Source of the DNA: Acidimicrobiales bacterium mtb01
Lineage (GTDB): Bacteria; Actinomycetota; Acidimicrobiia; Acidimicrobiales; Ilumatobacteraceae
Length of the DNA: 64,000 nt
Direction: 5' to 3'
Assembly (NCBI GenBank): GCA_004379135.1
Contig: NBNI01000007.1
Span: 1,165,501 to 1,229,500 of the forward strand
Position 1 is the stretch's first letter. Each line of letters begins with the position of its first letter. Shown one piece after another: positions 1 to 64,000 of the stretch. The position numbers and the translations under genes were made by a program. The notes under the pieces are model-generated. The model worked only from the letters and a program-made list of their open reading frames with translations. It had not been told where the DNA came from and did no database searches.

Positions 1-28
1 GGTCGACGTCGAGCCCTAGGATCGACCC

Positions 29-658
29 GTGCCCGACCTGAGTTCGATCGTCACGTTCGCCATCGCCTCGGTCGCCCTCCTCCTCATTCCCGGTCCAGCC
101 GTCATCTACGTGCTCAATCGCTCGGTGTCCGATGGACGCGAGGTCGGACTCGCCGCGGTGGCCGGCCTCGAACTCGGCAATTTCGTCCACGTGCTCGCCG
201 CCACCGCCGGACTGTCGGCGGTGCTCGCCACCTCCGCCACCGCGTTCAACGCCGTGAAATGGCTCGGGGCCGCGTACTTGGTCTTCGTGGGCCTGCGAAC
301 CCTGGCCACCAAACCGCGCGTGGTGACGGGCGATTCGGCTTCGGTCAGTCGACGCCGTTCGTTCGGACAAGGAGTCGTCGTCAATACCTTGAATCCGAAG
401 GTCGCCCTCTTCTTCCTGTCGTATCTCCCGCAGTTCATCGACACCGACAACGGCGCGGCCTGGTCGCAGGCCCTCGTTCTCGGTTCGATCTTCGTGGCCA
501 TCGGTTGCCTGACCGACGGCATGTACGCCCTCACCGCCAGCGCGTTGCGGACGGTTCTTCTACGCGGACGAACGCTTCCGTTCGTCCAGCGCTACGTGGC
601 CGGAACGGTGTTCGTGGCTCTCGGCGTGGTGGCGGCAACCACCAAACCCTCGCACTAG
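29..658 (+). CDS. LysE/RhtB-family amino acid exporter
   Basis: Predicted inner-membrane exporter of amino acids or small polar metabolites. The 209-residue protein has the family length and about six hydrophobic segments. The first (residues 5-25) contains the typical [11 protein letters not shown] stretch, where family members carry the conserved Pro-Gly-Pro turn, and residues 45-60 hold the Gly-rich second segment. A GTG start at 29 is used; no better start lies within the window. Its last four bases overlap the end of the convergent ilvD gene, so the two tails share a stop region with no space for a separate terminator. The substrate cannot be told from sequence. Confidence 0.88.
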
Positions 659-2361
659 AGCAGGTTCGTGATCGCGCCCTTTTCGGCGCCCTGTGCGAGC
701 CGCGCGTACTTGCCGAGCACTCCGCTGGTGTACCGGGGTTCGTTGGGCTTCCAACCCTGACGGCGCCGCGTCATCTCGGCCTCGTCGACGAGCAGATCGA
801 GCGACAACGACGAGACGTCGATGCGGATGCGATCTCCGTCGCGCACGAATGCGATGGGCCCGCCGTCGACCGCCTCGGGTGCGACGTGGCCGATGCAGAA
901 GCCCCAGGTTCCGCCGCTGAATCGGCCGTCGGTGATGAGTGCGCAATCGGCGCCGCGTCCGGCGCCCTTCAGCGCACCGGTGATCGCCAGCATCTCGCGC
1001 ATTCCCGGCCCACCCTTGGGTCCTTCGTAGCGAATGACGAGGACGGTGTTGGGCTGGATCTCGCCGGCCATGATCGCGGCCATCGCGCCGTCCTCACCAT
1101 CGAACACGCGCGCGGCACCTTCGAACTTGCGCTGCTCGGGCGTGAGACCGGCCACTTTCACGACCGAACCCTTGGGCGCGAGCGAACCACTGAGCACAAC
1201 GATGCCGCCTTCGGGACTGATCGGCGAGTCGATCGGATGCACCACGACTCCATCGGGTCCCGGCGGATCGATTTCGGCCAGGTTCTCGGCCATGGTGCGT
1301 CCCGTGCACGTGAGAACGTCGCCGTGCAGCAGACCCGCGTCGAGAAGATGCTTCAGCACGACCGGCACGCCGCCGATTCGGTGGAGGTCGGTCATGTGGA
1401 ACTTGCCGCCCGGCTTCATGTCGGCGAAGTGGGGCACGCGAGCGGCGATGGTGTTGAATTCCTCGAGCTTCAGTTCGACACCGGCCTCCTTCGCGACGGC
1501 CAAGAGGTGCAGGACCGCGTTGGTGCTTCCACCGAGAGCATTGGTGAGGGCGATGGCGTTCTCGAACGCCTTCTTGGTGAGGATGTCGCGCGGACGGATG
1601 CCGAGACGCAGCATGTTGACCACGGCTTCGCCGGCGCGGCGCGCGTCGTCCTCACGGCTGCGGTCGACCGCGGGGGCCGACGCCGATCCGGGAAGCGACA
1701 GACCGAGGGCTTCGCCGATCGACGACATGGTGTTGGCCGTGAACATGCCGCCGCACGCGCCTTCGCCCGGACAGGCCGCTTTCTCGATGGCCGTCAACTC
1801 GTCCTGCGACATCGTGCCGGCGGCGCAGGCGCCGATGGCCTCGAACACCGTCGTGATGTCGATGTTCTTGCCGTTGTGCTGACCGGGGAGAGTTGACCCG
1901 TTGTAGACGAACACCGCCGGCAGATCGAGGCGCGCGATCGCCATCATCATTCCGGGCATGCTCTTGTCGCAGCCGCCGGTGGCCACCAATCCGTCGAACC
2001 GCTCGGCGTGCATCACGGCTTCCACCGAGTCGCAGATCACTTCGCGGCTCACGAGCGAGGCGCGCATGCCTTCGTGGCCCATCGAGATGCCATCGCTCAC
2101 CGTGATGGTGCCGAACTCCATCGGTACCCCGCCGGCCGCGCGAACACCCAACTTGGCCGCCTCGGTGAGACGACGCAGCGACATGTTGCACGGCGTGATC
2201 TCGTTCCACGAGGAGGCCACTCCGATCTGCGGCTTGCTCCAGTCGTCGTCGGTCAACCCGACCGCGCGCAACATGGCACGGGAGGCCGCCTTCTGGATGC
2301 CGTCGGTGACATCGCGGCTACGGGGCTTGACGTCGACGGGAGTGACTCGCTCGGTACTCAT
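655..2361 (-). CDS. ilvD: dihydroxy-acid dehydratase
   Basis: Dehydrates 2,3-dihydroxy-3-methyl acids to 2-oxo acids in valine, isoleucine and pantothenate biosynthesis, in the cytoplasm. At 568 residues it has the full IlvD length. The three iron-sulfur cysteines are visible at about residues 58 (ITPCNM), 131 ([10 protein letters not shown]) and 203 ([12 protein letters not shown]), and the C-terminal half carries the conserved ITDGRFSGG segment. The ATG at 2361 is the only sensible start. It stands alone: no ilvB, ilvC or leu genes lie in the window. The next gene on the same strand, upstream, is an iron permease 38 bases away, so co-transcription with iron uptake is possible. Confidence 0.97.
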
Positions 2362-2399
2362 GAGTCCACGGTAGCGGTCGACCAGGAAACGACGTCAGG

Positions 2400-3260
2400 T
2401 CACCCGACCGGGGCCGGTTCCTTGTCGTTGCTCGTGGGTCGCGAAGCCGATGACGTGTTCGCGACCTTCGCCGGACGGAGGAAGAGGTACATCACCGGCA
2501 CCAAGTAAGCGATGTAAGCGATCAATCGGATCAATTCGGTGCGGGCGTGCCAGCCGAAGAAGCCCTTCATGAAGTCGTAGAACGTGCCCTTGGCCCACAG
2601 GCCCGACTCGACCGTCCAGACCGGGTCGATGAGCAGCCCGGTTTCGAGACCCATGGCTTCGCGGAACTCATGGAACGCCTTCCCCACCAGGCCGGCGGCG
2701 AAAAGGATCAGCAGGACGCCGGTGACCTGGAAGAAACGGCGCAGGTTGAGCCGATTTCCACCGCGGTAGATGGCGACACCGAGGATCGTGGCGACGACGA
2801 GTCCGAGAATTCCACCCAGCACCACCTGGCTGCCTGACGACGAACCTGTTTCAGCGCTGAGAAGGAAGAGAACGGTCTCCAAGCCTTCACGAACGGTGGC
2901 GACGAAGGCGATCACACCGAGGGCGGCCGCGCCCGTCGCCGCATCGACCTTCGATCGAAGTTCCGAGCCGAGGCTTCGGGCGTTGGCCCGCATCCAGAAG
3001 ATCATCCACGTGAGAACACCAGCGGCCGCGACGGCAATCGAGCCCTCGACGATCTTGTTGGCGGTTCCGTGCAGTTCGCCGATCGCCGCATGAATGATCA
3101 GTCCGACGGCCAGACACAGCACCATGGCCAAACCGGTGCCTTTCCACACCGCCCCGGTCTCGGAACCTCGACCGGTCTTGACCAGGTAGGCGACGAGGAT
3201 GGCCAGGACGAGGGAGACTTCCAGGCCTTCGCGGAGGGTGATGAGGAACGATGCGCCCAT
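2400..3260 (-). CDS. FTR1/EfeU-family high-affinity iron permease
   Basis: Membrane permease of the FTR1 family, which takes up ferric or ferrous iron. Both family signatures REGLE are present, at residues 10-14 in the first membrane segment and 124-128 in the fourth; these acidic motifs bind iron in characterised members. About seven hydrophobic segments are seen in 286 residues. I chose ATG 3260 and not the in-frame ATG 21 bases upstream, because the later start puts REGLE at the usual distance from the N-terminus and leaves a palindrome (3271-3286) outside the coding sequence. The partners EfeO and EfeB are not nearby, so this may act alone or with remote partners. Confidence 0.92.
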   Translation of the reverse strand: MGASFLITLREGLEVSLVLAILVAYLVKTGRGSETGAVWKGTGLAMVLCLAVGLIIHAAIGELHGTANKIVEGSIAVAAAGVLTWMIFWMRANARSLGSELRSKVDAATGAAALGVIAFVATVREGLETVLFLLSAETGSSSGSQVVLGGILGLVVATILGVAIYRGGNRLNLRRFFQVTGVLLILFAAGLVGKAFHEFREAMGLETGLLIDPVWTVESGLWAKGTFYDFMKGFFGWHARTELIRLIAYIAYLVPVMYLFLRPAKVANTSSASRPTSNDKEPAPVG

Positions 3261-3270
3261 GGGACGCGAT

Positions 3271-3286
3271 GTTAAGTACACCTAAC
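3271..3286 (-). promoter_or_regulatory. candidate metal-responsive operator upstream of the iron permease
   Basis: The 16 bases GTTAGGTGTACTTAAC (minus strand) form an inverted repeat with two mismatched pairs and include a TTAGG half-site like those bound by DtxR/IdeR iron repressors. It ends 10 bases before the permease start codon. The spacing between half-sites is shorter than in the classical 19-base IdeR box, so the regulator's identity is open. AT-rich bases here stand out from the GC-rich surroundings. Confidence 0.42.
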
Positions 3287-3339
3287 AGAGGCCGTCAACC
3301 CCGACCGCCCCGACGAAGGTCACAGAGGGGCCGAATGGC

Positions 3340-4614
3340 TCACTTCTTGCGGCCGAAACCGAACAGGTGCTGACCCACCTTGCGCATCTGGATCTCCTCG
3401 CTGCCCTCGGTGATCCGGTAGCGGCGATGGTGTCGATAGATGTGCTCGAAGGGCATGTGCCGGCTGTAGCCCACTCCGCCGCAGGTCTGCATCGCACGGT
3501 CGGCCGCGTCGCACGCCAAGCGGTTGGCGCGGTAGTTGCACATCGCGACCAGGTGGGTGAACTCCATGAATCCCTCCACGTCGGGGCGGTCGTCCTTCAC
3601 CGAGTCGTCCATGAGCCAGGCCGTGTAGCGGATGAGTTGGCGGAGCATGGCCGCCTCCGTGTGCATCTCGACGAGCGGGAACTGGATGCCTTGATTGCTC
3701 GAGAGCTTCTTGCCCCACGTGATGCGCGAGTTCGCGTAGGCCACCGCTTCGTTGATGCAGAACTGCGCCGCACCGAGTGATGACGCTGCTTGACGAATCC
3801 GATTCTCGTGCACGAAGTGCTGCGCCAGATCGAGGCCGTGGTCGAGTCGACCGAACAGCGCCGAGTTCGGAACGCGCACGTCCTTCATGCTGACTTCGGC
3901 ATGGTCGGTGGGCATGTTGAAGGTCCACCAGAAGAAGTCGACGTTGAAGCCGGGCGAGTCGGTCGGGACCAGGAAGGCCGAGATGCCGATGGGGCTTCCC
4001 GGCTCACCGGAGGTGCGCGCGAAGATGATGTCGTGGGTCGCGTGGTGCAATCCGCTGTTCCAGCGCTTCATTCCGTTGATGACCCACTCGTCGCCGTCGC
4101 GCACCGCGGTGGTCTCGAGGTGGGTCGCGTCGCTTCCGTGATTCGGCTCGGTGAGACCGAACGCGAGGCGCTTCGTCCCGTCGAGGAACCCCGGCATCCA
4201 CTCCTTCTTCTGCGCCTCGGTGCCGAAGTCGCGCATCATGAGCACGGTCGGGAAGTTGCCGACGATCGACGACTCGTTCTGCAGGTCGTTGTGGAGTCCG
4301 AGCCCCTTGGTCGCGAGGTGTTCGCGGATGATCGCCATCTCGAGATTGCTCGCACTGCGACCCCCGAACTCCTTGGGAAGAGCGAGTCGCAGCCACCCGG
4401 CGGCATCGGCCCGACGGCGCATCTCGCGCAACAGGTCCTCCCACTCGGCGCGAGGTACGCCACCGTTCTCGAAATCGGTTCGGGCCCACTCGCGTCGGTG
4501 ATCGAAGAAGCGCTCGTTGTCGTCCTGGGCCTGCAGCGGCGCGATCTCGCGTTCGATGAACTCGTCGAGTTGGTCGAGCGTGCGCTGAATGTCGGCGGGA
4601 ATGGCGAAATCCAT
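3340..4614 (-). CDS. acyl-CoA dehydrogenase family protein
   Basis: FAD-dependent enzyme that introduces a 2,3-double bond into an acyl-CoA, passing electrons to ETF. From ATG 4614 the protein has 424 residues, the normal length. The substrate/FAD loop reads FGLTEPNHGSDATH in the middle domain, and the C-terminal helical domain carries ITEGSEEIQMRKV, whose Glu403 sits where the catalytic base of medium-chain-type dehydrogenases lies. A longer in-frame extension to 4896 exists but reads through the divergent thioesterase gene and is not believed. Acyl substrate unknown; the neighbouring thioesterase (divergent, 55-base gap) suggests shared acyl-CoA metabolism. Confidence 0.93.
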   Translation of the reverse strand: MDFAIPADIQRTLDQLDEFIEREIAPLQAQDDNERFFDHRREWARTDFENGGVPRAEWEDLLREMRRRADAAGWLRLALPKEFGGRSASNLEMAIIREHLATKGLGLHNDLQNESSIVGNFPTVLMMRDFGTEAQKKEWMPGFLDGTKRLAFGLTEPNHGSDATHLETTAVRDGDEWVINGMKRWNSGLHHATHDIIFARTSGEPGSPIGISAFLVPTDSPGFNVDFFWWTFNMPTDHAEVSMKDVRVPNSALFGRLDHGLDLAQHFVHENRIRQAASSLGAAQFCINEAVAYANSRITWGKKLSSNQGIQFPLVEMHTEAAMLRQLIRYTAWLMDDSVKDDRPDVEGFMEFTHLVAMCNYRANRLACDAADRAMQTCGGVGYSRHMPFEHIYRHHRRYRITEGSEEIQMRKVGQHLFGFGRKK

Positions 4615-4669
4615 GGGCCGACCGTAACCCAGGACCCGTGGCCGACTCCCGGTTGTAGCGTTCGGTTCG

Positions 4670-5065
4670 ATGTCGGACGCTCCCGTTTCGCCCTCGCAAT
4701 TCCCCATCGCCGTGTTCCTCGGGATGACCGTCGAGAAGACCGGTGTCGGCACCGCCCGAGCCGAGGTCGTGATCGACGAGCGACACCTCAACCCGAACGG
4801 CGTGGCCCACGGCTCGGTGGTGTTCACCCTGGCCGACACCTCCATGGGCGCCGCGACCATGAGCATCCTCGCCGACGGTCTGTACTGCTCGACCATCGAG
4901 ATCCAGGTGCGCTACCTGCGCGCCGCCGGTCCGGGTCGATTGGTGGTCGAAACGACGGTGGTGAAGCCCGGCAAACGCATCGTGCATCTCGAGTCGCGGG
5001 CGGTCGACGAACAGGGTCGACTCGTCGCCACCGCCACCGGTTCGTACGCGGTCCTCGGCAACTGA
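4670..5065 (+). CDS. PaaI-type hotdog thioesterase
   Basis: Predicted acyl-CoA or aryl-CoA thioesterase with a single hotdog fold, 131 residues, the usual PaaI/YbgC-like size. The signature LNPNGVAHGSVVFTLADTSM (about residues 42-61) matches the family pattern of Asn-x-x-Gly-x-x-His-Gly followed by an acidic residue at the active-site helix. It is divergent from the acyl-CoA dehydrogenase, and the Nudix gene starts 12 bases after its stop, so these two probably form one transcript. Physiological substrate is not readable from the sequence. Confidence 0.85.
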   Translation: MSDAPVSPSQFPIAVFLGMTVEKTGVGTARAEVVIDERHLNPNGVAHGSVVFTLADTSMGAATMSILADGLYCSTIEIQVRYLRAAGPGRLVVETTVVKPGKRIVHLESRAVDEQGRLVATATGSYAVLGN

Positions 5066-5076
5066 GTCGTCCTCTC

Positions 5077-5640
5077 GTGGGATTTCCGCACCCGACTCTC
5101 GACGTTCCCGGCGAGTGGCCGGCCGTCGTCGCCGAACTCGATCGTCTTCAGGTACCCGATGAGCGATCGCAGCAATTGCGCGCGTTGCTCGCGTCGAGCG
5201 ATCGACGGTCGAACGGTGCGGCCGATTCCACGATCGCGCACATCTGCGCCACCGCGTGGGTGCTGTCGAGCGACGGCGACCACGCGATCTTCGTCCGGCA
5301 CAAGACGTTGGGCTGGAGCACCCCGGGCGGACACGTCGAGGTCGGCGAGAACACGATCGAAGCGGCCCGTCGCGAACTCGAGGAGGAAACCGGTCTCACC
5401 CGGTTCGACACGCGAATCATCGGCGACGGTCCGGCCGTGGTGCACGTCACCGACACCAACAACCCGAGCGAGCATCGACACTGGAACGTGGGCTGGTTGA
5501 TGACGGCCGACATGGACGCACCGTTGTCGCCCGTCGAAGGCGCTCGCTGGTTCGCGTGTGACCGGGTTCCCGACGGACCGCCCGATCTCGCCGCCACCCT
5601 GCCGATTCTTCGCACTCTCCTCGCTCGCGCCGCGACCTGA
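5077..5640 (+). CDS. Nudix hydrolase
   Basis: Hydrolyses a nucleoside diphosphate linked to another group. The Nudix box is perfect: Gly, five residues, Glu, seven residues, then RELEEETGL (roughly residues 86-108 of 187). A GTG at 5077 is chosen, 12 bases after the thioesterase stop; the frame stays open far upstream but there it runs against real genes. An N-terminal extension of about 60 residues before the Nudix fold (VPGEWPAVVAELDRLQ) is not typical of small MutT proteins and may help pick the substrate. No sign of a specific subfamily. Confidence 0.88.
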   Translation: MGFPHPTLDVPGEWPAVVAELDRLQVPDERSQQLRALLASSDRRSNGAADSTIAHICATAWVLSSDGDHAIFVRHKTLGWSTPGGHVEVGENTIEAARRELEEETGLTRFDTRIIGDGPAVVHVTDTNNPSEHRHWNVGWLMTADMDAPLSPVEGARWFACDRVPDGPPDLAATLPILRTLLARAAT

Positions 5641-5679
5641 ACGGTGCGTCCTCGCCCCGACGCCCCTACGCTCTCAGTG

Positions 5680-6597
5680 ATGCCCGACACCACCTTGTCC
5701 CCCGGCACGGTCGCGGCCGCCCTCGAGCAGCAGGGTTATCTCTGCGACACCGGTCTCGCCACCGCGGTGTTCCTGTCGTTGAGTCTCGAGCGCCCACTTC
5801 TTCTCGAAGGCGAAGCCGGAGTCGGCAAGACCGAGCTGGCCAAGGTGCTGGCCCGCTGGACCGGCGGCGAATTGATCCGCCTGCAGTGCTACGAGGGAAT
5901 CGACGCCAATCAGGCCGTGTACGACTGGGACTACTCGCGTCAACTTCTTCACCTCCGTGCGGCCGAGGCCAGCGGTGAAGCCCGCAACTCGGGGGCCGAG
6001 GTTCTGGAGAACGAGTTGTACGCCGAGCGGTTCCTCGTCAAGCGCGCGGTGTTGCGCGCACTCGAACCGGCCGCCGCCCGCCCGGTTCTCCTCATCGACG
6101 AGATCGACCGTGCCGACGACGAGTTCGAGGCGTACTTGCTCGAGGTGCTCTCCGACTATCAGGTCACCATCCCCGAGATCGGCACGGTGCGTGCCGCGGT
6201 TCCGCCCATCGTGGTGCTCACATCGAACCGCACCCGCGACGTCCACGACGCGCTCAAGCGACGCTGCCTCTATCACTGGGTCGAGCACCCGTCGTTCGAG
6301 CGCGAAGTCGAGATCGTGCGCCGTCGCGTGACCGGAGTGTCCGATCAGTTGGCTCGTCAGGTCGCCGCCCTCACCGAGACAATGCGCGGACTGCATCTCT
6401 ACAAGCCGCCCGGAATCGCCGAAACCATCGACTGGGCCACCGCGCTGGCCCGACTCGGCGCGTCGACGATCGACGAATCACTCGTTCGCGCGACGCTCGG
6501 CACCGTGCTGAAGTACCGCGAAGACCAGGAACGCGTCACGAACAACGGTCTCGATCAGGTCATCAAGCAGGCTCTGCAACGCAGCCTCGTCGCCTGA
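5680..6597 (+). CDS. MoxR-family AAA+ ATPase (CoxD-like)
   Basis: AAA+ chaperone-type ATPase, 305 residues. Walker A is GEAGVGKTEL (residues 44-53), Walker B is LLIDEIDRAD with Asp140-Glu141, and sensor 1 is VLTSNRTRD. MoxR proteins work with VWA-domain partners to mature or insert cofactors into other proteins; in CO dehydrogenase gene clusters the pair is CoxD and CoxE. That reading is supported here because a VWA protein starts one base after this stop and two XdhC-type genes follow. I use ATG 5680 in preference to a GTG 36 bases earlier. No molybdenum hydroxylase is encoded nearby. Confidence 0.92.
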   Translation: MPDTTLSPGTVAAALEQQGYLCDTGLATAVFLSLSLERPLLLEGEAGVGKTELAKVLARWTGGELIRLQCYEGIDANQAVYDWDYSRQLLHLRAAEASGEARNSGAEVLENELYAERFLVKRAVLRALEPAAARPVLLIDEIDRADDEFEAYLLEVLSDYQVTIPEIGTVRAAVPPIVVLTSNRTRDVHDALKRRCLYHWVEHPSFEREVEIVRRRVTGVSDQLARQVAALTETMRGLHLYKPPGIAETIDWATALARLGASTIDESLVRATLGTVLKYREDQERVTNNGLDQVIKQALQRSLVA

Positions 6598-6598
6598 G

Positions 6599-7735
6599 AT
6601 GACCGGCACCGCCACAGTCGCCATCGACTCACCGGCCGAACGTCTGGCCGTGGCCTTCAGTCGCATCCTGCGCGGAGCCGGCCTCACCACTCCCGTCGGA
6701 AGCGTTCTGCTCTTCGTCGAGGCCCTCGGAAAGACCGGCATCGATTCGCGCGAGTCGGTCTACTGGGCGGCTCGAACAACCCTCGTTCGGCGCCCCGAGG
6801 ATCTCGGATTGTTCAACCGGGCGTTCGAGGCCTTCTGGCTCGGACGCACCGCCGATGGCTCGACGCAGATCACCGAGACGATGCGGCTCACCCTCCAACT
6901 CGACGCCGACGAGGATGGAAGCGACGAACGCGATTCGGCCGAGTCGTCCTCCGATGACGAGACGATCACATTGCGCTTCTCGGCGATCGAGACCCTGAAG
7001 CACAAGGACTTCGCCGACTACACGCCCACCGAGTTGGTCGAGGCCCAGCACATGATGAGCCGCTTGCGACTGGCCGGTTCGCCGCGCACGTCGTTCCGCC
7101 ATGTTCGGGGTCGCGACGCGCGACTCGACCTGCGACGCACGGTCCGGTCGAGTCTGCAGACGGGCGGCGAGCCGATTCGCCGTCATCATCTCGATCCCGA
7201 TCAGCGTCTGCGTCGCCTCGTTCTGCTCCTCGACGTGTCGGGTTCGATGGAGCCGTATTCGAGAGCGCTGGTCCGATTCGTCCAGGCCGCCGTGGCCGGC
7301 CGTCAGAAGGTGGAGGCGTTCGCCATCGGGACCCGTCTCACCCGGGTCACACGCGAACTGTCGAATCGCGATCCCGACCGCGCGTTGAAACGCGCGTCCG
7401 ATCGGGTCCAGGACTGGAGCGGCGGCACTCGCCTCGGCGATTGCCTTCACCAATTCAACGATGAATGGGGTGTGCGCGGCATGGCCCGCGGCGCCATTGT
7501 CGTCGTGTTGTCCGATGGATGGGATCGCGGCGATCCCGAGCACCTTTCCGAACAGATGTCGCGACTGCGTCGGGTGAGCCACAAGCTCGTCTGGGTCAAT
7601 CCGTTGAAGGTCACACCGGGCTACGCGCCCTTGGCCCGTGGAATGGCAGCCGCCCTTCCCCACGTCGACGCCTTCGTGGAAGGACATTCGCTGTCCGCGA
7701 TGGAAGAACTGGCGCGGGTCATCGGCCAGCCGTGA
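6599..7735 (+). CDS. VWA-domain protein, CoxE-like
   Basis: Partner of the MoxR ATPase. The C-terminal half (about residues 200-370) is a von Willebrand A domain with a metal-ion-dependent adhesion motif, LLDVSGSMEPYSRALVRF, where Asp212, Ser214 and Ser216 would bind the metal. The N-terminal half is helical and has an acidic patch, DADEDGSDERDSAESSSDDE, around residues 101-120. Length (378) and layout fit the CoxE family of CO-dehydrogenase accessory proteins. The ATG lies one base after the moxR stop, so the two are translated together. It probably acts in the cytoplasm in cofactor insertion or activation of a molybdenum enzyme encoded elsewhere. Confidence 0.9.
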   Translation: MTGTATVAIDSPAERLAVAFSRILRGAGLTTPVGSVLLFVEALGKTGIDSRESVYWAARTTLVRRPEDLGLFNRAFEAFWLGRTADGSTQITETMRLTLQLDADEDGSDERDSAESSSDDETITLRFSAIETLKHKDFADYTPTELVEAQHMMSRLRLAGSPRTSFRHVRGRDARLDLRRTVRSSLQTGGEPIRRHHLDPDQRLRRLVLLLDVSGSMEPYSRALVRFVQAAVAGRQKVEAFAIGTRLTRVTRELSNRDPDRALKRASDRVQDWSGGTRLGDCLHQFNDEWGVRGMARGAIVVVLSDGWDRGDPEHLSEQMSRLRRVSHKLVWVNPLKVTPGYAPLARGMAAALPHVDAFVEGHSLSAMEELARVIGQP

Positions 7736-7787
7736 CGGCCCTTCGTCACGGCGAGGCGATCCGGCTCGACAACGGCAGACTGTGACC

Positions 7788-8105
7788 ATGCGCGAGATCC
7801 TCGACGACATCGACCGCTGGCGGGCCAACGGCAAGAAGGTCGCGGTGGCACGCGTGGTCAAGATCGAAGGTTCCGGACCGCGCGATCCCGGTGCGGCCAT
7901 GGCCGTCAACGAGGACGGTGAAGTGGCCGGTTCGGTGAGCGGTGGCTGCGTCGAAGGAGCCGTGGTGTCCGAGGCGTTGGCGATCCTGGCCGAGAGTTCG
8001 CCGGGTCGCATGGTGTCGTTCGGATACAGCGACGACGAGGCGTTCGCGGTGGGCCTCACGTGCGGCGGCACGATCCGACTGTTCATCGAACCGCTCGCCT
8101 GGTGA
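7788..8105 (+). CDS. XdhC/CoxI-domain protein, short N-terminal module
   Basis: A 105-residue protein equal to the XdhC/CoxI N-terminal domain alone. It holds the family motifs SGGCVEG (Cys54) and GLTCGGTIRLF (Cys92), both close to the site where XdhC binds molybdopterin cofactor. In canonical XdhC this domain is joined to a C-terminal Rossmann domain; here that domain is on the next gene, ten bases downstream. ATG 7788 is used because the upstream reading frame overlaps the VWA gene. Role by family: sulfuration or delivery of the molybdenum cofactor to xanthine-dehydrogenase or CO-dehydrogenase-type enzymes. Confidence 0.88.
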   Translation: MREILDDIDRWRANGKKVAVARVVKIEGSGPRDPGAAMAVNEDGEVAGSVSGGCVEGAVVSEALAILAESSPGRMVSFGYSDDEAFAVGLTCGGTIRLFIEPLAW

Positions 8106-8115
8106 CGTGACGCCT

Positions 8116-8928
8116 ATGTCGCTCTACGAACGATTCCGCGATCTGGTGCGCGCCGAGACGCCCGTGGCCCTGGCCACCGTCATCGACGGACCGAACGTGG
8201 GCGCGAAGTTGATGGTGGTCCGCGAAGGAAACACCGAATCCGTCGAGGGTTCGCTCGGCAACGCCGATCTCGACCGCGTGGCTTCACGCGACGTCGCCGG
8301 CGAACTCGAAGCCGGCCGCACCGGCGTACGCCACTACGGCCCCGAGGGCCAGGCGACACCGGAGGATCTGGTCGACACTCCCACCGTGTCGGTGTTCATC
8401 GAGACGTTCGCTCCCCCGCCGCAGATGTGGATCTTCGGAGCAGTCGATTTCACCGCGGCACTCGGACGCGTGGCCAAGGTTCTCGGCTACCGCGTGACGG
8501 TGTGCGACGCGCGCGAGATCTTCGCCACCAAGCGCCGCTTCCCGATGGCCGACGAGGTCGTCGTGTCGTGGCCCGCGCCGATGTTCGAACGCCGTGGCCA
8601 CACCCTTGGCCCGCGCGACGCGGTCTGCATCCTCACGCACGACCCGAAGTTCGACGTCCCCGCGATCCAGGGTGCGCTGGCGACGACGGTCGGATACATC
8701 GGTGTGATGGGCAGCCGCAAGACCCACAACAAGCGCCTCGAGCGCCTGGCCGAAGTGGGGGTGAACCAACCCCATGATCTCGAACGCATCATGTCGCCGA
8801 TCGGACTCGATCTCGGCGGCCGCACCCCCGAGGAAACCGCGGTGGCCATCTGCGCGGAAATCATCGCGCGTCGCACCGGACATGGCGCGACGAGCCTGAA
8901 GAACACCTCGGGTTCGATCCACTCGTAG
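8116..8928 (+). CDS. XdhC family protein with C-terminal Rossmann domain
   Basis: A 270-residue protein with a degenerate XdhC/CoxI-like N-terminal part (residues 1-90; the cysteine motifs of the preceding protein are missing) and a C-terminal XdhC Rossmann domain (about 105-250). The Rossmann part shows WIFGAVDFTAALGRVAKVLG as the nucleotide-binding turn and GYIGVMGSRKTHNKR, a strongly conserved XdhC_C segment. Together with the preceding small protein it would make one complete set of XdhC functions. It is the last gene of the moxR-VWA-xdhC run and ends facing an M24 peptidase gene. Confidence 0.9.
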   Translation: MSLYERFRDLVRAETPVALATVIDGPNVGAKLMVVREGNTESVEGSLGNADLDRVASRDVAGELEAGRTGVRHYGPEGQATPEDLVDTPTVSVFIETFAPPPQMWIFGAVDFTAALGRVAKVLGYRVTVCDAREIFATKRRFPMADEVVVSWPAPMFERRGHTLGPRDAVCILTHDPKFDVPAIQGALATTVGYIGVMGSRKTHNKRLERLAEVGVNQPHDLERIMSPIGLDLGGRTPEETAVAICAEIIARRTGHGATSLKNTSGSIHS

Positions 8929-8943
8929 TCGGACCGTCGAGAC

Positions 8944-8963
8944 GTCGCGCGACGCGTCGCGAC
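8944..8963. terminator. short palindromes between convergent genes, possible bidirectional terminator
   Basis: GTCGCGCGAC (8944-8953) is a perfect palindrome and GTCGCGAC (8956-8963) a second; the outer halves can also pair as GTCGCG/CGCGAC. They lie in the 34 bases between the convergent xdhC and M24 peptidase stops. No T-run follows, so termination is only a guess. Confidence 0.25.
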
Positions 8964-10099
8964 TAGACGATCACGAGTTCGTGGTTCACCCGATTCATCG
9001 GATCAGGGCCGCGCTCGGATGCGACGACGATGTCCTCGAGGCGCATGCCCCACTTGCCGGGCACGTAGATCCCCGGTTCGATACTGAAGGCGTGCCCGGC
9101 GGCGAGCGGCAGTGTGTTGCCACTCACGATGTACGGGTCCTCGTGCGCGTCCATGCCGATGCCGTGGCCGGTCCGGTGCACGAAGTACTCGCCCCATCCG
9201 GCCGCCGCGATCACGTCGCGGGCCGCCGCGTCGATCGACTCGCACGGAGTTCCCACCACCGCGGACGCCACCGAGGCCTGCTGGGCCTCGAGGAGAACCG
9301 CGTACGCCGCGGCCAGATCGGCCGGCGGGGTTCCGATGTGCACGCAACGCGTGATGTCGCTGCAGTAGCCGTTCATGGTTCCGCCGAAGTCGCACAACAC
9401 GATCTCACCGTCGCGAATCACCCGCGATCCGGGATGGTGATGGGGCGAAGCGGCGTTCTCGCCGGCGGCCACGATCGCGAAGTTCACCACGTCGTGCCCC
9501 TCGGCCAGGATGCGCGCCGACAGATCGGCCGACACCTGCGCTTCGGTGCGACCGACCAGCGGGATCTCGCCGGCCTGCAACTGAGCGGCGATGCGATCGA
9601 CCGCTGCACCAGCAGCGCGCAAGGCCGCGATCTCGGCGTCGTCCTTGCGCATGCGCAACGGTCCGAGCACTTCGACCGAGCGAACCCATGACACAGCGGG
9701 CAGATGCGCCAGCAGATCGACGAGGAAGCGCGCCCACATCTGATCGCCCACCGCGACCGTGCGGGCGCCGACGCTCGTGACCAACCGAGCGGTGATCGCG
9801 ATCGGATCGTCGGTCTCGTTCCACGGCAGCATGGAGAAGATCTCGGGTCGCTCGACCACTCGCGGCGCCTCGAGCCGCGGGATCACGAGAGTGGCCGGGG
9901 CCTCGCGCGGCACCACGAGCATCGTGAGTCGTTCGAGCGGCATGGCGTGATAACCCGCCAACCACGGGAGGTCGAGGCCCACCGACAACAGCAGCACGTC
10001 GATACCGCGCTCGGCCATCGCCTCGCGTGTGCGCTTCATTCTCCGTTCGAACACCTCGGTGGAGGTGACTCCCTGCGACACGATGGAATGCCCGCTCAC
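8963..10099 (-). CDS. M24-family Xaa-Pro aminopeptidase-like protein
   Basis: Metallopeptidase with pita-bread fold, 378 residues. The N-terminal creatinase-like domain covers about residues 15-150, the catalytic domain 160-370. Metal ligands are visible: Asp in LCDFGGTMNG, Asp in CSDITR, His in HRTGHGIGMDAHEDP, Glu in FSIEPGIYVPG and Glu in MRLEDIVV. The family removes N-terminal residues before proline, though some members are prolidases or methionine aminopeptidases. It starts 38 bases after the pirin stop and may be the last gene of the lpdA-E2-lipBA-pirin run. Confidence 0.92.
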   Translation of the reverse strand: MSGHSIVSQGVTSTEVFERRMKRTREAMAERGIDVLLLSVGLDLPWLAGYHAMPLERLTMLVVPREAPATLVIPRLEAPRVVERPEIFSMLPWNETDDPIAITARLVTSVGARTVAVGDQMWARFLVDLLAHLPAVSWVRSVEVLGPLRMRKDDAEIAALRAAGAAVDRIAAQLQAGEIPLVGRTEAQVSADLSARILAEGHDVVNFAIVAAGENAASPHHHPGSRVIRDGEIVLCDFGGTMNGYCSDITRCVHIGTPPADLAAAYAVLLEAQQASVASAVVGTPCESIDAAARDVIAAAGWGEYFVHRTGHGIGMDAHEDPYIVSGNTLPLAAGHAFSIEPGIYVPGKWGMRLEDIVVASERGPDPMNRVNHELVIV

Positions 10100-10137
10100 G
10101 CTTCGAACACTAATTGCCTCCGGCTCGCCGACCGGAG

Positions 10138-11022
10138 TCAGCGCGAGACGCCCGAACCAGTGGCGACGATCCGCCCGAGTCGGCCCGCTTCGTAGTCGTC
10201 GAAGGCCTGGACGATCTCCTCACGGGTGTTCATGACGAACGGGCCGTACCGCGCGATGGGTTCGAGCAACGGCTCACCCGAGAGCAAGAGGACTTCGCAG
10301 CCGTTCGGCCCGGCGGTGATCGACATCGCACCCGACGACCGATCGCCCACGACCATGACACCTTCGTCGCCCTCGGTGCCGTTCACGGTGGCCGAACCGA
10401 TGAACACGTGGACGAGTGCGGTGTGCCCGTCGGGAACGTCGAAGACGATGGATTCGCGCGAAAGCAACGACGCGTGCGCGTACGCCATCGGACTCGTCGT
10501 CTCGACGATTCCGCGCACACCCTCGACTTCGCCGGCGATCACCCGGATGACACCGCCACCAGGAAGGACGCGCGACGGAATCTCGTGCGCTTCGTATCCC
10601 TGATAACGCGGGGGAATCATCTTCTTGGCCGCCGGAAGATTGACCCACAACTGGAAACCATGCATGCGGCCACCCTCGCGCATGAGGCGATCGCTCGGCA
10701 TCTCGCTGTGCACGATTCCGGCTCCGGCCGTCATCCACTGCACGGCTCCGGGTGTGATGACTCCGTGCCCACCGTTGGAGTCGCGATGCTCCATCTCGCC
10801 GTGCATCATGTACGTGACGGTCTCGAAGCCGCGGTGGGGATGATCGGGCGCGCCGATCGCCCGACCCGGCGCGTAATCGACCGGGCCCATCTCGTCGAGC
10901 AACAAAAACGGATCGAGGTTGTCGACTCGCGCGGTGGGAAACGGTCGGCGAACCACGAATCCGCCGCCTTCGGTCTGGCGCACGGCCTGGATGGTTCCGG
11001 CGATCGGACGGTTCGATGTCAT
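10138..11022 (-). CDS. pirin family protein
   Basis: Bicupin protein of the pirin family, 294 residues. The iron-binding cupin motif is clear: APDHPHRGFETVTYMMHG followed by MEHRDSNG, giving the usual three His and one Glu. Bacterial pirins act as quercetinases or bind other proteins; in Serratia marcescens a pirin modulates pyruvate dehydrogenase through its E1 subunit. That is of interest because this gene starts 25 bases after the lipBA stop in a 2-oxoacid dehydrogenase gene group, but the link is inference. The N-terminal 20 residues match the family start, so ATG 11022 is accepted. Confidence 0.92.
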   Translation of the reverse strand: MTSNRPIAGTIQAVRQTEGGGFVVRRPFPTARVDNLDPFLLLDEMGPVDYAPGRAIGAPDHPHRGFETVTYMMHGEMEHRDSNGGHGVITPGAVQWMTAGAGIVHSEMPSDRLMREGGRMHGFQLWVNLPAAKKMIPPRYQGYEAHEIPSRVLPGGGVIRVIAGEVEGVRGIVETTSPMAYAHASLLSRESIVFDVPDGHTALVHVFIGSATVNGTEGDEGVMVVGDRSSGAMSITAGPNGCEVLLLSGEPLLEPIARYGPFVMNTREEIVQAFDDYEAGRLGRIVATGSGVSR

Positions 11023-11047
11023 GAACTCCCCTTTCCGGTGTTCGCTG

Positions 11048-12700
11048 TCAGCTCTTCACGGTGAGAGACACCGGAACTTCGGCGGCATCGGCCGACTGGC
11101 GAGCGTGATAACTCGATCGAGTGAGCGGGCTGGCCTCCACGTGGGCGATTCCGAACTCCTCGCCGATTCGCTTCCAACGGGCGAACTCGTCGGGATGGAT
11201 CCACCGCGCGACCGGTAGGTGATGCGACGTGGGACGCAAGTACTGGCCCATCGTCACGATGCTCACCCCGACCGAGGCCAGATCGGCCAGACAGCCATCG
11301 ACCTCCTCGACCGTCTCGCCCAGACCGAGCACGAGGCCCGATTTCGTTGTGAGACCGGCGGCACGGGCCGCCGACAGAACACCCAGACTGCGTGCGTAGC
11401 CCGCCGACGGCCGCACTGCTCGCTGCAGACGCGCCACCGTCTCGATGTTGTGGTTGAACACGTCGGGACGCGCCGCGAACAATGGCGCGAACGAGGCCGG
11501 GTCGCCCTTGGCGTCGGACACCAACGTCTCGACGCGAGTGTGGGGGCTGCGCTCGCGGATGGCTTCGATACAAGCGGCCACGTGGTTCATGCCGCCGTCG
11601 CCGAGATCGTCGCGCGCGACCATGGTGAGCACGGCGTGCGACAGATTCATCCGCACGACCGCTTCGGCCACTCGCTGCGGCTCATCGGCGTCGGGCGGCT
11701 GGGGCTTGCTCGTGTCGACCAGACAAAAGCCGCACGCGCGGGTGCACCGCTCGCCGAGCACCATGAAGGTCGCGGTGCCATCTCGCCAACATTCGGACAG
11801 ATTGGGACAGCCGGCTTCTTCGCACACCGTCACCAGACCGAGATCGCGCAACGTGGACTTCACGGCCAGGACTTCGGGCCCGATCGACACCTTGGGCCGC
11901 AGCCATTCCGGTTTGCGTTCGGCCACGTCGAGACCGCCGGACACGCCAGCATCCCCGAGGCGCGCGCTCGAACGACTGCCGACTCGAACGGGCTCGCCTG
12001 GCCCATCACCGCGCGAGAACCGCGACAGATCTTCGGGGCGATGCACCCACGCGACGTCCTGTCGCTCGACCGTTCCGTTGGCCCATCGTTCGGCGGCCAA
12101 GCGCACGACGATGTCGACGACGGCCTGCATTTCGACATCGATACCTTCTTCACGGAGCGACGTGACCGGACGGTCGCCGATTCCGCACGGGACGATGTGC
12201 TCGCGCATGTAGGTCAGGTCGGTGGACACGTTCAGGGCGAACCCGTGCATCGTGCGTCCGTTGGCGAGGCGAACTCCGATCGCACAGATCTTGCGCGGGT
12301 CGGGGCCGTGGACATCGACCCACACGCCGGGAAAGTCGGGAAGCCGTCCGGCGTCGCGCACGCCGAGTTCGGTGAGCGTGTCGATGACGATCTGCTCGAC
12401 CGCGCACACGTGCTGCGACGCTCCGATGCGGTTGTCGAGCGAGAGGATCGGATAACCGACCAGCTGCCCGGGGCCGTGGTAGGTGATGTCGCCGCCGCGT
12501 TTCACCGACACGAAGTCGGCGCCGACCGCGGCCGGATCACACTTCAGGTTCTTGTCGAGTTCGGCGCGGGGGCCGTAGGTGAAGACGTGCGGATGCTCGA
12601 GGAGCAGCAGATGGTCGTCGTGGCCGTGCTCGAACAGCGCGGTCTGGAGCGCCAGCGCCTCCGAGTACGGAACTCGGCCCAGCCAGCGCGCGCGGAACAT
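11048..12700 (-). CDS. fused octanoyltransferase-lipoyl synthase (LipB-LipA)
   Basis: One uninterrupted 550-residue frame carrying both steps of lipoate synthesis. Residues 1-205 are LipB: RGGDITYHGPGQ at 68-79, Lys137 in RKICAIGVR and the catalytic-type Cys172 in VPCGIGD (spacing matches Lys142/Cys176 of the M. tuberculosis enzyme). Residues 262-550 are LipA: auxiliary cluster cysteines 293, 298 and 304, radical-SAM cysteines 319, 323 and 326 (CTRACGFC), and the C-terminal RSSYHA with the serine ligand at 529-530. The linker 206-261 is Arg/Gly-rich. A GTG at 11926 (residue 259) sits where a free LipA would begin, so internal initiation cannot be excluded. The gene starts three bases after the E2 stop; the enzyme would transfer octanoate to E2 and insert sulfur. 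Confidence 0.93.
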   Translation of the reverse strand: MFRARWLGRVPYSEALALQTALFEHGHDDHLLLLEHPHVFTYGPRAELDKNLKCDPAAVGADFVSVKRGGDITYHGPGQLVGYPILSLDNRIGASQHVCAVEQIVIDTLTELGVRDAGRLPDFPGVWVDVHGPDPRKICAIGVRLANGRTMHGFALNVSTDLTYMREHIVPCGIGDRPVTSLREEGIDVEMQAVVDIVVRLAAERWANGTVERQDVAWVHRPEDLSRFSRGDGPGEPVRVGSRSSARLGDAGVSGGLDVAERKPEWLRPKVSIGPEVLAVKSTLRDLGLVTVCEEAGCPNLSECWRDGTATFMVLGERCTRACGFCLVDTSKPQPPDADEPQRVAEAVVRMNLSHAVLTMVARDDLGDGGMNHVAACIEAIRERSPHTRVETLVSDAKGDPASFAPLFAARPDVFNHNIETVARLQRAVRPSAGYARSLGVLSAARAAGLTTKSGLVLGLGETVEEVDGCLADLASVGVSIVTMGQYLRPTSHHLPVARWIHPDEFARWKRIGEEFGIAHVEASPLTRSSYHARQSADAAEVPVSLTVKS

Positions 12701-12703
12701 CGA

Positions 12704-14098
12704 TCAGATCTCGGGCAGCCAGTCGCGGGTTTCGAGGATGTCCTTCACACGCACGAGGAAGCCGGCCGCGTAGGCGCCGTCGAACGCGCGGTGATCCCAA
12801 CTCATCGCCAGGTTGCCGGTGGGGTGGATGGCGATGCTCTCGCCTCCCGACGGCAACGTGACGACCACCGGCCGGCGCACGATGGCGTCGGTGGAGAGGA
12901 TCGCCACCTGCGGCTGATTGATGATCGGCATCGTGAGGACCGAGCCGGCCGAACCGTTGTTCGAGATCGTGAATGTTCCACCCGCGATCTCGTCGGGCGA
13001 CAACTTGCGGCTGCGCGCACGCGTGGCGAGATCGTTGATCTCGCGGGCGATCGCACGGAGACGCTTTCCTTCGGCACTGCGCACGACCGGAACCAGCAGA
13101 CCCTGGAAGTCGAGGTCGACGGCGATGCCCAAGTCGACGTAGCGGTGCACCACCAGGTCGTCGCCGTTGATGCTCGCGTTCATGTGCGGGAAGTCGGCCA
13201 ACGCGTCGACGACCGCGCGAGCGATGAAGGGCAGATACGTGAGGCTGAACCCCTCCTGCGTCTTGAACTCGGCCTTCACGCGATTGCGCGTGGAGTCGAC
13301 GTTGGCGTAGTCGACCTCGACCACGCTGAACGCATGGGGGCTGACGTTCTTCGACATGACCATGTGCGAACCCGTGGCCTTGCGAATCTTCGACAGCGAC
13401 ACGACTTCGTCGCGATCGCCGACGCGCACGGTGGGCTTGGGCGCTGCCGCGGGTGCGGCCGCCGGAGCAGGCGCGGGAGCCGTCGCAACGGGCGCGGGAG
13501 TGGGTGCTGGCGACGCGGGAGCCGCAACGGGAGCGGGCGCCGAGCCGTGCTTGTCGATGTGATCGAGCACGTCCTCGCGTGTGATGCGACCACCGGGACC
13601 CGATCCGGTGATGCGGTCGACATCGAGACCGTGTTCGGCAACCAGTCGACGCACGACCGGGGACAGCAAACGGTTGTCACTTGCGACAGCCGCGGCCGGT
13701 GCGGGCGCCGCGGCCGGTGCGACAGCCGCGGCCGGTGCGGGTGCAGGTGCCGGAGCGGGCGCAGGTGCCGGAGCAGGTGCGGGTGCGGGCGCGGGCGCCG
13801 GAGCAGGCGCGGGAGCGGGTGCCGGCGCCGCAACAGGAGCGGGCGCCGCGACCGGAGCGGAACCGGCGGCACCCACCACGGCGATCACCGCGCCGACGGG
13901 AACCGTTTCGCCTTCCGGTACTCGGATCTCGATGAGCACACCGGCAACCGGTGAGGGCACTTCGGTGTCGACCTTGTCGGTGGACACTTCGAACAACGGC
14001 TCGTCGGCCGCCACGGTGTCGCCCACCTTCTTGAACCAGCGCGTGATGGTTCCTTCGGTGACCGTCTCACCCAACTGCGGGAGCGTGACCTCTGCCAT
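12704..14098 (-). CDS. 2-oxoacid dehydrogenase E2 component (dihydrolipoamide acyltransferase)
   Basis: Acyltransferase core of a 2-oxoacid dehydrogenase complex, 464 residues. It has one lipoyl domain (1-78) with the lipoylated Lys42 in EVSTDKVDTEVPSP, a long Ala-Pro linker (about 80-142), a peripheral-subunit-binding domain (144-180, ending GPGGRITREDVL), a second Ala-Pro linker, and the catalytic domain with His436 and Asp440 in SWDHRAFDGAYAAG. Sequence alone does not settle pyruvate, oxoglutarate or branched-chain substrate; E1 is not in the window. It lies 18 bases after lpdA and three before lipBA, so E3, E2 and the lipoylation enzyme are made from one operon. Confidence 0.94.
   Translation of the reverse strand: MAEVTLPQLGETVTEGTITRWFKKVGDTVAADEPLFEVSTDKVDTEVPSPVAGVLIEIRVPEGETVPVGAVIAVVGAAGSAPVAAPAPVAAPAPAPAPAPAPAPAPAPAPAPAPAPAPAPAPAAAVAPAAAPAPAAAVASDNRLLSPVVRRLVAEHGLDVDRITGSGPGGRITREDVLDHIDKHGSAPAPVAAPASPAPTPAPVATAPAPAPAAAPAAAPKPTVRVGDRDEVVSLSKIRKATGSHMVMSKNVSPHAFSVVEVDYANVDSTRNRVKAEFKTQEGFSLTYLPFIARAVVDALADFPHMNASINGDDLVVHRYVDLGIAVDLDFQGLLVPVVRSAEGKRLRAIAREINDLATRARSRKLSPDEIAGGTFTISNNGSAGSVLTMPIINQPQVAILSTDAIVRRPVVVTLPSGGESIAIHPTGNLAMSWDHRAFDGAYAAGFLVRVKDILETRDWLPEI
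13680..13855 (-). repeat. Ala-Pro coding repeat in the E2 linker
   Basis: Codes for an alternating Ala-Pro linker of about 58 residues between lipoyl and E1/E3-binding domains. The DNA is an imperfect hexamer repeat (GCNCCG-like), so slippage and length variation between strains are expected. Such linkers are flexible swinging arms in E2 proteins. Confidence 0.8.
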
Positions 14099-14116
14099 CG
14101 TGATTCCTCTCGATTC

Positions 14117-15526
14117 TCAGGCGTTCAGGCTTCGTCCGGTGAGCGACAACACGGTCTCGCCGAACAACTCGGACAGACTCGGGTGCGGCTGCACGAACTC
14201 GGCGATTTCGTCGACGGTGGCTTCCCAGTTGACGGCGAGATAGCCGCCCGACAGCTGCTCGGTGACCCACGGGCCGACCATGTGCACGCCGAGAACCTGG
14301 CCGGCCGAACCATCGGCGTTGCGCTTGGCGACGATCTTCACCAGACCGTCGATCTCACCCAGGATCTGGGCGCGACTGTTGCCGCGGAACTGGTGCTTGG
14401 CCACGACCACGTCGAGGCCCTGCTCCTTGGCGGCATCTTCACCGGGTCCGGCCCACGCCACTTCGGGGTGGCAGTAGATGGCCCACGGCACGCGGTCGTA
14501 CGCGATCGGTGCGGGTCCTTCGCCCAACATGTGCTTCACAGCGAGGATCGCCTCGGCGTATCCGACGTGCGCCAACTGCGGAGTGTTGACGAGGTCGCCG
14601 ATGGCATACACGCCCGGCTCGCCCGTACGACACCACGCGTCCACTTCCACGAAGCCGCGCTCGGTGACCTTCACGGCGGTTCCCTGCAGACCGAGCAGAT
14701 CGGCGAAGGGACGGCGACCCACCGACACCACCACGGCGTCCACTTCGAGCTGCTCACCGTCGCCGAACGACACCACGGTGCCGCCGGACGCGTTGGGTGT
14801 GTGGCCCTTCACCATCACGCCGGTGCGGATGTCGATGTTCTTCTTCTTGAACGACTTCACCACGACGTTGGCCACGTCGGTGTCGAGGCCGGGGAGGATC
14901 TTGGGAAGACCTTCGAGGATCGTGACCTTCGAGCCGAGGTCGGCGAAGGTGGACGCGAACTCGCAACCGATCGCGCCGCCGCCGATCACGACGACGCGCG
15001 CCGGCACGTGGTCGAGATCGAGCACTTCGTCACTCGTCATGATCGGACCACCGCGATCGAAACCGGGAATGGTGCGCGGCACCGAACCGGCGGCCAGGAT
15101 CACGTTGGCGCCCTGGATCACGGCCGACGATCCGTCGTTCATGCTCACGGTGACGGTGCGGTTGGCGCCGAGCGACCCGGTGCCGTTGAACACGGTGACC
15201 TTGCGCGACTTGCAGAGTCCGCCGATGCCCTTGACGAGACCATCGACGATCTTGCGCTTGCGGGCCTGGGTCACGGCGAAGTCGACCGTGGGGGCCGACG
15301 CGTTGATGCCGAACTCGGCGGCGTGAGCCACGTGCCGGTGAACCGACGCGGTCTCGAGGAACGCCTTGGCCGGGATGCAGCCACGGTTGAGGCAGGTACC
15401 GCCGAGGGCGTCGCGCTCGACCAGGGCGACGTTGACGCCGGCCGACGCCGCGTACAGCGCGGCGCCGTATCCACCGGGACCGCCGCCGATCACGACGAGA
15501 TCAAATTGCTCGGTCGTACAGACCAC
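14117..15526 (-). CDS. lpdA: dihydrolipoamide dehydrogenase (E3)
   Basis: Flavoprotein that reoxidises the dihydrolipoyl arm of E2 with NAD+. 469 residues. FAD-binding motif VVIGGGPGGYGAAL at 11-24, redox-active disulfide GGTCLNRGC with Cys45 and Cys50, NAD-binding VVIGGGAIGCEFAS in the centre, and the C-terminal interface HPSLSELFGE bearing the active-site His-Glu pair. The start is GTG 15526; a GGAG sits directly against it, which is unusually close for a ribosome binding site, and the ATG at 15540 is out of frame. First gene of the E3-E2-LipBA run. Confidence 0.96.
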   Translation of the reverse strand: MVCTTEQFDLVVIGGGPGGYGAALYAASAGVNVALVERDALGGTCLNRGCIPAKAFLETASVHRHVAHAAEFGINASAPTVDFAVTQARKRKIVDGLVKGIGGLCKSRKVTVFNGTGSLGANRTVTVSMNDGSSAVIQGANVILAAGSVPRTIPGFDRGGPIMTSDEVLDLDHVPARVVVIGGGAIGCEFASTFADLGSKVTILEGLPKILPGLDTDVANVVVKSFKKKNIDIRTGVMVKGHTPNASGGTVVSFGDGEQLEVDAVVVSVGRRPFADLLGLQGTAVKVTERGFVEVDAWCRTGEPGVYAIGDLVNTPQLAHVGYAEAILAVKHMLGEGPAPIAYDRVPWAIYCHPEVAWAGPGEDAAKEQGLDVVVAKHQFRGNSRAQILGEIDGLVKIVAKRNADGSAGQVLGVHMVGPWVTEQLSGGYLAVNWEATVDEIAEFVQPHPSLSELFGETVLSLTGRSLNA

Positions 15527-15678
15527 CTCCGCGAACCATGCGCCCGAGGCGCTGTGCAGGGGTTAAAGGTAGCGGGTGCGACGTGCTTCCGAAGGCCCTG
15601 ATGACCCCTGTCATGCCCTCGATGTTCGCCTGTCGCGCTGGTTACCCGCCGGTCACCGGCACGTCGCCCCGACGACGG

Positions 15679-16104
15679 TCAGGGTTTCCACTGGCTCTGT
15701 TCGCCGGCCCGCGTGTAGGCCACCGCCTGCAGCACCTCGACGGCCACGAATCGGACCGTGCAGGTGATCGAACCCGTTGGCGGGACGACCGTTCGAGCGT
15801 CGCAGGCACCCGATGCCACGGCCCCGCTCGGCTCGGTGATGTCGCCGTCCCCGAACAGTCGCCAACCCTTCAGAACGCTCTCACCGGGCACTCCGGCCAT
15901 CGTGACGACGGCGTCGGTTCCCTCGGCACCGACGGTCACTCGATCGACCGACACGGTCATGTCGCCGAGCCGCGTCGACTGTCCGACGGAGAGGAACCGG
16001 ACTTCCTGCCGATCGCCCGCGAGCTGGAACGCGAACACCACACCCGCCAAGAGAATGAGCAACGCGCAACCCGCCGACAGAAGGAGCAATGTTCGGGTCT
16101 TCAT
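15679..16104 (-). CDS. small membrane-anchored hypothetical protein
   Basis: Not recognised. 141 residues with one N-terminal hydrophobic segment (about residues 5-28, TRTLLLLSAGCALLILLAGV) that looks like a membrane anchor or uncleaved signal, followed by a mostly beta-type extracellular part with two cysteines (about residues 100 and 115, GACDARTV and SITCTVRF) that could form a disulfide. An ATG start with basic residues just after it fits an Nin-Cout anchor. The 152 bases between it and lpdA hold nothing I recognise. It is divergent from the TIGR01777 gene. Confidence 0.65.
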   Translation of the reverse strand: MKTRTLLLLSAGCALLILLAGVVFAFQLAGDRQEVRFLSVGQSTRLGDMTVSVDRVTVGAEGTDAVVTMAGVPGESVLKGWRLFGDGDITEPSGAVASGACDARTVVPPTGSITCTVRFVAVEVLQAVAYTRAGEQSQWKP

Positions 16105-16185
16105 GTGACGTTGAGCCTACGAATGAGCGATGGGATCTGCGCCCCTGATCAGGCGTCCCTTCGGACCCGGTCGTAGCCTGACTTC

Positions 16186-17097
16186 GTGACTCCTCGCACC
16201 ATCGCCATCACCGGAGCCAGCGGCCTCATCGGCACCGCGCTCGCCGACCACCTGACCCGACGCGGTGATCGGGTCGTTCGATTCACTCGATCCGGATCGT
16301 CGAACAACGACACCATCGCGTGGAACCCGGCTTCCGGAAGCATCGATGCCGAACGACTCCGCGGTGTCGACGCCGTCGTTCACCTGGCCGGTGCCGGCAT
16401 CGGCGACAAGCGCTGGACCGACTCGTACAAGCGCGAGATCCTCGAGAGTCGCACGAAGAGCACGTCACTGCTGGCATCGACTTTGGCCGGACTGAGCGAT
16501 GGGCCCAAGGTGCTCCTGTCCGGATCGGCCATCGGCTACTACGGCGAATCCGAGACGGCAACGTTCACCGAGCAGTCGGCGGCCGGTTCGGGATTCCTCG
16601 CCGATGTGTGCATTCAGTGGGAAGCCGCCACCGAAGTCGCCGAGAAGGCCGGAATTCGGGTGGCTCATCTGCGCACCGGAATCGTGCTCAGTCCGCGTGG
16701 CGGCGCACTGAAGAAACTGCTTCCTCTCTTCAAGCTCGGAGCCGGTGGTCGCATGGGCTCGGGTCGTCAGTGGCAGAGCTGGATTTCCATCGACGACGAA
16801 GTGCTGGCCATCGATCACCTGTTGTCGTCGTCGGTTGCCGGAGCCGTGAATCTCACCGCCCCGCAACCCGTGACCCAGGCCGAGTTCACCAAGACGCTCG
16901 CGCGAGTGTTGAAGCGCCCGTCGTTCGTGCCCGTTCCGTCGTTCGGTCCGAAACTGTTGCTCGGCTCCGAGTTGGCCGACGCGTTGTTGTTCACCGGTCA
17001 GCGTGTCGAGCCGAAGGTCCTGCTCGCCGACGGCTACGCGTTCGCCCACCGCGATCTCGAATCGGCTCTGCGTTCGCTTCTCGGCCGCGCGGCCTGA
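16186..17097 (+). CDS. TIGR01777 family NAD-dependent epimerase-like protein
   Basis: Short-chain dehydrogenase/epimerase fold of the TIGR01777 (YfcH/SulA-like) family, 303 residues. The nucleotide-binding turn is ITGASGLIGTALADHL at 7-22, the active-site region shows SGSAIGYYG with the Tyr of the family, and the C-terminal part carries the conserved GQRVEPKVLLADGYAF. GTG 16186 is the start. Function of the family is poorly known. The gene is followed 15 bases later by an FAD oxidoreductase and then an SRPBCC protein, likely one transcript. Confidence 0.9.
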   Translation: MTPRTIAITGASGLIGTALADHLTRRGDRVVRFTRSGSSNNDTIAWNPASGSIDAERLRGVDAVVHLAGAGIGDKRWTDSYKREILESRTKSTSLLASTLAGLSDGPKVLLSGSAIGYYGESETATFTEQSAAGSGFLADVCIQWEAATEVAEKAGIRVAHLRTGIVLSPRGGALKKLLPLFKLGAGGRMGSGRQWQSWISIDDEVLAIDHLLSSSVAGAVNLTAPQPVTQAEFTKTLARVLKRPSFVPVPSFGPKLLLGSELADALLFTGQRVEPKVLLADGYAFAHRDLESALRSLLGRAA

Positions 17098-17112
17098 TCA
17101 AGGCTCACCTCG

Positions 17113-18378
17113 GTGTCGTCGATCGCTGGAACACCGCTTCCCGATACGGTCGACGTGGCGATCGTGGGTGCCGGTCTGGCCGGACTCGCCGCCGCCCGGG
17201 TGATCCACGAGGCCGGGCTTTCGGTGGTCGTCCTCGAAGCATCCGACGGCGTCGGCGGACGCGTGCGCACCGACGAGGTGGACGGTTTCCTTCTCGACCG
17301 CGGATTCCAGGTGCTGCTCACCGCCTACCCCGAACTGCACCGGCAGTTCGACGTCGAATCGCTCGATCTCCGTGCGTTCGACCCGGGTGCTCTCGTGTGG
17401 CGGAACGGTCGCGGCTACGAGGTGTCCGATCCGTTCCGCAAACCGACGAGCGTGTTGTCGACCGCCATCGCACCGGTGGGTTCGCCGTTCGACAAGGCGC
17501 GCATCGCGTTGCTGCGACGGCGTGTGCGCTCCGGCCACGCGTCGCAACTTCTTCGCGGCGACGACATGACCACGCGCTCGCTCCTCGAGTCGTCGGGGTT
17601 CTCGTCCACCATGATCGACCGCTTCTTCACTCCCCTCGTCGGCGGCATCCAACTCGATCCGCAACTATCGGCGTCGCGGCGGATGTTCGACGTGATCTTC
17701 CGCATGCTCGCCGACGGCGACGCCGCGGTCCCCGCGGGTGGCATGGGGCGGCTGTCGGCGCAACTGGCCTCACGGATTCCGACCGACACGATCCATCTCT
17801 CCACTCCGGTCGTCGCCGTCGGGTCGGGTGAGGTGCGTCTCGACGCCGACCGCTCGGTGAAGGCCCGTGCGGTCGTGGTTGCCACCGAAGGGCCGGTGGC
17901 TCGACGGCTGGTCGGCATCCCCGATGTCGCTTCGCGTTCGGTGTCGTGCGTCTACTTCGCCGCCGATCGCTCACCGACCGCGTCCAAGGCGATCGTCCTC
18001 GACGGAACCGGCCGCGGCCCGGTCCTCAACGTCGCGGTGATGAGCAACGTCAGCCCGTCGTATGCCCCGTCGGGCCAGCACCTGATCGCGGCCGCCATTC
18101 CCGGTCGCATCGACGGCGATCTGGAGGCCGATGCCCGTCGTCAACTCGCCGGGATGTTCGGTGCGGCGGTTGGTTCGTGGCGTCATCTGCGCACCTATTC
18201 CATCGCCCACGGCCAACCCGATCAGTCGCCGCCGTTCAGCCCGAAGAAGCGCGTGTCGCTCGGCGAGGGCCTGTTCGTGTGCGGCGACCACCGCGACACC
18301 GCCTCGATACAAGGAGCGTTGTACTCCGGACGACGCGCCGGGCAGGCGGTCGTGGAATCATTGAGCGCGTCCCACTGA
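17113..18378 (+). CDS. FAD-dependent amine oxidase / phytoene-desaturase-like oxidoreductase
   Basis: Flavin oxidoreductase of 421 residues. The N-terminal dinucleotide fold reads VAIVGAGLAGLAAARVI (about 14-30) with the acidic ribose ligand in VVLEASDGVGGRVRTD, the GG-motif of the amine oxidase/phytoene desaturase superfamily. A C-terminal FAD motif occurs at LFVCGDHRDTASIQGALYSG. GTG 17113. Substrate unknown: similar proteins are annotated as protoporphyrinogen oxidase-like or carotenoid-modifying enzymes, and no carotenoid genes are nearby to decide. Confidence 0.87.
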   Translation: MSSIAGTPLPDTVDVAIVGAGLAGLAAARVIHEAGLSVVVLEASDGVGGRVRTDEVDGFLLDRGFQVLLTAYPELHRQFDVESLDLRAFDPGALVWRNGRGYEVSDPFRKPTSVLSTAIAPVGSPFDKARIALLRRRVRSGHASQLLRGDDMTTRSLLESSGFSSTMIDRFFTPLVGGIQLDPQLSASRRMFDVIFRMLADGDAAVPAGGMGRLSAQLASRIPTDTIHLSTPVVAVGSGEVRLDADRSVKARAVVVATEGPVARRLVGIPDVASRSVSCVYFAADRSPTASKAIVLDGTGRGPVLNVAVMSNVSPSYAPSGQHLIAAAIPGRIDGDLEADARRQLAGMFGAAVGSWRHLRTYSIAHGQPDQSPPFSPKKRVSLGEGLFVCGDHRDTASIQGALYSGRRAGQAVVESLSASH

Positions 18379-18397
18379 CGAGAATACGAAGGAGATC

Positions 18398-18844
18398 ATG
18401 ATGGCCGGAAGCGACCCCAAGAAGATCGTCTCGGTGAACAAGGTCGTGGCGGCGACGCCGCAGCAGATCTTCGACCTGCTCGCCGACCCCAAACGGCACG
18501 CCGACATCGACGGATCGGGCTCCGTGAAGGCCGCTCAGTCGGGCGCCCCCGAACGACTGTCGCTCGGCGCCAAGTTCGGAATGGACATGAAGATCGGCGC
18601 TCCGTACAAGATCACGAACGAAGTGGTCGAGTTCGAAGAAGGCAAGCGGATCGCCTGGCGCCACTTCGGCGGCCACGTGTGGCGCTACATCCTCGAACCG
18701 ACCGACGGCGGCACGACGGTGACCGAGCAGTTCGACTGGAACGGCAGCAAGTCGCAACTCATGTTGCGCGCGATCAACGCGCCGGGCCGCAACAAGAAGT
18801 CGATGATCGCCACCCTCGAGCGGCTGGCGAAACTGTTCGCCTAG
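18398..18844 (+). CDS. SRPBCC-fold (polyketide cyclase/dehydrase-like) protein
   Basis: START/SRPBCC ligand-binding fold, 148 residues, without catalytic residues I can name. Typical N-terminal strand VSVNKVVAATPQQIFDLLAD and C-terminal long helix. Two ATG codons stand in tandem (18398 and 18401) after AAGGAG at 18389-18394; spacing favours the second. This is one of the strongest ribosome binding sites in the window, so the protein may be abundant. Convergent with the mutase gene (7-base gap). Confidence 0.85.
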   Translation: MMAGSDPKKIVSVNKVVAATPQQIFDLLADPKRHADIDGSGSVKAAQSGAPERLSLGAKFGMDMKIGAPYKITNEVVEFEEGKRIAWRHFGGHVWRYILEPTDGGTTVTEQFDWNGSKSQLMLRAINAPGRNKKSMIATLERLAKLFA

Positions 18845-18851
18845 GCGGCGG

Positions 18852-20426
<1,575 letters not shown>

Positions 20427-20490
20427 CGGGCAAAGCGTACGAGCGGTTCGGCCGACTGGCCCCATCGGTGCCGGGTGACCGGCGCTCGCA

Positions 20491-20874
20491 TCAGGCCGAT
20501 GCGACGAGGGCGATTTCCATGAGCCATTCGGGTCTCGCCAGGGCCGGAACCGTGACCAGCGTGCTGGCGACGCGATGCCCACCGAGTGCGGTGTCACGGG
20601 CCGCCATCACCGGAGCGAGGGGCTGGCCGGCGACGACATAGGTCGTCACCGAGACGACGTCGGTGGCGGCCATATCGGCGTCGGCAAGGATCGCCATGAG
20701 ATTGGCCCACACCGTCGCGGCCTGATCGGCGATCGACGCGGGAACCGACCAGTCGGGCGCGATCGGGACGATGCCCGAGGTGTGCAACCAACGCTTGGAC
20801 GACTCCGACAGGACCGCGTGGGCGTAGTTGGCCGCGGTGGGCGCGATCGACGACGGAGCGATTTCGCGATTCAC
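20491..20874 (-). CDS. RidA/YjgF family protein
   Basis: Small Rid-family protein, 127 residues, of the family that hydrolyses reactive enamine/imine intermediates. The central [20 protein letters not shown] and C-terminal [14 protein letters not shown] segments match the fold. The arginine that binds the substrate carboxylate in RidA proper is not clearly aligned (a Pro follows Arg in LARPEW), so it may belong to a Rid subgroup without deaminase activity. It reads towards the mutase gene with a 64-base gap and is divergent from the aldolase gene. Confidence 0.82.
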
Positions 20875-20918
20875 GTTGCGATTCTGGCACGGGATCAGGG
20901 CCGTCTAGCCTGCGGATC

Positions 20919-21722
20919 GTGACCGCCACCGAGAATCCATTGCTCCGCGCCGCCGCCCTGGGCAACGCCCAGTTGCTGGCAATGCCCTCCTTCGACAACG
21001 TCGAGGACGAACGCTTGTATCGAAAGCAGCGTCTGGCCGGCGCCTTGCGCATCTTCGGCCGCCTCGGATTCGGAGAGGGCGTGGCCGGACACATCACCGT
21101 TCGCGATCCCGAGAGGCCCGACCACTTCTGGGTGAACCCGTTCGGTTTGTCGTTCCGACACATGCGCGTGAGCGATCTGCTCCTCGTCAATCATCAGGGC
21201 GAAGTTGTACACGGCGACATGCCCGTCAATCGCGCGGCCTTCGTGATCCATTCGGCCATCCACCAAGCACGTCCCGACGTCATCGCCGCGGCCCACGCGC
21301 ACTCGGTGCACGGCAAGGCGTTCAGCTCCCTCGGTATTCCGCTCGACCCGATCACACAGGACGCGTGCATCTTTTATGACGACCACCGCGTGATCTCCGA
21401 GCAGGGCGGTGCGGTCGTGTTCGACATCGACGCCGGCAAGGAATTGGCGGCGGCTTTCCCCTCGGGCAAGGCCGCGATCCACCAGAACCACGGCCTCTTC
21501 ACCGTCGGCACCACCGTGGAGGAAGCCGCGTTCTGGTTCATCACCATGGAGCGTTCGTGCCAGGCGCAGTTGCTCGCCATGGCCGCCGGTACACCGAAGA
21601 AGATCAAGCACGAGTACGCGGCGTACACGCAGGAGCAAACCGGACACCATCTCGCCGGATGGTTCCAGTTCCAGCCGTTGTGGCAGGAGATCTGCCGCAC
21701 CGACCCGGAACTCTTCGACTGA
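20919..21722 (+). CDS. class II aldolase/adducin family protein
   Basis: Zinc-dependent aldolase fold, 267 residues. Metal ligands are seen in IAAAHAHSVHGKAF (His-x-His) and in AAIHQNHGLFTVG (third His). Basic phosphate-binding residues of fuculose-phosphate aldolases are not clear, and an N-terminal extension of about 40 residues precedes the fold, as in the fungal/actinobacterial group often called simply aldolase family. GTG 20919. The substrate cannot be assigned. The next gene, a transporter, overlaps or abuts its end. Confidence 0.9.
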   Translation: MTATENPLLRAAALGNAQLLAMPSFDNVEDERLYRKQRLAGALRIFGRLGFGEGVAGHITVRDPERPDHFWVNPFGLSFRHMRVSDLLLVNHQGEVVHGDMPVNRAAFVIHSAIHQARPDVIAAAHAHSVHGKAFSSLGIPLDPITQDACIFYDDHRVISEQGGAVVFDIDAGKELAAAFPSGKAAIHQNHGLFTVGTTVEEAAFWFITMERSCQAQLLAMAAGTPKKIKHEYAAYTQEQTGHHLAGWFQFQPLWQEICRTDPELFD

Positions 21723-22618
21723 GCGGAGTCTCCACTCCCCCGTCCCGACCGATCGGGACGTTCCTCGCCTCGGCGCCGCCCGAAGCGCTCTTCGTGCTGA
21801 GCGCGATCTCGCAGTACGCGGGCGCGTCCATCGCCATCGGATTGTTCGACGAAGTCGCACCGGCGACGGTCGCCTGGTTTCGGATCATCGGTGCGTCGAT
21901 CGCGCTCGTTCTGGTGTCGACGTCGCATCTGCGTCGTCGATTCACCCGCGCCGAATTGATCGCCATCGCCGTGTTCGGCATCGCGTCGTCGCTGATGAAC
22001 ACGTTCTTCTACTTGGCGATCGATCGCATCCCGCTCGGCAAGAGCGTCACGATCGAGTTCATCGGCCCGATCGCGGTGGCCGCCGCCCGGACGCGCTCTC
22101 GACGCAACGCACTGGCGTTGGTATCGGCGGTGATCGGAGTAGCGGTGCTGTCTGGTGTCGAGTTGGGCGGCGAGCCCCTCGGCCTCGTCTACTTGTTCGC
22201 CGCGTCGGCGATGTGGGCGGCGTACATCGTGCTGGGTTCGCGCGTCGCCCAGCAGAACCACGGCGTGGCCGGCTTGGGCGTCGGGTTGGCGATCGGGGCT
22301 CTCTTCGTGGCTCCGATCGGTGCTCCGGCGAGCGGGGATGTGTGGACTTCGCCGCGGCTTCTCGTTCTCTGCATGGTGGTCGGCGTGCTGTCGAACGCGA
22401 TCGGCTACGGGATCGACCAATCGGTGCTGCGGCGGATTCCGATTCGCCGCTTCAGCGTTCTCCTCGCGTTGCTGCCCGTGGTCGCGGTGCTCGCGGGGTG
22501 GATCGCCCTCGATCAGGTGCCGGCCGGCGTCGATTATCTCGGAATGGTGCTGGTGCTGGCCGGTGTCATCGTGCAGGAACGCGACGAACTCCCCCAACCC
22601 CGAGGATCTGGTGACTGA
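21680..22618 (+). CDS. EamA/RhtA-type drug/metabolite transporter
   Basis: Ten-segment EamA permease built from two five-segment repeats (for example FVLSAISQYAGASIAIGLFD near the start and RFSVLLALLPVVAVLAGWIA near the end). It resembles RhtA-type exporters of amino acids. The start is uncertain: no ATG/GTG/TTG follows the aldolase stop before the first segment, so I use GTG 21680, which overlaps the aldolase by 43 bases; GTG 21794 would remove the conserved PPEAL before segment one. The last codons and stop lie inside the left arm of a large palindrome. Confidence 0.86.
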   Translation: MAGDLPHRPGTLRLSGVSTPPSRPIGTFLASAPPEALFVLSAISQYAGASIAIGLFDEVAPATVAWFRIIGASIALVLVSTSHLRRRFTRAELIAIAVFGIASSLMNTFFYLAIDRIPLGKSVTIEFIGPIAVAAARTRSRRNALALVSAVIGVAVLSGVELGGEPLGLVYLFAASAMWAAYIVLGSRVAQQNHGVAGLGVGLAIGALFVAPIGAPASGDVWTSPRLLVLCMVVGVLSNAIGYGIDQSVLRRIPIRRFSVLLALLPVVAVLAGWIALDQVPAGVDYLGMVLVLAGVIVQERDELPQPRGSGD

Positions 22619-22719
22619 AAGTCACCGCCCAGGTGACGAAGTCGCACCAGATTCGTGCTCAGCAGATTTTCTGGTGCGACTTTGGACCCCATGCGGTGAC
22701 TTTCAGTCACCAGATCCTC
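22602..22719. repeat. nested palindromic element between convergent genes
   Basis: Two arms of 27 bases, 22602-22628 and 22693-22719, are exact inverted repeats. Each arm contains its own hairpin, GGTGACT-GAA-AGTCACC. Inside lies a second exact inverted repeat of 13 bases, AAGTCGCACCAGA (22639-22651) with its complement at 22670-22682. The arms cover the last codons and stop of the EamA gene and the stop of the rhodanese-ThiF gene. It could be a strong bidirectional terminator or a small mobile palindrome that inserted at the gene ends. No T-run is present. Confidence 0.85.
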
Positions 22720-23887
22720 AGTGGGTGGAGAGCCAGGGGGCGCAGAGGCCGTCGAGTTCGCGCACTTCGATCCGGTCGCGGTTCTCCCACGTCACCGGAT
22801 TGGTCGGATCGGGTCGCAGGTTGAACACCCGGAACGACATCTCGGTCGTGTCGACGGCCAGGATCCGTCCGATCAACGGCTCGCCCAGACCGAGCAGGAC
22901 CTTGATCGCCTCGAGCGCCTGGATCGAACCCACGATCCCGGGCAGCACGCCGAGCACACCGGCTTCGGCACAACTCGGCGCGAGCTCGGCCGGCGGCGGC
23001 TCGGGAACCATGTCGCGGTACGTCGGGCCCAACTTCGGATGGAACACCGACACCATGCCCTCGAACCGGAAGATCGAACCGTGCACCACCGGGATGCCCA
23101 GCTTCACGCTCGCGTCGTTGAGCAGATAGCGCGACGGGAAGTTGTCGGCGCCATCGACGATCACGTCATAACCCGTGATGATGTCGATGATGTTCTCGGC
23201 TGACAAGCGGGTGTCGTAGCAAACGACGTTGACATCCGGATTGAGCGCCGTGAGCGTCTTCTTGGCCGAGTCGACCTTGCGATCGCCCACACGATCGATG
23301 TTGTGCAGGATCTGCCGCTGCAGGTTGCTCGCATCGACTTCGTCCATGTCGACGATGCCGATGGTGCCCACTCCGGCCGCCGCGAGATAGAGCGCAGCCG
23401 GTGAGCCGAGTCCACCCGCACCGAGCAACAAGACCTTCGAGCCCAGCAACTTGGCCTGGCCCTCCACACCCACTTCGGGAAGGAGCAGGTGGCGCTTGTA
23501 GCGATTCGACTGCTCGGGTGTGAGCGAAGCGGGCGCCTTCCAAAGACGCCCCTCGTCCTTCCACTTCCCGAATCCGCCGGCCATCGACAGCACGTTGGTG
23601 TATCCGAGTTCGCCGAGCGTCTTGGCCGCGAACGCACTGCGCACACCGCCCGCGCAGTACACGATCACCGGCGCGTTCTTGTCGGTGAGCCGACCCTCCA
23701 CTTGCGCCTCGAGGTGACCGCGCGGAATGTGCAACGCGCCGATCAACGCTCCCTCGGCATGCTCGTCGGGCTCGCGCACGTCGAGAACCGCCACGCCGCC
23801 GACGGCGATACGGGCTTCGGCACTCGCGGTGTCGATTTCGGTGATGGTCGCCTTGGCGGCGGCCAGGAGGTCCCGGAATGTGGCCAT
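22718..23887 (-). CDS. rhodanese-ThiF/MoeB fusion, sulfur-carrier adenylyltransferase
   Basis: 389 residues with an N-terminal rhodanese domain (about 22-112; active-site loop CAGGVRS with Cys78) and a C-terminal E1-like ThiF/MoeB domain (about 122-389; ATP loop LLLGAGGLGSPAAL at 153-166, Asp in VDMDEVDASNLQRQ, conserved SCAEAGVLGVLPG). E1-like enzymes adenylate a ubiquitin-like sulfur carrier and, with the rhodanese, put sulfur on it for molybdopterin, thiamin or cysteine synthesis. In MoeZ and MOCS3 the rhodanese is C-terminal; here the order is reversed. The usual zinc cysteine before the catalytic loop is replaced (YRDMVPEPPP). The sulfur carrier is not in the window. Confidence 0.92.
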   Translation of the reverse strand: MATFRDLLAAAKATITEIDTASAEARIAVGGVAVLDVREPDEHAEGALIGALHIPRGHLEAQVEGRLTDKNAPVIVYCAGGVRSAFAAKTLGELGYTNVLSMAGGFGKWKDEGRLWKAPASLTPEQSNRYKRHLLLPEVGVEGQAKLLGSKVLLLGAGGLGSPAALYLAAAGVGTIGIVDMDEVDASNLQRQILHNIDRVGDRKVDSAKKTLTALNPDVNVVCYDTRLSAENIIDIITGYDVIVDGADNFPSRYLLNDASVKLGIPVVHGSIFRFEGMVSVFHPKLGPTYRDMVPEPPPAELAPSCAEAGVLGVLPGIVGSIQALEAIKVLLGLGEPLIGRILAVDTTEMSFRVFNLRPDPTNPVTWENRDRIEVRELDGLCAPWLSTH

Positions 23888-23896
23888 GCCAAAACC

Positions 23897-24763
23897 CTAC
23901 CGGGTTGGTCGGGATTCACCACCGAGGAGGGCCGGCAGCATTTCCCCGATCGAGCCGATGACCAACGCGTCGGCGAACCGATCCATCGCCGTCGACTCGC
24001 CGTTCAGGATGACCACCCGTGCCCCGGCCTGGCGGGCCCGCGGCACGGTGTTGTTGACGGGCCCCACCGACAAGGTGGAGCCCACCGCGAGGAACAGATC
24101 GCAATCCTCGGCCGCCGCCATGGCCGCACCGATCACCTCGGGAACCAACGGCTCACCGAACAGGATCGTCGAACTCTTGAGGATGCCCCCGCACAGCAAA
24201 CACGACGGATCGATGTCGCCGTCGACCACTCGTTGGATCGACTCGCCCATCGAACGACGATCGCCGCAATCCCAACACAGAGTGTCGCGCCACGAGCCAT
24301 GAACCTCGATCACGCGCTCGCGCGGATGGCCGGCATCGAGATGCAGACCATCGACGTTCTGCGTGATGATCGCGCGCAACTTACCGCTCGTCTCGAGATC
24401 CAGCAAGGCGTGATGGCCCGAGTTCGGCCGCGGTCGTTCGCGACCGAGGTTCCGCACGCGGTTCTGCCACGCCACCCGACGCACTTCGGGATCACCGAGG
24501 TAGTGCTCGATCGTGGCGGCCTTCTCGGCGGCCGGGTTCTTCGTCCAGAGCCCGTTGGGCCCGCGGAAATCGGGAATCCCCGAATCGGTGGAGATGCCCG
24601 CCCCGGTGAGAACCGTGATGCGACGGGCCTCGCTGATCCATGACGCGACCGTCGCGACATCGGGATCATCGGCCGACGTGATCGTGAACACGGCGTCATT
24701 CTGCCCGTCGCGAGCCGCCTCGGCACGATCGTCGTCGTCCACACTCGCGCGCTTCCCCGCCAT
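23897..24763 (-). CDS. Sir2-family NAD-dependent protein deacylase
   Basis: Removes acyl groups from protein lysines using NAD+. Motifs: VLTGAGISTDSGIPDFRGP (residues 51-69), TQNVDGLH, the catalytic His in EVHGSW, and the four zinc cysteines in LCWDCGD and CLLCGG. Start ATG 24763 gives 288 residues; the first 30 residues are acidic and low-complexity (VDDDDRAEAARDGQND), so a GTG at about residue 25 is also possible. An upstream extension to 24901 would run through the divergent gene and is rejected. Ten bases separate it from the rhodanese-ThiF gene, likely one transcript. Confidence 0.92.
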   Translation of the reverse strand: MAGKRASVDDDDRAEAARDGQNDAVFTITSADDPDVATVASWISEARRITVLTGAGISTDSGIPDFRGPNGLWTKNPAAEKAATIEHYLGDPEVRRVAWQNRVRNLGRERPRPNSGHHALLDLETSGKLRAIITQNVDGLHLDAGHPRERVIEVHGSWRDTLCWDCGDRRSMGESIQRVVDGDIDPSCLLCGGILKSSTILFGEPLVPEVIGAAMAAAEDCDLFLAVGSTLSVGPVNNTVPRARQAGARVVILNGESTAMDRFADALVIGSIGEMLPALLGGESRPTR

Positions 24764-24798
24764 CGACTCGCGATTTCGCACCTCACCCTCGGAGCACC

Positions 24799-25311
24799 AT
24801 GACCACCTTTCGAACAAAGCATCTCCTCGAGCACGATCCGCACACTCTGCACATCGTTCGCTGGGACGACCCGGTGGTCGAACGCCTCGGCCACGACGCA
24901 CTCGGCGACTACGTCGAGACCTTCTGGCTCGGCACTCTCGGACCCACCGCCACCTGGCTCCTGCGCCGCTTCGCCGCCGCTCTCGCCGAATACCCCGACG
25001 GCTGCACCATCGATCTTCCGTCGACGGCGGGCGCCCTCGGACTCGGCTGGGAGGACGGTCGCGCCAATTCGTTCGTGCGCTCGCTCGAACGGTTGTTGAT
25101 GTTCGGCCTCGCGCGCGCGAACGGCGACCGTCTTGACGTTCGCACCATCGTTCCGCCGCTCGCGTTCAAGCAGATCGCGCGTTTACCCGAGCACCTGCGT
25201 TACGAGCACGAAGCGTGGATGAACGGAACCCGCCGCGACGGCGTGGCCGTGGCGGCCTGCGGTCACGAGCCGACGATGACTACTTCGCCGGTCGCGCTGT
25301 CGGTCGGCTGA
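24799..25311 (+). CDS. conserved hypothetical protein
   Basis: Not recognised with certainty. A 170-residue soluble protein, mainly helical, with no signal peptide or membrane segment. The middle (residues 70-125, ALGLGWEDGRANSFVRSLER followed by a short strand and a basic helix) looks like a winged-helix or similar small fold. Arg/His content is high. The stop region overlaps the convergent leucyl aminopeptidase by 32 bases. Codon usage (strong C/G third positions) agrees with a real gene. Confidence 0.72.
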   Translation: MTTFRTKHLLEHDPHTLHIVRWDDPVVERLGHDALGDYVETFWLGTLGPTATWLLRRFAAALAEYPDGCTIDLPSTAGALGLGWEDGRANSFVRSLERLLMFGLARANGDRLDVRTIVPPLAFKQIARLPEHLRYEHEAWMNGTRRDGVAVAACGHEPTMTTSPVALSVG

Positions 25312-26764
25312 AGTCGAGGGCCAGGTTGGTGAGCAGCCGCGTGCCGTAACCCGTCGCACCGCGGCTCAGCCAGCCCTCGTCGCCGTCCACGTTCATCGGG
25401 CCGGCGATGTCGAGGTGGGCCCACGGCACGTCGCCCGTGAACTCGTTGAGGAACAGCGCGGCGGTGATGGCTCCGCCGTACGGTCCGCCGATGTTCTTCA
25501 TGTCGGCCACGTTGGAGTCGAGCAGTCGGCGATACGAACGCTCGAGCGGCAACTGCCAGATGGGTTCGTCGGCCTCCTTCGCGGCCGACACCACCTGGTC
25601 GATGAAACCCTGGTGCGAACCGAGAACACCGGCGATCTTCGGACCGAGCGCAGCCATGCACGCTCCGGTGAGCGTGGCGATGTCGACGATGGCGTCGGGC
25701 TTCTGCTCGACCGCCAACGACAATCCGTCGGCCAGGACCAAGCGGCCCTCGGCGTCGGTGTTGTGGATCTCGGAGGTCTTGCCGTTGCGGAACTTCAGGA
25801 CGTCGCCCATGGCCATCGCGCTGCCCGACGGGCGGTTGTCGGTGCACATGAGATAACCCGTCACTTTGGTGCGGCAGCCGAGCGCCTTCAACGCACTCAT
25901 CGACGCCAGCACGGCGGCGGCTCCGCTCATGTCCATTTTCATGTTGGCGTGCATCGGATCGGACGGCTTGAGGCTGATGCCGCCCGAGTCGTACGTGATG
26001 CCCTTGCCCACCATCACGAGATGACCACGCGCGTTGCGCGGCGCGTAGGTGAGGCGCACCATGCGCGGAGGCTCGGTGGAACCGCGATTGACGCCGAGCA
26101 GACCGCCCAGCCCCATCACTTCGAGCTTGTCCTTGTCGAAAACTTCCACGTCGAGTCCCGACGCCTTTGCCACCGCCACCGCGCGATCGGCGAGCATGCG
26201 CGCGGTGAGATGCGCCGGTGGGGTGTTGGCGAGATCACGTGCGAGAACGACCGCGCCGGCGGTCGAACGCCCGCGAGCGACACCGGCGTCGGCGGCGCGT
26301 GCCTTGGCCGCGCTGGTGACGAGCGATAGTTCGCTGGTGATCGAGATCGGCGACGACTTGAGCTCCTGGAATCGGTAGCTCGCCATCACGAAACCTTCGG
26401 TGGCGGCCTGAGCCGCCGCACGGGCGTCGAGTCGAACCGCGTCGACGATCGACAGTGCGACGTGCTTGCGCTTGGAGGTGGCGCGGGCGCAGGCCGCGGC
26501 GGCGTTGCGAACATCGGCCGCCGTCGCCTTGCGCGGATCGCCGATGCCGACGGCCACGACCACGCCGCGAGTCGTCGGCACCACGAGGGTCTGGCCCGCG
26601 TTGCCCTCGAATCCATTCTCCTTGAGCGCGGCCCGGCTCAATCCGAGGCCGCGGGGAATTGCTCCGGTTGTGCCGACGGCGAACGCTTGCGCATCAGCCG
26701 AGCGCGGCGCGGAGCGGGTGGTGGAGACGTTCGGAGCGGTGATCGATGCCGTGTTCGGAGTCAT
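25280..26764 (-). CDS. pepA: leucyl aminopeptidase (M17 family)
   Basis: Cytosolic two-metal aminopeptidase, 494 residues. The C-terminal catalytic domain shows the metal and active-site motifs VGKGITYDSGGISLKP, MKMDMSGAAAV and the family signature NTDAEGRLVLAD. The N-terminal domain (about 1-170) is the macro-like hexamer-forming part. ATG 26764 is chosen; it lies seven bases after the stop of the adenosyltransferase gene, so the two form one transcript. Ends overlap the convergent hypothetical gene. Confidence 0.95.
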   Translation of the reverse strand: MTPNTASITAPNVSTTRSAPRSADAQAFAVGTTGAIPRGLGLSRAALKENGFEGNAGQTLVVPTTRGVVVAVGIGDPRKATAADVRNAAAACARATSKRKHVALSIVDAVRLDARAAAQAATEGFVMASYRFQELKSSPISITSELSLVTSAAKARAADAGVARGRSTAGAVVLARDLANTPPAHLTARMLADRAVAVAKASGLDVEVFDKDKLEVMGLGGLLGVNRGSTEPPRMVRLTYAPRNARGHLVMVGKGITYDSGGISLKPSDPMHANMKMDMSGAAAVLASMSALKALGCRTKVTGYLMCTDNRPSGSAMAMGDVLKFRNGKTSEIHNTDAEGRLVLADGLSLAVEQKPDAIVDIATLTGACMAALGPKIAGVLGSHQGFIDQVVSAAKEADEPIWQLPLERSYRRLLDSNVADMKNIGGPYGGAITAALFLNEFTGDVPWAHLDIAGPMNVDGDEGWLSRGATGYGTRLLTNLALDFSRPTARPAK

Positions 26765-26771
26765 GCACGCA

Positions 26772-27320
26772 TCATGACACGCGGCGCACCGGAAGGCTCT
26801 GGCCCTCCTGCCAACGCGCCATGGTCCACAGCAGATCGGACAGGCGGTTGAGATACGGCACGACCTGAGAGGGCGAAGGAGCCGCCGAGATCGAGTGCCG
26901 TTCGGCGCGCCGCACGACGGTGCGCGCGATGTCGAGCCAGGCCGACACCGTGTTGCCGCCGGGAACCACGAACTCGGTGGGCGGATCGAAGCGAGCATCC
27001 AGACCGTCGATCGAGGTCTCGAGACGCGACACCATCTCGGATGTCACCGCCGACGAGCCGGGAGTGAGCTTCGAACGGTTCTCCGGGAGCGTGGCTAATT
27101 CGGCCATCAGGACCCACAGGTCGCGCATGATCGGAACGAGCATCGCTTCTACTTCGGAGCCCGCGCCGGCTTCGGCCCGGGCCATGCCAAGAATGGCCTG
27201 CGCTTCGTCGACCGAGCCGTAGGCCCGCGGAAGCACGCTGTCCTTGGGAACCCGGCCGCCGTAGAAGAGACCGGTGGAGCCGTCGTCTCCGTGGCGGGTG
27301 TAGATGCGTTCGCGCGGCAT
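26772..27320 (-). CDS. cob(I)alamin adenosyltransferase, PduO type
   Basis: Makes adenosylcobalamin from cob(I)alamin and ATP. 182 residues from ATG 27320. The N-terminal ATP motif TRHGDDGSTGLFYGG (8-22), the central FVVPGGNTVSAWLDIARTVVRRAER segment region (about 115-140, with the Arg-Ala-Glu-Arg signature) and a C-terminal helix match the PduO group. Adenosylcobalamin is the cofactor of the methylmalonyl-CoA mutase encoded 6 kb away; the gene is divergent from metH, which needs methylcobalamin, so the 131-base space between them separates two B12-linked transcripts. I see no cobalamin riboswitch there. Confidence 0.92.
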   Translation of the reverse strand: MPRERIYTRHGDDGSTGLFYGGRVPKDSVLPRAYGSVDEAQAILGMARAEAGAGSEVEAMLVPIMRDLWVLMAELATLPENRSKLTPGSSAVTSEMVSRLETSIDGLDARFDPPTEFVVPGGNTVSAWLDIARTVVRRAERHSISAAPSPSQVVPYLNRLSDLLWTMARWQEGQSLPVRRVS

Positions 27321-27451
27321 GGCGAGGGAGGACGGTAATGCCCGACAGCGGTCGGCGAGCGACCGTCCAGCACAAGTCACACCGATCACGCAACGCCACG
27401 GCTGCGAACACTCCCCGGACGAAGGAATGGCCAGAGGTAGCGTTCTCGTCG

Positions 27452-30925
<3,474 letters not shown>

Positions 30926-30941
30926 GAGGTTCGGGGAATCC

Positions 30942-31673
30942 ATGAAGAAGTTGGTCGTTCGTCTCGCCGTACTCGCCGTCGTCCTCGTAGCGGTCGTCTA
31001 CGGCGGGATCCTGCTCTGGACCAAGGTCATCAACAAGCCCGAGGATGAGTTGTCGACCGACGATCTGTCGGCCGCTCTCGTCGACACGACCGTCGCCGGC
31101 TCCACTGATGCGACGCAACCGTCGACCATCCCTCCGACGCCCGATTCCCTCGGAGTCACCGGCGTGTGGGTCGCGACGTCCGAATCGACGCTGGGCTATC
31201 GCGTCAAGGAAGTCCTCGGCGGTGTCGACACCGAAGGAGTCGGTCGCACGAGTGCCGTCGACGGTTCGATCACCATCGACGGAACCGTCGTCACCGAAGG
31301 TGGATTCTCGGTGGAGGTCGGTTCGATCAAGAGCGACAGCTCGCGTCGCGACGGCCAGTTCACCGGACGCATCATGGACGCGGCCAACTTCCCGACGGCC
31401 GCCTTCGTGATCACGCAGCCGATCGACTTCGGAGAGATCCCGGCCGACGGACGTCAGATCACGGTCGAAGCGACCGGCGACCTGACGCTGCGCGGCGCCA
31501 CTCGCACAGTCACCTTCCCTCTGACCGCCGAGTATTCCAAGGGCCGAGTCGGAGTTTTCGGGAACATACCGATCGTCTTCGCCGATTACGGAATCCCGAA
31601 TCCGTCGAATCAATTCGTGACGACCGGCGACGACGGCCTGCTCGAGTTCGTCCTCGTGTTCGAACGCGGCTGA
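30942..31673 (+). CDS. YceI-like lipid-binding protein with membrane anchor
   Basis: N-terminal hydrophobic anchor (residues 5-28), a Thr/Ser/Pro-rich spacer to about residue 70, then a YceI domain (about 70-243), a lipocalin-like barrel that binds isoprenoid-type lipids. Typical YceI pieces: VEVGSIKSDSSRRDGQFTG, NFPTAAFVIT and LTLRGATRTVTFPL. It should face the outside of the membrane. ATG 30942 follows metH by 16 bases and shares its transcript, though no functional link to methionine is apparent. Confidence 0.9.
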   Translation: MKKLVVRLAVLAVVLVAVVYGGILLWTKVINKPEDELSTDDLSAALVDTTVAGSTDATQPSTIPPTPDSLGVTGVWVATSESTLGYRVKEVLGGVDTEGVGRTSAVDGSITIDGTVVTEGGFSVEVGSIKSDSSRRDGQFTGRIMDAANFPTAAFVITQPIDFGEIPADGRQITVEATGDLTLRGATRTVTFPLTAEYSKGRVGVFGNIPIVFADYGIPNPSNQFVTTGDDGLLEFVLVFERG

Positions 31674-31692
31674 GTCGACGCGGCCACCCGAT

Positions 31693-33501
31693 TCAGACGG
31701 TCGGCTGGCTCCGTTCCCACGCCGCGGCCAATGCCGCATAGCGACCGCCCAATGCCACCAGTTCGTCGTGCGATCCGAGTTCGGCCAACCGACCCTGATC
31801 GACCACGGCGATGCGATCGGCGCGACGCACCGTTGACAGACGATGCGCGACCACCACCACTGTGCGACCGCGCATGAGCCTTTCGAGCGCGGCCTCCACT
31901 TCGGCTTCGGTGCCCGGGTCGAGATTGGACGTCGCCTCGTCGAGCACCAGTACGGCCGGATCGACGAGCGCGGCGCGCGCCAGTGCGACCAATTGGCGTT
32001 CTCCGGCCGACAGACGCGAACCGCGTTCGCGCACGTCGGTGTCGAGCCCTTCGGGGAATTGCTCGAAGCGCTCGAGGGCGCCGATCGACGCCAGGGCGTT
32101 CTCGACCTCGGCATCGGTCGCGTCGGCTCGAGCGATACGCACGTTGTTGCGGATCGAACCGCTGAAGCAGAACCCCTCCTGGGGTACCACCACGATGCGC
32201 TCGCGCAGTTCCTTGAGCGAGGCTTCGCGCAAGTCGATTCCGCCGAAGCGCACGACCCCGGTGAGACCCGACGCGGGTGAACGAGTCGGGTCGTAGAGGC
32301 GAGCCATCAACTTGGCCAGTGTCGACTTTCCAGCGCCCGTGGGGCCCACCAGCGCGAGTCGCTCACCATCGGCCACCGACATCGTGACCGATTCGAGGGC
32401 CGGCCGCTCGGCTCCTTGATACGCGAAGGTCACCTCGCGCACGTCGATCGCGCCGCGTCGGGGCAGTGGCGTGGGCGACTCGACCTCGTTGACGTCGGGA
32501 ACCGCGTCGATGATCGCGAACAGCTTGTTGAGTGCCGCCGTGGACGACTGCACCGTGTTGTAGAGCTGGCTCAACTGCTGCACCGGATCGAACAGGTTGG
32601 CGAGCAGGAGGATGAACGCGGTGACGGTGCCGAGCGTGACTTCGTCGCGGTGCACGAGCCACCCGCCGATGCCGATGATCGCACCAGTCGCGGCGATGCC
32701 GGCGAACTCCACCAGGCCGAAGTACCACGTGCTCACGCGCACGCTGCGCATGTGCGAACCGAACAGTGCGCGGTTGGTGGTGCGGAACTTCGCGCTGTAC
32801 GCGGCCTCCTGGCCGTAGGCCTGGATCACCCGAACGCCGGTGATGCCCTCCTGGAGAGTCGACAGGTTGTTGCCGACCCGCTCACGCACCTCGAGATACG
32901 CCTGATTCGAGAGACGCTGGAAACGGATCGACGCCACGACGATGAGCGGGAACACCGCGAAGGCCACGAGAGCCAGCTCCCACGACATGGCGAACAGCAG
33001 GACGGTCGACATCAAAAGGAGCAGGAACGACGAGACGAACTGCAGCAGACCGAACTGGATGAGTTCGCTCATCGACTCGATGTCGGCCGTCATGCGCGAC
33101 ACGAGGACACCGGCCTTCTCGCGATCGAAGAAGGCCATCGACTGGCGCTGCAGACGGCGGAACACGAGCAGACGGAGATCGCGGAGGAACCCCTCGCCGG
33201 CTCGATTGATCGCCACGTACTGCAGGCGACCGACCGCGTAGCCCACGATCACGACCACCACGTACAACCCGACCACCAGGTTGAGGGTGCTTCCGTTCCG
33301 ATCCTTGATGCCGTGGTCGATGCCAAAGCGCACGAGGACCGGCCCGGCCAACGACACGAGCGTGCTCACGACCACCAGTCCGAAAGCGATGAGGATGAGG
33401 CGACGTTGATCGCGCGCCAACGAGTAGGTGCGTCGCAACACTCCGACCGTTTCGGTGCGATCGAGGCGATCCTCGTCGCTGATGGCCGACATGCCCCACA
33501 T
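31693..33501 (-). CDS. ABC exporter half-transporter, consensus Walker B
   Basis: Membrane-ATPase half-transporter of 602 residues: six-helix ABC type-1 domain (about 30-330) and ATPase domain (350-590). Walker A LVGPTGAGKSTLAKL, signature SRLSAGERQLVALARA, Walker B VLVLDEATSNLD and H-loop VVVVAHRLST. The signature is off-consensus (LSAGE, not LSGGQ), while the Walker B Glu is kept. Its start follows the stop of the other half-transporter without a gap, so both are made together and should pair as a heterodimer. Exported substrate unknown; lipids or drugs are usual for this family. Confidence 0.93.
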   Translation of the reverse strand: MWGMSAISDEDRLDRTETVGVLRRTYSLARDQRRLILIAFGLVVVSTLVSLAGPVLVRFGIDHGIKDRNGSTLNLVVGLYVVVVIVGYAVGRLQYVAINRAGEGFLRDLRLLVFRRLQRQSMAFFDREKAGVLVSRMTADIESMSELIQFGLLQFVSSFLLLLMSTVLLFAMSWELALVAFAVFPLIVVASIRFQRLSNQAYLEVRERVGNNLSTLQEGITGVRVIQAYGQEAAYSAKFRTTNRALFGSHMRSVRVSTWYFGLVEFAGIAATGAIIGIGGWLVHRDEVTLGTVTAFILLLANLFDPVQQLSQLYNTVQSSTAALNKLFAIIDAVPDVNEVESPTPLPRRGAIDVREVTFAYQGAERPALESVTMSVADGERLALVGPTGAGKSTLAKLMARLYDPTRSPASGLTGVVRFGGIDLREASLKELRERIVVVPQEGFCFSGSIRNNVRIARADATDAEVENALASIGALERFEQFPEGLDTDVRERGSRLSAGERQLVALARAALVDPAVLVLDEATSNLDPGTEAEVEAALERLMRGRTVVVVAHRLSTVRRADRIAVVDQGRLAELGSHDELVALGGRYAALAAAWERSQPTV

Positions 33502-35370
33502 CTAGACCAGCCCCTCGTCGGGCGATGACGCCCGCGAACGCACGATCTCGCCGGTGGCGACGTCGTGGGCCGCCGCCGGAGCCGGCACCGGTGCGTCGTC
33601 GTCGCCGGCGTCGTCGCGCACGGCCCACGCTGCGAGCACCTGCCGATAGCGGCTGTCCGACGCGAGCAATTGGTCGTGGGTTCCGACGGCGGCCAAGCGC
33701 CCGCCGTCGAGGAGGACGACCGTGTCGGCCAATGCGATGGTTCCGGGACGGTGCGCGATGACGATCGTGGTGCGCCCCTTCATGACCGTCGCCATCGCAT
33801 CGCGGATCTCGTGCTCCTTCGACGGATCGACCGCCGATGTCGCATCGTCGAGCACGAGAACGCGCGGATCGGACACGATCGCGCGCGCGATGGCGACGCG
33901 CTGGCGCTGGCCTCCCGACAGCGAATAACCGCGTTCTCCGAGAATCGTGTCGTAGCCGTCGGGCAACCGCAGGATGAAGTCGTGCGCGCCCGCGAGCACG
34001 GCGGCTCGTTCGACGTCGGCCATCGACGCATCCGGCCGCGCGAACGCGATGTTGGCCCGCACCGTGTCGTTGAAGAGGAACGTGTCTTCGAACACGATGC
34101 CGACCGCGTGACGGAGCTCATGCAGTTCGAGATCGCGCACGTCGACCCCGTCGATGCGAATGGCCCCGGCATCCACGTCGTGGAACCGGGTGAGCAGGCG
34201 AACGACGGTCGACTTGCCCGATCCGGTGCCGCCCACGAGAGCCACCGCGTGTCCGGCGGGTATCGACACGTGGAAGTCGTCGAGCACTCGTGTTCCGCTG
34301 TCGTATCCGAACCGAACGTGATCGAAGTCGACCGCTCCGACGGAACCGCCCGACGGGAGGTGACGTGGCGCCGCCGCGTCGGCCACCGCGCTCGGTGTGG
34401 AGAGGACCTGATTCACGCGTTCGAGCGCGACCGCCGCACGCTGGCCCAACGCGACCGTCATCCCGATGTTGCGCAGCGGCCAGATGAGCATCGTGATGTA
34501 CGCGTTGAACTTCACGAGATCACCGATGGTCATCTCGCCGTCGATCACCCGGTGGCCGCCGACGCCGAGGACCGCCACCAACCCGATGGCGGGCAACAAA
34601 TCGATGGCCGGCAGGAAGCGGCTGCGGATACGCGCCGCCGCCAACGACTCGCGTCGGATGTCGTCGGCCTCCACGCGCAGCTTGGCCGCCTGCACTCGTT
34701 CGGCTCCGAAACCCTTGATGACGCGCACGCCCGACACGGTCTCCTCGACCACCGATGCCAATTGGGCCTGTTCGGCCTGCACGGCCATGTTGGCCGGATG
34801 GATGCGTCGCGAGAAGCGATTGGCGAGAACGTTCACGAGTGGCAAGGGAGCCAGCGCCAACAGCGCGAGCAAGGGCTCGGATACCACGAGCAGGACGACG
34901 ACGGTGATGATCATCGCGACGTTCGACAACACGAGCGGGATCATCACGACGAAGGCCTGCACCTGCTGCAGATCGGACGAAGCGCGGCTCATCAACTGCC
35001 CGGTCGACATCCGGTCGTGGTAGCCGACGTGCAGCGTGAGGAGATGCGCGAAGATCCTCTCGCGCAGACGCGTCTCGGTGAGGCGGCTCTCGCGGAACGC
35101 GATCCAACGGCGGAAGGCGGTGAAGATGCCGGCGATCACCCCGGCCGCCACGATGAGCAGCGCCCAGAACGCCAGTGAATCGTCGCCCTCGATCGCCCGG
35201 TCGATGCCGAGTTTGGTGAGTTGGGGAACGGCCACCTTGCCGACGGTCCAGGTGAGGCCGATCAGGACACCGATGGTGAGGCCCCACTTCTGCGCGGCCA
35301 AAGCGGCCCGCAGGACCGGCCATGCGGGGCGCCGCTCGTCGACCTCGTCGTCCCCCTGGCCTGCCGTCAC
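33502..35370 (-). CDS. ABC exporter half-transporter, degenerate Walker B
   Basis: Partner of the preceding half-transporter, 622 residues, same domain order. Walker A LVGGTGSGKSTVVRL, signature YSLSGGQRQRVAIARA (consensus) and H-loop TIVIAHRPGT. Walker B ends VLVLDDATSAVD: the catalytic Glu is replaced by Asp. In heterodimeric exporters such as TM287/288 or BmrCD, one nucleotide site is degenerate through exactly this replacement combined with an off-consensus signature in the partner, which is what the pair shows. GTG start at 35370. C-terminal tail of about 30 residues is Ala/Asp-rich. Confidence 0.93.
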   Translation of the reverse strand: MTAGQGDDEVDERRPAWPVLRAALAAQKWGLTIGVLIGLTWTVGKVAVPQLTKLGIDRAIEGDDSLAFWALLIVAAGVIAGIFTAFRRWIAFRESRLTETRLRERIFAHLLTLHVGYHDRMSTGQLMSRASSDLQQVQAFVVMIPLVLSNVAMIITVVVLLVVSEPLLALLALAPLPLVNVLANRFSRRIHPANMAVQAEQAQLASVVEETVSGVRVIKGFGAERVQAAKLRVEADDIRRESLAAARIRSRFLPAIDLLPAIGLVAVLGVGGHRVIDGEMTIGDLVKFNAYITMLIWPLRNIGMTVALGQRAAVALERVNQVLSTPSAVADAAAPRHLPSGGSVGAVDFDHVRFGYDSGTRVLDDFHVSIPAGHAVALVGGTGSGKSTVVRLLTRFHDVDAGAIRIDGVDVRDLELHELRHAVGIVFEDTFLFNDTVRANIAFARPDASMADVERAAVLAGAHDFILRLPDGYDTILGERGYSLSGGQRQRVAIARAIVSDPRVLVLDDATSAVDPSKEHEIRDAMATVMKGRTTIVIAHRPGTIALADTVVLLDGGRLAAVGTHDQLLASDSRYRQVLAAWAVRDDAGDDDAPVPAPAAAHDVATGEIVRSRASSPDEGLV

Positions 35371-35439
35371 GTTCCGAAACTACTGAACGGGGCCGATCGT
35401 CATCCGATCCCTGCCACACCCCGTCGGCAGGCTGACCAC

Positions 35440-35622
35440 ATGGCCAACACCATGCGTCCCGAACAACTCACCCTCGACGGCTTCGACCGCCACGACGTGA
35501 CGGTTCCCGACGATCTCGCGCCGCTGTTCACTCTCGACGACGAAACCTGCCGGATCGGCCTCGAGCACGTGGCCGAGATGCGTCGCATCCTCGACGGGTT
35601 CGCCGACTCGGAGGCGGCCTGA
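35440..35622 (+). CDS. small acidic hypothetical protein
   Basis: Not recognised. 60 residues, acidic (many Asp/Glu), one cysteine, no membrane segment: it begins MANTMRPEQLTLDGFDRHD and ends in a predicted helix, GLEHVAEMRRILDGFADSE. ATG 35440 or a second ATG 12 bases later could be used; no clear ribosome binding site. It stands between the ABC exporter (divergent) and the LLM oxidoreductase (convergent). Strong C/G bias at third positions supports coding, but a protein this short remains tentative. Confidence 0.55.
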   Translation: MANTMRPEQLTLDGFDRHDVTVPDDLAPLFTLDDETCRIGLEHVAEMRRILDGFADSEAA

Positions 35623-35632
35623 CCCGCCACCG

Positions 35633-36631
35633 TCACTTCGCGCTGGGCGACAACTCCTTCACCGCGTTCCAGAAGTTCAGGTCCGGATCGAGCGGCAAGA
35701 TCGCCAACGAACTCGTGGTCACGCCGTTGGCGAAGTAACGATCGATCTGCGCCCGACATTGCGCCGGCGAGCCGTGCACCACCAGATCGTCCACCACCTC
35801 GTCCGGGATCGCCGCCAGGGCTGCCTTGCGGTCGCCCGCCTTCCACGCCTCCCACATGCCTGCCAATTGCGCGCCGCGACCGAGCCACTCGTGGAACGCC
35901 GCGTACACCGGCACGTTCAGGTAGGCCGCGATCGCGAACTTCGCCGCGTTCCGAACGACCTGGGTGTTCTCGCTCGGACACACGAAGATGCGCGCCACGA
36001 TCTCGCGGTCGGCGCCACCCGCGGCATCGCGCACCACGTCCACGACCTTGCGCACGTCATCGGGCGAGAGCCAGTTGATGATCGCACCATCGGCTTCGCG
36101 GCCGGCCAGCCGCAGCATGCCTTCGCGCAACGCGGCCACGAGGATGCTCGGCTTCACCTCCGGACGCACACCGAGTTTGAAGCCATTCACTTCGAACGTG
36201 TCGTACGACTTGGCGATCTTCTCCCCCGCCAGCGCGTCGTTCAGGAAGCGGACGACGTCGCGGACCTTCTTGTAGGGCTCGACGAAGGGCACGCCGTTCC
36301 AGCGCTCGACGATCACGTTGCTGCTCGAACCGATGCCGATCGCGAACCGACCGGGCGCGGCGTCGGCCAGGCTCGCGACGCTCTGCGCGAAACACGCGGG
36401 TGAACGCGTGTAGGCCGGAACGATCGCGGTGCCGAGTCGCAGACGTGGCTCCCAGGCGGCTGCCAACGTGAGCGGAGTGAAGGCATCGGCCCCGTCCGAT
36501 TCGGCCGACCAGATGTCGGAGTAACCGAGATCGGCCAATTCGACGAGTTTGTCGCGATGAGTGTGCAGATGACCGGGCAACGGAACGGTCATGCCATTGC
36601 GACGAGGTAGCGATGAAGTCATGTCGGCCAT
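35633..36631 (-). CDS. LLM-class F420-dependent oxidoreductase
   Basis: Luciferase-like TIM-barrel oxidoreductase, 332 residues (or 329 from the second ATG at 36622). Typical parts: N-terminal DLGYSDIWSAESDGADAFTP, RLGTAIVPAYTRSPACFAQS, and GRFAIGIGSSSNVIVERWNG, which bind the deazaflavin and substrate in F420-dependent members common in actinomycetes. Target compound unknown. Spacing of 15 bases to the upstream thioesterase gene indicates one transcript. Confidence 0.92.
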   Translation of the reverse strand: MADMTSSLPRRNGMTVPLPGHLHTHRDKLVELADLGYSDIWSAESDGADAFTPLTLAAAWEPRLRLGTAIVPAYTRSPACFAQSVASLADAAPGRFAIGIGSSSNVIVERWNGVPFVEPYKKVRDVVRFLNDALAGEKIAKSYDTFEVNGFKLGVRPEVKPSILVAALREGMLRLAGREADGAIINWLSPDDVRKVVDVVRDAAGGADREIVARIFVCPSENTQVVRNAAKFAIAAYLNVPVYAAFHEWLGRGAQLAGMWEAWKAGDRKAALAAIPDEVVDDLVVHGSPAQCRAQIDRYFANGVTTSSLAILPLDPDLNFWNAVKELSPSAK

Positions 36632-36646
36632 TGTGGCCGACCGCGG

Positions 36647-37486
36647 CTACTTCGCTTTACCCGAGGGGCCCGGACCGGGCATGTCGCGCCAGAAGCGCAC
36701 GATGCAGCTCTGACTCGCCGTGGCCAGGAGCGTTCCGTCCTCGGCGAACATGTGCACCAGGCCGTGGCCGAATCCGCGCTGGACCATGTGGATGCGAATG
36801 TCGAGCAGGACCCATTCGGTGGGGACGAGTCGGCCGACGCGAATGGTGTTGTCGAGACTGTTGCCGCCGCCGCGGATGCCGAGCGACTGTCCCACTCCCA
36901 TCGGCACGAAGTCACCGAGGATGGCGAGCGTCGCGGTGTCGACTCCCTCGATCACCTCGGGAATACGGGTCCAGAGCAGGACCTGCCCGTCGCCCGGAGT
37001 CCCGTCGAGGTCTTCGAGATGCTCGCGTCCCTTCACGATGCGTTGATCCATGCGACTCGAGATGGTTCCCGACCAGTCGAGGACATGCGGCCGCTCCGTG
37101 CATTCGTGCGGTGCGGGAATGTCGGTGGGCATGGTCTCCCACTGGCCGGCCTCGACGAGATCTCGGTCTCCCAGAGCGGCGTTGACGGTGAGGATCTCGC
37201 GATCGCCAACGTGGCACAACGCGCGGGCCTGCGTGATCTGGTGGCCGTGCACCGCGAGCACGACGTCGATGTCCATCGTCTCGCCCGGCTTGGCGTACGA
37301 GAGGTACTGCGCGGTGGCCCACACCGCCTTGCGGCCCGATGTTCCTTCCATCGCGGCCACGGCGGCGGCCAGACCGCAACCCCCGTACAGGAACCCGCCT
37401 CCGGTGGAGATGCCCGGAACCACGGGAAGAACCCAGCGGTACGGATTGTGGGTGGGCTGCAGACCGAGGAACTGTCGACTGTCCAT
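36647..37486 (-). CDS. TesB-like double-hotdog acyl-CoA thioesterase family protein
   Basis: 279 residues that read as two hotdog domains (about 1-115 and 140-275). The N-terminal half has GGFLYGGCGLAAAVAAMEG, the position of the helix that lies against the acyl-CoA, and the C-terminal half ends in VHMFAEDGTLLATASQSCIV, typical of TesB-like proteins. Catalytic Asp/Gln/Thr of TesB are not clearly aligned, so activity is inferred. It is divergent from the amidase gene, with 36 bases between. Confidence 0.83.
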   Translation of the reverse strand: MDSRQFLGLQPTHNPYRWVLPVVPGISTGGGFLYGGCGLAAAVAAMEGTSGRKAVWATAQYLSYAKPGETMDIDVVLAVHGHQITQARALCHVGDREILTVNAALGDRDLVEAGQWETMPTDIPAPHECTERPHVLDWSGTISSRMDQRIVKGREHLEDLDGTPGDGQVLLWTRIPEVIEGVDTATLAILGDFVPMGVGQSLGIRGGGNSLDNTIRVGRLVPTEWVLLDIRIHMVQRGFGHGLVHMFAEDGTLLATASQSCIVRFWRDMPGPGPSGKAK

Positions 37487-37522
37487 CTCGTACGACTCTA
37501 CGAGCGCACTAGCGTCCGAAGC

Positions 37523-38947
37523 ATGTCGTCGAACACGTACTCGTCACAATCGTCAACATCTCCGTGGACCGGCGATGCGTGCTCGCTCATGGAAGCTTTT
37601 CGCCGCAAGGAGCGTCACCCGCTCGAGGAACTCGACGCATCGTTGGCGTCCATCGAAGCCAGTCGTCTCAACTCGTTCTCCTTCGTCGACCCCGAGCGTG
37701 CGCGGGACGCGGCGCGCCGAGCCGACGTGACACAACCCTTCGGCGGGCTGCCCATCGGAGTGAAGGAACTCGATCAAGTGGAGGGCTGGCCCGACACCGA
37801 AGCCTGCGTGGTCTTCGCCGACCGCAAGGCCACCTACTCGTCGGTGATGGTGCAACGTCTCGAACGCGCCGGAGCCGTTTTCGCGGGTCTCACGACCGCC
37901 AGCGAATTCGGCGGCGTGAACGTGACGCGCACGGTGTTGAACGGCGCGACGCACAATCCTTGGAAACACGGCCGCACACCAGGAGGATCGTCCGGTGGCA
38001 GTGCGGCCGCCGTGGCCGGCGGCCTCGTAACTCTCGCCACCGCGGGTGACGGCGGCGGATCGATTCGCATCCCGGCCGGATTCACGGGTCTGCTCGGACT
38101 CAAGGCGACCTACGGGCGCATTCCACGAGCTCCCCATGCTCAACTCGGCAACCTCACCGTGAACACCGGTTGCGTGTCGCGCAGCGTTCGCGACACCGCG
38201 CGTTGGTTCGACGTGTGCACAGGCCGTGATGCGCGCGATCCGTTCAGCCTTCCCGACCCCACCAACTGGGAAGCCGAGCTCGGAACTCTTCAGAACTCCC
38301 TGCGCGGCAAGCGAGTGGCCATCGCCGCAGATTGGGGCGGCGCCGTCGTGTCACCCGCGATGTGGACGGTGCTCTCCGAACGAATCGACTGGCTGGTGGG
38401 CTACTTCGGATGGAAGCGCGTCGACATCGACACGTCGCTTCCGAGCATGGGTGCCGCCTGGAGCATCAGCGGGATGATCGAGATCCACGCGGCGCTGGCC
38501 GATCACTGGCCCGATTGCGCCGATGTCCTCACGCCCGAGATGCGCTTCGGCATCGAAACGACGTTGGGTCGATACGGCACCGACGCACGGGCCCGCATCG
38601 AATCGCGCCGCGCCGCTCTCAATGATCGAATGGCCGGAATCTTCGATCCGCTCGACGGCGTCGACTTCGTCCTCACCGCTTCGAATCCCGACGTCGCGTT
38701 CGCGGCCGAAGGACCGTTGCCGAGCGAGTTCGGCGGCATCGTCGCCGGCGCCGGCAACAACGGCCGACTCACCTTCCCGGCCAACTTGCACGGCAACGCC
38801 GCGGTGTCGATACCGTCCGGATTCGTCGACGGTCTTCCGGTCGGATTGCAAGTGGTCGGCCGCCACTTCAGCGAGCAGTTGCTTCTGGACGTGGCACTGG
38901 CCTGCGAGCGCGAACACCCGTGGCCGCTCGTGGCACCCGCGTCTTGA
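37523..38947 (+). CDS. amidase-signature family hydrolase
   Basis: Amidase of 474 residues with the Ser-cisSer-Lys triad: Lys in GLPIGVKELDQ, and the serines in the Gly/Ser stretch TPGGSSGGSAAAVAGGL and GDGGGSIRIPAGFTGLLGLK. ATG 37523 is chosen since homologous sequence starts soon after. It is not a GatA (no gatB/gatC near and the sequence is closer to general amidases). It overlaps the MFS gene by four bases, so the amidase and transporter are translated together; a substrate taken up or expelled by the transporter may be hydrolysed by this enzyme. Confidence 0.93.
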   Translation: MSSNTYSSQSSTSPWTGDACSLMEAFRRKERHPLEELDASLASIEASRLNSFSFVDPERARDAARRADVTQPFGGLPIGVKELDQVEGWPDTEACVVFADRKATYSSVMVQRLERAGAVFAGLTTASEFGGVNVTRTVLNGATHNPWKHGRTPGGSSGGSAAAVAGGLVTLATAGDGGGSIRIPAGFTGLLGLKATYGRIPRAPHAQLGNLTVNTGCVSRSVRDTARWFDVCTGRDARDPFSLPDPTNWEAELGTLQNSLRGKRVAIAADWGGAVVSPAMWTVLSERIDWLVGYFGWKRVDIDTSLPSMGAAWSISGMIEIHAALADHWPDCADVLTPEMRFGIETTLGRYGTDARARIESRRAALNDRMAGIFDPLDGVDFVLTASNPDVAFAAEGPLPSEFGGIVAGAGNNGRLTFPANLHGNAAVSIPSGFVDGLPVGLQVVGRHFSEQLLLDVALACEREHPWPLVAPAS

Positions 38948-40341
38948 CCGAGTCAGTCGCTACGGAACACCGCGGTCCGCTCGCGATCGGACTCGTTCTC
39001 GCCACGACCCTCATCGCGTTCGAGGTGACCGCGGTGATCACCGCGCTCCCGACCGTGTCCGACGAACTCGGAGGCGACTCCCTGTACGGAGCGACCCTTG
39101 CCGCCTACACGCTGGCCAACATCGTGAGCCTCGTGGCGGTCGGCGGCCTCATCGACAGTCGGGGGCCGCGCCTCCCGTATGCGATCTCACTCGTGTTGTT
39201 CTCGATCGGGCTCGTGGTCGCCGCCCTCGCGCCGTCGATGTGGGTGGTTCTGCTTGGTCGTCTCGTACAAGGCATCGGGTCGGGTGGACTCATTCCCGTC
39301 GCCTACGCCGTGATCAATCGGATGTGGGCGTCGCACGAGCAGGCTCGCATCTTCGCCTGGGTGTCCGCTGGATGGGTGCTTCCCAGCCTCGTGGCTCCCG
39401 GACTCGCCGGATGGATGACCAACGCATTCGGCTGGCGTTCGGTTTTTCTCTCGGTGCTGCCACTCGTCGTGATCACCGCGACGCTCGCATTGCCCGCGAT
39501 GCACGATCCGTCGTTGATCGGGACGGGCGACCGTTCGAGCGTCGACAATCGACGACGCATCATGCAAGCGGTGCGCCTCGCGGCAGGCATCGGTGCTCTT
39601 GCGATCGGATTGCAGGCATCCAACCCGGCGATCGGCGTTCCGGTCGCGGCTGTCGGCGGGATCCTGGGCGTGCGTGCGTGGCGACAACTCTCGCCACCTG
39701 GGGTCACGCGGGCCTCCCACGGACTGGCCGCGATCATCGCGTGTCGAATTCTCGCGACCGCGGCATTTCTCGGTGTCGATTCGTTCGTGCCGCTCGCTGC
39801 TGATCGAATCCACGGCGCATCCGCCACCGTTCAGGGATTCGTGATCATCGGAGCGGCGGTCACCTGGAGCATCGGGTCGGCGATCGTGTCGAAGATGCCT
39901 CGACTGCGTCCCGACCGCAGCGCCACCATCGGATTCGCGCTCATCGGCCTGGGTGTCATCACCACATCACTGGTCGTCGACTCGTCATGGCCCCTCCCCG
40001 TCGTGTTCGCCACGTGGTGCTTCGCCGGACTCGGCATGGGCCTGTTGTTCGTCCCCACTTCGGTGGCGGCGATGACGCACGCCGAGCCCGGGCGAGATGG
40101 AGTGATCGCGAGCCAAGTGAACCTCGCCGACAGCGTCGGCTTCAGCTTGATGGGCGGGCTGGGTGGAGCCACGGTGGCCATTGCCGACCGCGGGGCCTGG
40201 ACGCTGCAATCCGCACTCGTCACCAACTTCGCGGCCGCGTTGCTGTTGACCATCGTCGGGGGACTTCTCGCTCATCGGATTCGAGCCAGATCAGGCTCGG
40301 TGGCGGGCGATTCCGCCGATCGTGGGAGCATGAGAACATGA
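38944..40341 (+). CDS. MFS transporter
   Basis: Major facilitator permease, about 465 residues, with twelve or more hydrophobic segments and the loop 2-3 motif GGLIDSRGPRLPYAIS, the usual A-motif variant, followed by LLGRLVQGIGSGGLIPVAYA typical of drug:H+ antiporter types. The TTG at 38944 forms the TTGA overlap with the amidase stop and is preferred; GTG 38920 is possible. Its own stop overlaps the CoA-transferase start by four bases. Substrate unknown. Confidence 0.9.
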   Translation: MTESVATEHRGPLAIGLVLATTLIAFEVTAVITALPTVSDELGGDSLYGATLAAYTLANIVSLVAVGGLIDSRGPRLPYAISLVLFSIGLVVAALAPSMWVVLLGRLVQGIGSGGLIPVAYAVINRMWASHEQARIFAWVSAGWVLPSLVAPGLAGWMTNAFGWRSVFLSVLPLVVITATLALPAMHDPSLIGTGDRSSVDNRRRIMQAVRLAAGIGALAIGLQASNPAIGVPVAAVGGILGVRAWRQLSPPGVTRASHGLAAIIACRILATAAFLGVDSFVPLAADRIHGASATVQGFVIIGAAVTWSIGSAIVSKMPRLRPDRSATIGFALIGLGVITTSLVVDSSWPLPVVFATWCFAGLGMGLLFVPTSVAAMTHAEPGRDGVIASQVNLADSVGFSLMGGLGGATVAIADRGAWTLQSALVTNFAAALLLTIVGGLLAHRIRARSGSVAGDSADRGSMRT

Positions 40342-41525
40342 CGACCAGCAACGGCCCCCTCCACGGCATCAAGGTTCTCGATCTCTCGGTGATGATCTCC
40401 GGCCCGCTGGCCGCGATGACCCTCGCCGATCAGGGTGCCGACGTCATCAAGGTCGAGTCACCGGGCATCGGCGACTTCATGCGCTATCTCGGCACGGCCA
40501 AAGGCGGCATGACCGGAATCTTCCTCAACAACAATCGCGGCAAGCGGTCGCTCGTCGTCGATTTGAAGCGACCCGAGGGCGTCGAAGTCCTGAAGGCTCT
40601 CGCCAAGACGGCCGACGTCGTCATCCAGAACTTCCGACCCGGAGCCGTCGAGCGACTCGGTATTGGATTCGACGATCTGAAGGCCGTCAATCCGAACCTC
40701 GTCTACGTGAGCATCAGCGGCTACGGACCCGACGGCCCGGCCAGCGGCCATCGCGTGTACGACAACGTGATCCAGGGTGCATCGGGACTCGCCAGCGTTC
40801 AAGTCGATCCGCAGACCGGCACGCCGTCGCTTTTCCGCACTCTGTTGTGCGACAAGGTCACGTCGTTGAAGGCGGCGCAAGCCATCACGGCGGCTCTTCT
40901 CGCGCGCGAACGCGGTCAGGCCCAGGGTCAGCACATCGTGCTCGCCATGCTCGACGCCGCGATCGCCTTTCTGTGGCCCGACTCGGCCATGGACGCGGTG
41001 CTCCTCGACGACGACGCCAACCGCACCCCCACCATCGCGCAGAACTACGCAGTCACCCGTATGAAGGACGGCTTCGCATCCATCGGTGTGGTGAGCGATT
41101 CCGAATTCAAGGGATTGTGCGAGGCGTACGGTCGACCCGATCTGGCGACCGATGAGCGGTTCTCCACCATGTTCGCGCGCACCGCGAACGCGTCGCAGCT
41201 CGTACCGCTGATGATCGAACTCGCCTCCGAGCGCGGAGTCGACGAGTTCGTCGAGCGGGCGCACGAGTGCGACGTTCCCGCTTCGAAGATCGTCTCGATT
41301 CCCGAACTGCCCTCGCAACCGCAGGTGATCAACAACGCGGTGTTCGTCGAACGCGAACATCCGGTGGCCGGTCGCACCCGCGAACCGCGTCCGGCCGCGC
41401 GCTTCTCGGCCACCCCGGCCCGCGTCGGACGCCACGCCCCGATGCCCGGTGAGCACAGCGACGAAATCGTGACCGAGGTGGGCCTGGATGCGGCGGCGTT
41501 GCGAGCCGCCGGCGTGATCGGCTGA
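40338..41525 (+). CDS. family III CoA-transferase (CaiB/BaiF)
   Basis: Moves CoA between carboxylic acids, 395 residues. The N-terminal motif KVLDLSVMISGPLAAMTLAD and GADVIKVESPGIGD, then NRGKRSLVVDLKRPEG, are family hallmarks; the catalytic Asp should be that in RTLLCDKVTSLKAAQ. ATG 40338 overlaps the MFS stop as ATGA, so amidase, transporter and CoA-transferase form one coupled operon. This would suit degradation of an amide: uptake or export, hydrolysis to an acid, then CoA activation; the order is inference. Confidence 0.94.
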   Translation: MTTSNGPLHGIKVLDLSVMISGPLAAMTLADQGADVIKVESPGIGDFMRYLGTAKGGMTGIFLNNNRGKRSLVVDLKRPEGVEVLKALAKTADVVIQNFRPGAVERLGIGFDDLKAVNPNLVYVSISGYGPDGPASGHRVYDNVIQGASGLASVQVDPQTGTPSLFRTLLCDKVTSLKAAQAITAALLARERGQAQGQHIVLAMLDAAIAFLWPDSAMDAVLLDDDANRTPTIAQNYAVTRMKDGFASIGVVSDSEFKGLCEAYGRPDLATDERFSTMFARTANASQLVPLMIELASERGVDEFVERAHECDVPASKIVSIPELPSQPQVINNAVFVEREHPVAGRTREPRPAARFSATPARVGRHAPMPGEHSDEIVTEVGLDAAALRAAGVIG

Positions 41526-42389
41526 TCAGCCGGCCAGCACGGCGCGGGCCACCAGATCGGTGCCGAACGCCGTCAGGATCGCGAGATACATGAGGCCGGT
41601 CGCGGCCATGACCGCGGAGTACGAGCGTTCACGCAAGGCGCGTTGCGTGACCACGCCGAGCACACCGGTGGTGACGGCACACGCCGCCCAGAACCACCCG
41701 AGTTGACCACCCCAGCCGTCGTCGACGGCACCCGAGAAGACGCTGAACATTCCGGTCGGGAGCAGCATGACCAGCACTTCGGCCGGCCACACGAACAGGA
41801 ACGCCCGCACGATCTCGTTCACGTGGCGGCGCGGGAGCCCGGGCTGCACGAGGTACCAGTGGCCGAGGAGCATCGCGTCGGTCACGAAACCGAGGAACAC
41901 AGCGCCCACGATGATTCGCGCGACGGCGAGTGCATCGTTACCGCCGGCATCGACACCGGCCGCCACCAGACCTACGGTTCCAAAGATCGGTGCGATGAGA
42001 TCGAGGCGCGGATCGAACTCGCGACCCACTCGCTCGCTCGTCACTTCGTCGCGATCGATTCCCGTCATCTCGGCGATTCGTTGACTGCGTCGATCGTGAT
42101 CGGCGAGTTGTCCGCGCACACCGGCCTTGCGTCGCAGGATGCTCGACACGAGCGCGCCAGTGATCGAAACGGCAACAACGACGCTGACGACGTCGCGAAC
42201 GCGAGTGGCCGCTCCCCCGTCGGACGACCACCCGAGAGCGGCGGACGCGATCGCGAGGCACACGAACGTGATGCGCAGCATCCAGCCGTAGCCCAGTCCG
42301 ACCTCACGACGTCGAGTGGTGAACCAGCAACCGATCATCCCGCCCACCGCCCACTGGAGCAGGAACGTCGCCGCGTCGAGTTCGATCAC
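41526..42389 (-). CDS. multi-spanning membrane protein, unknown function
   Basis: Not recognised. 287 residues with about seven or eight hydrophobic segments and a charged cytoplasmic loop of 40 residues (about 88-130, RRKAGVRGQLADHDRRSQRI). One segment pair contains FVTDAMLLGHWYLVQPGLPR, a motif with His-Trp-Tyr close to a membrane edge that may be a functional site. The stop is directly against the convergent CoA-transferase stop. The 158 bases upstream of it, up to the HNH gene, hold nothing I recognise apart from an AT-richer patch. Confidence 0.72.
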   Translation of the reverse strand: MIELDAATFLLQWAVGGMIGCWFTTRRREVGLGYGWMLRITFVCLAIASAALGWSSDGGAATRVRDVVSVVVAVSITGALVSSILRRKAGVRGQLADHDRRSQRIAEMTGIDRDEVTSERVGREFDPRLDLIAPIFGTVGLVAAGVDAGGNDALAVARIIVGAVFLGFVTDAMLLGHWYLVQPGLPRRHVNEIVRAFLFVWPAEVLVMLLPTGMFSVFSGAVDDGWGGQLGWFWAACAVTTGVLGVVTQRALRERSYSAVMAATGLMYLAILTAFGTDLVARAVLAG

Positions 42390-42547
42390 CCCGTCACGCT
42401 AACCAAGAAAATTTCTGGTGAGGGCGAAACTGTGCAACACCCCTTTTCTATGGTGGGAGCACTTCCCGATCGGGCTGGTGTCGCGTGTGTTGCGGCCGAG
42501 GCTCCTGTGTTCTGCGTGTTAGCCGAGTTGTTTCAGGGAGGTGTTGC

Positions 42548-43345
42548 GTGTTGGTGTCGGGCGTGGTTCCGCGGTTGGCCGATCTGCGGGTTCGGCTCGA
42601 TCAGGTTCGTCGTGAACGGGCTCGTCTCGACGCGGTCGAAGCGGCGATCGTGCGCGACATGGATGCGATCACACGCGATCCCAGCCATCCTGATTTCGCG
42701 GTCGCTGACGCCGAACTGGTGCGAGCCGGCTGGTCGCATCGTGATGCGAACCGGGTGATCACCCGTTCGGCCACGTTGGACGAGGTGCCGGGTTTCGATG
42801 TCGCGTTGGCGGAGGGACGGTTGAGTGCCGGTCATGTCGACGCGTTGGCGTCCGGGCTCGGGCGACTGTCCGATGTCGACAAACCGGCCTTGATCGCCCG
42901 TCACGCGACATTGGTGCGTTCAGCCGAGTCGATGACGGTCGACGAGTTCACCAAACACATGAAGACGGCCGTTGCTCGCGCCCAGTCCGATGGAGGACTC
43001 GACCGGTTCGACAAGCAACGTCGTTCCACCTATCTGCGCACCTGGAACGACCCGGACGGGATGATCCATCTGCGCGGCGCGTTCGACCCCGAACGCGGCT
43101 CGATCCTGCTGTCACGCCTCGATCAGCGTGTCGAAGCGATGTTCCATGCTGGAGACCGCGACACCCCGGTCGAGGTGATGCCCGGCATCGAACCCAACGA
43201 CCATCGTCGCGCCCTCGCCCTCATCGACCTCGCCTCCCAGCCGACAACCGTCAACGACAACAACTCGCCTGGTCGTTGCGTCGACGGCCGCATCGCTTCG
43301 TGTCTCGACAGCATGGAGCATCACCGTCGAGGGCGCCTGGACTGA
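42548..43345 (+). pseudogene. DUF222 part of a broken DUF222-HNH (13E12-like) gene
   Basis: N-terminal 265 residues of a 13E12-repeat-type protein: helical DUF222 region, with ARLDAVEAAIVRDMDAI, GRLSAGHVDALASGL and the conserved DPDGMIHLRGAFDPERG. GTG 42548 is preceded by AGGGAGG at 42535-42541, an excellent ribosome binding site. Reading stops at TGA 43343-43345, and the HNH domain follows in the same frame directly after it. The last 30 residues no longer resemble the family, so more than a single point change has happened. These proteins occur in many copies in actinobacterial genomes and are suspected homing or mobile endonucleases. Confidence 0.8.
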
Positions 43346-43702
43346 ATGGGGCTCCATGCAATCGTCTCGACCCGAACGATCCGTCCAGCGACGCAACGGG
43401 CAGCAGCCGACGATTCCGGACCGGAGACAATTGCAGGAGGCCCGCTCGACGATCGTGTGGCGGTCGATCATGCGGGCCGGATGCTGTCGACGGGCCGGAG
43501 ATCCGTCGGCTGCTGCACTCCCGGCTGCGCCGTGAAATTCGCACACACCGAACCACACCACCTGACCCCCTGGGAACACGGCGGACCAACCAACCTCGAC
43601 AACCTGGTCCCGCTCTGCAGCCGACACCACCACACCGTCCACGAAGGCGGCATACCAATCCGACTCGACCCCGTCACCCGACACGTCAAAATCCAGACCT
43701 AG
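43346..43702 (+). pseudogene. HNH endonuclease part of the broken DUF222-HNH gene
   Basis: In frame with the DUF222 part and separated from it only by a TGA. The HNH nuclease core is intact: Cys pair in CCTPGC, then HTEPHHLTPWEHGGPTNLDN and LVPLCSRHHHTVHEGG. The first 70 residues after the stop do not match the linker expected in intact relatives, so this is judged a decayed region. An ATG directly after the TGA could allow separate translation, but no ribosome binding site is seen. Confidence 0.78.
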
Positions 43703-43736
43703 GTGACTCCTTGGCCTCGACACCTAGGCTCTCCCC

Positions 43737-44423
43737 GTGACTCACGGCCGAACTCGACGACTGACGCGCCCTATGAGTGTCGCGTTGCTCACGCTGTCGA
43801 TCGTGCTCGGCGGATGCATCACGGGTGAACGTCCTCGCCTCGTCACCGACGACACCATCCCTTCCATCGACGACACCGCGATCGGTGCGGTCGTCGATGT
43901 CCTGACGGCTGGTTTCGCTTTCGAGTCGGACCTCACATCGTTCCGGGTCGACTATTCCGTGACGACGAAGTTCGGCGGTCAGTCCACCACTGGCTCGATC
44001 TCGGTCGACCGCGCCCTGGGCACCAGTGTCCAGATCGCCGAGGTTCGCTTCGTGTTCGCGGCCGACGGTTCGACCGCCACCTGTTCGACCACCACGAGCG
44101 ACTGCCGGCCCGGCATCGACGAGACGCGGGTGTCGGACCGTATGGTGAACTCACGCATTTTCCAAGGCGCGATCATCGACCGACTCGAACAGGACGCCGT
44201 GGTCGCCGTGGGCGACTCTCGAGCGTCCACGCGCACGGTCGCCGACCGACCCGCCACGTGCACCACGGTTCCCGTTGTCGATTCCACCGGCATCACCCGC
44301 GAGAAGTCGTACTGCGCGTTCGACGAACTCGGTGTGCTGGCCTACCTCGACACGGCCGACCTGCTGATCGAAGCCACGGCGGTCACCCCAACTGCTGATC
44401 CCGGCGCGTTCGCGACGTCATGA
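43737..44423 (+). CDS. putative lipoprotein, unknown function
   Basis: Not recognised. 228 residues with a basic N-terminus, a hydrophobic stretch and a lipobox LGGC with Cys27, so it should be exported and lipid-anchored. The mature part is a beta-rich domain (about 60-215) with four cysteines after the lipobox (ATCSTTTSDCRPG, ATCTT and SYCAF), probably two disulfides. It resembles small LppX/LprG-like lipoproteins only in general layout. GTG start 43737. Its stop lies in the first copy of a short tandem repeat. Confidence 0.78.
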   Translation: MTHGRTRRLTRPMSVALLTLSIVLGGCITGERPRLVTDDTIPSIDDTAIGAVVDVLTAGFAFESDLTSFRVDYSVTTKFGGQSTTGSISVDRALGTSVQIAEVRFVFAADGSTATCSTTTSDCRPGIDETRVSDRMVNSRIFQGAIIDRLEQDAVVAVGDSRASTRTVADRPATCTTVPVVDSTGITREKSYCAFDELGVLAYLDTADLLIEATAVTPTADPGAFATS

Positions 44424-44450
44424 ACATGCGTGAACGCGCGTGAACGCGCG
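44421..44450. repeat. three copies of a 10-base tandem repeat at a gene end
   Basis: TGAACATGCG, TGAACGCGCG and TGAACGCGCG follow each other, beginning with the stop codon of the lipoprotein gene. A short hairpin GAACG-TGAT-CGTTC (44456-44469) lies just after, at the convergent NlpC/P60 stop. Possibly a slipped-strand repeat; no function seen. Confidence 0.6.
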
Positions 44451-44467
44451 CGGACGAACGTGATCGT

Positions 44468-45136
44468 TCAGCTCGGGTCGAAGAACTGACTCCGCGCGAA
44501 CGAACGTTCCGACAGCATCTGCACTTCGACGAATTCACCCGACTGCGGTGAGTGAACGATGGCGCGACCCACGCCGAGCCACATCATCACGTGGCCGGGA
44601 TAACGAAGGAGATCACCGGCTTGTGCGGTGTCGACGGTGCGCGGATCACCCGCACGCCACTGCTGCGTCGAGTTGCGCGGCAACGAATGCCCGGCCTGGG
44701 CCCAGGCCCAGGTGGTGAGGCCCGAGCAATCGAATCCGCGCTCCGGGTCGGACGTGCGACGGCGGTACGGCGTGCCGATTTGAGCGAGAGCCGCCATCAA
44801 CGCGATTTGGTGCTCGGCATCGGCACGCGACCAGGCCGCTTCGAGAACGGCCGGGTCGATCTCGAGTCGAAGTCCGACTTCTTCGGCCACTTCACGGCGC
44901 CACGCCGCGAACGACGGCGTCGTGGTGCGCGCCAACACCAACGCACCCGATGCCATCTCGGCGATCGGATCGGCCAGGCGAGCCGGCGCGGCCTGGACCG
45001 CCGATCCACCGAGCACCGGATCTCCGAACGAGACGATGACCGCCGTCGAGGCGAAGAAGAGAGCCAGGAGTCGGCGGACGTGGGACATTCCACGACCACG
45101 CGACACGACACGAGAACTGAGATCGCTGGTGTTCAC
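44468..45136 (-). CDS. secreted NlpC/P60 cell-wall hydrolase
   Basis: Peptidoglycan peptidase that cleaves stem or cross-link peptides. 222 residues: N-terminal basic region and hydrophobic signal (about 17-45, LLALFFASTAVIVSFG), an inter-domain helix region (60-118) and the NlpC/P60 domain (about 118-222) with catalytic Cys137 in RGFDCSGLTTWAW, His182 in GHVMMWLG and a third polar residue His195. Start ATG 45136; an internal ATG at residue 17 gives a more regular signal peptide. The 163-base space to the next gene is GC-poor in the middle (about 45200-45230), the likely promoter region. Confidence 0.9.
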   Translation of the reverse strand: MNTSDLSSRVVSRGRGMSHVRRLLALFFASTAVIVSFGDPVLGGSAVQAAPARLADPIAEMASGALVLARTTTPSFAAWRREVAEEVGLRLEIDPAVLEAAWSRADAEHQIALMAALAQIGTPYRRRTSDPERGFDCSGLTTWAWAQAGHSLPRNSTQQWRAGDPRTVDTAQAGDLLRYPGHVMMWLGVGRAIVHSPQSGEFVEVQMLSERSFARSQFFDPS

Positions 45137-45299
45137 TGCTCACCTCCCGCCGTCGGGACTGGTTCACCGATCGACCCCGGGCCAACCGTCAGAAGACCGC
45201 AACGGTAATGCAATGAAAATGAAACATTCAAGGGCGGGGTCGAGAACGCCCCGACTCGGTCCGCTAAAACCTCCCCCGAACCCCACGAAAGCCCTGCTC

Positions 45300-45875
45300 A
45301 TGGGGCAAAGTGGGGTTGTGACAACAGTCGCCATCGTCCTGGCCGCCGGAGCCGGCTCGCGGTTCTCCGGCCCGAGCCACAAGCTCCTGTCCCACATCGG
45401 AGGGGTCACGGTCGCGGGGCGGGCCATCGACGCCGCCCGCATGGCCGGCATCGGCGCCGTGGTCGTGGTCATCGGCGCGATCGACCTGCCCGCCGACGTC
45501 ACCGCCGGCTGCCTGGTGGTGCGCAACCCGAAGTGGGCCGATGGCCAGGCCACATCGGTCCAGTGCGGGCTGGACGCCGCGCGCGAGAAGGGAGCTGAAG
45601 TGGCGGTGATCGGGCTGGCCGATCAACCATTCGTCACACCCGACGCGTGGCGTGCGGTCGCCGGATCGACATCGCCCATCGCGGTCGCCACGTACGACGG
45701 AGTCCGAGGCAATCCCGTTCGTCTGCACAAGTCGGTCTGGCCACTACTGCCGGCCGAGGGTGACAGTGGCGCGCGCGACCTCATTCGCCTGCGCCCCGAT
45801 TTGGTTTCGGAAGTAGCCTGCGAAGGCTCGAGTGCCGACATCGACACGCAGGAGGATCTCGACTCATGGACCTGA
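45300..45875 (+). CDS. MocA/CoxI-like molybdenum cofactor nucleotidyltransferase
   Basis: NTP-transferase fold enzyme of about 191 residues (185 from GTG 45318). The nucleotide loop VLAAGAGSRFSGPSHKLLS and the metal-binding site IGLADQPFVTPDAWR match MobA/MocA proteins, which attach CMP or GMP to molybdopterin; MocA makes the cytosine form used by CO dehydrogenase and xanthine-dehydrogenase-type enzymes. Next to it is CoxG, as in CO dehydrogenase clusters. The start overlaps no gene. End overlaps CoxG by ten bases. Confidence 0.88.
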   Translation: MGQSGVVTTVAIVLAAGAGSRFSGPSHKLLSHIGGVTVAGRAIDAARMAGIGAVVVVIGAIDLPADVTAGCLVVRNPKWADGQATSVQCGLDAAREKGAEVAVIGLADQPFVTPDAWRAVAGSTSPIAVATYDGVRGNPVRLHKSVWPLLPAEGDSGARDLIRLRPDLVSEVACEGSSADIDTQEDLDSWT

Positions 45876-46540
45876 ATCATTCGTTCACCGTCAATCGATC
45901 GATCGCCGAGACCTGGATCGTCCTCACCAACCTCGAGCGCCTCGCTCCATGCCTCCCCGGCGCCGAACTCCAGGAGGTTCACGGCGATGTGTACAAGGGC
46001 GTCGTGAAGATCAAGGTCGGCCCCATTACCGCGCAGTTCAAGGGTGAAGCGCAGTTCGCCGAGATGGACGCCAGCGGCTATAAGGCCGTTCTCAAGGCGA
46101 GCGGTCGCGACACCGGCGGCAAGGGCAATGCTTCGGCCACCATCACGGCGACCCTCACCGAGATCTCGCCCACCGCCACCACCTGCAATGTGGTCACCGA
46201 CCTGTCGATCACCGGCAAGGTCGCCCAGTTCGGTCGTGGCGCGCTCGCCGACGTGAGCGACAAGTTGCTCGGCCAGTTCTCCGACAACCTCAACGCGCTC
46301 ATCGAGCGTGAGGGCACGGGTGCCCCCGCCCCGGCTGCTCCCGCCGCTGCGACCCCGAGCACCGACGCATCGGGTCAGCCGACCGTGCGGAAGATCGAAG
46401 GCCCCGCCGCCGAGCCGTTGAACCTCGGTGACGTTGCCGGTGGTGCAGTGATGAAGCGCTTCCTGCCGATCGCCGCCGGTGTGGCCGCCGCATTGCTCTT
46501 CTTGCGCGGACTCTTCCGCCGCCGCCGCCGCAAGAGTTGA
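45866..46540 (+). CDS. CoxG-family SRPBCC protein with C-terminal membrane anchor
   Basis: 224 residues. Residues 1-145 are the COXG SRPBCC fold (LNHSFTVNRSIAETW near the start, KGVVKIKVGPITAQFKGEAQ, and the long C-terminal helix). A Pro/Ala-rich spacer follows, then a hydrophobic tail (about 200-218, FLPIAAGVAAALLFLRG) and a final basic cluster RRRRRKS, as expected for a tail anchored to the inner membrane face. CoxG proteins tether CO dehydrogenase to the membrane and hand electrons to quinone. Good ribosome binding site AGGAGG at 45850-45855. The following gene starts in its stop codon (TTGA). Confidence 0.93.
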   Translation: MDLNHSFTVNRSIAETWIVLTNLERLAPCLPGAELQEVHGDVYKGVVKIKVGPITAQFKGEAQFAEMDASGYKAVLKASGRDTGGKGNASATITATLTEISPTATTCNVVTDLSITGKVAQFGRGALADVSDKLLGQFSDNLNALIEREGTGAPAPAAPAAATPSTDASGQPTVRKIEGPAAEPLNLGDVAGGAVMKRFLPIAAGVAAALLFLRGLFRRRRRKS

Positions 46541-47043
46541 GCAAAAAGACGAGCGACCACACGAGCGACCACGACCTCGCGCTGGTTCAGGAACTCCTGG
46601 GCCGCCCGCCGAGCGGGAAGTTCGCCGTGGTGGTTCGCGACGCCGAGGGTGGCCCCATCGTCATCCGCAATCATCCGTTGCTCGACGACGGAACTCCGAT
46701 GCCCACGCTCTACTGGCTCTGTGGACGCCATGAAGTGGTGGCGGTGAGCCGTCTCGAAGCCGACGGCGGAGTCGACCGCGCCGAAGCCGAGGTCGACGCC
46801 GACGAGTTGGCCACCGCGCACGCGCGTTACGCCGCCGAACGCGACGCTCTCATCCCACCCGATCACAGCGGACCACGTCCGAGTGGCGGCGTGAGCGGTA
46901 CGCGAACCGGCGTGAAGTGCCTGCACGGTCATTACGCCTACTTCCTCGCCGGCGGGGACGACCCGGTCGGCCGCTGGGTCGATGCTCGCCTTCGCTCGGC
47001 TGATCGCGATGGCGAGACACGAGTTCGGGGTCACGAGTCATGA
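46537..47043 (+). CDS. DUF501 protein
   Basis: 168 residues, TTG start overlapping the CoxG stop. Conserved DUF501 parts are GTRTGVKCLHGHYAYFLAGG and DDPVGRWVDARL near the C-terminus, the Cys-His pair of the family, and RNHPLLDDGTPMPTLYW in the middle. No biochemical role is established for DUF501. It is classically found beside an exopolyphosphatase in actinobacteria, as here. It is cytoplasmic (no signal or membrane segment). Confidence 0.9.
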   Translation: MSKKTSDHTSDHDLALVQELLGRPPSGKFAVVVRDAEGGPIVIRNHPLLDDGTPMPTLYWLCGRHEVVAVSRLEADGGVDRAEAEVDADELATAHARYAAERDALIPPDHSGPRPSGGVSGTRTGVKCLHGHYAYFLAGGDDPVGRWVDARLRSADRDGETRVRGHES

Positions 47044-47975
47044 GCCCGAGACGAGTCGCATCGATCGACATCGGCACCAACTCCACCAACCTTCTCGTGT
47101 GCGACGACGACGGGACCACGTTGCGCCGCATCGTGACGGTCACACGATTGGGCGCCGGCGTCGACCGAACCAAGCGGCTCGACGACGATGCGGTCGCCCG
47201 CACACTCACGTGCCTGAGCGGGTATCGGAGCGTCCTCGACGAGTTGGCGGTCGATCGCCTGCGGGTCACGGCAACCAGTGCCACTCGTGACGCATCGAAC
47301 GGCCTCGCGTTCCTGGATTCGGTCGCGACGGCGACACGGAGTGTCCCCGAATTGCTGAGTGGAGACGACGAGGCCCGTCTGTCGCACCGCGGTGCCACGA
47401 CCGGCCTGACGGTGCCGCCTGGTTTCCACCTCGTCGTCGACATCGGTGGCGGCTCCACCGAACTCATTCTCGGCGAACTGATGGGCGGTCGACCCACGGT
47501 GGTTGCCGCGCGCAGCATCGACGTCGGCGCGGTGCGCCTTACCGATCGCCACTTCACCGCCGACCCGCCACGCCCGGAAGAACTCACCAACGCGATCGGC
47601 GACACCTACGACTTGATCGACGACGTGATCCGCGAGATTCCCGACGTCGTCGGCGCGACCCACTTCATCGGGACGGCCGGCACCATCGTCACCACCGCCG
47701 CCGTGGAGATGGGTCAGCGCGTCTTCGATCCGGCGGCACTGCACGGATTCGCCCTCGAGCGCGCCGCCGTGGAGGACGTCTTTCGTACCCTCGCCACCGA
47801 GCCGCTGGCCGACCGCGTGCACAACCCAGGCCTGCCCCGCGACCGGGCCGACGTGATCGTCGGCGGCCTGTGCGTCCTGGTCGCCCTGATGCGCCGCTTC
47901 GACGCGCCTGCAATCACGGTGTCTGCGCACAACCTGATGGACGGCGTCTGTGCTGAACTGCGGGGTGCACCATGA
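47040..47975 (+). CDS. exopolyphosphatase / pppGpp phosphohydrolase
   Basis: Ppx/GppA family, 311 residues, with the actin-like ATPase fold: N-terminal VASIDIGTNSTNLLVCDDDG, the second phosphate motif VVDIGGGSTELILGELM, and the third near HFIGTAGTIVTTAAVEM. It hydrolyses polyphosphate or pppGpp. Short (only the two core domains, no C-terminal HD part) as in actinobacterial Ppx. ATGA overlaps on both sides couple it to DUF501 and the acetyltransferase. Confidence 0.93.
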   Translation: MSPRRVASIDIGTNSTNLLVCDDDGTTLRRIVTVTRLGAGVDRTKRLDDDAVARTLTCLSGYRSVLDELAVDRLRVTATSATRDASNGLAFLDSVATATRSVPELLSGDDEARLSHRGATTGLTVPPGFHLVVDIGGGSTELILGELMGGRPTVVAARSIDVGAVRLTDRHFTADPPRPEELTNAIGDTYDLIDDVIREIPDVVGATHFIGTAGTIVTTAAVEMGQRVFDPAALHGFALERAAVEDVFRTLATEPLADRVHNPGLPRDRADVIVGGLCVLVALMRRFDAPAITVSAHNLMDGVCAELRGAP

Positions 47976-48622
47976 CCCGCACGTCACGCCACACCGATCA
48001 CCCGGCCCGAACATCGGGTTCGTTGCGCCTCTACGGGCGCCGGGTCATGTTGCGTCCGCTCGTCGCTCCCGACTTTCCGGCCTGGTCGGAAGTCAGGCGT
48101 CGCAACCACGACTGGCTCACCGTCTGGGAACCGCAGCGCATTCCGCACGCACCCGACCCGAGCACCGATCGTGACGCGTTCACGTCGCGCTGCAATCTCC
48201 AGGAACGCGACCGTCAGACCGGTGTCTCGTACGCCTTCGGGTTGTTCGTCGACAACGCTTTCGCGGGTCAGGTGAACCTCAACAACGTCGTCCGCGGAGC
48301 CTTGCAGAGCGGAACCATCGGCTACTGGATCGACCAGGCCCGGGCCGGCCATGGCTATGTCGCCGAAGCGGTGGTGGTCGTTTTGCGTTACGCGTTCGAA
48401 GAACTCGACCTGCATCGCGTCGAGATCTGCATCGTCCCGCGCAATCACAACAGCCACCGCGTGATGGAGAAACTCGACATCCGCAACGAAGGTGTCGCCC
48501 TGCGCTTCCTCGAGATCAACGGCGTGTGGGAAGACCACGTGCGTTACGGAATCACCGCCGAGGAATGGGCCGAGCGGCGCGACGACTTCGCGAACGCGTG
48601 GCTCACTGTCACGCCGGGTTGA
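47972..48622 (+). CDS. RimJ/RimL-type GNAT acetyltransferase
   Basis: N-acetyltransferase fold, 216 residues. The acetyl-CoA-binding segment reads TIGYWIDQARAGHGYVAEAV (about residues 111-130), followed by LDLHRVEICIVPRNHNSHRV and MEKLDIRNEG, all characteristic of the RimJ/RimL group that acetylates N-terminal amines of ribosomal proteins and other targets. ATGA overlap with ppx. Substrate unknown. Confidence 0.9.
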   Translation: MTRTSRHTDHPARTSGSLRLYGRRVMLRPLVAPDFPAWSEVRRRNHDWLTVWEPQRIPHAPDPSTDRDAFTSRCNLQERDRQTGVSYAFGLFVDNAFAGQVNLNNVVRGALQSGTIGYWIDQARAGHGYVAEAVVVVLRYAFEELDLHRVEICIVPRNHNSHRVMEKLDIRNEGVALRFLEINGVWEDHVRYGITAEEWAERRDDFANAWLTVTPG

Positions 48623-48943
48623 TCAAGCAGATTCAGCGAGACGTCGCCAGGCGGCGTTCTTCTGCCGCCTGACCACGGTGCGCCGCTTCCAATCCTTGCG
48701 CTTCCAGTGCCTCAGCCGACGCGTCGAGTCGAGTTTCTTGATCGCTCGCTCGGCGTCGTGATGATGCGTGGGCTTCCACTCGGCGCCCGGATCGATCACG
48801 TCGTCGGGTTCGACTCCGTGCGACACCAGCCCGGCCAACTCGTGCAGTTCGCCCTTCACGCGATGGCGCTCGTTGTGCGCGTGGGCCCGCAATTCGGCCC
48901 GGGGCAGCGGTACCGCCTCGTCCGAACGATGGCGCTTGCTCAT
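48623..48943 (-). CDS. small basic conserved hypothetical protein
   Basis: Not recognised. 106 residues, very basic, helical, with repeated Arg/Lys clusters (KKLDSTRRLRHWKRKDWKRR near the C-terminus), which would suit binding to nucleic acid or membrane, but no known fold is evident. A strong ribosome binding site AAAGGGGG is just upstream of ATG 48943. Its end is adjacent to the convergent acetyltransferase stop. The 124 bases between it and the next gene hold only a weak hairpin at 49040-49065. Confidence 0.65.
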   Translation of the reverse strand: MSKRHRSDEAVPLPRAELRAHAHNERHRVKGELHELAGLVSHGVEPDDVIDPGAEWKPTHHHDAERAIKKLDSTRRLRHWKRKDWKRRTVVRRQKNAAWRRLAESA

Positions 48944-49039
48944 CGGTCCCCCTTTCACAGGTTCCGTTGAACTCCCTTGGCCGAACCGTACTCCTCGGCC
49001 GGAGAATTTCAAGGGCGGTCGTGGCCGCGCAACCGGTGG

Positions 49040-49065
49040 CGGGACGTCGCTACCTGTTCGTCCCG
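49040..49065 (-). terminator. weak hairpin after the crotonase-like gene
   Basis: CGGGACG and CGTCCCG (minus strand reading reversed) can pair with a 12-base loop, just downstream of the minus-strand gene that ends at 49068. No T-run. Listed as a possible terminator only. Confidence 0.2.
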
Positions 49066-49067
49066 AC

Positions 49068-49835
49068 CTACTTCTTGCTGGAGATCTGCGCCTGCAGGGC
49101 GGCGATGCGCTCGGCGAACCAGGGTTGGCGGGTGCTCCAGAGCTGGGGCGTGAGTTCGCGGGCCACCGCGTCCTCGTGAATCGACACATCGGCCATGGCC
49201 TTGATGGTCTTCTTCGTCTCGATCACCAGTTCTCGAGGAGCCGACGCGGCCCGAGCGGCCATCGCGTGGGCGACACTCGCCAACTGATCGTCATCGACGC
49301 AGCGGTGCACGATGCCGAGCCGCTCGGCCTCGGCGCCATCGACCACTTCACCGAAGATCACGGTGGCCATCGTGGCCTGGGGTCCGGCGATGCGGCGGAG
49401 CATCCACGTATGTCCTCCACCGGGGTGGATTCCGATCTGCAGGAAACGGGTGTCGAACTTGGCTCGCCGCGCGGCCAACCGGACGTCGCAGCCCAGGGCC
49501 AGATTCATCCCGGCGCCCACGGCCGCCCCGTTCACGGCCGCGATGGTCGGAAGTTCGCTGCGGGCGATGCGCAGGAAACCCTCGTAGATGTTGCCGAGGC
49601 TCTCGGCCGAACTCTGCTGGAGGTTGCCCAGGTTGGCCCCGGCGCAAAAGGCCGGCGCGGCTCCGGTGACCACGATGGCCCCGATGCCCGGGTCGGATTC
49701 GATGCGATCCATGGCCGCGGTGATCTGCTCGACCATCGGCGCCGTGAGAGTGTTGCGCTCGGTGGGGTTGTTGAGCGTGATGGTGGCCACGCCGTCTGCA
49801 ATGTCGAGAAGTACGAGAGGGTCGGTGTTCGTCAC
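49068..49835 (-). CDS. crotonase-fold (enoyl-CoA hydratase-like) protein, catalytic Glu pair missing
   Basis: 255 residues of the enoyl-CoA hydratase/isomerase family from GTG 49835. The CoA oxyanion-hole region GAAPAFCAGANLGNLQQ and the second part VNGAAVGAGMNLALGCDVRLA are present. At the two positions where crotonase has its catalytic glutamates, this protein has FDTRFLQIG and ATMATVIFG, without Glu, so it is unlikely to be a true hydratase; other crotonase reactions (isomerisation, decarboxylation, hydrolysis) are possible. Divergent from the next gene with a 34-base gap. Confidence 0.88.
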   Translation of the reverse strand: MTNTDPLVLLDIADGVATITLNNPTERNTLTAPMVEQITAAMDRIESDPGIGAIVVTGAAPAFCAGANLGNLQQSSAESLGNIYEGFLRIARSELPTIAAVNGAAVGAGMNLALGCDVRLAARRAKFDTRFLQIGIHPGGGHTWMLRRIAGPQATMATVIFGEVVDGAEAERLGIVHRCVDDDQLASVAHAMAARAASAPRELVIETKKTIKAMADVSIHEDAVARELTPQLWSTRQPWFAERIAALQAQISSKK

Positions 49836-49869
49836 GGGGCCAGTCTCGCACGAGCGATAGGTTCGAGCC

Positions 49870-50508
49870 GTGCTCGACCACGTGTTCACCGACGTCATCA
49901 GCGCTCTGCGCGACGCGTTCGAACGCGCCTTCCTCGAACGTCAGGCCTTCGAAGAACACTTCGAGGTCGACGTGTTGCTCGGAGATCTGTCGTGGGAGAC
50001 CAGTTACGGATTGCCCGGCGAGGGACTGCCGCCGCGAGTGCTGGCGCACATCACATTCGACTGGCCGTCGTGGAGCCAGACCGCGTACCGACGTTGGTAC
50101 GTGGAGGACTCGTCCGACGAGCGGCCGGCGATCGAGATGGAGATCGTGTTGCGCATCCAACGCATCGGCGCGCAGCCCGATGTCGGATTGGTGCGCGAAC
50201 TGCTTCCGGCCACCAGTCCGCTCATCGGTGATGGCCGACTCGAACGAGCCGCCATCACCGTGGAAGCGACCTACGACAGCGATTCGATCGACTCGTCGGA
50301 TGCTTCGACCGGATCACCCGAATGCGAGTACGCGGTCGAATGCACCTACGAGGGTCTCTACGAACTCTCCGAGCAATCGTTGGCCGATGGATCGAGCACC
50401 ACTCTCGACGATCACTTCGGCGCCCTCGGCGGCTGGATCGCGGCGATGCTCGTGAAACTCGGGGACGTGAAGTACTCGTTCCTCCCGGCCGAGAACGAAG
50501 GAGCCTGA
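49870..50508 (+). CDS. hypothetical protein beside crotonase genes
   Basis: Not recognised. 212 residues, acidic, soluble. It has an alternating strand pattern with conserved aromatic positions (HITFDWPSWSQTAYRRWYVE) and a Ser/Asp-rich stretch (DSIDSSDASTGSPECE) in the middle. No signal or membrane segment. GTG start. The enoyl-CoA hydratase gene begins five bases after its stop, which suggests one transcript; function open. Confidence 0.72.
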   Translation: MLDHVFTDVISALRDAFERAFLERQAFEEHFEVDVLLGDLSWETSYGLPGEGLPPRVLAHITFDWPSWSQTAYRRWYVEDSSDERPAIEMEIVLRIQRIGAQPDVGLVRELLPATSPLIGDGRLERAAITVEATYDSDSIDSSDASTGSPECEYAVECTYEGLYELSEQSLADGSSTTLDDHFGALGGWIAAMLVKLGDVKYSFLPAENEGA

Positions 50509-50513
50509 ACGAC

Positions 50514-51344
50514 ATGTCGAGCACGAACACGGACCCGAACACGGACCCGAACACGGACCCGAACAAGAACGTCGTTCTGTTCGACGTGAGCGAGCGCATC
50601 GCGACCGTCACCCTCAATCGGCCCGACGCACGCAACGCCTTGTCGACCGACGTGCTGCGCGAACTCCCGCGCTGTCTGCGCGAGGCCAACGATCGCGACG
50701 ACGTCGACGTGATCGTCCTCACCGGAACCGACCCCGCCTTCTGCGCCGGACTCGACCTGAAGGAACTCGGCTCGACCGGCGGCAATCTCGGTTCCGGGTC
50801 GGGTGCAGACGGTCGGCCGAACTCCGACGGTGTGCGCGGACCGTTTCCGATGGTCGACAAGCCGCTCATCGGAGCCGTCAATGGTGTGGCCATCACGGGA
50901 GGTTTCGAACTCGCGCTCAACTGCGATTTCCTCATCGCCTCCGAGCACGCCAAGTTCGGCGACACGCATTCACGCGTCGGCGTCATGCCGGGCTGGGGTC
51001 TCACCGTTCTCCTGCCGCAGGCCATCGGACTCCGCCGTGCCCGCGAGATGAGTTTCACCGGAAACTTCATGTCGGCCGACGAAGCGCTCGCGTTCGGACT
51101 CGTCAATCACGTGGTGCCGCACGCCGATCTCATCCCGTTCACGCGACGGATCGCGCGCGACATCATCGGCAACGATCAGCCTGGCGTGCGTCAGATCCGT
51201 CGGACCTACCGCGACATCCACGCCGAATCCGATGGCTGGACGATCGAAGCGCGCGACGGAGCCGAGTGGCGGCGCACCAGTTTCTCTCCCGAAAAAGTGG
51301 CCGAGCGCAGGGCCAAGATCCAGGAGCGTGGCCGAAACCAGTAG
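50514..51344 (+). CDS. enoyl-CoA hydratase/isomerase family protein
   Basis: 276 residues with crotonase fold. After an N-terminal tail of TDPN repeats (residues 6-17), the fold starts at VVLFDVSERIATVTLNRP. Oxyanion-hole motif TDPAFCAGLDLKELG and NGVAITGGFELALNCDFLIA are normal. Of the two glutamates, the one in RAREMSFTG is kept while the other is replaced (FGDTHSRVG), as in several actinobacterial paralogues, so the reaction may differ from water addition. It ends 78 bases before the BMP-lipoprotein gene. Confidence 0.9.
   Translation: MSSTNTDPNTDPNTDPNKNVVLFDVSERIATVTLNRPDARNALSTDVLRELPRCLREANDRDDVDVIVLTGTDPAFCAGLDLKELGSTGGNLGSGSGADGRPNSDGVRGPFPMVDKPLIGAVNGVAITGGFELALNCDFLIASEHAKFGDTHSRVGVMPGWGLTVLLPQAIGLRRAREMSFTGNFMSADEALAFGLVNHVVPHADLIPFTRRIARDIIGNDQPGVRQIRRTYRDIHAESDGWTIEARDGAEWRRTSFSPEKVAERRAKIQERGRNQ
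50529..50564 (+). repeat. three perfect 12-base coding repeats (Thr-Asp-Pro-Asn)
   Basis: ACGGACCCGAAC is repeated three times without a mismatch at the start of the enoyl-CoA hydratase-like gene, giving a flexible polar tail of TDPN repeats. Perfect copies suggest recent slippage, so copy number may vary between strains. Confidence 0.9.
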
Positions 51345-51376
51345 TTCGGCCCGGTGTAAGGTTGTCGCAACCAACC

Positions 51377-51400
51377 ACGTCCGACGCCCCCGTCGGACGT
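51377..51400. promoter_or_regulatory. 9-base perfect inverted repeat before the BMP lipoprotein gene
   Basis: ACGTCCGAC and GTCGGACGT are separated by GCCCCC. A shorter hairpin GGTTG-TCG-CAACC (51360-51372) lies just before it and a TANNNT-type -10 (TAAGGT, 51357-51362) is nearby. The ribosome binding site AAGGGGAGG follows at 51403-51411. It could be an operator, a leader hairpin, or terminator of the upstream gene. Confidence 0.45.
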
Positions 51401-51422
51401 CCAAGGGGAGGAATCCAAACAC

Positions 51423-52478
51423 ATGCTCAAGAAATCACGCTTGCTGCTCGCGCCGCTCGCTGCTCTGAGCCTCTTCGCCGTCGCCTGTGGTGGCGACGAC
51501 GACGGCGGCTCGTCGGCAACCGAGGCACCCGCGGGCACCGAAGCCGCCTCGGGCGGTTGCGAACTCGTCGGCGGAATCGCCTTCGACACCGGCGGCCGTG
51601 GCGACGGAACATTCAACGACTCGGCCGCCGCTGGTGGCGAGCGCGCCGCTGCCGAACTCGGCATCGAAGTCAAGGAACTCGAGGCCACGGTCGATGAGGA
51701 CCGCAAGGCCAACCTCGAACTCCTCGCCGGTGACGGCGCCGGAGTCATCGTCGGCGTGGGCTTCATGTTCACCGACCCGATGGGCGAAGTGGCCGCCGCC
51801 AACACAGGCGTCACCTTCGGCATCGTCGACTCGGTCGTCGAAGCGCCGAACGTGCGCAGCCTCGTGTTCGCCGAGCAGGAAGGTTCGTTCCTCGTCGGTG
51901 CGGCCGCTGCTCTGAAGAGCGAGTCGGGAATCGTCGGCTTCATCGGTGGCCAGGAGATCGACCTCATCAAGAAGTTCGAGGCCGGTTACGCCGCGGGTGC
52001 GCGCTACATCAACCCCGACATCGAAGTGAAGGTCGCTTACCTCGGACCAGCCGGTGACAACTCCGCATGGGGCAACGTCGCGGGCGCCAAGGAAATCGCC
52101 TCGGGCTGGTACGGCGAAGGCGCCGACATCATCTACACCGCCGCTGGCGGTTCGGGTGCGGGCACCATCGAGGCCGCCGTCGAGGCGGGCAAGTGGGCCA
52201 TCGGCGTCGACAGCGACCAGTACCTCACGGCCGCCAATGACGATCAGCGTGCGCGCATCCTCACGTCGATGCTGAAGCGCGTCGACGTGGCGGTGTTCGA
52301 GACCATGAAGGCGGCCTGCGAGGGTGACACCGCGGGCGGCATCAAGGTGTTCGATCTGAGCAACGACGGCGTCGGCTACTCCACCTCGGGTGGATACGTC
52401 GACGACATCGCCGGCCAGCTCGACGAGATCAAGGCCAAGATCGTCGCCGGTGAGATCGAGGTGCCGACGGCACCCTGA
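51423..52478 (+). CDS. BMP-family substrate-binding lipoprotein (nucleoside-type)
   Basis: Extracytoplasmic binding protein of the BMP/PnrA family, 351 residues. Signal with lipobox AVAC (Cys22), then an acidic linker CGGDDDGGSSATEAPAG, and a two-lobed periplasmic-binding fold. Family parts: GGIAFDTGGRGDGTFNDSAA, VGVGFMFTDPMGE, GFIGGQEIDLIKKFEAGYAA and IYTAAGGSGAGTIEAA. BMP proteins deliver purine or other nucleosides to ABC transporters of the type encoded immediately downstream. A strong hairpin terminator separates it from the ATPase gene, so it is probably made in excess. Confidence 0.95.
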   Translation: MLKKSRLLLAPLAALSLFAVACGGDDDGGSSATEAPAGTEAASGGCELVGGIAFDTGGRGDGTFNDSAAAGGERAAAELGIEVKELEATVDEDRKANLELLAGDGAGVIVGVGFMFTDPMGEVAAANTGVTFGIVDSVVEAPNVRSLVFAEQEGSFLVGAAAALKSESGIVGFIGGQEIDLIKKFEAGYAAGARYINPDIEVKVAYLGPAGDNSAWGNVAGAKEIASGWYGEGADIIYTAAGGSGAGTIEAAVEAGKWAIGVDSDQYLTAANDDQRARILTSMLKRVDVAVFETMKAACEGDTAGGIKVFDLSNDGVGYSTSGGYVDDIAGQLDEIKAKIVAGEIEVPTAP

Positions 52479-52532
52479 TCGTCAACGACGATCACGAGTC
52501 GTTCCGACTTCTCACGAGAAGCGGGAAACTCC

Positions 52533-52563
52533 AGAGAGCCCGGGTCATCGACCCGGGCTCTCT
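52533..52563 (+). terminator. strong hairpin terminator after the BMP lipoprotein gene
   Basis: AGAGAGCCCGGGTC and GACCCGGGCTCTCT form a perfect 14-base stem with the three-base loop ATC; GCTTTCC follows, a weak T-tract. It sits 55 bases after the lipoprotein stop and would reduce transcription into the ATPase and permease genes, giving the usual excess of binding protein. Confidence 0.85.
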
Positions 52564-52599
52564 GCTTTCCGTCTCTGCTGTTTTCAGTCTCTGCTATAA

Positions 52600-52640
52600 C
52601 GGAATCGTTCACGGCGCACCGGAGCGGTGCAACGATTCCG
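52600..52640 (+). promoter_or_regulatory. second hairpin at the 5' side of the nucleoside ATPase gene
   Basis: Outer arms CGGAATCGTT (52600-52609) and AACGATTCCG (52631-52640) are exact complements; an inner stem GCACCG-GAG-CGGTGC (52616-52630) is also exact, with a six-base bulge CACGGC on the left only. A -10-like TATAAC (52594-52599) abuts its left side and the ribosome binding site GGGGGTGG its right side, with ATG at 52649. It may be an operator, a riboregulator, or an RNA stability element; no known riboswitch is recognised. Confidence 0.5.
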
Positions 52641-52648
52641 GGGGTGGC

Positions 52649-54196
52649 ATGAGCGAGGCGGGAACACTGGCAGTCGAACTGTCGGGAATCACCAAACGCT
52701 TCCCGGGTGTGGTGGCCAACTACAACGTGTCGTTGCGCGTGCGACCCGGCACCATCCACGCCGTCGTCGGCGAGAACGGCGCGGGCAAGTCCACGCTCAT
52801 GAAGACGCTGTACGGCATGCATCAGCCCGACGAGGGTTCGATCGCGGTCGGCGGCCGGACGGTCGCGTTCAAGTCCCCCACCGACGCCATCGCGGCCGGC
52901 ATCGGAATGGTGCACCAGCACTTCAAACTGGCCGACAACCTCTCGATCCTCGAGAACATCATCCTCGGCAACGAGCCGGTCGGTCGTCGCGGTCGCATCG
53001 ACGCGAGTTCGGCCAAGGCCCGCCTGGCGGAACTCGCGGCATCGCTCGGCGTGTCGTTCGACGTGGACGACCTGGTCGGAACGCTCGGTGTCGGCGAGCG
53101 CCAGCGCGTCGAGATCCTGAAGGTGCTCTACCGCGGCGCCCAGATCCTCATCCTCGACGAACCGACCGCCGTGCTCGTTCCGCAGGAGGTCGAAGAGCTC
53201 TTCGCCACGCTCAAGCGGCTGGTGGCCGAGGGTCGCACGGTCATCTTCATCTCGCACAAGCTCGACGAGGTGTTGCGGTACTGCGACGAGATCACCGTCA
53301 TGCGACAGGGAACCACCGTTGCCACCACCACTCCGAGTCGGGTCGACCGTCGTGGTTTGGCCGAACTCATGGTCGGCAGCGATCTACCCGATCCATCCGG
53401 ACGCGAAACACCCATCGGCTCCGACGTCGTGCTGTCTGTCCACGACCTGTCGGTGGCCGGCGCCTCCGCCGGGGCCAAACTAGCGCTCGAAGAGATCTCG
53501 CTGTCGGTGCACTCCGGCGAAGTGGTCGGCGTCGCCGGCGTCGAGGGCAACGGACAGTTCGAGTTGTGCGAGGCCATCCTCGGACTCATGCCGCTGGTGA
53601 GCGGTCGCGTCGAGATCGCCGGCCACGATCTCACCGATGTCGAAACTCGCGAACGAATCACGTCGGGTCTGTCGTACATACCGTTCGATCGACATCGCGA
53701 GGGACTCCTTCTCGATGCTCCCCTGTGGGAGAACACGATGCTCGGGCGCGAGGACGAACCGGGTCTCACGAGTGGTCCATTCATCGGCCGGCGCAAAGCC
53801 GAAGCCGACGCGCGGGAGATCATCCGCCGCTTCGGCGTGCGCACCCCGTCCGAGCAGGTTCCGGCGTTCGCTTTGTCGGGCGGCAACCAGCAGAAGTTGG
53901 TCGTCGGCCGAGAGATGGCGACCAACCCCAAGATCCTTCTGGCCGCGCATCCGACACGTGGCGTCGACGTCGGCGCACAGGCCGCCATTTGGGAGGAACT
54001 GCGCCACGCCCGCGACAAGGGCCTCGGAGTCCTCTTGATCTCGGCCGACCTCGAAGAACTCATCGGATTGTCCGATCGGATCGTGGTGATGTTCGACGGT
54101 CGCATCACGGCCGAACTCGACCCCCGCCGAGCGACCCCCGAGTTGCTCGGCACGTACATGACCGGCGAGATCCAGGATCGCGAGGCGGCCCGATGA
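52649..54196 (+). CDS. nucleoside-type ABC transporter, double ATPase subunit
   Basis: Two ATPase domains in one 515-residue protein, the layout of sugar/nucleoside (CUT2-like) importers. Domain 1 (1-245): Walker A GENGAGKST (about 41-49), signature LGVGERQRVEI, Walker B ILILDEPTAVLVP. Domain 2 (265-505): Walker A position is degenerate (VEGNGQFEL), signature ALSGGNQQKLV, Walker B LLAAHPTRGVDV, typical of the inactive second site in this family. The downstream permease overlaps by four bases. Powers nucleoside uptake with the lipoprotein and two permeases. Confidence 0.95.
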   Translation: MSEAGTLAVELSGITKRFPGVVANYNVSLRVRPGTIHAVVGENGAGKSTLMKTLYGMHQPDEGSIAVGGRTVAFKSPTDAIAAGIGMVHQHFKLADNLSILENIILGNEPVGRRGRIDASSAKARLAELAASLGVSFDVDDLVGTLGVGERQRVEILKVLYRGAQILILDEPTAVLVPQEVEELFATLKRLVAEGRTVIFISHKLDEVLRYCDEITVMRQGTTVATTTPSRVDRRGLAELMVGSDLPDPSGRETPIGSDVVLSVHDLSVAGASAGAKLALEEISLSVHSGEVVGVAGVEGNGQFELCEAILGLMPLVSGRVEIAGHDLTDVETRERITSGLSYIPFDRHREGLLLDAPLWENTMLGREDEPGLTSGPFIGRRKAEADAREIIRRFGVRTPSEQVPAFALSGGNQQKLVVGREMATNPKILLAAHPTRGVDVGAQAAIWEELRHARDKGLGVLLISADLEELIGLSDRIVVMFDGRITAELDPRRATPELLGTYMTGEIQDREAAR

Positions 54197-55287
54197 AGAA
54201 TCAACGCCTCCAACGCGCGATGGTCACGGCCGCCAGTTCGGTACTCGCCGTGATCGTCGCCCTGGCCATCTCGGCGATCATCCTCCTGATCACCGGCAAG
54301 GATCCCGTCAAGGCCTACAGCACGCTGTTCGGCGCGGCAGGTGAGTCGCGCGTTCTGCAGGGCATGGCGAATCGCGCCACGCCCCTCATGATTTCGGCCG
54401 CCGCGGTGGCGATCGGATTCAAGATGAATCTGTTCAACATCGGCGTCGAAGGTCAGATGCGAGTGGCCCTGCTCACCACCGCCGTCGTCGGTGCCGCGGT
54501 CGACCTGCCACCCGTTCTCCACGTTCTGTTCTGCCTCGTCGTGGCCATGACCGCCGGCGCGTTGTGGGCCGGCATCGCCGGTTGGCTCAAGGTGAAGCGC
54601 AATGTCAACGAGGTGATCTCCACGATCATGCTCAACTTCATCGCCCTGTCGCTGGTGGCCTGGGCGTTCGACGATTTCTTCCGCGTCGAGAGCGCAACCG
54701 AGAGCCTCCTCGTGAAGACCAAGGAGTTGCCGAAGTCGGCCTGGTTCCCCGACCTCGTCGACCGCCGTCTCAACGGCATGTTCATCATCGCGATCCTCGT
54801 GCTGGTCCTGTTCTGGGTGGTCGTCTGGAAGACGAAGTTCGGATTCCGTCTGCGCGCTTCGGGCGGCAACTCCGGAGCGGCCCGGGCAACCGGCGTGAAC
54901 CCCAAGAAGATGATCCTCATCTCCATGCTCCTGTCGGGCGCGATCGCCGGCCTGGTGGGCATGCGCGCGTTGCTGGGCGACGTTCACGCCTACCAGAACA
55001 ACCTGGCCGAGCAGCAGGGTTTCAACGGCATCGCGGTGGCCTTGCTCGGCCGCAACCATCCGCTCGGCATCTTCTTCTCGGCGCTGCTCTTCGGTTTCCT
55101 CGGCGAGGCGTCGGGCAAGTTGCAGCTCGAGGACATCCCCAAGGAGATCACCACGATCATGTCGGGCATCATCGTGCTCGCGGTCGTGATCATCAACGAG
55201 GCCGTCAAACGTTGGGACGACCGGAGAATTCAACGCAAGGCCGCGGCCGAGCTCGAGTCGGAGCCCAAGTCGGAGGTCGAGTCGTGA
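54193..55287 (+). CDS. nucleoside ABC transporter permease 1
   Basis: Membrane permease of 364 residues with eight to ten hydrophobic segments. The family signature region reads FKMNLFNIGVEGQMRVALL (about 75-93), matching BPD_transp_2 permeases of nucleoside importers, and IPKEITTIMSGIIVLAVVII near the end. The C-terminus is charged and Glu-rich (AAAELESEPKSEVES). ATG 54193 overlaps the ATPase stop, and GTG 55284 of the second permease overlaps its stop. Confidence 0.93.
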   Translation: MKNQRLQRAMVTAASSVLAVIVALAISAIILLITGKDPVKAYSTLFGAAGESRVLQGMANRATPLMISAAAVAIGFKMNLFNIGVEGQMRVALLTTAVVGAAVDLPPVLHVLFCLVVAMTAGALWAGIAGWLKVKRNVNEVISTIMLNFIALSLVAWAFDDFFRVESATESLLVKTKELPKSAWFPDLVDRRLNGMFIIAILVLVLFWVVVWKTKFGFRLRASGGNSGAARATGVNPKKMILISMLLSGAIAGLVGMRALLGDVHAYQNNLAEQQGFNGIAVALLGRNHPLGIFFSALLFGFLGEASGKLQLEDIPKEITTIMSGIIVLAVVIINEAVKRWDDRRIQRKAAAELESEPKSEVES

Positions 55288-56576
55288 CCGCCACACTCCA
55301 GCCGACCCCCGCAACACGCTCGTTGTCGTGGAAGAACCTCTCGCCGTTGCGCCGCGCATCCATCCTGTGGCTCGGCGGGCTCCTGATCTTCTCGATCGTG
55401 CGCATCATCGCCGACGCCGACGACATCACGAGTTCGGGCACCATCTCGTCGACGCTGCGCGTGGCCACGCCGATCCTGCTGGCCGGACTCGCCGGCCTAT
55501 GGGCCGAACGCGCCGGCATCGTGAACATCGGCATCGAGGGCATGATGATCATCGGCTCGTGGTGCGGTGGCTACGGCGCCTGGAAGTGGGGCTCGTGGGG
55601 CGGCATCGCTCTGGCCTTGGTGGGCGGCATGCTCGTGGGTCTGCTGCACGCCCTGGCGACGGTTCGCTTCAACGTCGACCACGTGGTGTCGGGTATCGCC
55701 ATCAACACGTTGGCCGCCGGTAGCACCGAGTACCTCTCGATCATCTTCTTCAAGGGTCAAAAGGGCGGTGGCGAGAGCCAGTCGCCTCCCGGCAAGGGTG
55801 GCTACGGCGAATTCGACATGCCGTTCCTCGCCGGGGGTCGAATCGGGAATTGGAAGAGCCCCGACATCCTGAAGTGGTTCGAGGACAAGCACGACTGGCC
55901 GCTCATTCCCGACATGGCCGGATTCGTACGCGGCCTCGTGAGCGACGTGTACCTGCCGACCATTCTGGCGATCGCGATCATTCCCCTGTCGGTGTACGTG
56001 CTGTGGCGTACGCGCTGGGGCCTGCGTCTGCGTTCGAGCGGCGAGTCGCCGCAAGCCGGTGAGTCGCTCGGCGTGTCGATCAACCGCCTGCGTTATCAGG
56101 CCATGGCGATCAGCGGTGCGCTGGCGGCCTTCGGTGGCGCCTACCTGTCGTGCGTCTTCACGAGCACGTATCGGCAGGGACAGACGGGCGGTCAGGGCTT
56201 CATCGGACTCGCCACGACGATCTTCGGGAACTGGCAGCCGTGGGGCGTGTTCCGCGGATCGTTGCTGTTCGGATTCCCGACGGCGCTCAAGTTCCGCGAC
56301 GAGCGCAACGTTCCGGCGTTGTTGTTGGTGGCCGCGGTGGCGCTGGTGATCGTCGCCCTGGTGATGGTGCTACGTCGTCGTTCGGTGATCGCCACGAGTT
56401 GCCTGGCCGCCGCGGTATGTCTGGTGATCGCGTACAACGTGGTCGACAAGGTTCCGTCGGAGTTCGTCGCCGCGACGCCGTACATCGTGACGGTAATCGT
56501 GTTGGCCGGGGCGCGACAGCAGTTGCGTCCACCGGCGCACGCAGGCCTTCCCTATCGCCCCGGCGAGTCGCACTGA
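55284..56576 (+). CDS. nucleoside ABC transporter permease 2
   Basis: Second permease of the importer, 430 residues, eight to ten hydrophobic segments. The conserved GLWAERAGIVNIGIEGMMII and RTRWGLRLRSSGESPQAGES match the family. Longer than usual because of two extra C-terminal segments (about 350-400) and an insertion of about 45 residues (QKGGGESQSPPGKGGYGEFD and the following stretch) between the middle segments. The insertion faces outside by the positive-inside rule. GTG start by 4-base overlap. Confidence 0.93.
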   Translation: MTATLQPTPATRSLSWKNLSPLRRASILWLGGLLIFSIVRIIADADDITSSGTISSTLRVATPILLAGLAGLWAERAGIVNIGIEGMMIIGSWCGGYGAWKWGSWGGIALALVGGMLVGLLHALATVRFNVDHVVSGIAINTLAAGSTEYLSIIFFKGQKGGGESQSPPGKGGYGEFDMPFLAGGRIGNWKSPDILKWFEDKHDWPLIPDMAGFVRGLVSDVYLPTILAIAIIPLSVYVLWRTRWGLRLRSSGESPQAGESLGVSINRLRYQAMAISGALAAFGGAYLSCVFTSTYRQGQTGGQGFIGLATTIFGNWQPWGVFRGSLLFGFPTALKFRDERNVPALLLVAAVALVIVALVMVLRRRSVIATSCLAAAVCLVIAYNVVDKVPSEFVAATPYIVTVIVLAGARQQLRPPAHAGLPYRPGESH

Positions 56577-56615
56577 CTCATCCGGCAGAAGGAGTGTTCG
56601 GGACTCTCCGGAAAC

Positions 56616-57038
56616 TCAGGGATTGCCGAGACGTGCGACAGCCTCGACCTCGATGCCGCCACGCGGCTTCTGCGTGAGGGTCACCGTCACCGACAACGGC
56701 CGGGCCGTGTCCATGATCTCGCGCGCGATCTCCGCCGTGAGGGCTTCGGCGAACACCGCCCGATCGCGAAAGCCCCACAGGTAGAGCTTCAGGCTCTTCG
56801 ACTCGACGCACCACTCGCCCGGGCGGTATTCGATCACGACACGCGACAGATCGGGCTGATTGGTCACCGGGCACATCGACGCCAGTTCGTCGGTCGTGAA
56901 CCGCACGATCTCCACGTCGGCCGGCGCCGGAAACACCTCGACGTGCGGAATGGCCTCGCGAACCTCGCGACCGAGCACGGTCAAGCGGTCGAGCGTGGCC
57001 GCATCGTCCGGATCGAGTCGTGCCGGTGTGGCATTCAT
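56616..57038 (-). CDS. queF: NADPH-dependent 7-cyano-7-deazaguanine reductase
   Basis: Reduces preQ0 to preQ1 in queuosine synthesis. 140 residues, the short unimodular type. The catalytic Cys56 and Asp63 in SMCPVTNQPD and the family signature ESKSLKLYLWGF (79-90) are all present. No queC, queD, queE or tgt gene lies in the window. It sits tail-to-tail with the nucleoside permease operon (40-base gap) and is divergent from the dioxygenase gene, among nucleoside genes, so a role in salvage of imported deazapurines can be asked, but is not shown. Confidence 0.95.
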   Translation of the reverse strand: MNATPARLDPDDAATLDRLTVLGREVREAIPHVEVFPAPADVEIVRFTTDELASMCPVTNQPDLSRVVIEYRPGEWCVESKSLKLYLWGFRDRAVFAEALTAEIAREIMDTARPLSVTVTLTQKPRGGIEVEAVARLGNP

Positions 57039-57093
57039 GACCCCCAGGGTACGGCGAAATCCCGAATCTGCGACCGAGCGTTACGCTTCAGTC

Positions 57094-58002
57094 ATGGGAC
57101 GCATGCTTTCCGACGAGCAGATCGAGCGATACGAGCGCGACGGCTTCCTGGTGGTCCCCGATTTCGTGAGCCGCGAGGTGTGCGCACGGGTGAAGGCGCG
57201 AGCCGAGCGAATTCTCGAGTCGTTCGACGCCGACGCCAACCGCAGCGTGTTCACCACCAACGAGCAGGAGCGTCACGCCGACGAGCAGTTCATGGCCTCG
57301 GCCAACGGGGTGCACTGCTTCTTCGAGGAGGAGGCCTTCGATGCCGACGGTCGGCTCGGACAACCCAAGGAACTGAGCGTCAACAAGATCGGTCACGCCC
57401 TGCACGATCTCGACGAAGTTTTCGAGGAGTTTTCGTATTCCCCCGCCCTCGCCGACGTGGCGGCCGACATCGGACTCGCCGATGCGCTCGCGTTGCAGAG
57501 CATGTACATCTGCAAGCAGCCCTTCATCGGTGGCGAGGTCGGTTGCCACCAGGACGCCACGTTCCTCTACACCGACCCCATCACGGTGACGGGTTTCTGG
57601 TTCGCACTCGAGGACGCGACTCTGGAGAACGGATGCCTCTGGGCGCAGCCGGGTGGACACCGCACCACGCTGCGCAAGACGTACCGCCGACTCGGAACGA
57701 ACGATGGTCAGAGCAATGGTGACGGCGACGGTGCCGAGTTCGTCGAGCACGATCCGCGTCCGCTTCCAGCACCGGGTGACGGACTCGTGCCGCTCGAAGT
57801 CAGCGCCGGCACCCTCGTGATCCTGCACGGCCTCCTGCCCCACTGGAGCGACGTCAACCGCAGCGGCAAGAGCCGCCACGCCTATTCGCTGCACTGCATC
57901 GCCGAATCGGCCGACTATCCGGCCTGGAACTGGCTGCAGCGATCCCCCGATCTCCCCCTGCGTCGCCTCGACGGCCACGCGCGAACGAAGGCCCCCGCAT
58001 GA
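57094..58002 (+). CDS. PhyH-family Fe(II)/2-oxoglutarate dioxygenase
   Basis: Phytanoyl-CoA-dioxygenase-fold protein of 302 residues. Iron ligands are visible: His152-x-Asp154 in GCHQDATFLY and His250 in GLLPHWSDVN, with the Arg that binds 2-oxoglutarate in KSRHAYSLH. The N-terminal helix YERDGFLVVPDFVSREVCAR is typical. The close eukaryotic relative in mind is PHYHD1, whose substrate is not settled. Its stop overlaps the adenosine deaminase start as ATGA, so the two enzymes are made together. Confidence 0.92.
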   Translation: MGRMLSDEQIERYERDGFLVVPDFVSREVCARVKARAERILESFDADANRSVFTTNEQERHADEQFMASANGVHCFFEEEAFDADGRLGQPKELSVNKIGHALHDLDEVFEEFSYSPALADVAADIGLADALALQSMYICKQPFIGGEVGCHQDATFLYTDPITVTGFWFALEDATLENGCLWAQPGGHRTTLRKTYRRLGTNDGQSNGDGDGAEFVEHDPRPLPAPGDGLVPLEVSAGTLVILHGLLPHWSDVNRSGKSRHAYSLHCIAESADYPAWNWLQRSPDLPLRRLDGHARTKAPA

Positions 58003-59090
58003 GCAACAACGTCGCCGATTTCGTCAAGTACCCGAAGGTTCTCCTTCACGATCACCTCGATGGTGGAGTGCGTCCGCAGACCGTCGTCGAACTGGCCGCC
58101 GAGTACGGATACAAGGGTCTGCCCACCACCGATGTCAGCGATCTGGCCAAGTGGTTCCATCGCGGGGCCAAGCGCAACGACCTCGTGCTGTACCTCGAGA
58201 CGTTCGCCCACACCGTGGGAGTGATGCAGGACCGTGACGCGATCGAACGCGTCTCGTACGAGTGCGCGCGCGATCTGGCCGACGACGGCGTGGTGTACGC
58301 CGAGGTACGCATGGCACCCGAACTGTGCACCGAGAAGGGTCTCACGCTCGACGAGGTGATGAAAGCGATCGTCGACGGTTTCCGACGCGGCTCGGCCGGA
58401 ACCGACCTCACGATCTACGCGATCTGCTCGGCGATGCGCACGGCCGCCCGCAGTCTCGAGATCGCCGAGCTGGCGGTTCGCTGGCGCGACGAAGGCGTGG
58501 TGGGTTTCGACATCGCGGGTGCCGAGGCCGGCTATCCGCCCACGCGTCACCTCGAGGCGTTCAACCACGTGCAGCGGGAGAACTTCCACACCACGATCCA
58601 CGCGGGCGAAGCGTTCGGTCTGCCGAGCATCTGGGAAGCGGTGCAGTTGTGCGGTGCCGAGCGGCTCGGCCACGGCGTGCGCATCGTCGACGACATCACC
58701 GGCGAGCCCGGCAACGAGCAACTCGGTCGCCTCGCCGCCTTCGTACGCGACCGCCGCATTCCGCTCGAACTGTGCCCCACCAGCAACGTGAACACCGGCG
58801 TGTGCCCGTCGATCGCCGAGCACCCCATCGGCATGCTCCGGCGCCTCCGCTTCCGCGTGACGGTCAACACCGACAACCGACTCATGAGCAACACGAGCAT
58901 GTCGAAGGAATTCGCGCAGCTGTCGGAGGCCTTCGGCTGGGGAGTCGACGATTTCGAGTGGCTCACGGTGAACGCCATGAAGAGCGCGTTCGCCCCGTTC
59001 CCCGAGCGACTGCGGATCATCAGCGGGCTCATCAAGCCCCGGTACGCCCTGTCCCGAGCCGAGCAGACATTGGGAGCCACCACCCGCTGA
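57999..59090 (+). CDS. add: adenosine deaminase
   Basis: Hydrolytic deamination of adenosine to inosine, 363 residues. Zinc and catalytic residues: His17 and His19 in LLHDHLDGG, His201 and Glu204 in TIHAGEAFG, His in RLGHGVRI and Asp292 in VNTDNRLMS. PTSNVNTGVCPS near the C-terminus is also typical. ATGA overlap with the dioxygenase. The gene is part of the nucleoside salvage locus (importer upstream, upp downstream). Adenine-type specificity is assumed but adenine deaminases of similar fold exist. Confidence 0.94.
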   Translation: MSNNVADFVKYPKVLLHDHLDGGVRPQTVVELAAEYGYKGLPTTDVSDLAKWFHRGAKRNDLVLYLETFAHTVGVMQDRDAIERVSYECARDLADDGVVYAEVRMAPELCTEKGLTLDEVMKAIVDGFRRGSAGTDLTIYAICSAMRTAARSLEIAELAVRWRDEGVVGFDIAGAEAGYPPTRHLEAFNHVQRENFHTTIHAGEAFGLPSIWEAVQLCGAERLGHGVRIVDDITGEPGNEQLGRLAAFVRDRRIPLELCPTSNVNTGVCPSIAEHPIGMLRRLRFRVTVNTDNRLMSNTSMSKEFAQLSEAFGWGVDDFEWLTVNAMKSAFAPFPERLRIISGLIKPRYALSRAEQTLGATTR

Positions 59091-59107
59091 TCTGGAACAA
59101 TGGGCGC

Positions 59108-59743
59108 ATGCCCGTTGAAGTCCACGTCGTCGACCACCCGCTCATCGCCGATTCGCTCACGCGTATCCGTGATGCCAGTACCCCGAACGCACTGTTCCGC
59201 CAGGAGCTCGAGCGTGTGGGCATCCTGCTGCTGGCCGAGGCCACTCGCGACCTGGCCACCAAGGCCGTGCGCGTGCGCACTCCGCTCACCGAAACCGACG
59301 GACGCGCCCTGGCGAGCCAGCCGGTGGTCATTCCGGTGCTTCGGGCCGGCCTCGGTTTCGTGCACGCGGCCCAGGAACTCATGCCCAATGCCGACGTGGG
59401 ATTCGTGGGCATCAGTCGTGACGAGCACACGTTCCAGCCCAAGCCGTACGTGAACAAGTTGCCCGAGTCGCTGGCCGGTCGAACCTGCATCGTGCTCGAT
59501 CCGATGCTGGCCACCGGCGGATCGCTCGCTCATGCCGTCGAGCTTCTGCTCGAACGTCACGCGACCGGTCCGATCATCGTGGTGTGCGTGCTGGCGGCGC
59601 CGGAGGGAATCGAGTTCCTTCGCAAACAGGGTTCGAATCTCGTGATCTACACCGCGTCGGTCGACGAACGGCTGAATGAGAACGCGTTCATCGTGCCGGG
59701 ACTGGGCGACGCCGGCGACCGCCAATTCGGCGCCCCCCACTGA
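59108..59743 (+). CDS. upp: uracil phosphoribosyltransferase
   Basis: Makes UMP from uracil and PRPP, 211 residues from ATG 59108. The PRPP loop reads CIVLDPMLATGGSLAHAVEL, the substrate loop YTASVDERLNENAFIVPGLGD and the start PVEVHVVDHPLIADSLTRIR are standard. GISRDEHTFQPKPYVNKLP is the flexible hood. Follows the deaminase after 17 bases. Confidence 0.96.
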   Translation: MPVEVHVVDHPLIADSLTRIRDASTPNALFRQELERVGILLLAEATRDLATKAVRVRTPLTETDGRALASQPVVIPVLRAGLGFVHAAQELMPNADVGFVGISRDEHTFQPKPYVNKLPESLAGRTCIVLDPMLATGGSLAHAVELLLERHATGPIIVVCVLAAPEGIEFLRKQGSNLVIYTASVDERLNENAFIVPGLGDAGDRQFGAPH

Positions 59744-59765
59744 CCGTCTCCTCTCCCTGCCCTCA

Positions 59766-59869
59766 TGGGCGCGAAACCGTGCCACTTCTGGCATGTTTCT
59801 CGCCCAACCACGCCGGACCCGGTGGTCATGGGCGTCAGACCTGCCACTTTTGGCACGGTTTCGCGCCCA
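59766..59869. repeat. paired palindromic units between upp and the oxidoreductase gene
   Basis: Outer arms of 19 bases (59766-59784 and 59851-59869) are exact inverted repeats. Each half is a 41-base unit (59766-59806 and 59829-59869) beginning TGGGCG and ending CGCCCA that folds on itself through TGCCA...TGGCA; the second is an inverted, diverged copy of the first. The spacer ACCACGCCGGACCCGGTGGT can also pair. Looks like a REP-type or MITE-like bipartite element, or a terminator for upp; different in sequence from the element at 22602. Confidence 0.8.
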
Positions 59870-59888
59870 ATGTCGTACGGTTTCGGGG

Positions 59889-60869
59889 ATGCGCGCCGTG
59901 GTCTGTCGTCAGTTCGGGCCCCTCGACGATCTCGTCATCGAGGATCGCCCCTCACCCGATCTGTTCCCCTCCTGCGTCCGGGTCGCCGTCAACGCCTGTG
60001 GCGTCAACTTCGTCGACGGACTCTTCGTGCAGGGCAAGTACCAGATCAAACCACCCACACCGTTCGTCCCGGGTATGGAAGTGGTCGGCCGCATCACCGA
60101 GATCGCGTCAGACGTCGCCGACCCCAACCTCTCGATCGGAACCCGCGTGTTCGCCAACGTGGGCCTGGGCGGATTTGCGAGCGAAGTCGTGGTGGCGGCC
60201 AAGCGCGTGATGGTGCTGCCCGACAACCTCTCCGATGGTCAGGCCGCCACGTTCATGCAGAGTTATCTCACCGCGTGGTTCGCGCTCGTCGAACGAGCGC
60301 GCGTGGAAGCCGGAAAGTGGCTCCTCGTGATCGGTGCCGGCAGCGGCGTGGGCCTCGGTGCCGTCGACGTGGGCCACGCCCTCGGTCTGCGCGTCATCGC
60401 CGTCGCGTCGTCCGACGAGAAGCGACGCCTGGCCACCGAACGCGGTGCCGACGCCGTGATCGATTCCCGACTCACCGCCGATCAGATCAAGGAGAAGGCC
60501 AAGGAGATCTCGGGCGGCGGAGTCGACTACATCTACGACCCGGTGGGCGGTGAACTCGGGGAAACCTCGCTGCGCGCCCTCACCGACGACGGCCAGTACC
60601 TCGTGATCGGATTCGTCGGCGGAATCCCCCGGCTTCCGGCCAATCAAGTGCTGCTGCGAAATCGCCGCGTCACCGGTGTCGATTGGGGCGGCTGGGCCGG
60701 CAAGAACCCGGGCCTGAACGATCGCATGCTCGCGCAGGTGCTCGATCTCATCGCGCAGGGTCGGCTCCGGCCGGTCGAACCCGTCACCTACGCGCTCGGC
60801 GACGCCGCCCGCGCACTGCACGATCTCGAGGATCGCAAGGTCGCCGGCAAGATCGCGTTGATTCCGTAG
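59889..60869 (+). CDS. zinc-free quinone oxidoreductase-like protein (MDR family)
   Basis: Medium-chain reductase of 326 residues, no catalytic-zinc cysteines, like NADPH:quinone reductase. GroES-like N-terminal part (GVNFVDGLFVQGKYQIKPPT, PFVPGMEVVGRI) and Rossmann part with LVIGAGSGVGLGAVDVGHAL and the end GDAARALHDLEDRKVAGKIA. ATG 59889 is directly after the palindromic element. Substrate unknown. Not obviously tied to the nucleoside genes. Confidence 0.92.
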   Translation: MRAVVCRQFGPLDDLVIEDRPSPDLFPSCVRVAVNACGVNFVDGLFVQGKYQIKPPTPFVPGMEVVGRITEIASDVADPNLSIGTRVFANVGLGGFASEVVVAAKRVMVLPDNLSDGQAATFMQSYLTAWFALVERARVEAGKWLLVIGAGSGVGLGAVDVGHALGLRVIAVASSDEKRRLATERGADAVIDSRLTADQIKEKAKEISGGGVDYIYDPVGGELGETSLRALTDDGQYLVIGFVGGIPRLPANQVLLRNRRVTGVDWGGWAGKNPGLNDRMLAQVLDLIAQGRLRPVEPVTYALGDAARALHDLEDRKVAGKIALIP

Positions 60870-60883
60870 GACACCGAACCTCC

Positions 60884-61489
60884 ATGCGCATGCTGTTCCC
60901 GTCGCCCCGCGAGGTGACGATTCCCGAGGCCTACGACGGATCGCACCGTCGCGCCCACACCGACCGTCCATGGATCGTGATGTCGATGATCTCCACGGCG
61001 GACGGCGCAATCGCACTCGAAGGTTCGTCGGCTTTGCTGGGTGGACCAGCCGATCGCGACGTCTTCCTCTTCATGCATCGCTCGGCCGACACCGTGTTCG
61101 TGGGAGCCGAGACGGTCCGGGCCGACAACTATTCACCACTGCCCCCGAATCAGCGCCTCGTCGTCATGTCATCGAGCGGCGACCTCGGTCGTAACTCCGA
61201 GGCCCTGCTGGCTGCTCCCAACACCCGAGTGGTCGCCGGCGACGTGCGCGACGTCGTCACCACGCTCGAGGGGAACGTGTGCGTGCTCGAGGGCGGGCCC
61301 ACTCTCAACGGACAGATGCTCGCGGCCGACCTGGTGGACGAGGTGTGCCTCACGATCGCACCTCGATTCATCGCCGGACGCAGCGATCGCGCGGCCGAAG
61401 GAGCGTGGGCCATGCGCGAACCCTGGCACCTCGCGCACGTGTGCAAGGACGACGGCTTCGTGTTCCTCCGCTATCTGCGCACCGCCTGA
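60884..61489 (+). CDS. RibD C-terminal-domain (DHFR-fold) reductase
   Basis: 201 residues with the dihydrofolate-reductase-like fold of the RibD C-terminal domain: PWIVMSMISTADGAIALEG, DRDVFLFMHRSADTVFVGAE and CVLEGGPTLNGQMLAADLVD (the NADPH-binding loop). Such stand-alone proteins in actinomycetes reduce a ribosylamino-pyrimidine or other pterin-like compound; exact substrate unknown. It starts 14 bases after the oxidoreductase stop. Confidence 0.9.
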   Translation: MRMLFPSPREVTIPEAYDGSHRRAHTDRPWIVMSMISTADGAIALEGSSALLGGPADRDVFLFMHRSADTVFVGAETVRADNYSPLPPNQRLVVMSSSGDLGRNSEALLAAPNTRVVAGDVRDVVTTLEGNVCVLEGGPTLNGQMLAADLVDEVCLTIAPRFIAGRSDRAAEGAWAMREPWHLAHVCKDDGFVFLRYLRTA

Positions 61490-61531
61490 GCGCGCCGCGT
61501 CACCGCGTCGACGACGACGTCGACGACGTGC

Positions 61532-62407
61532 CTACGGCGCCCCGAAACGGAGCAACGACTTCACCGGCGGCCGCACCATCACATTGAGTTCGACGTCGTC
61601 ACCACTCTTGCGGCGCAGGGTCGGCACGGCCTCGGCGAAAGACGGAGCATCGGGAACGCGCGCGAGCAAGGTGGCCGCCACTTCGGCGGCCTGGATGGCG
61701 AGGGTCTCGAGTTTGTGGTGGCGATGCAGCCGCACGCCCAGATCGACTTGCCCGAGACTCTCGATCCCGAACTCGCGATACATGTCGATCAGCAGGCCGA
61801 TCTCCACGCCCCATCCTGTCGCGAACGGCACCGCTTCGAGCATCGTGCGCCGACCCGCGTATTCGCCGGCCAAGGGTTGCTGCATTTCGGCGATTTCGGG
61901 GAAGAACAACGACAACAGCGGACGCGCGACGAGTTCGGTCGTGCGACCTCCCCCACCCAGGTGCGAGGGCCGGTCGTAGCTCGCCTTCACGAGTCCGAGG
62001 TGATCGTCGAGCAGCAGCGGGATCACGAGACGGATGATCCAGTCGGGCGTGAAACTCGTGATGTCCCCGTCGCACCACACCACGATGTCGCCCTTCGAGG
62101 CCACCAGGCTGGCCCACAGCGCGTTGCCCTTGCCGTGGGCGCTGCCGTGGAAGAAGTGCACGTAATCGACGGGCACGACCGTCGCCCCGGCCTCGCTGGC
62201 CACCACGGACGTACCGTCGGTCGAGCCGTCGTCGAGAACGATCAGTTCGTCGACGAGAGTTCCGACGAGCGCATCGTCGATCATGCGCACGAGGTCGCCG
62301 ATCGTCTCGGCTTCGTTGCGACACGGGATGCACACCGACACCGAGACGCCATTCTTCAGAGCCATCGCGGTGGACAAGTCCCAACCGGTCGGATCGAAAG
62401 TCTTCAT
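61532..62407 (-). CDS. gpgS: glucosyl-3-phosphoglycerate synthase
   Basis: GT-A glycosyltransferase that transfers glucose to 3-phosphoglycerate, first step to glucosylglycerate and, in mycobacteria, methylglucose lipopolysaccharide. 291 residues. Metal motif VWCDGDITSFTPDW, the nucleotide loop VSVCIPCRNEAETIGDL and IVLDDGSTDGTS are visible, and the later part PLAGEYAGRRTMLEAVPFAT matches GpgS and not a general dolichyl-phosphate mannosyltransferase. The assignment is strengthened by the divergent FolP2-like gene, its constant neighbour in mycobacteria. Confidence 0.9.
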   Translation of the reverse strand: MKTFDPTGWDLSTAMALKNGVSVSVCIPCRNEAETIGDLVRMIDDALVGTLVDELIVLDDGSTDGTSVVASEAGATVVPVDYVHFFHGSAHGKGNALWASLVASKGDIVVWCDGDITSFTPDWIIRLVIPLLLDDHLGLVKASYDRPSHLGGGGRTTELVARPLLSLFFPEIAEMQQPLAGEYAGRRTMLEAVPFATGWGVEIGLLIDMYREFGIESLGQVDLGVRLHRHHKLETLAIQAAEVAATLLARVPDAPSFAEAVPTLRRKSGDDVELNVMVRPPVKSLLRFGAP

Positions 62408-62435
62408 CGTCTCCTCACCGCCCTAGCCTGACGTC

Positions 62436-63185
62436 ATGTTCTTGTACGGCGTCGTGAACGCGTCTCCCGACTCGCTCAACACCGATTCAATAGCCACCGA
62501 CGCCGCTTCGGCTACCCGCCGCGGTGAATATCTGCTGAACCACGGGTGCCAGGGAATCGACTTGGGTGGCCAAGGATCAACCGACGCCGCCACCGTGGTG
62601 CCGTGGCAGGACGAATGGGAACGCCTGCGCGACATCGTGAAGGCGTTGGCGGCCTTCGGCGTGCCCCTCAGCATCGACTCGTGGAAGCCCGAGGTCACCC
62701 GACTGGCTCTCGAGCACGGCTGCAACGTCATCAACGCGGCCGATGGCATGCAGACCGACGAGATGTGGCGCGTGGCCGCCGACTTCCAGGTCCCGATCGT
62801 GCTTCCGTTCCTGTCGGGACCCAACCCGCGCCAGATGCAAATGGTGAAGGACGATCCGGTCGGGGTGATGATCTCGTTCTTCGACGAGCAGTTGCGCATC
62901 GCCGACCGCTACGGGCTTCGCGACCTGTGCATCCTCGATCCGGGCACCGGATTCGCACCGTCGAACTGGCCGTGGGAGGAGCGCTTCGTCTACCAGAAGC
63001 GCGTGTACTCGAGCCTGGGTGAACTGCGGCGCTTCGGCCTTCCGCTCTACATCGCGCTTCCCTGGAAGGAAACCGCTCAACACGACGAACTCCTCGAGAT
63101 CGTCCTGCGCCAACGACCCGAATACGGGCGCGCGCACTACCCCGAGAAGATCCGGCGCGTCGAGCGCGAACTCGGACTCAGTTGA
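62436..63185 (+). CDS. dihydropteroate-synthase-like protein (FolP2 type)
   Basis: TIM-barrel DHPS-like protein of 249 residues. The start LYGVVNASPDSLNTDSIAT matches the family, but pterin and sulfa loop residues are altered (IDLGGQGSTDAATVV where FolP has IGGESTRPG), and the late Lys-Arg loop is reduced. Mycobacterial FolP2 is reported to lack DHPS activity, so the same is suspected here. Only 28 bases separate it from the divergent gpgS. It overlaps the convergent FolB-FolK gene by eight bases. No second FolP is in the window. Confidence 0.88.
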   Translation: MFLYGVVNASPDSLNTDSIATDAASATRRGEYLLNHGCQGIDLGGQGSTDAATVVPWQDEWERLRDIVKALAAFGVPLSIDSWKPEVTRLALEHGCNVINAADGMQTDEMWRVAADFQVPIVLPFLSGPNPRQMQMVKDDPVGVMISFFDEQLRIADRYGLRDLCILDPGTGFAPSNWPWEERFVYQKRVYSSLGELRRFGLPLYIALPWKETAQHDELLEIVLRQRPEYGRAHYPEKIRRVERELGLS

Positions 63186-64000
63186 GCGGGCCGCGCGGGT
63201 AGACCGCATCGGGCGGAAGACTCGTCTCCCAGCCCTCGGGACACCGCTCGGGAGCGACCTCGCTCAACGGCGCCAGCACGAAACGTCGCTCGGCGTAACG
63301 CGGGTGCGGCACCGCCAGGTTTCCGCCCTTGATCACCACGTCGTCGAAGAACAGCAGGTCGAGGTCGAGCGTGCGCGGGCCCCAGTGAATGGTGCGAGCA
63401 CGGCCGGCATCGGCTTCGATCCGGTGCAACCATCGCAGCACCGCGTACGGATCCATTTCTGTTTCGATCTCGACCACCATGTTGAGATACGCACCCTGGT
63501 TCTCGGGGCCTCCGACCGGATCGGTTTCGAACACCTGCGACATCTTGCGCACCGAGGCGCCCAGACGATCGATGGCGAAGCGCAGATACGACTCGCGGTC
63601 ACCCAGGTTGGTTCCCAACGCGATGATCGCGCGGTGGGCGGTGAGCGGAGCCGAGGATGCGCGCGTGCGGTGGATGCGCACCGCCGACGACGACAGGTCC
63701 TCCGGAATCGGCGGACGCAACTTCGTGAGCGTCAGATCGACGGCGTTCACATGGGCGAACGACAACACCATGTCGGCCATGCGCTGAGCCAGCCGTTCGA
63801 GCAAGAGGTCGTTCGACTTGCGCGCCACTTCGGCGACTTGCATGCACACTTCGCCGTAGTGAACGGTCTCGGTGAGGTCGTCGCTCTGGCCCGCATCGGT
63901 GAGATCGGCGTGGATGTCGATGTCGACGCGGAGCGGTTGCGGTGCCTCGCGCTCGTGATCGAGAACACCGATGAGTGCCATCACTCGTAGGTCGTCGATG
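63178..64000 (-). CDS. dihydroneopterin aldolase-HPPK fusion (FolB-FolK), N-terminus outside window
   Basis: Two steps of folate synthesis in one frame. FolB part: from the window edge to about 120 residues, with DLRVMALIGVLDHEREAPQP at the start and LRPPIPEDLSSSAVRIHR near its end. FolK part: ALGTNLGDRESYLRFAI, GPRTLDLDLLFFDD and VPHPRYAERRFVLAPL. GTG 63984 and ATG 63981 exist, but the frame stays open to the right edge and the expected FolB N-terminus (a strand ending DLRVMALIGV) continues past them, so the true start lies beyond 64000. Confidence 0.92.
   Translation of the reverse strand, partial: IDDLRVMALIGVLDHEREAPQPLRVDIDIHADLTDAGQSDDLTETVHYGEVCMQVAEVARKSNDLLLERLAQRMADMVLSFAHVNAVDLTLTKLRPPIPEDLSSSAVRIHRTRASSAPLTAHRAIIALGTNLGDRESYLRFAIDRLGASVRKMSQVFETDPVGGPENQGAYLNMVVEIETEMDPYAVLRWLHRIEADAGRARTIHWGPRTLDLDLLFFDDVVIKGGNLAVPHPRYAERRFVLAPLSEVAPERCPEGWETSLPPDAVYPRGPLN

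Follow-up and report, generated by a model that had tools for sequence, protein, structure and literature searches.

A nested palindrome between two convergent genes

The window analysed here is a 64,000-nucleotide stretch of the genome of Acidimicrobiales bacterium mtb01, an assembly of 2.56 Mb in 7 contigs. At 22602-22719 it carries a 118-base palindrome that lies across the facing ends of an EamA transporter gene and a MoeB/ThiF-rhodanese gene. The features of this locus are as follows.

21794..22618, plus strand: EamA transporter gene; stop and last codons within unit 1 and its flank
22602..22628, plus strand: left outer 27-base arm, made of the A arm of unit 1 and a GAGGA flank; self-palindrome at 22610-22626
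22607..22651, plus strand: unit 1, 45 bp, TCTGGTG...CACCAGA, with 20-nt arms and a 5-nt loop
22639..22651, plus strand: inner 13-base inverted repeat, left half, within the B arm of unit 1
22652..22669, no strand: 18-nt spacer separating units 1 and 2
22670..22682, minus strand: inner 13-base inverted repeat, right half, within the B arm of unit 2
22670..22714, minus strand: unit 2, 45 bp, head to head with unit 1
22693..22719, minus strand: right outer 27-base arm, exact reverse complement of the left; self-palindrome at 22695-22711
22718..23887, minus strand: MoeB/ThiF-rhodanese gene, convergent; stop at the edge of the unit 2 flank

The palindrome is real, and its nested architecture, as given in a preliminary description of this DNA, is borne out in both sequence and fold. 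Over all 27 bases the outer segments (22602-22628 and 22693-22719) are reverse complements without a mismatch. Both carry the self-palindrome GGTGACT-GAA-AGTCACC, and the inner inverted repeat is exact over 13 bases. The 118-nt strand folded at -87.1 kcal/mol, whereas shuffled versions averaged -34.4 (z -13.9), and a repeat search of the window returned a single imperfect pair at the palindrome, 63 nt long and 79% complementary. By a rough estimate, chance would yield an exact 27-base arm pair about 4e-10 times per 64 kb, so none is expected.

The arms had also been described as replacing the ends of both flanking genes, which holds for one of them. The EamA stop codon (22616-22618) lies inside the left arm and the gene has lost its original last codons and stop; by eye, the protein ends in QPRGSGD here versus PTDD in the junction DNA of the relative G011. 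The stop codon of MoeB/ThiF (22718-22720, minus strand) falls at the outermost edge of the palindrome, and by eye this gene end is essentially intact. No T-run follows the element, a terminator scan of 21500-24000 gave two terminator-like sites that both lie elsewhere, and Rfam returned 0 matches at gathering score in the window.

The palindrome is two copies of a dispersed unit

The window palindrome consists of two 45-bp units, TCTGGTG-N31-CACCAGA, placed head to head. A copy count across the genome, proposed in the preliminary description, shows the element to be multi-copy: this pattern occurs as 35 units at 30 places, with 0 matches for the reversed pattern. Head-to-head doubles occur at 5 of these places, window included, and the exactness over 118 bases, read earlier as pointing to active maintenance or a recent insertion, comes mostly from two copies pairing with each other. 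The 17-base palindrome GGTGACTNNNAGTCACC, allowing at most one mismatch, has 40 matches per strand in the genome and 0 for its reversed control; all 40 fall within units or within a 23-bp remnant of a unit at one further place.

The units of this genome resemble one another (mean identity.885) and share an unusual make-up, in which 31 of 35 have two unlike arms and 4 have two like arms. In 29 of the 31 unlike-arm units one arm is ACTGAAAGTCACC or differs from it by a single base; the other two (C4:27922 and 30433) carry another arm variant. Unit 1 of the window belongs to this own-species dialect, with A and B arms unlike each other and 13 of 20 pairs formed, and unit 2 is the copy most distant from the search pattern, with 1 mismatch on one strand and 3 on the other. 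Folded singly, seven units gave -20 to -39 kcal/mol; three lay at -20 to -22 kcal/mol versus -35 to -39 for three well-paired units. Because single units of this genome pair poorly, the need for a perfect stem is weakened.

Called genes contain none of the 36 copies (35 units and the remnant), and several copies run into a gene end, by at most 41 bases. By junction type, 23 are convergent, 10 tandem and 3 divergent. Convergent junctions are enriched (23/36 versus 12/60, p 2e-5) relative to a background drawn from the 64-kb window alone. No target duplication was evident by eye in the flanks of 38 listed units and in empty junctions, the empty sites being too diverged to give an exact border.

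A phage or plasmid origin was considered and rejected: blastn gave 0 matches at E 0.01 in 50,697 phage and 72,556 plasmid records, and the exact 20-mer was absent from viral contigs. Its sole occurrence among the genome contigs searched was in a Rhodoferax MAG, where the 17-base palindrome stands without the 45-bp unit and was treated as chance.

Some units bracket genes. Six pairs face each other 0.4-2 kb apart, and a composite transposon was considered and rejected, since at four of them the bracketed genes were matched in the same neighbourhood of relatives; in this comparison, which covered four pairs (L011 and L028 lay outside it), the present genome had an extra gene at L023 and a DUF gene at L020. 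The L023 interval (1955-2833) holds a metallo-beta-lactamase-fold gene between two units that is missing from the otherwise matching G015 stretch (L069). At C1:49318-49795 (L011:1819-2296), two facing units enclose one 114-aa gene without a Pfam match. Locus L029 (C4 near 28-30.5 kb) has a 165-base direct repeat (1900-2064 and 4411-4575), 92% alike, which brackets 2.5 kb and contains a unit together with what by eye appears to be a tRNA 3' end, although ARAGORN reported no tRNA there. A related site in G001 (L074) has a tRNA-Leu just upstream of a double unit. The L029 stretch is possibly an integrated island with att-like repeats.

A genus-wide family with fixed ends and variable interiors

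Units were found in 19 of 24 genomes of the genus, and at the sensitivity used they were not found in G009, G013, G014, G016 and G020. The relatives are draft genomes, mostly fragmented. Searching 61 genomes at the DNA level with the window element gave matches in 3 (the genome itself, plus a single weak match in each of G012 and G015), and the family is visible only through covariance models and a second DNA query. The first covariance model, built from the units of this genome plus one unit each of G012 and G015, matched at least 14 of the 24 genus genomes at E 0.001. A second dialect group, defined from a hairpin met by chance in G002, gave matches at E 0.01 in 7/24 genomes and was numerous in G002 and G003; the unit of G022 was recognised by reading a junction. 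With a broader model at least 14 of 150 genomes matched, at least 5 of them outside the genus, and the family may thus extend beyond it. Genome G169 (genus g11, same taxonomic family) had at least 22 matches to this model, both strands counted.

Across the family the CTGGTG/CACCAG ends are fixed and the length is nearly so. Among 119 regular-expression matches (40-47 bp allowed), 106 were 43 bp, 8 were 44, 2 were 42 and 3 were nominally 45; the models that fetched most loci favour 43 bp, the second DNA query carries no such bias, and the expression misses poorly paired units, returning 17 matches in the present genome rather than 35. The interiors form several species- or clade-specific dialects, with more than one dialect in each of G004, G006, G007, G017 and G021. 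In an alignment of 55 units, 18 of 25 stem pairs showed changes on both sides (compensatory), and 78.9% of stem cells were paired; shuffles gave 72.9% and slid partners no more than 45.7%, figures that lean towards pairing because the units were mostly found by a model already holding part of the stem. In most relatives, compensatory changes keep the interior palindromic. Three units of other genomes were scored inside a called gene. In G011 (L066:2266-6935), four units lie about 1.5 kb apart beside successive genes that by eye resemble a beta-propeller-like repeated family.

Junctions are shared, sequences are not

From matches of the flanking proteins, the same junction carries a unit in the present species and in G001, G008, G011, G012 or G015 at several places. 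Between 5 and 8 junctions are shared per genome pair versus about 0.3 by chance, assuming about 2,400 junctions; the shared counts, set by hand and with one-sided matches included, are 8/24 for G015, 7/21 for G001 and 5/22 for G011. We compared the identity of units at orthologous and at non-orthologous places. For the present genome, orthologous units were.66 identical with G001 (n=7; non-orthologous.652),.653 with G011 (n=5;.649) and.724 with G015 (n=7;.701). Between G001 and G011 orthologous units were far more alike (.911, n=14, versus.776 non-orthologous), so that units can also descend vertically. These means are approximate: the orthologous set of 49 pairs includes 17 one-sided pairs, some double members counted twice and one weak pair (42% protein identity). 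Given that the sites are shared and that orthologous units are practically no closer than unrelated ones, the simplest reading is that variants of the present lineage replaced an earlier sequence at shared sites. One related set of variants, the 31 of 35 units with unlike arms, now fills the sites of this genome, including the shared ones that were compared.

The MoeB-EamA junction of the window was readable in 19 genomes of the genus, 3 with a unit and 16 without: the present genome has the double, G015 a single unit, and G012 one that is degraded by eye. It is empty in G001 and G011, the closest relatives (.89-.90 MoeB DNA identity). In a MoeB+SufB tree the present genome is sister to G001+G011, and an ancestral gain followed by loss in G001/G011 is therefore at least as simple as several gains. 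The preliminary description had named a unique palindrome, conserved here in all relatives with compensatory changes, as the picture expected of a terminator; the element is multi-copy, and 16 of the readable junctions lack a unit. Its own view, which favoured maintenance or recent insertion over a simple terminator, finds partial support in the multiple, homogenised copies, which speak against a lone terminator, and in the empty junction in G001 and G011. Maintenance and recent insertion each hold in part, the sites being often old and shared and the present sequence recent.

At the sufB junction, readable in 18 genus genomes, a unit precedes the next gene in 11, with at least 5 dialects represented; another gene or DNA stretch separates sufB from the unit in the present genome, G004 and G010, and six genomes have a short junction without a unit. 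In G011 (L220) the first 12 bases of a unit remain and are followed by an inserted gene, by eye an FkbM-type methyltransferase, and another insertion is found at this junction in G010 (L202) and G004 (L204). This site appears to be a hot spot of gene acquisition. In the present genome the interval between sufB and the unit holds the DUF gene (146 aa, without a Pfam match; L020:3572-4012, C3 near 193.6-194.0 kb), which lies beside an acyl-CoA dehydrogenase gene in G011, G015, G012, G020 and G022. This gene seems to have moved in the present lineage, and its placement suggests movement beside units. An integron-like cassette was considered and is not claimed here, as there is no unit between sufB and the DUF gene.

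Interiors are replaced in place

We followed individual junctions through one clade (G004, G006-G008, G010, G017-G019, G021 and G022). Matching on both sides between species succeeded for seven junctions, and the interior was replaced at 3 of these and kept at 4 (.88 to 1.00). At one, G007 (L041) and G008 (L226) have an identical 43-bp unit, and that of G004 (L223) differs, with 10 of 31 interior bases in common. The flanks of L223 are kept, 25/25 on the left and 23/25 on the right versus G007, and 24/25 and 20/25 versus G008. The tree groups G004 with G008 (MoeB.98, SufB.97), which places the change on the G004 line. At another, G017 (L096) and G008 (L140) agree in 11/31 interior bases and in 24/25 and 22/25 flanking bases.

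The sufB site gave a similar picture among G004, G006, G008, G010 and G017. The right flank is.87-.97 identical in 10/10 pairs; interiors are.26-.48 identical in 8/10 pairs, and.84 and.97 in two same-dialect pairs. Because the 12 bases on the left side of the unit also differ, exchange at this site may have extended past the unit. One junction has a unit identical at 43/43 positions in G004, G007, G008 and G017, with flanks about 87-95% identical. Whole replacement with little point change between such events fits copying rather than gradual drift under selection on the stem. No exchange was caught in progress, and no base-for-base match of a donor unit to a recipient was obtained. Together, these sequence comparisons give clear evidence for replacement of the interior at constant sites.

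Origin of the units and alternative explanations

The element is present in multiple copies, lies outside genes in this genome, is enriched at convergent junctions, changes in a compensatory manner, occupies shared sites, is homogenised within the present species and is replaced at constant sites. It is a real multi-copy REP-like element with a replaced interior. On balance we lean towards a model in which REP-like gene-end hairpins spread by copying of the interior, anchored on a fixed outer stem. The copying itself, by ectopic conversion or by a recombinase, we infer from these patterns.

Among the alternatives, a MITE-like element is possible though fairly unlikely; its transposase or recombinase would recognise the CTGGTG/CACCAG ends and insert preferentially at existing units or gene ends. 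The fixed ends would serve as 6-7 bp terminal inverted repeats, and the nearly fixed length, the 35 copies, the unlike-arm make-up common to 31 of them and a junction filled in some species and empty in others would all be expected. Against this, shared junctions keep their place and differ in interior, target duplication is not evident by eye in 38 flanks, and Y1_Tnp, the one transposase family searched, is absent from 24/24 genus genomes; we know of no candidate enzyme for such ends. Ordinary bidirectional terminators or 3' stability hairpins, under selection on structure alone, would account for units at gene ends, for stems stronger than shuffles with compensatory changes and for sites conserved across species. 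We think this improbable in view of the whole-interior swaps, the mismatched interior common to the copies of this genome, the 3/36 copies between divergent genes, the missing T-tract of the window element, and the ends that stay fixed across dialects at 43 bp in 106/119 matches, a length that the searches favour.

A DNA- or RNA-binding protein that co-evolves with the units, changing specificity from one species to the next so that selection shifts all sites together, could explain why a single dialect dominates the present genome and why two six-base ends stand at a set distance; the several dialects within each of G004, G006, G007, G017 and G021, and the loops and mismatches that units also have in common, make it quite unlikely. 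We give almost no credence to an assembly artefact: palindromes are prone to misassembly and the relatives are mostly fragmented drafts, but like architecture recurs in 19/24 genomes, and a typical short read is longer than a unit with its flanks. Elements of the REP/REPIN type, mobilised by a RAYT (a Y1 tyrosine transposase), match the units as dispersed, species-specific intergenic palindromes with inverted doublets at gene ends, as described in parts of PMC3733652 and PMC3116915. This origin was rejected as very improbable after searches for Y1_Tnp (PF01797) were positive in 0/24 genus genomes, several of them incomplete, with a control search positive in 5/14 named genomes; by eye, no GTAG or CGTC tag was seen at the ends of listed units. 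A DNA uptake sequence that also forms gene-end stems would bring dialects and inverted pairs at terminators, as parts of PMC3630211 describe for Neisseriaceae. It is barely conceivable here, with 35 units per 2.6 Mb versus the 943-4265 sites per genome given in the same parts of that source, and with all 40 matches of the 17-base palindrome confined to units or the short remnant.

These data allow a mechanism to be proposed for the copying that we favour. The palindrome would extrude or be cut during replication, and the break would most likely be repaired from another dispersed unit, that is by ectopic conversion, with no REP transposase involved; a recombinase is the chief competing route. 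Guided by the fixed outer stem, the donor interior would be copied over that of the recipient. It counts against this route that such conversion would work with 6-12 bp of homology per side, shorter than ordinary RecA recombination is thought to need. Palindromes stall replication, and SbcCD removes them in E. coli, according to part of PMC3733652; such removal could thus supply the break that is repaired from another unit. The sites would be kept since a 3'-end hairpin does no harm or is of use, perhaps in ending transcripts in both directions or as a processing stem, and gene-end placement and stable stems fit a putative role of this kind. Vertical descent in G001 versus G011 (.911 between orthologous units) counts against copying as the universal mode. 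More tentatively, and as a conjecture that we think may well be wrong, 31-bp 'hairpin inserts' would be mobile DNA of a new kind and would move between fixed CTGGTG/CACCAG sockets at gene ends, replacing each other with total length kept, driven by host repair or a recombinase, and genes would also be gained beside the sockets.

The units offer a system for the direct study of how dispersed repeats are homogenised within a genome. G004 and G008, 97-98% identical in two marker genes, have wholly different hairpin interiors and kept flanks at one junction. The co-evolution of dispersed bacterial palindromes, whether by conversion, transposition or selection, is thereby made testable in a genus with no REP transposase found.

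Comparison with known systems

We found no description of a CTGGTG/CACCAG repeat family in the open-access literature searched. Gene conversion was reportedly proposed for REPs by Higgins in 1988. Integron attC sites are hairpins with short end boxes (GTT/AAC) and a variable, structure-conserved interior, homogeneous per species and found at gene ends. The units resemble them in the hairpin, the short end boxes, the variable but structure-conserved interior, the homogeneity within a species and the gene-end site. They differ in having TCTGGTG/CACCAGA ends in place of GTT/AAC boxes, in lying outside a single cassette array, in occupying sites common to several species and in being near-perfect palindromes in most relatives.

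REP/REPIN elements of the GTAG family are likewise short dispersed intergenic palindromes, present as singlets and inverted doublets in convergent and tandem spacers and often species-specific; parts of PMC3733652 and PMC3116915 describe their size class, location, doublets and species-specificity. In the units, by contrast, the GTAG tag was not seen and the genus yielded no RAYT, the CTGGTG/CACCAG ends are fixed, the interior is replaced and sites are common to several species. CGTC-tagged REPs, including dRS3 of Neisseria, are also palindromic repeats, and in the portion of PMC3733652 that treats them they are apparently without a dedicated transposase; the units differ in their longer stem and in that no CGTC tag was seen. 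The main text of PMC3733652 never mentions 'actinobacter...'. The DNA uptake sequences of Neisseriaceae, as described in part of PMC3630211, resemble the units in a fixed core surrounded by species-specific dialects and in inverted pairs at terminators; they differ in being short sites numbering about a thousand to several thousand, whereas the units are long and number tens. Mobile hairpins of organelles (GC clusters, RHE), in partial accounts of them, are small mobile elements in spacers like the units, which differ in residing on a bacterial chromosome, in their fixed ends and length, and in an interior that is replaced at constant sites.
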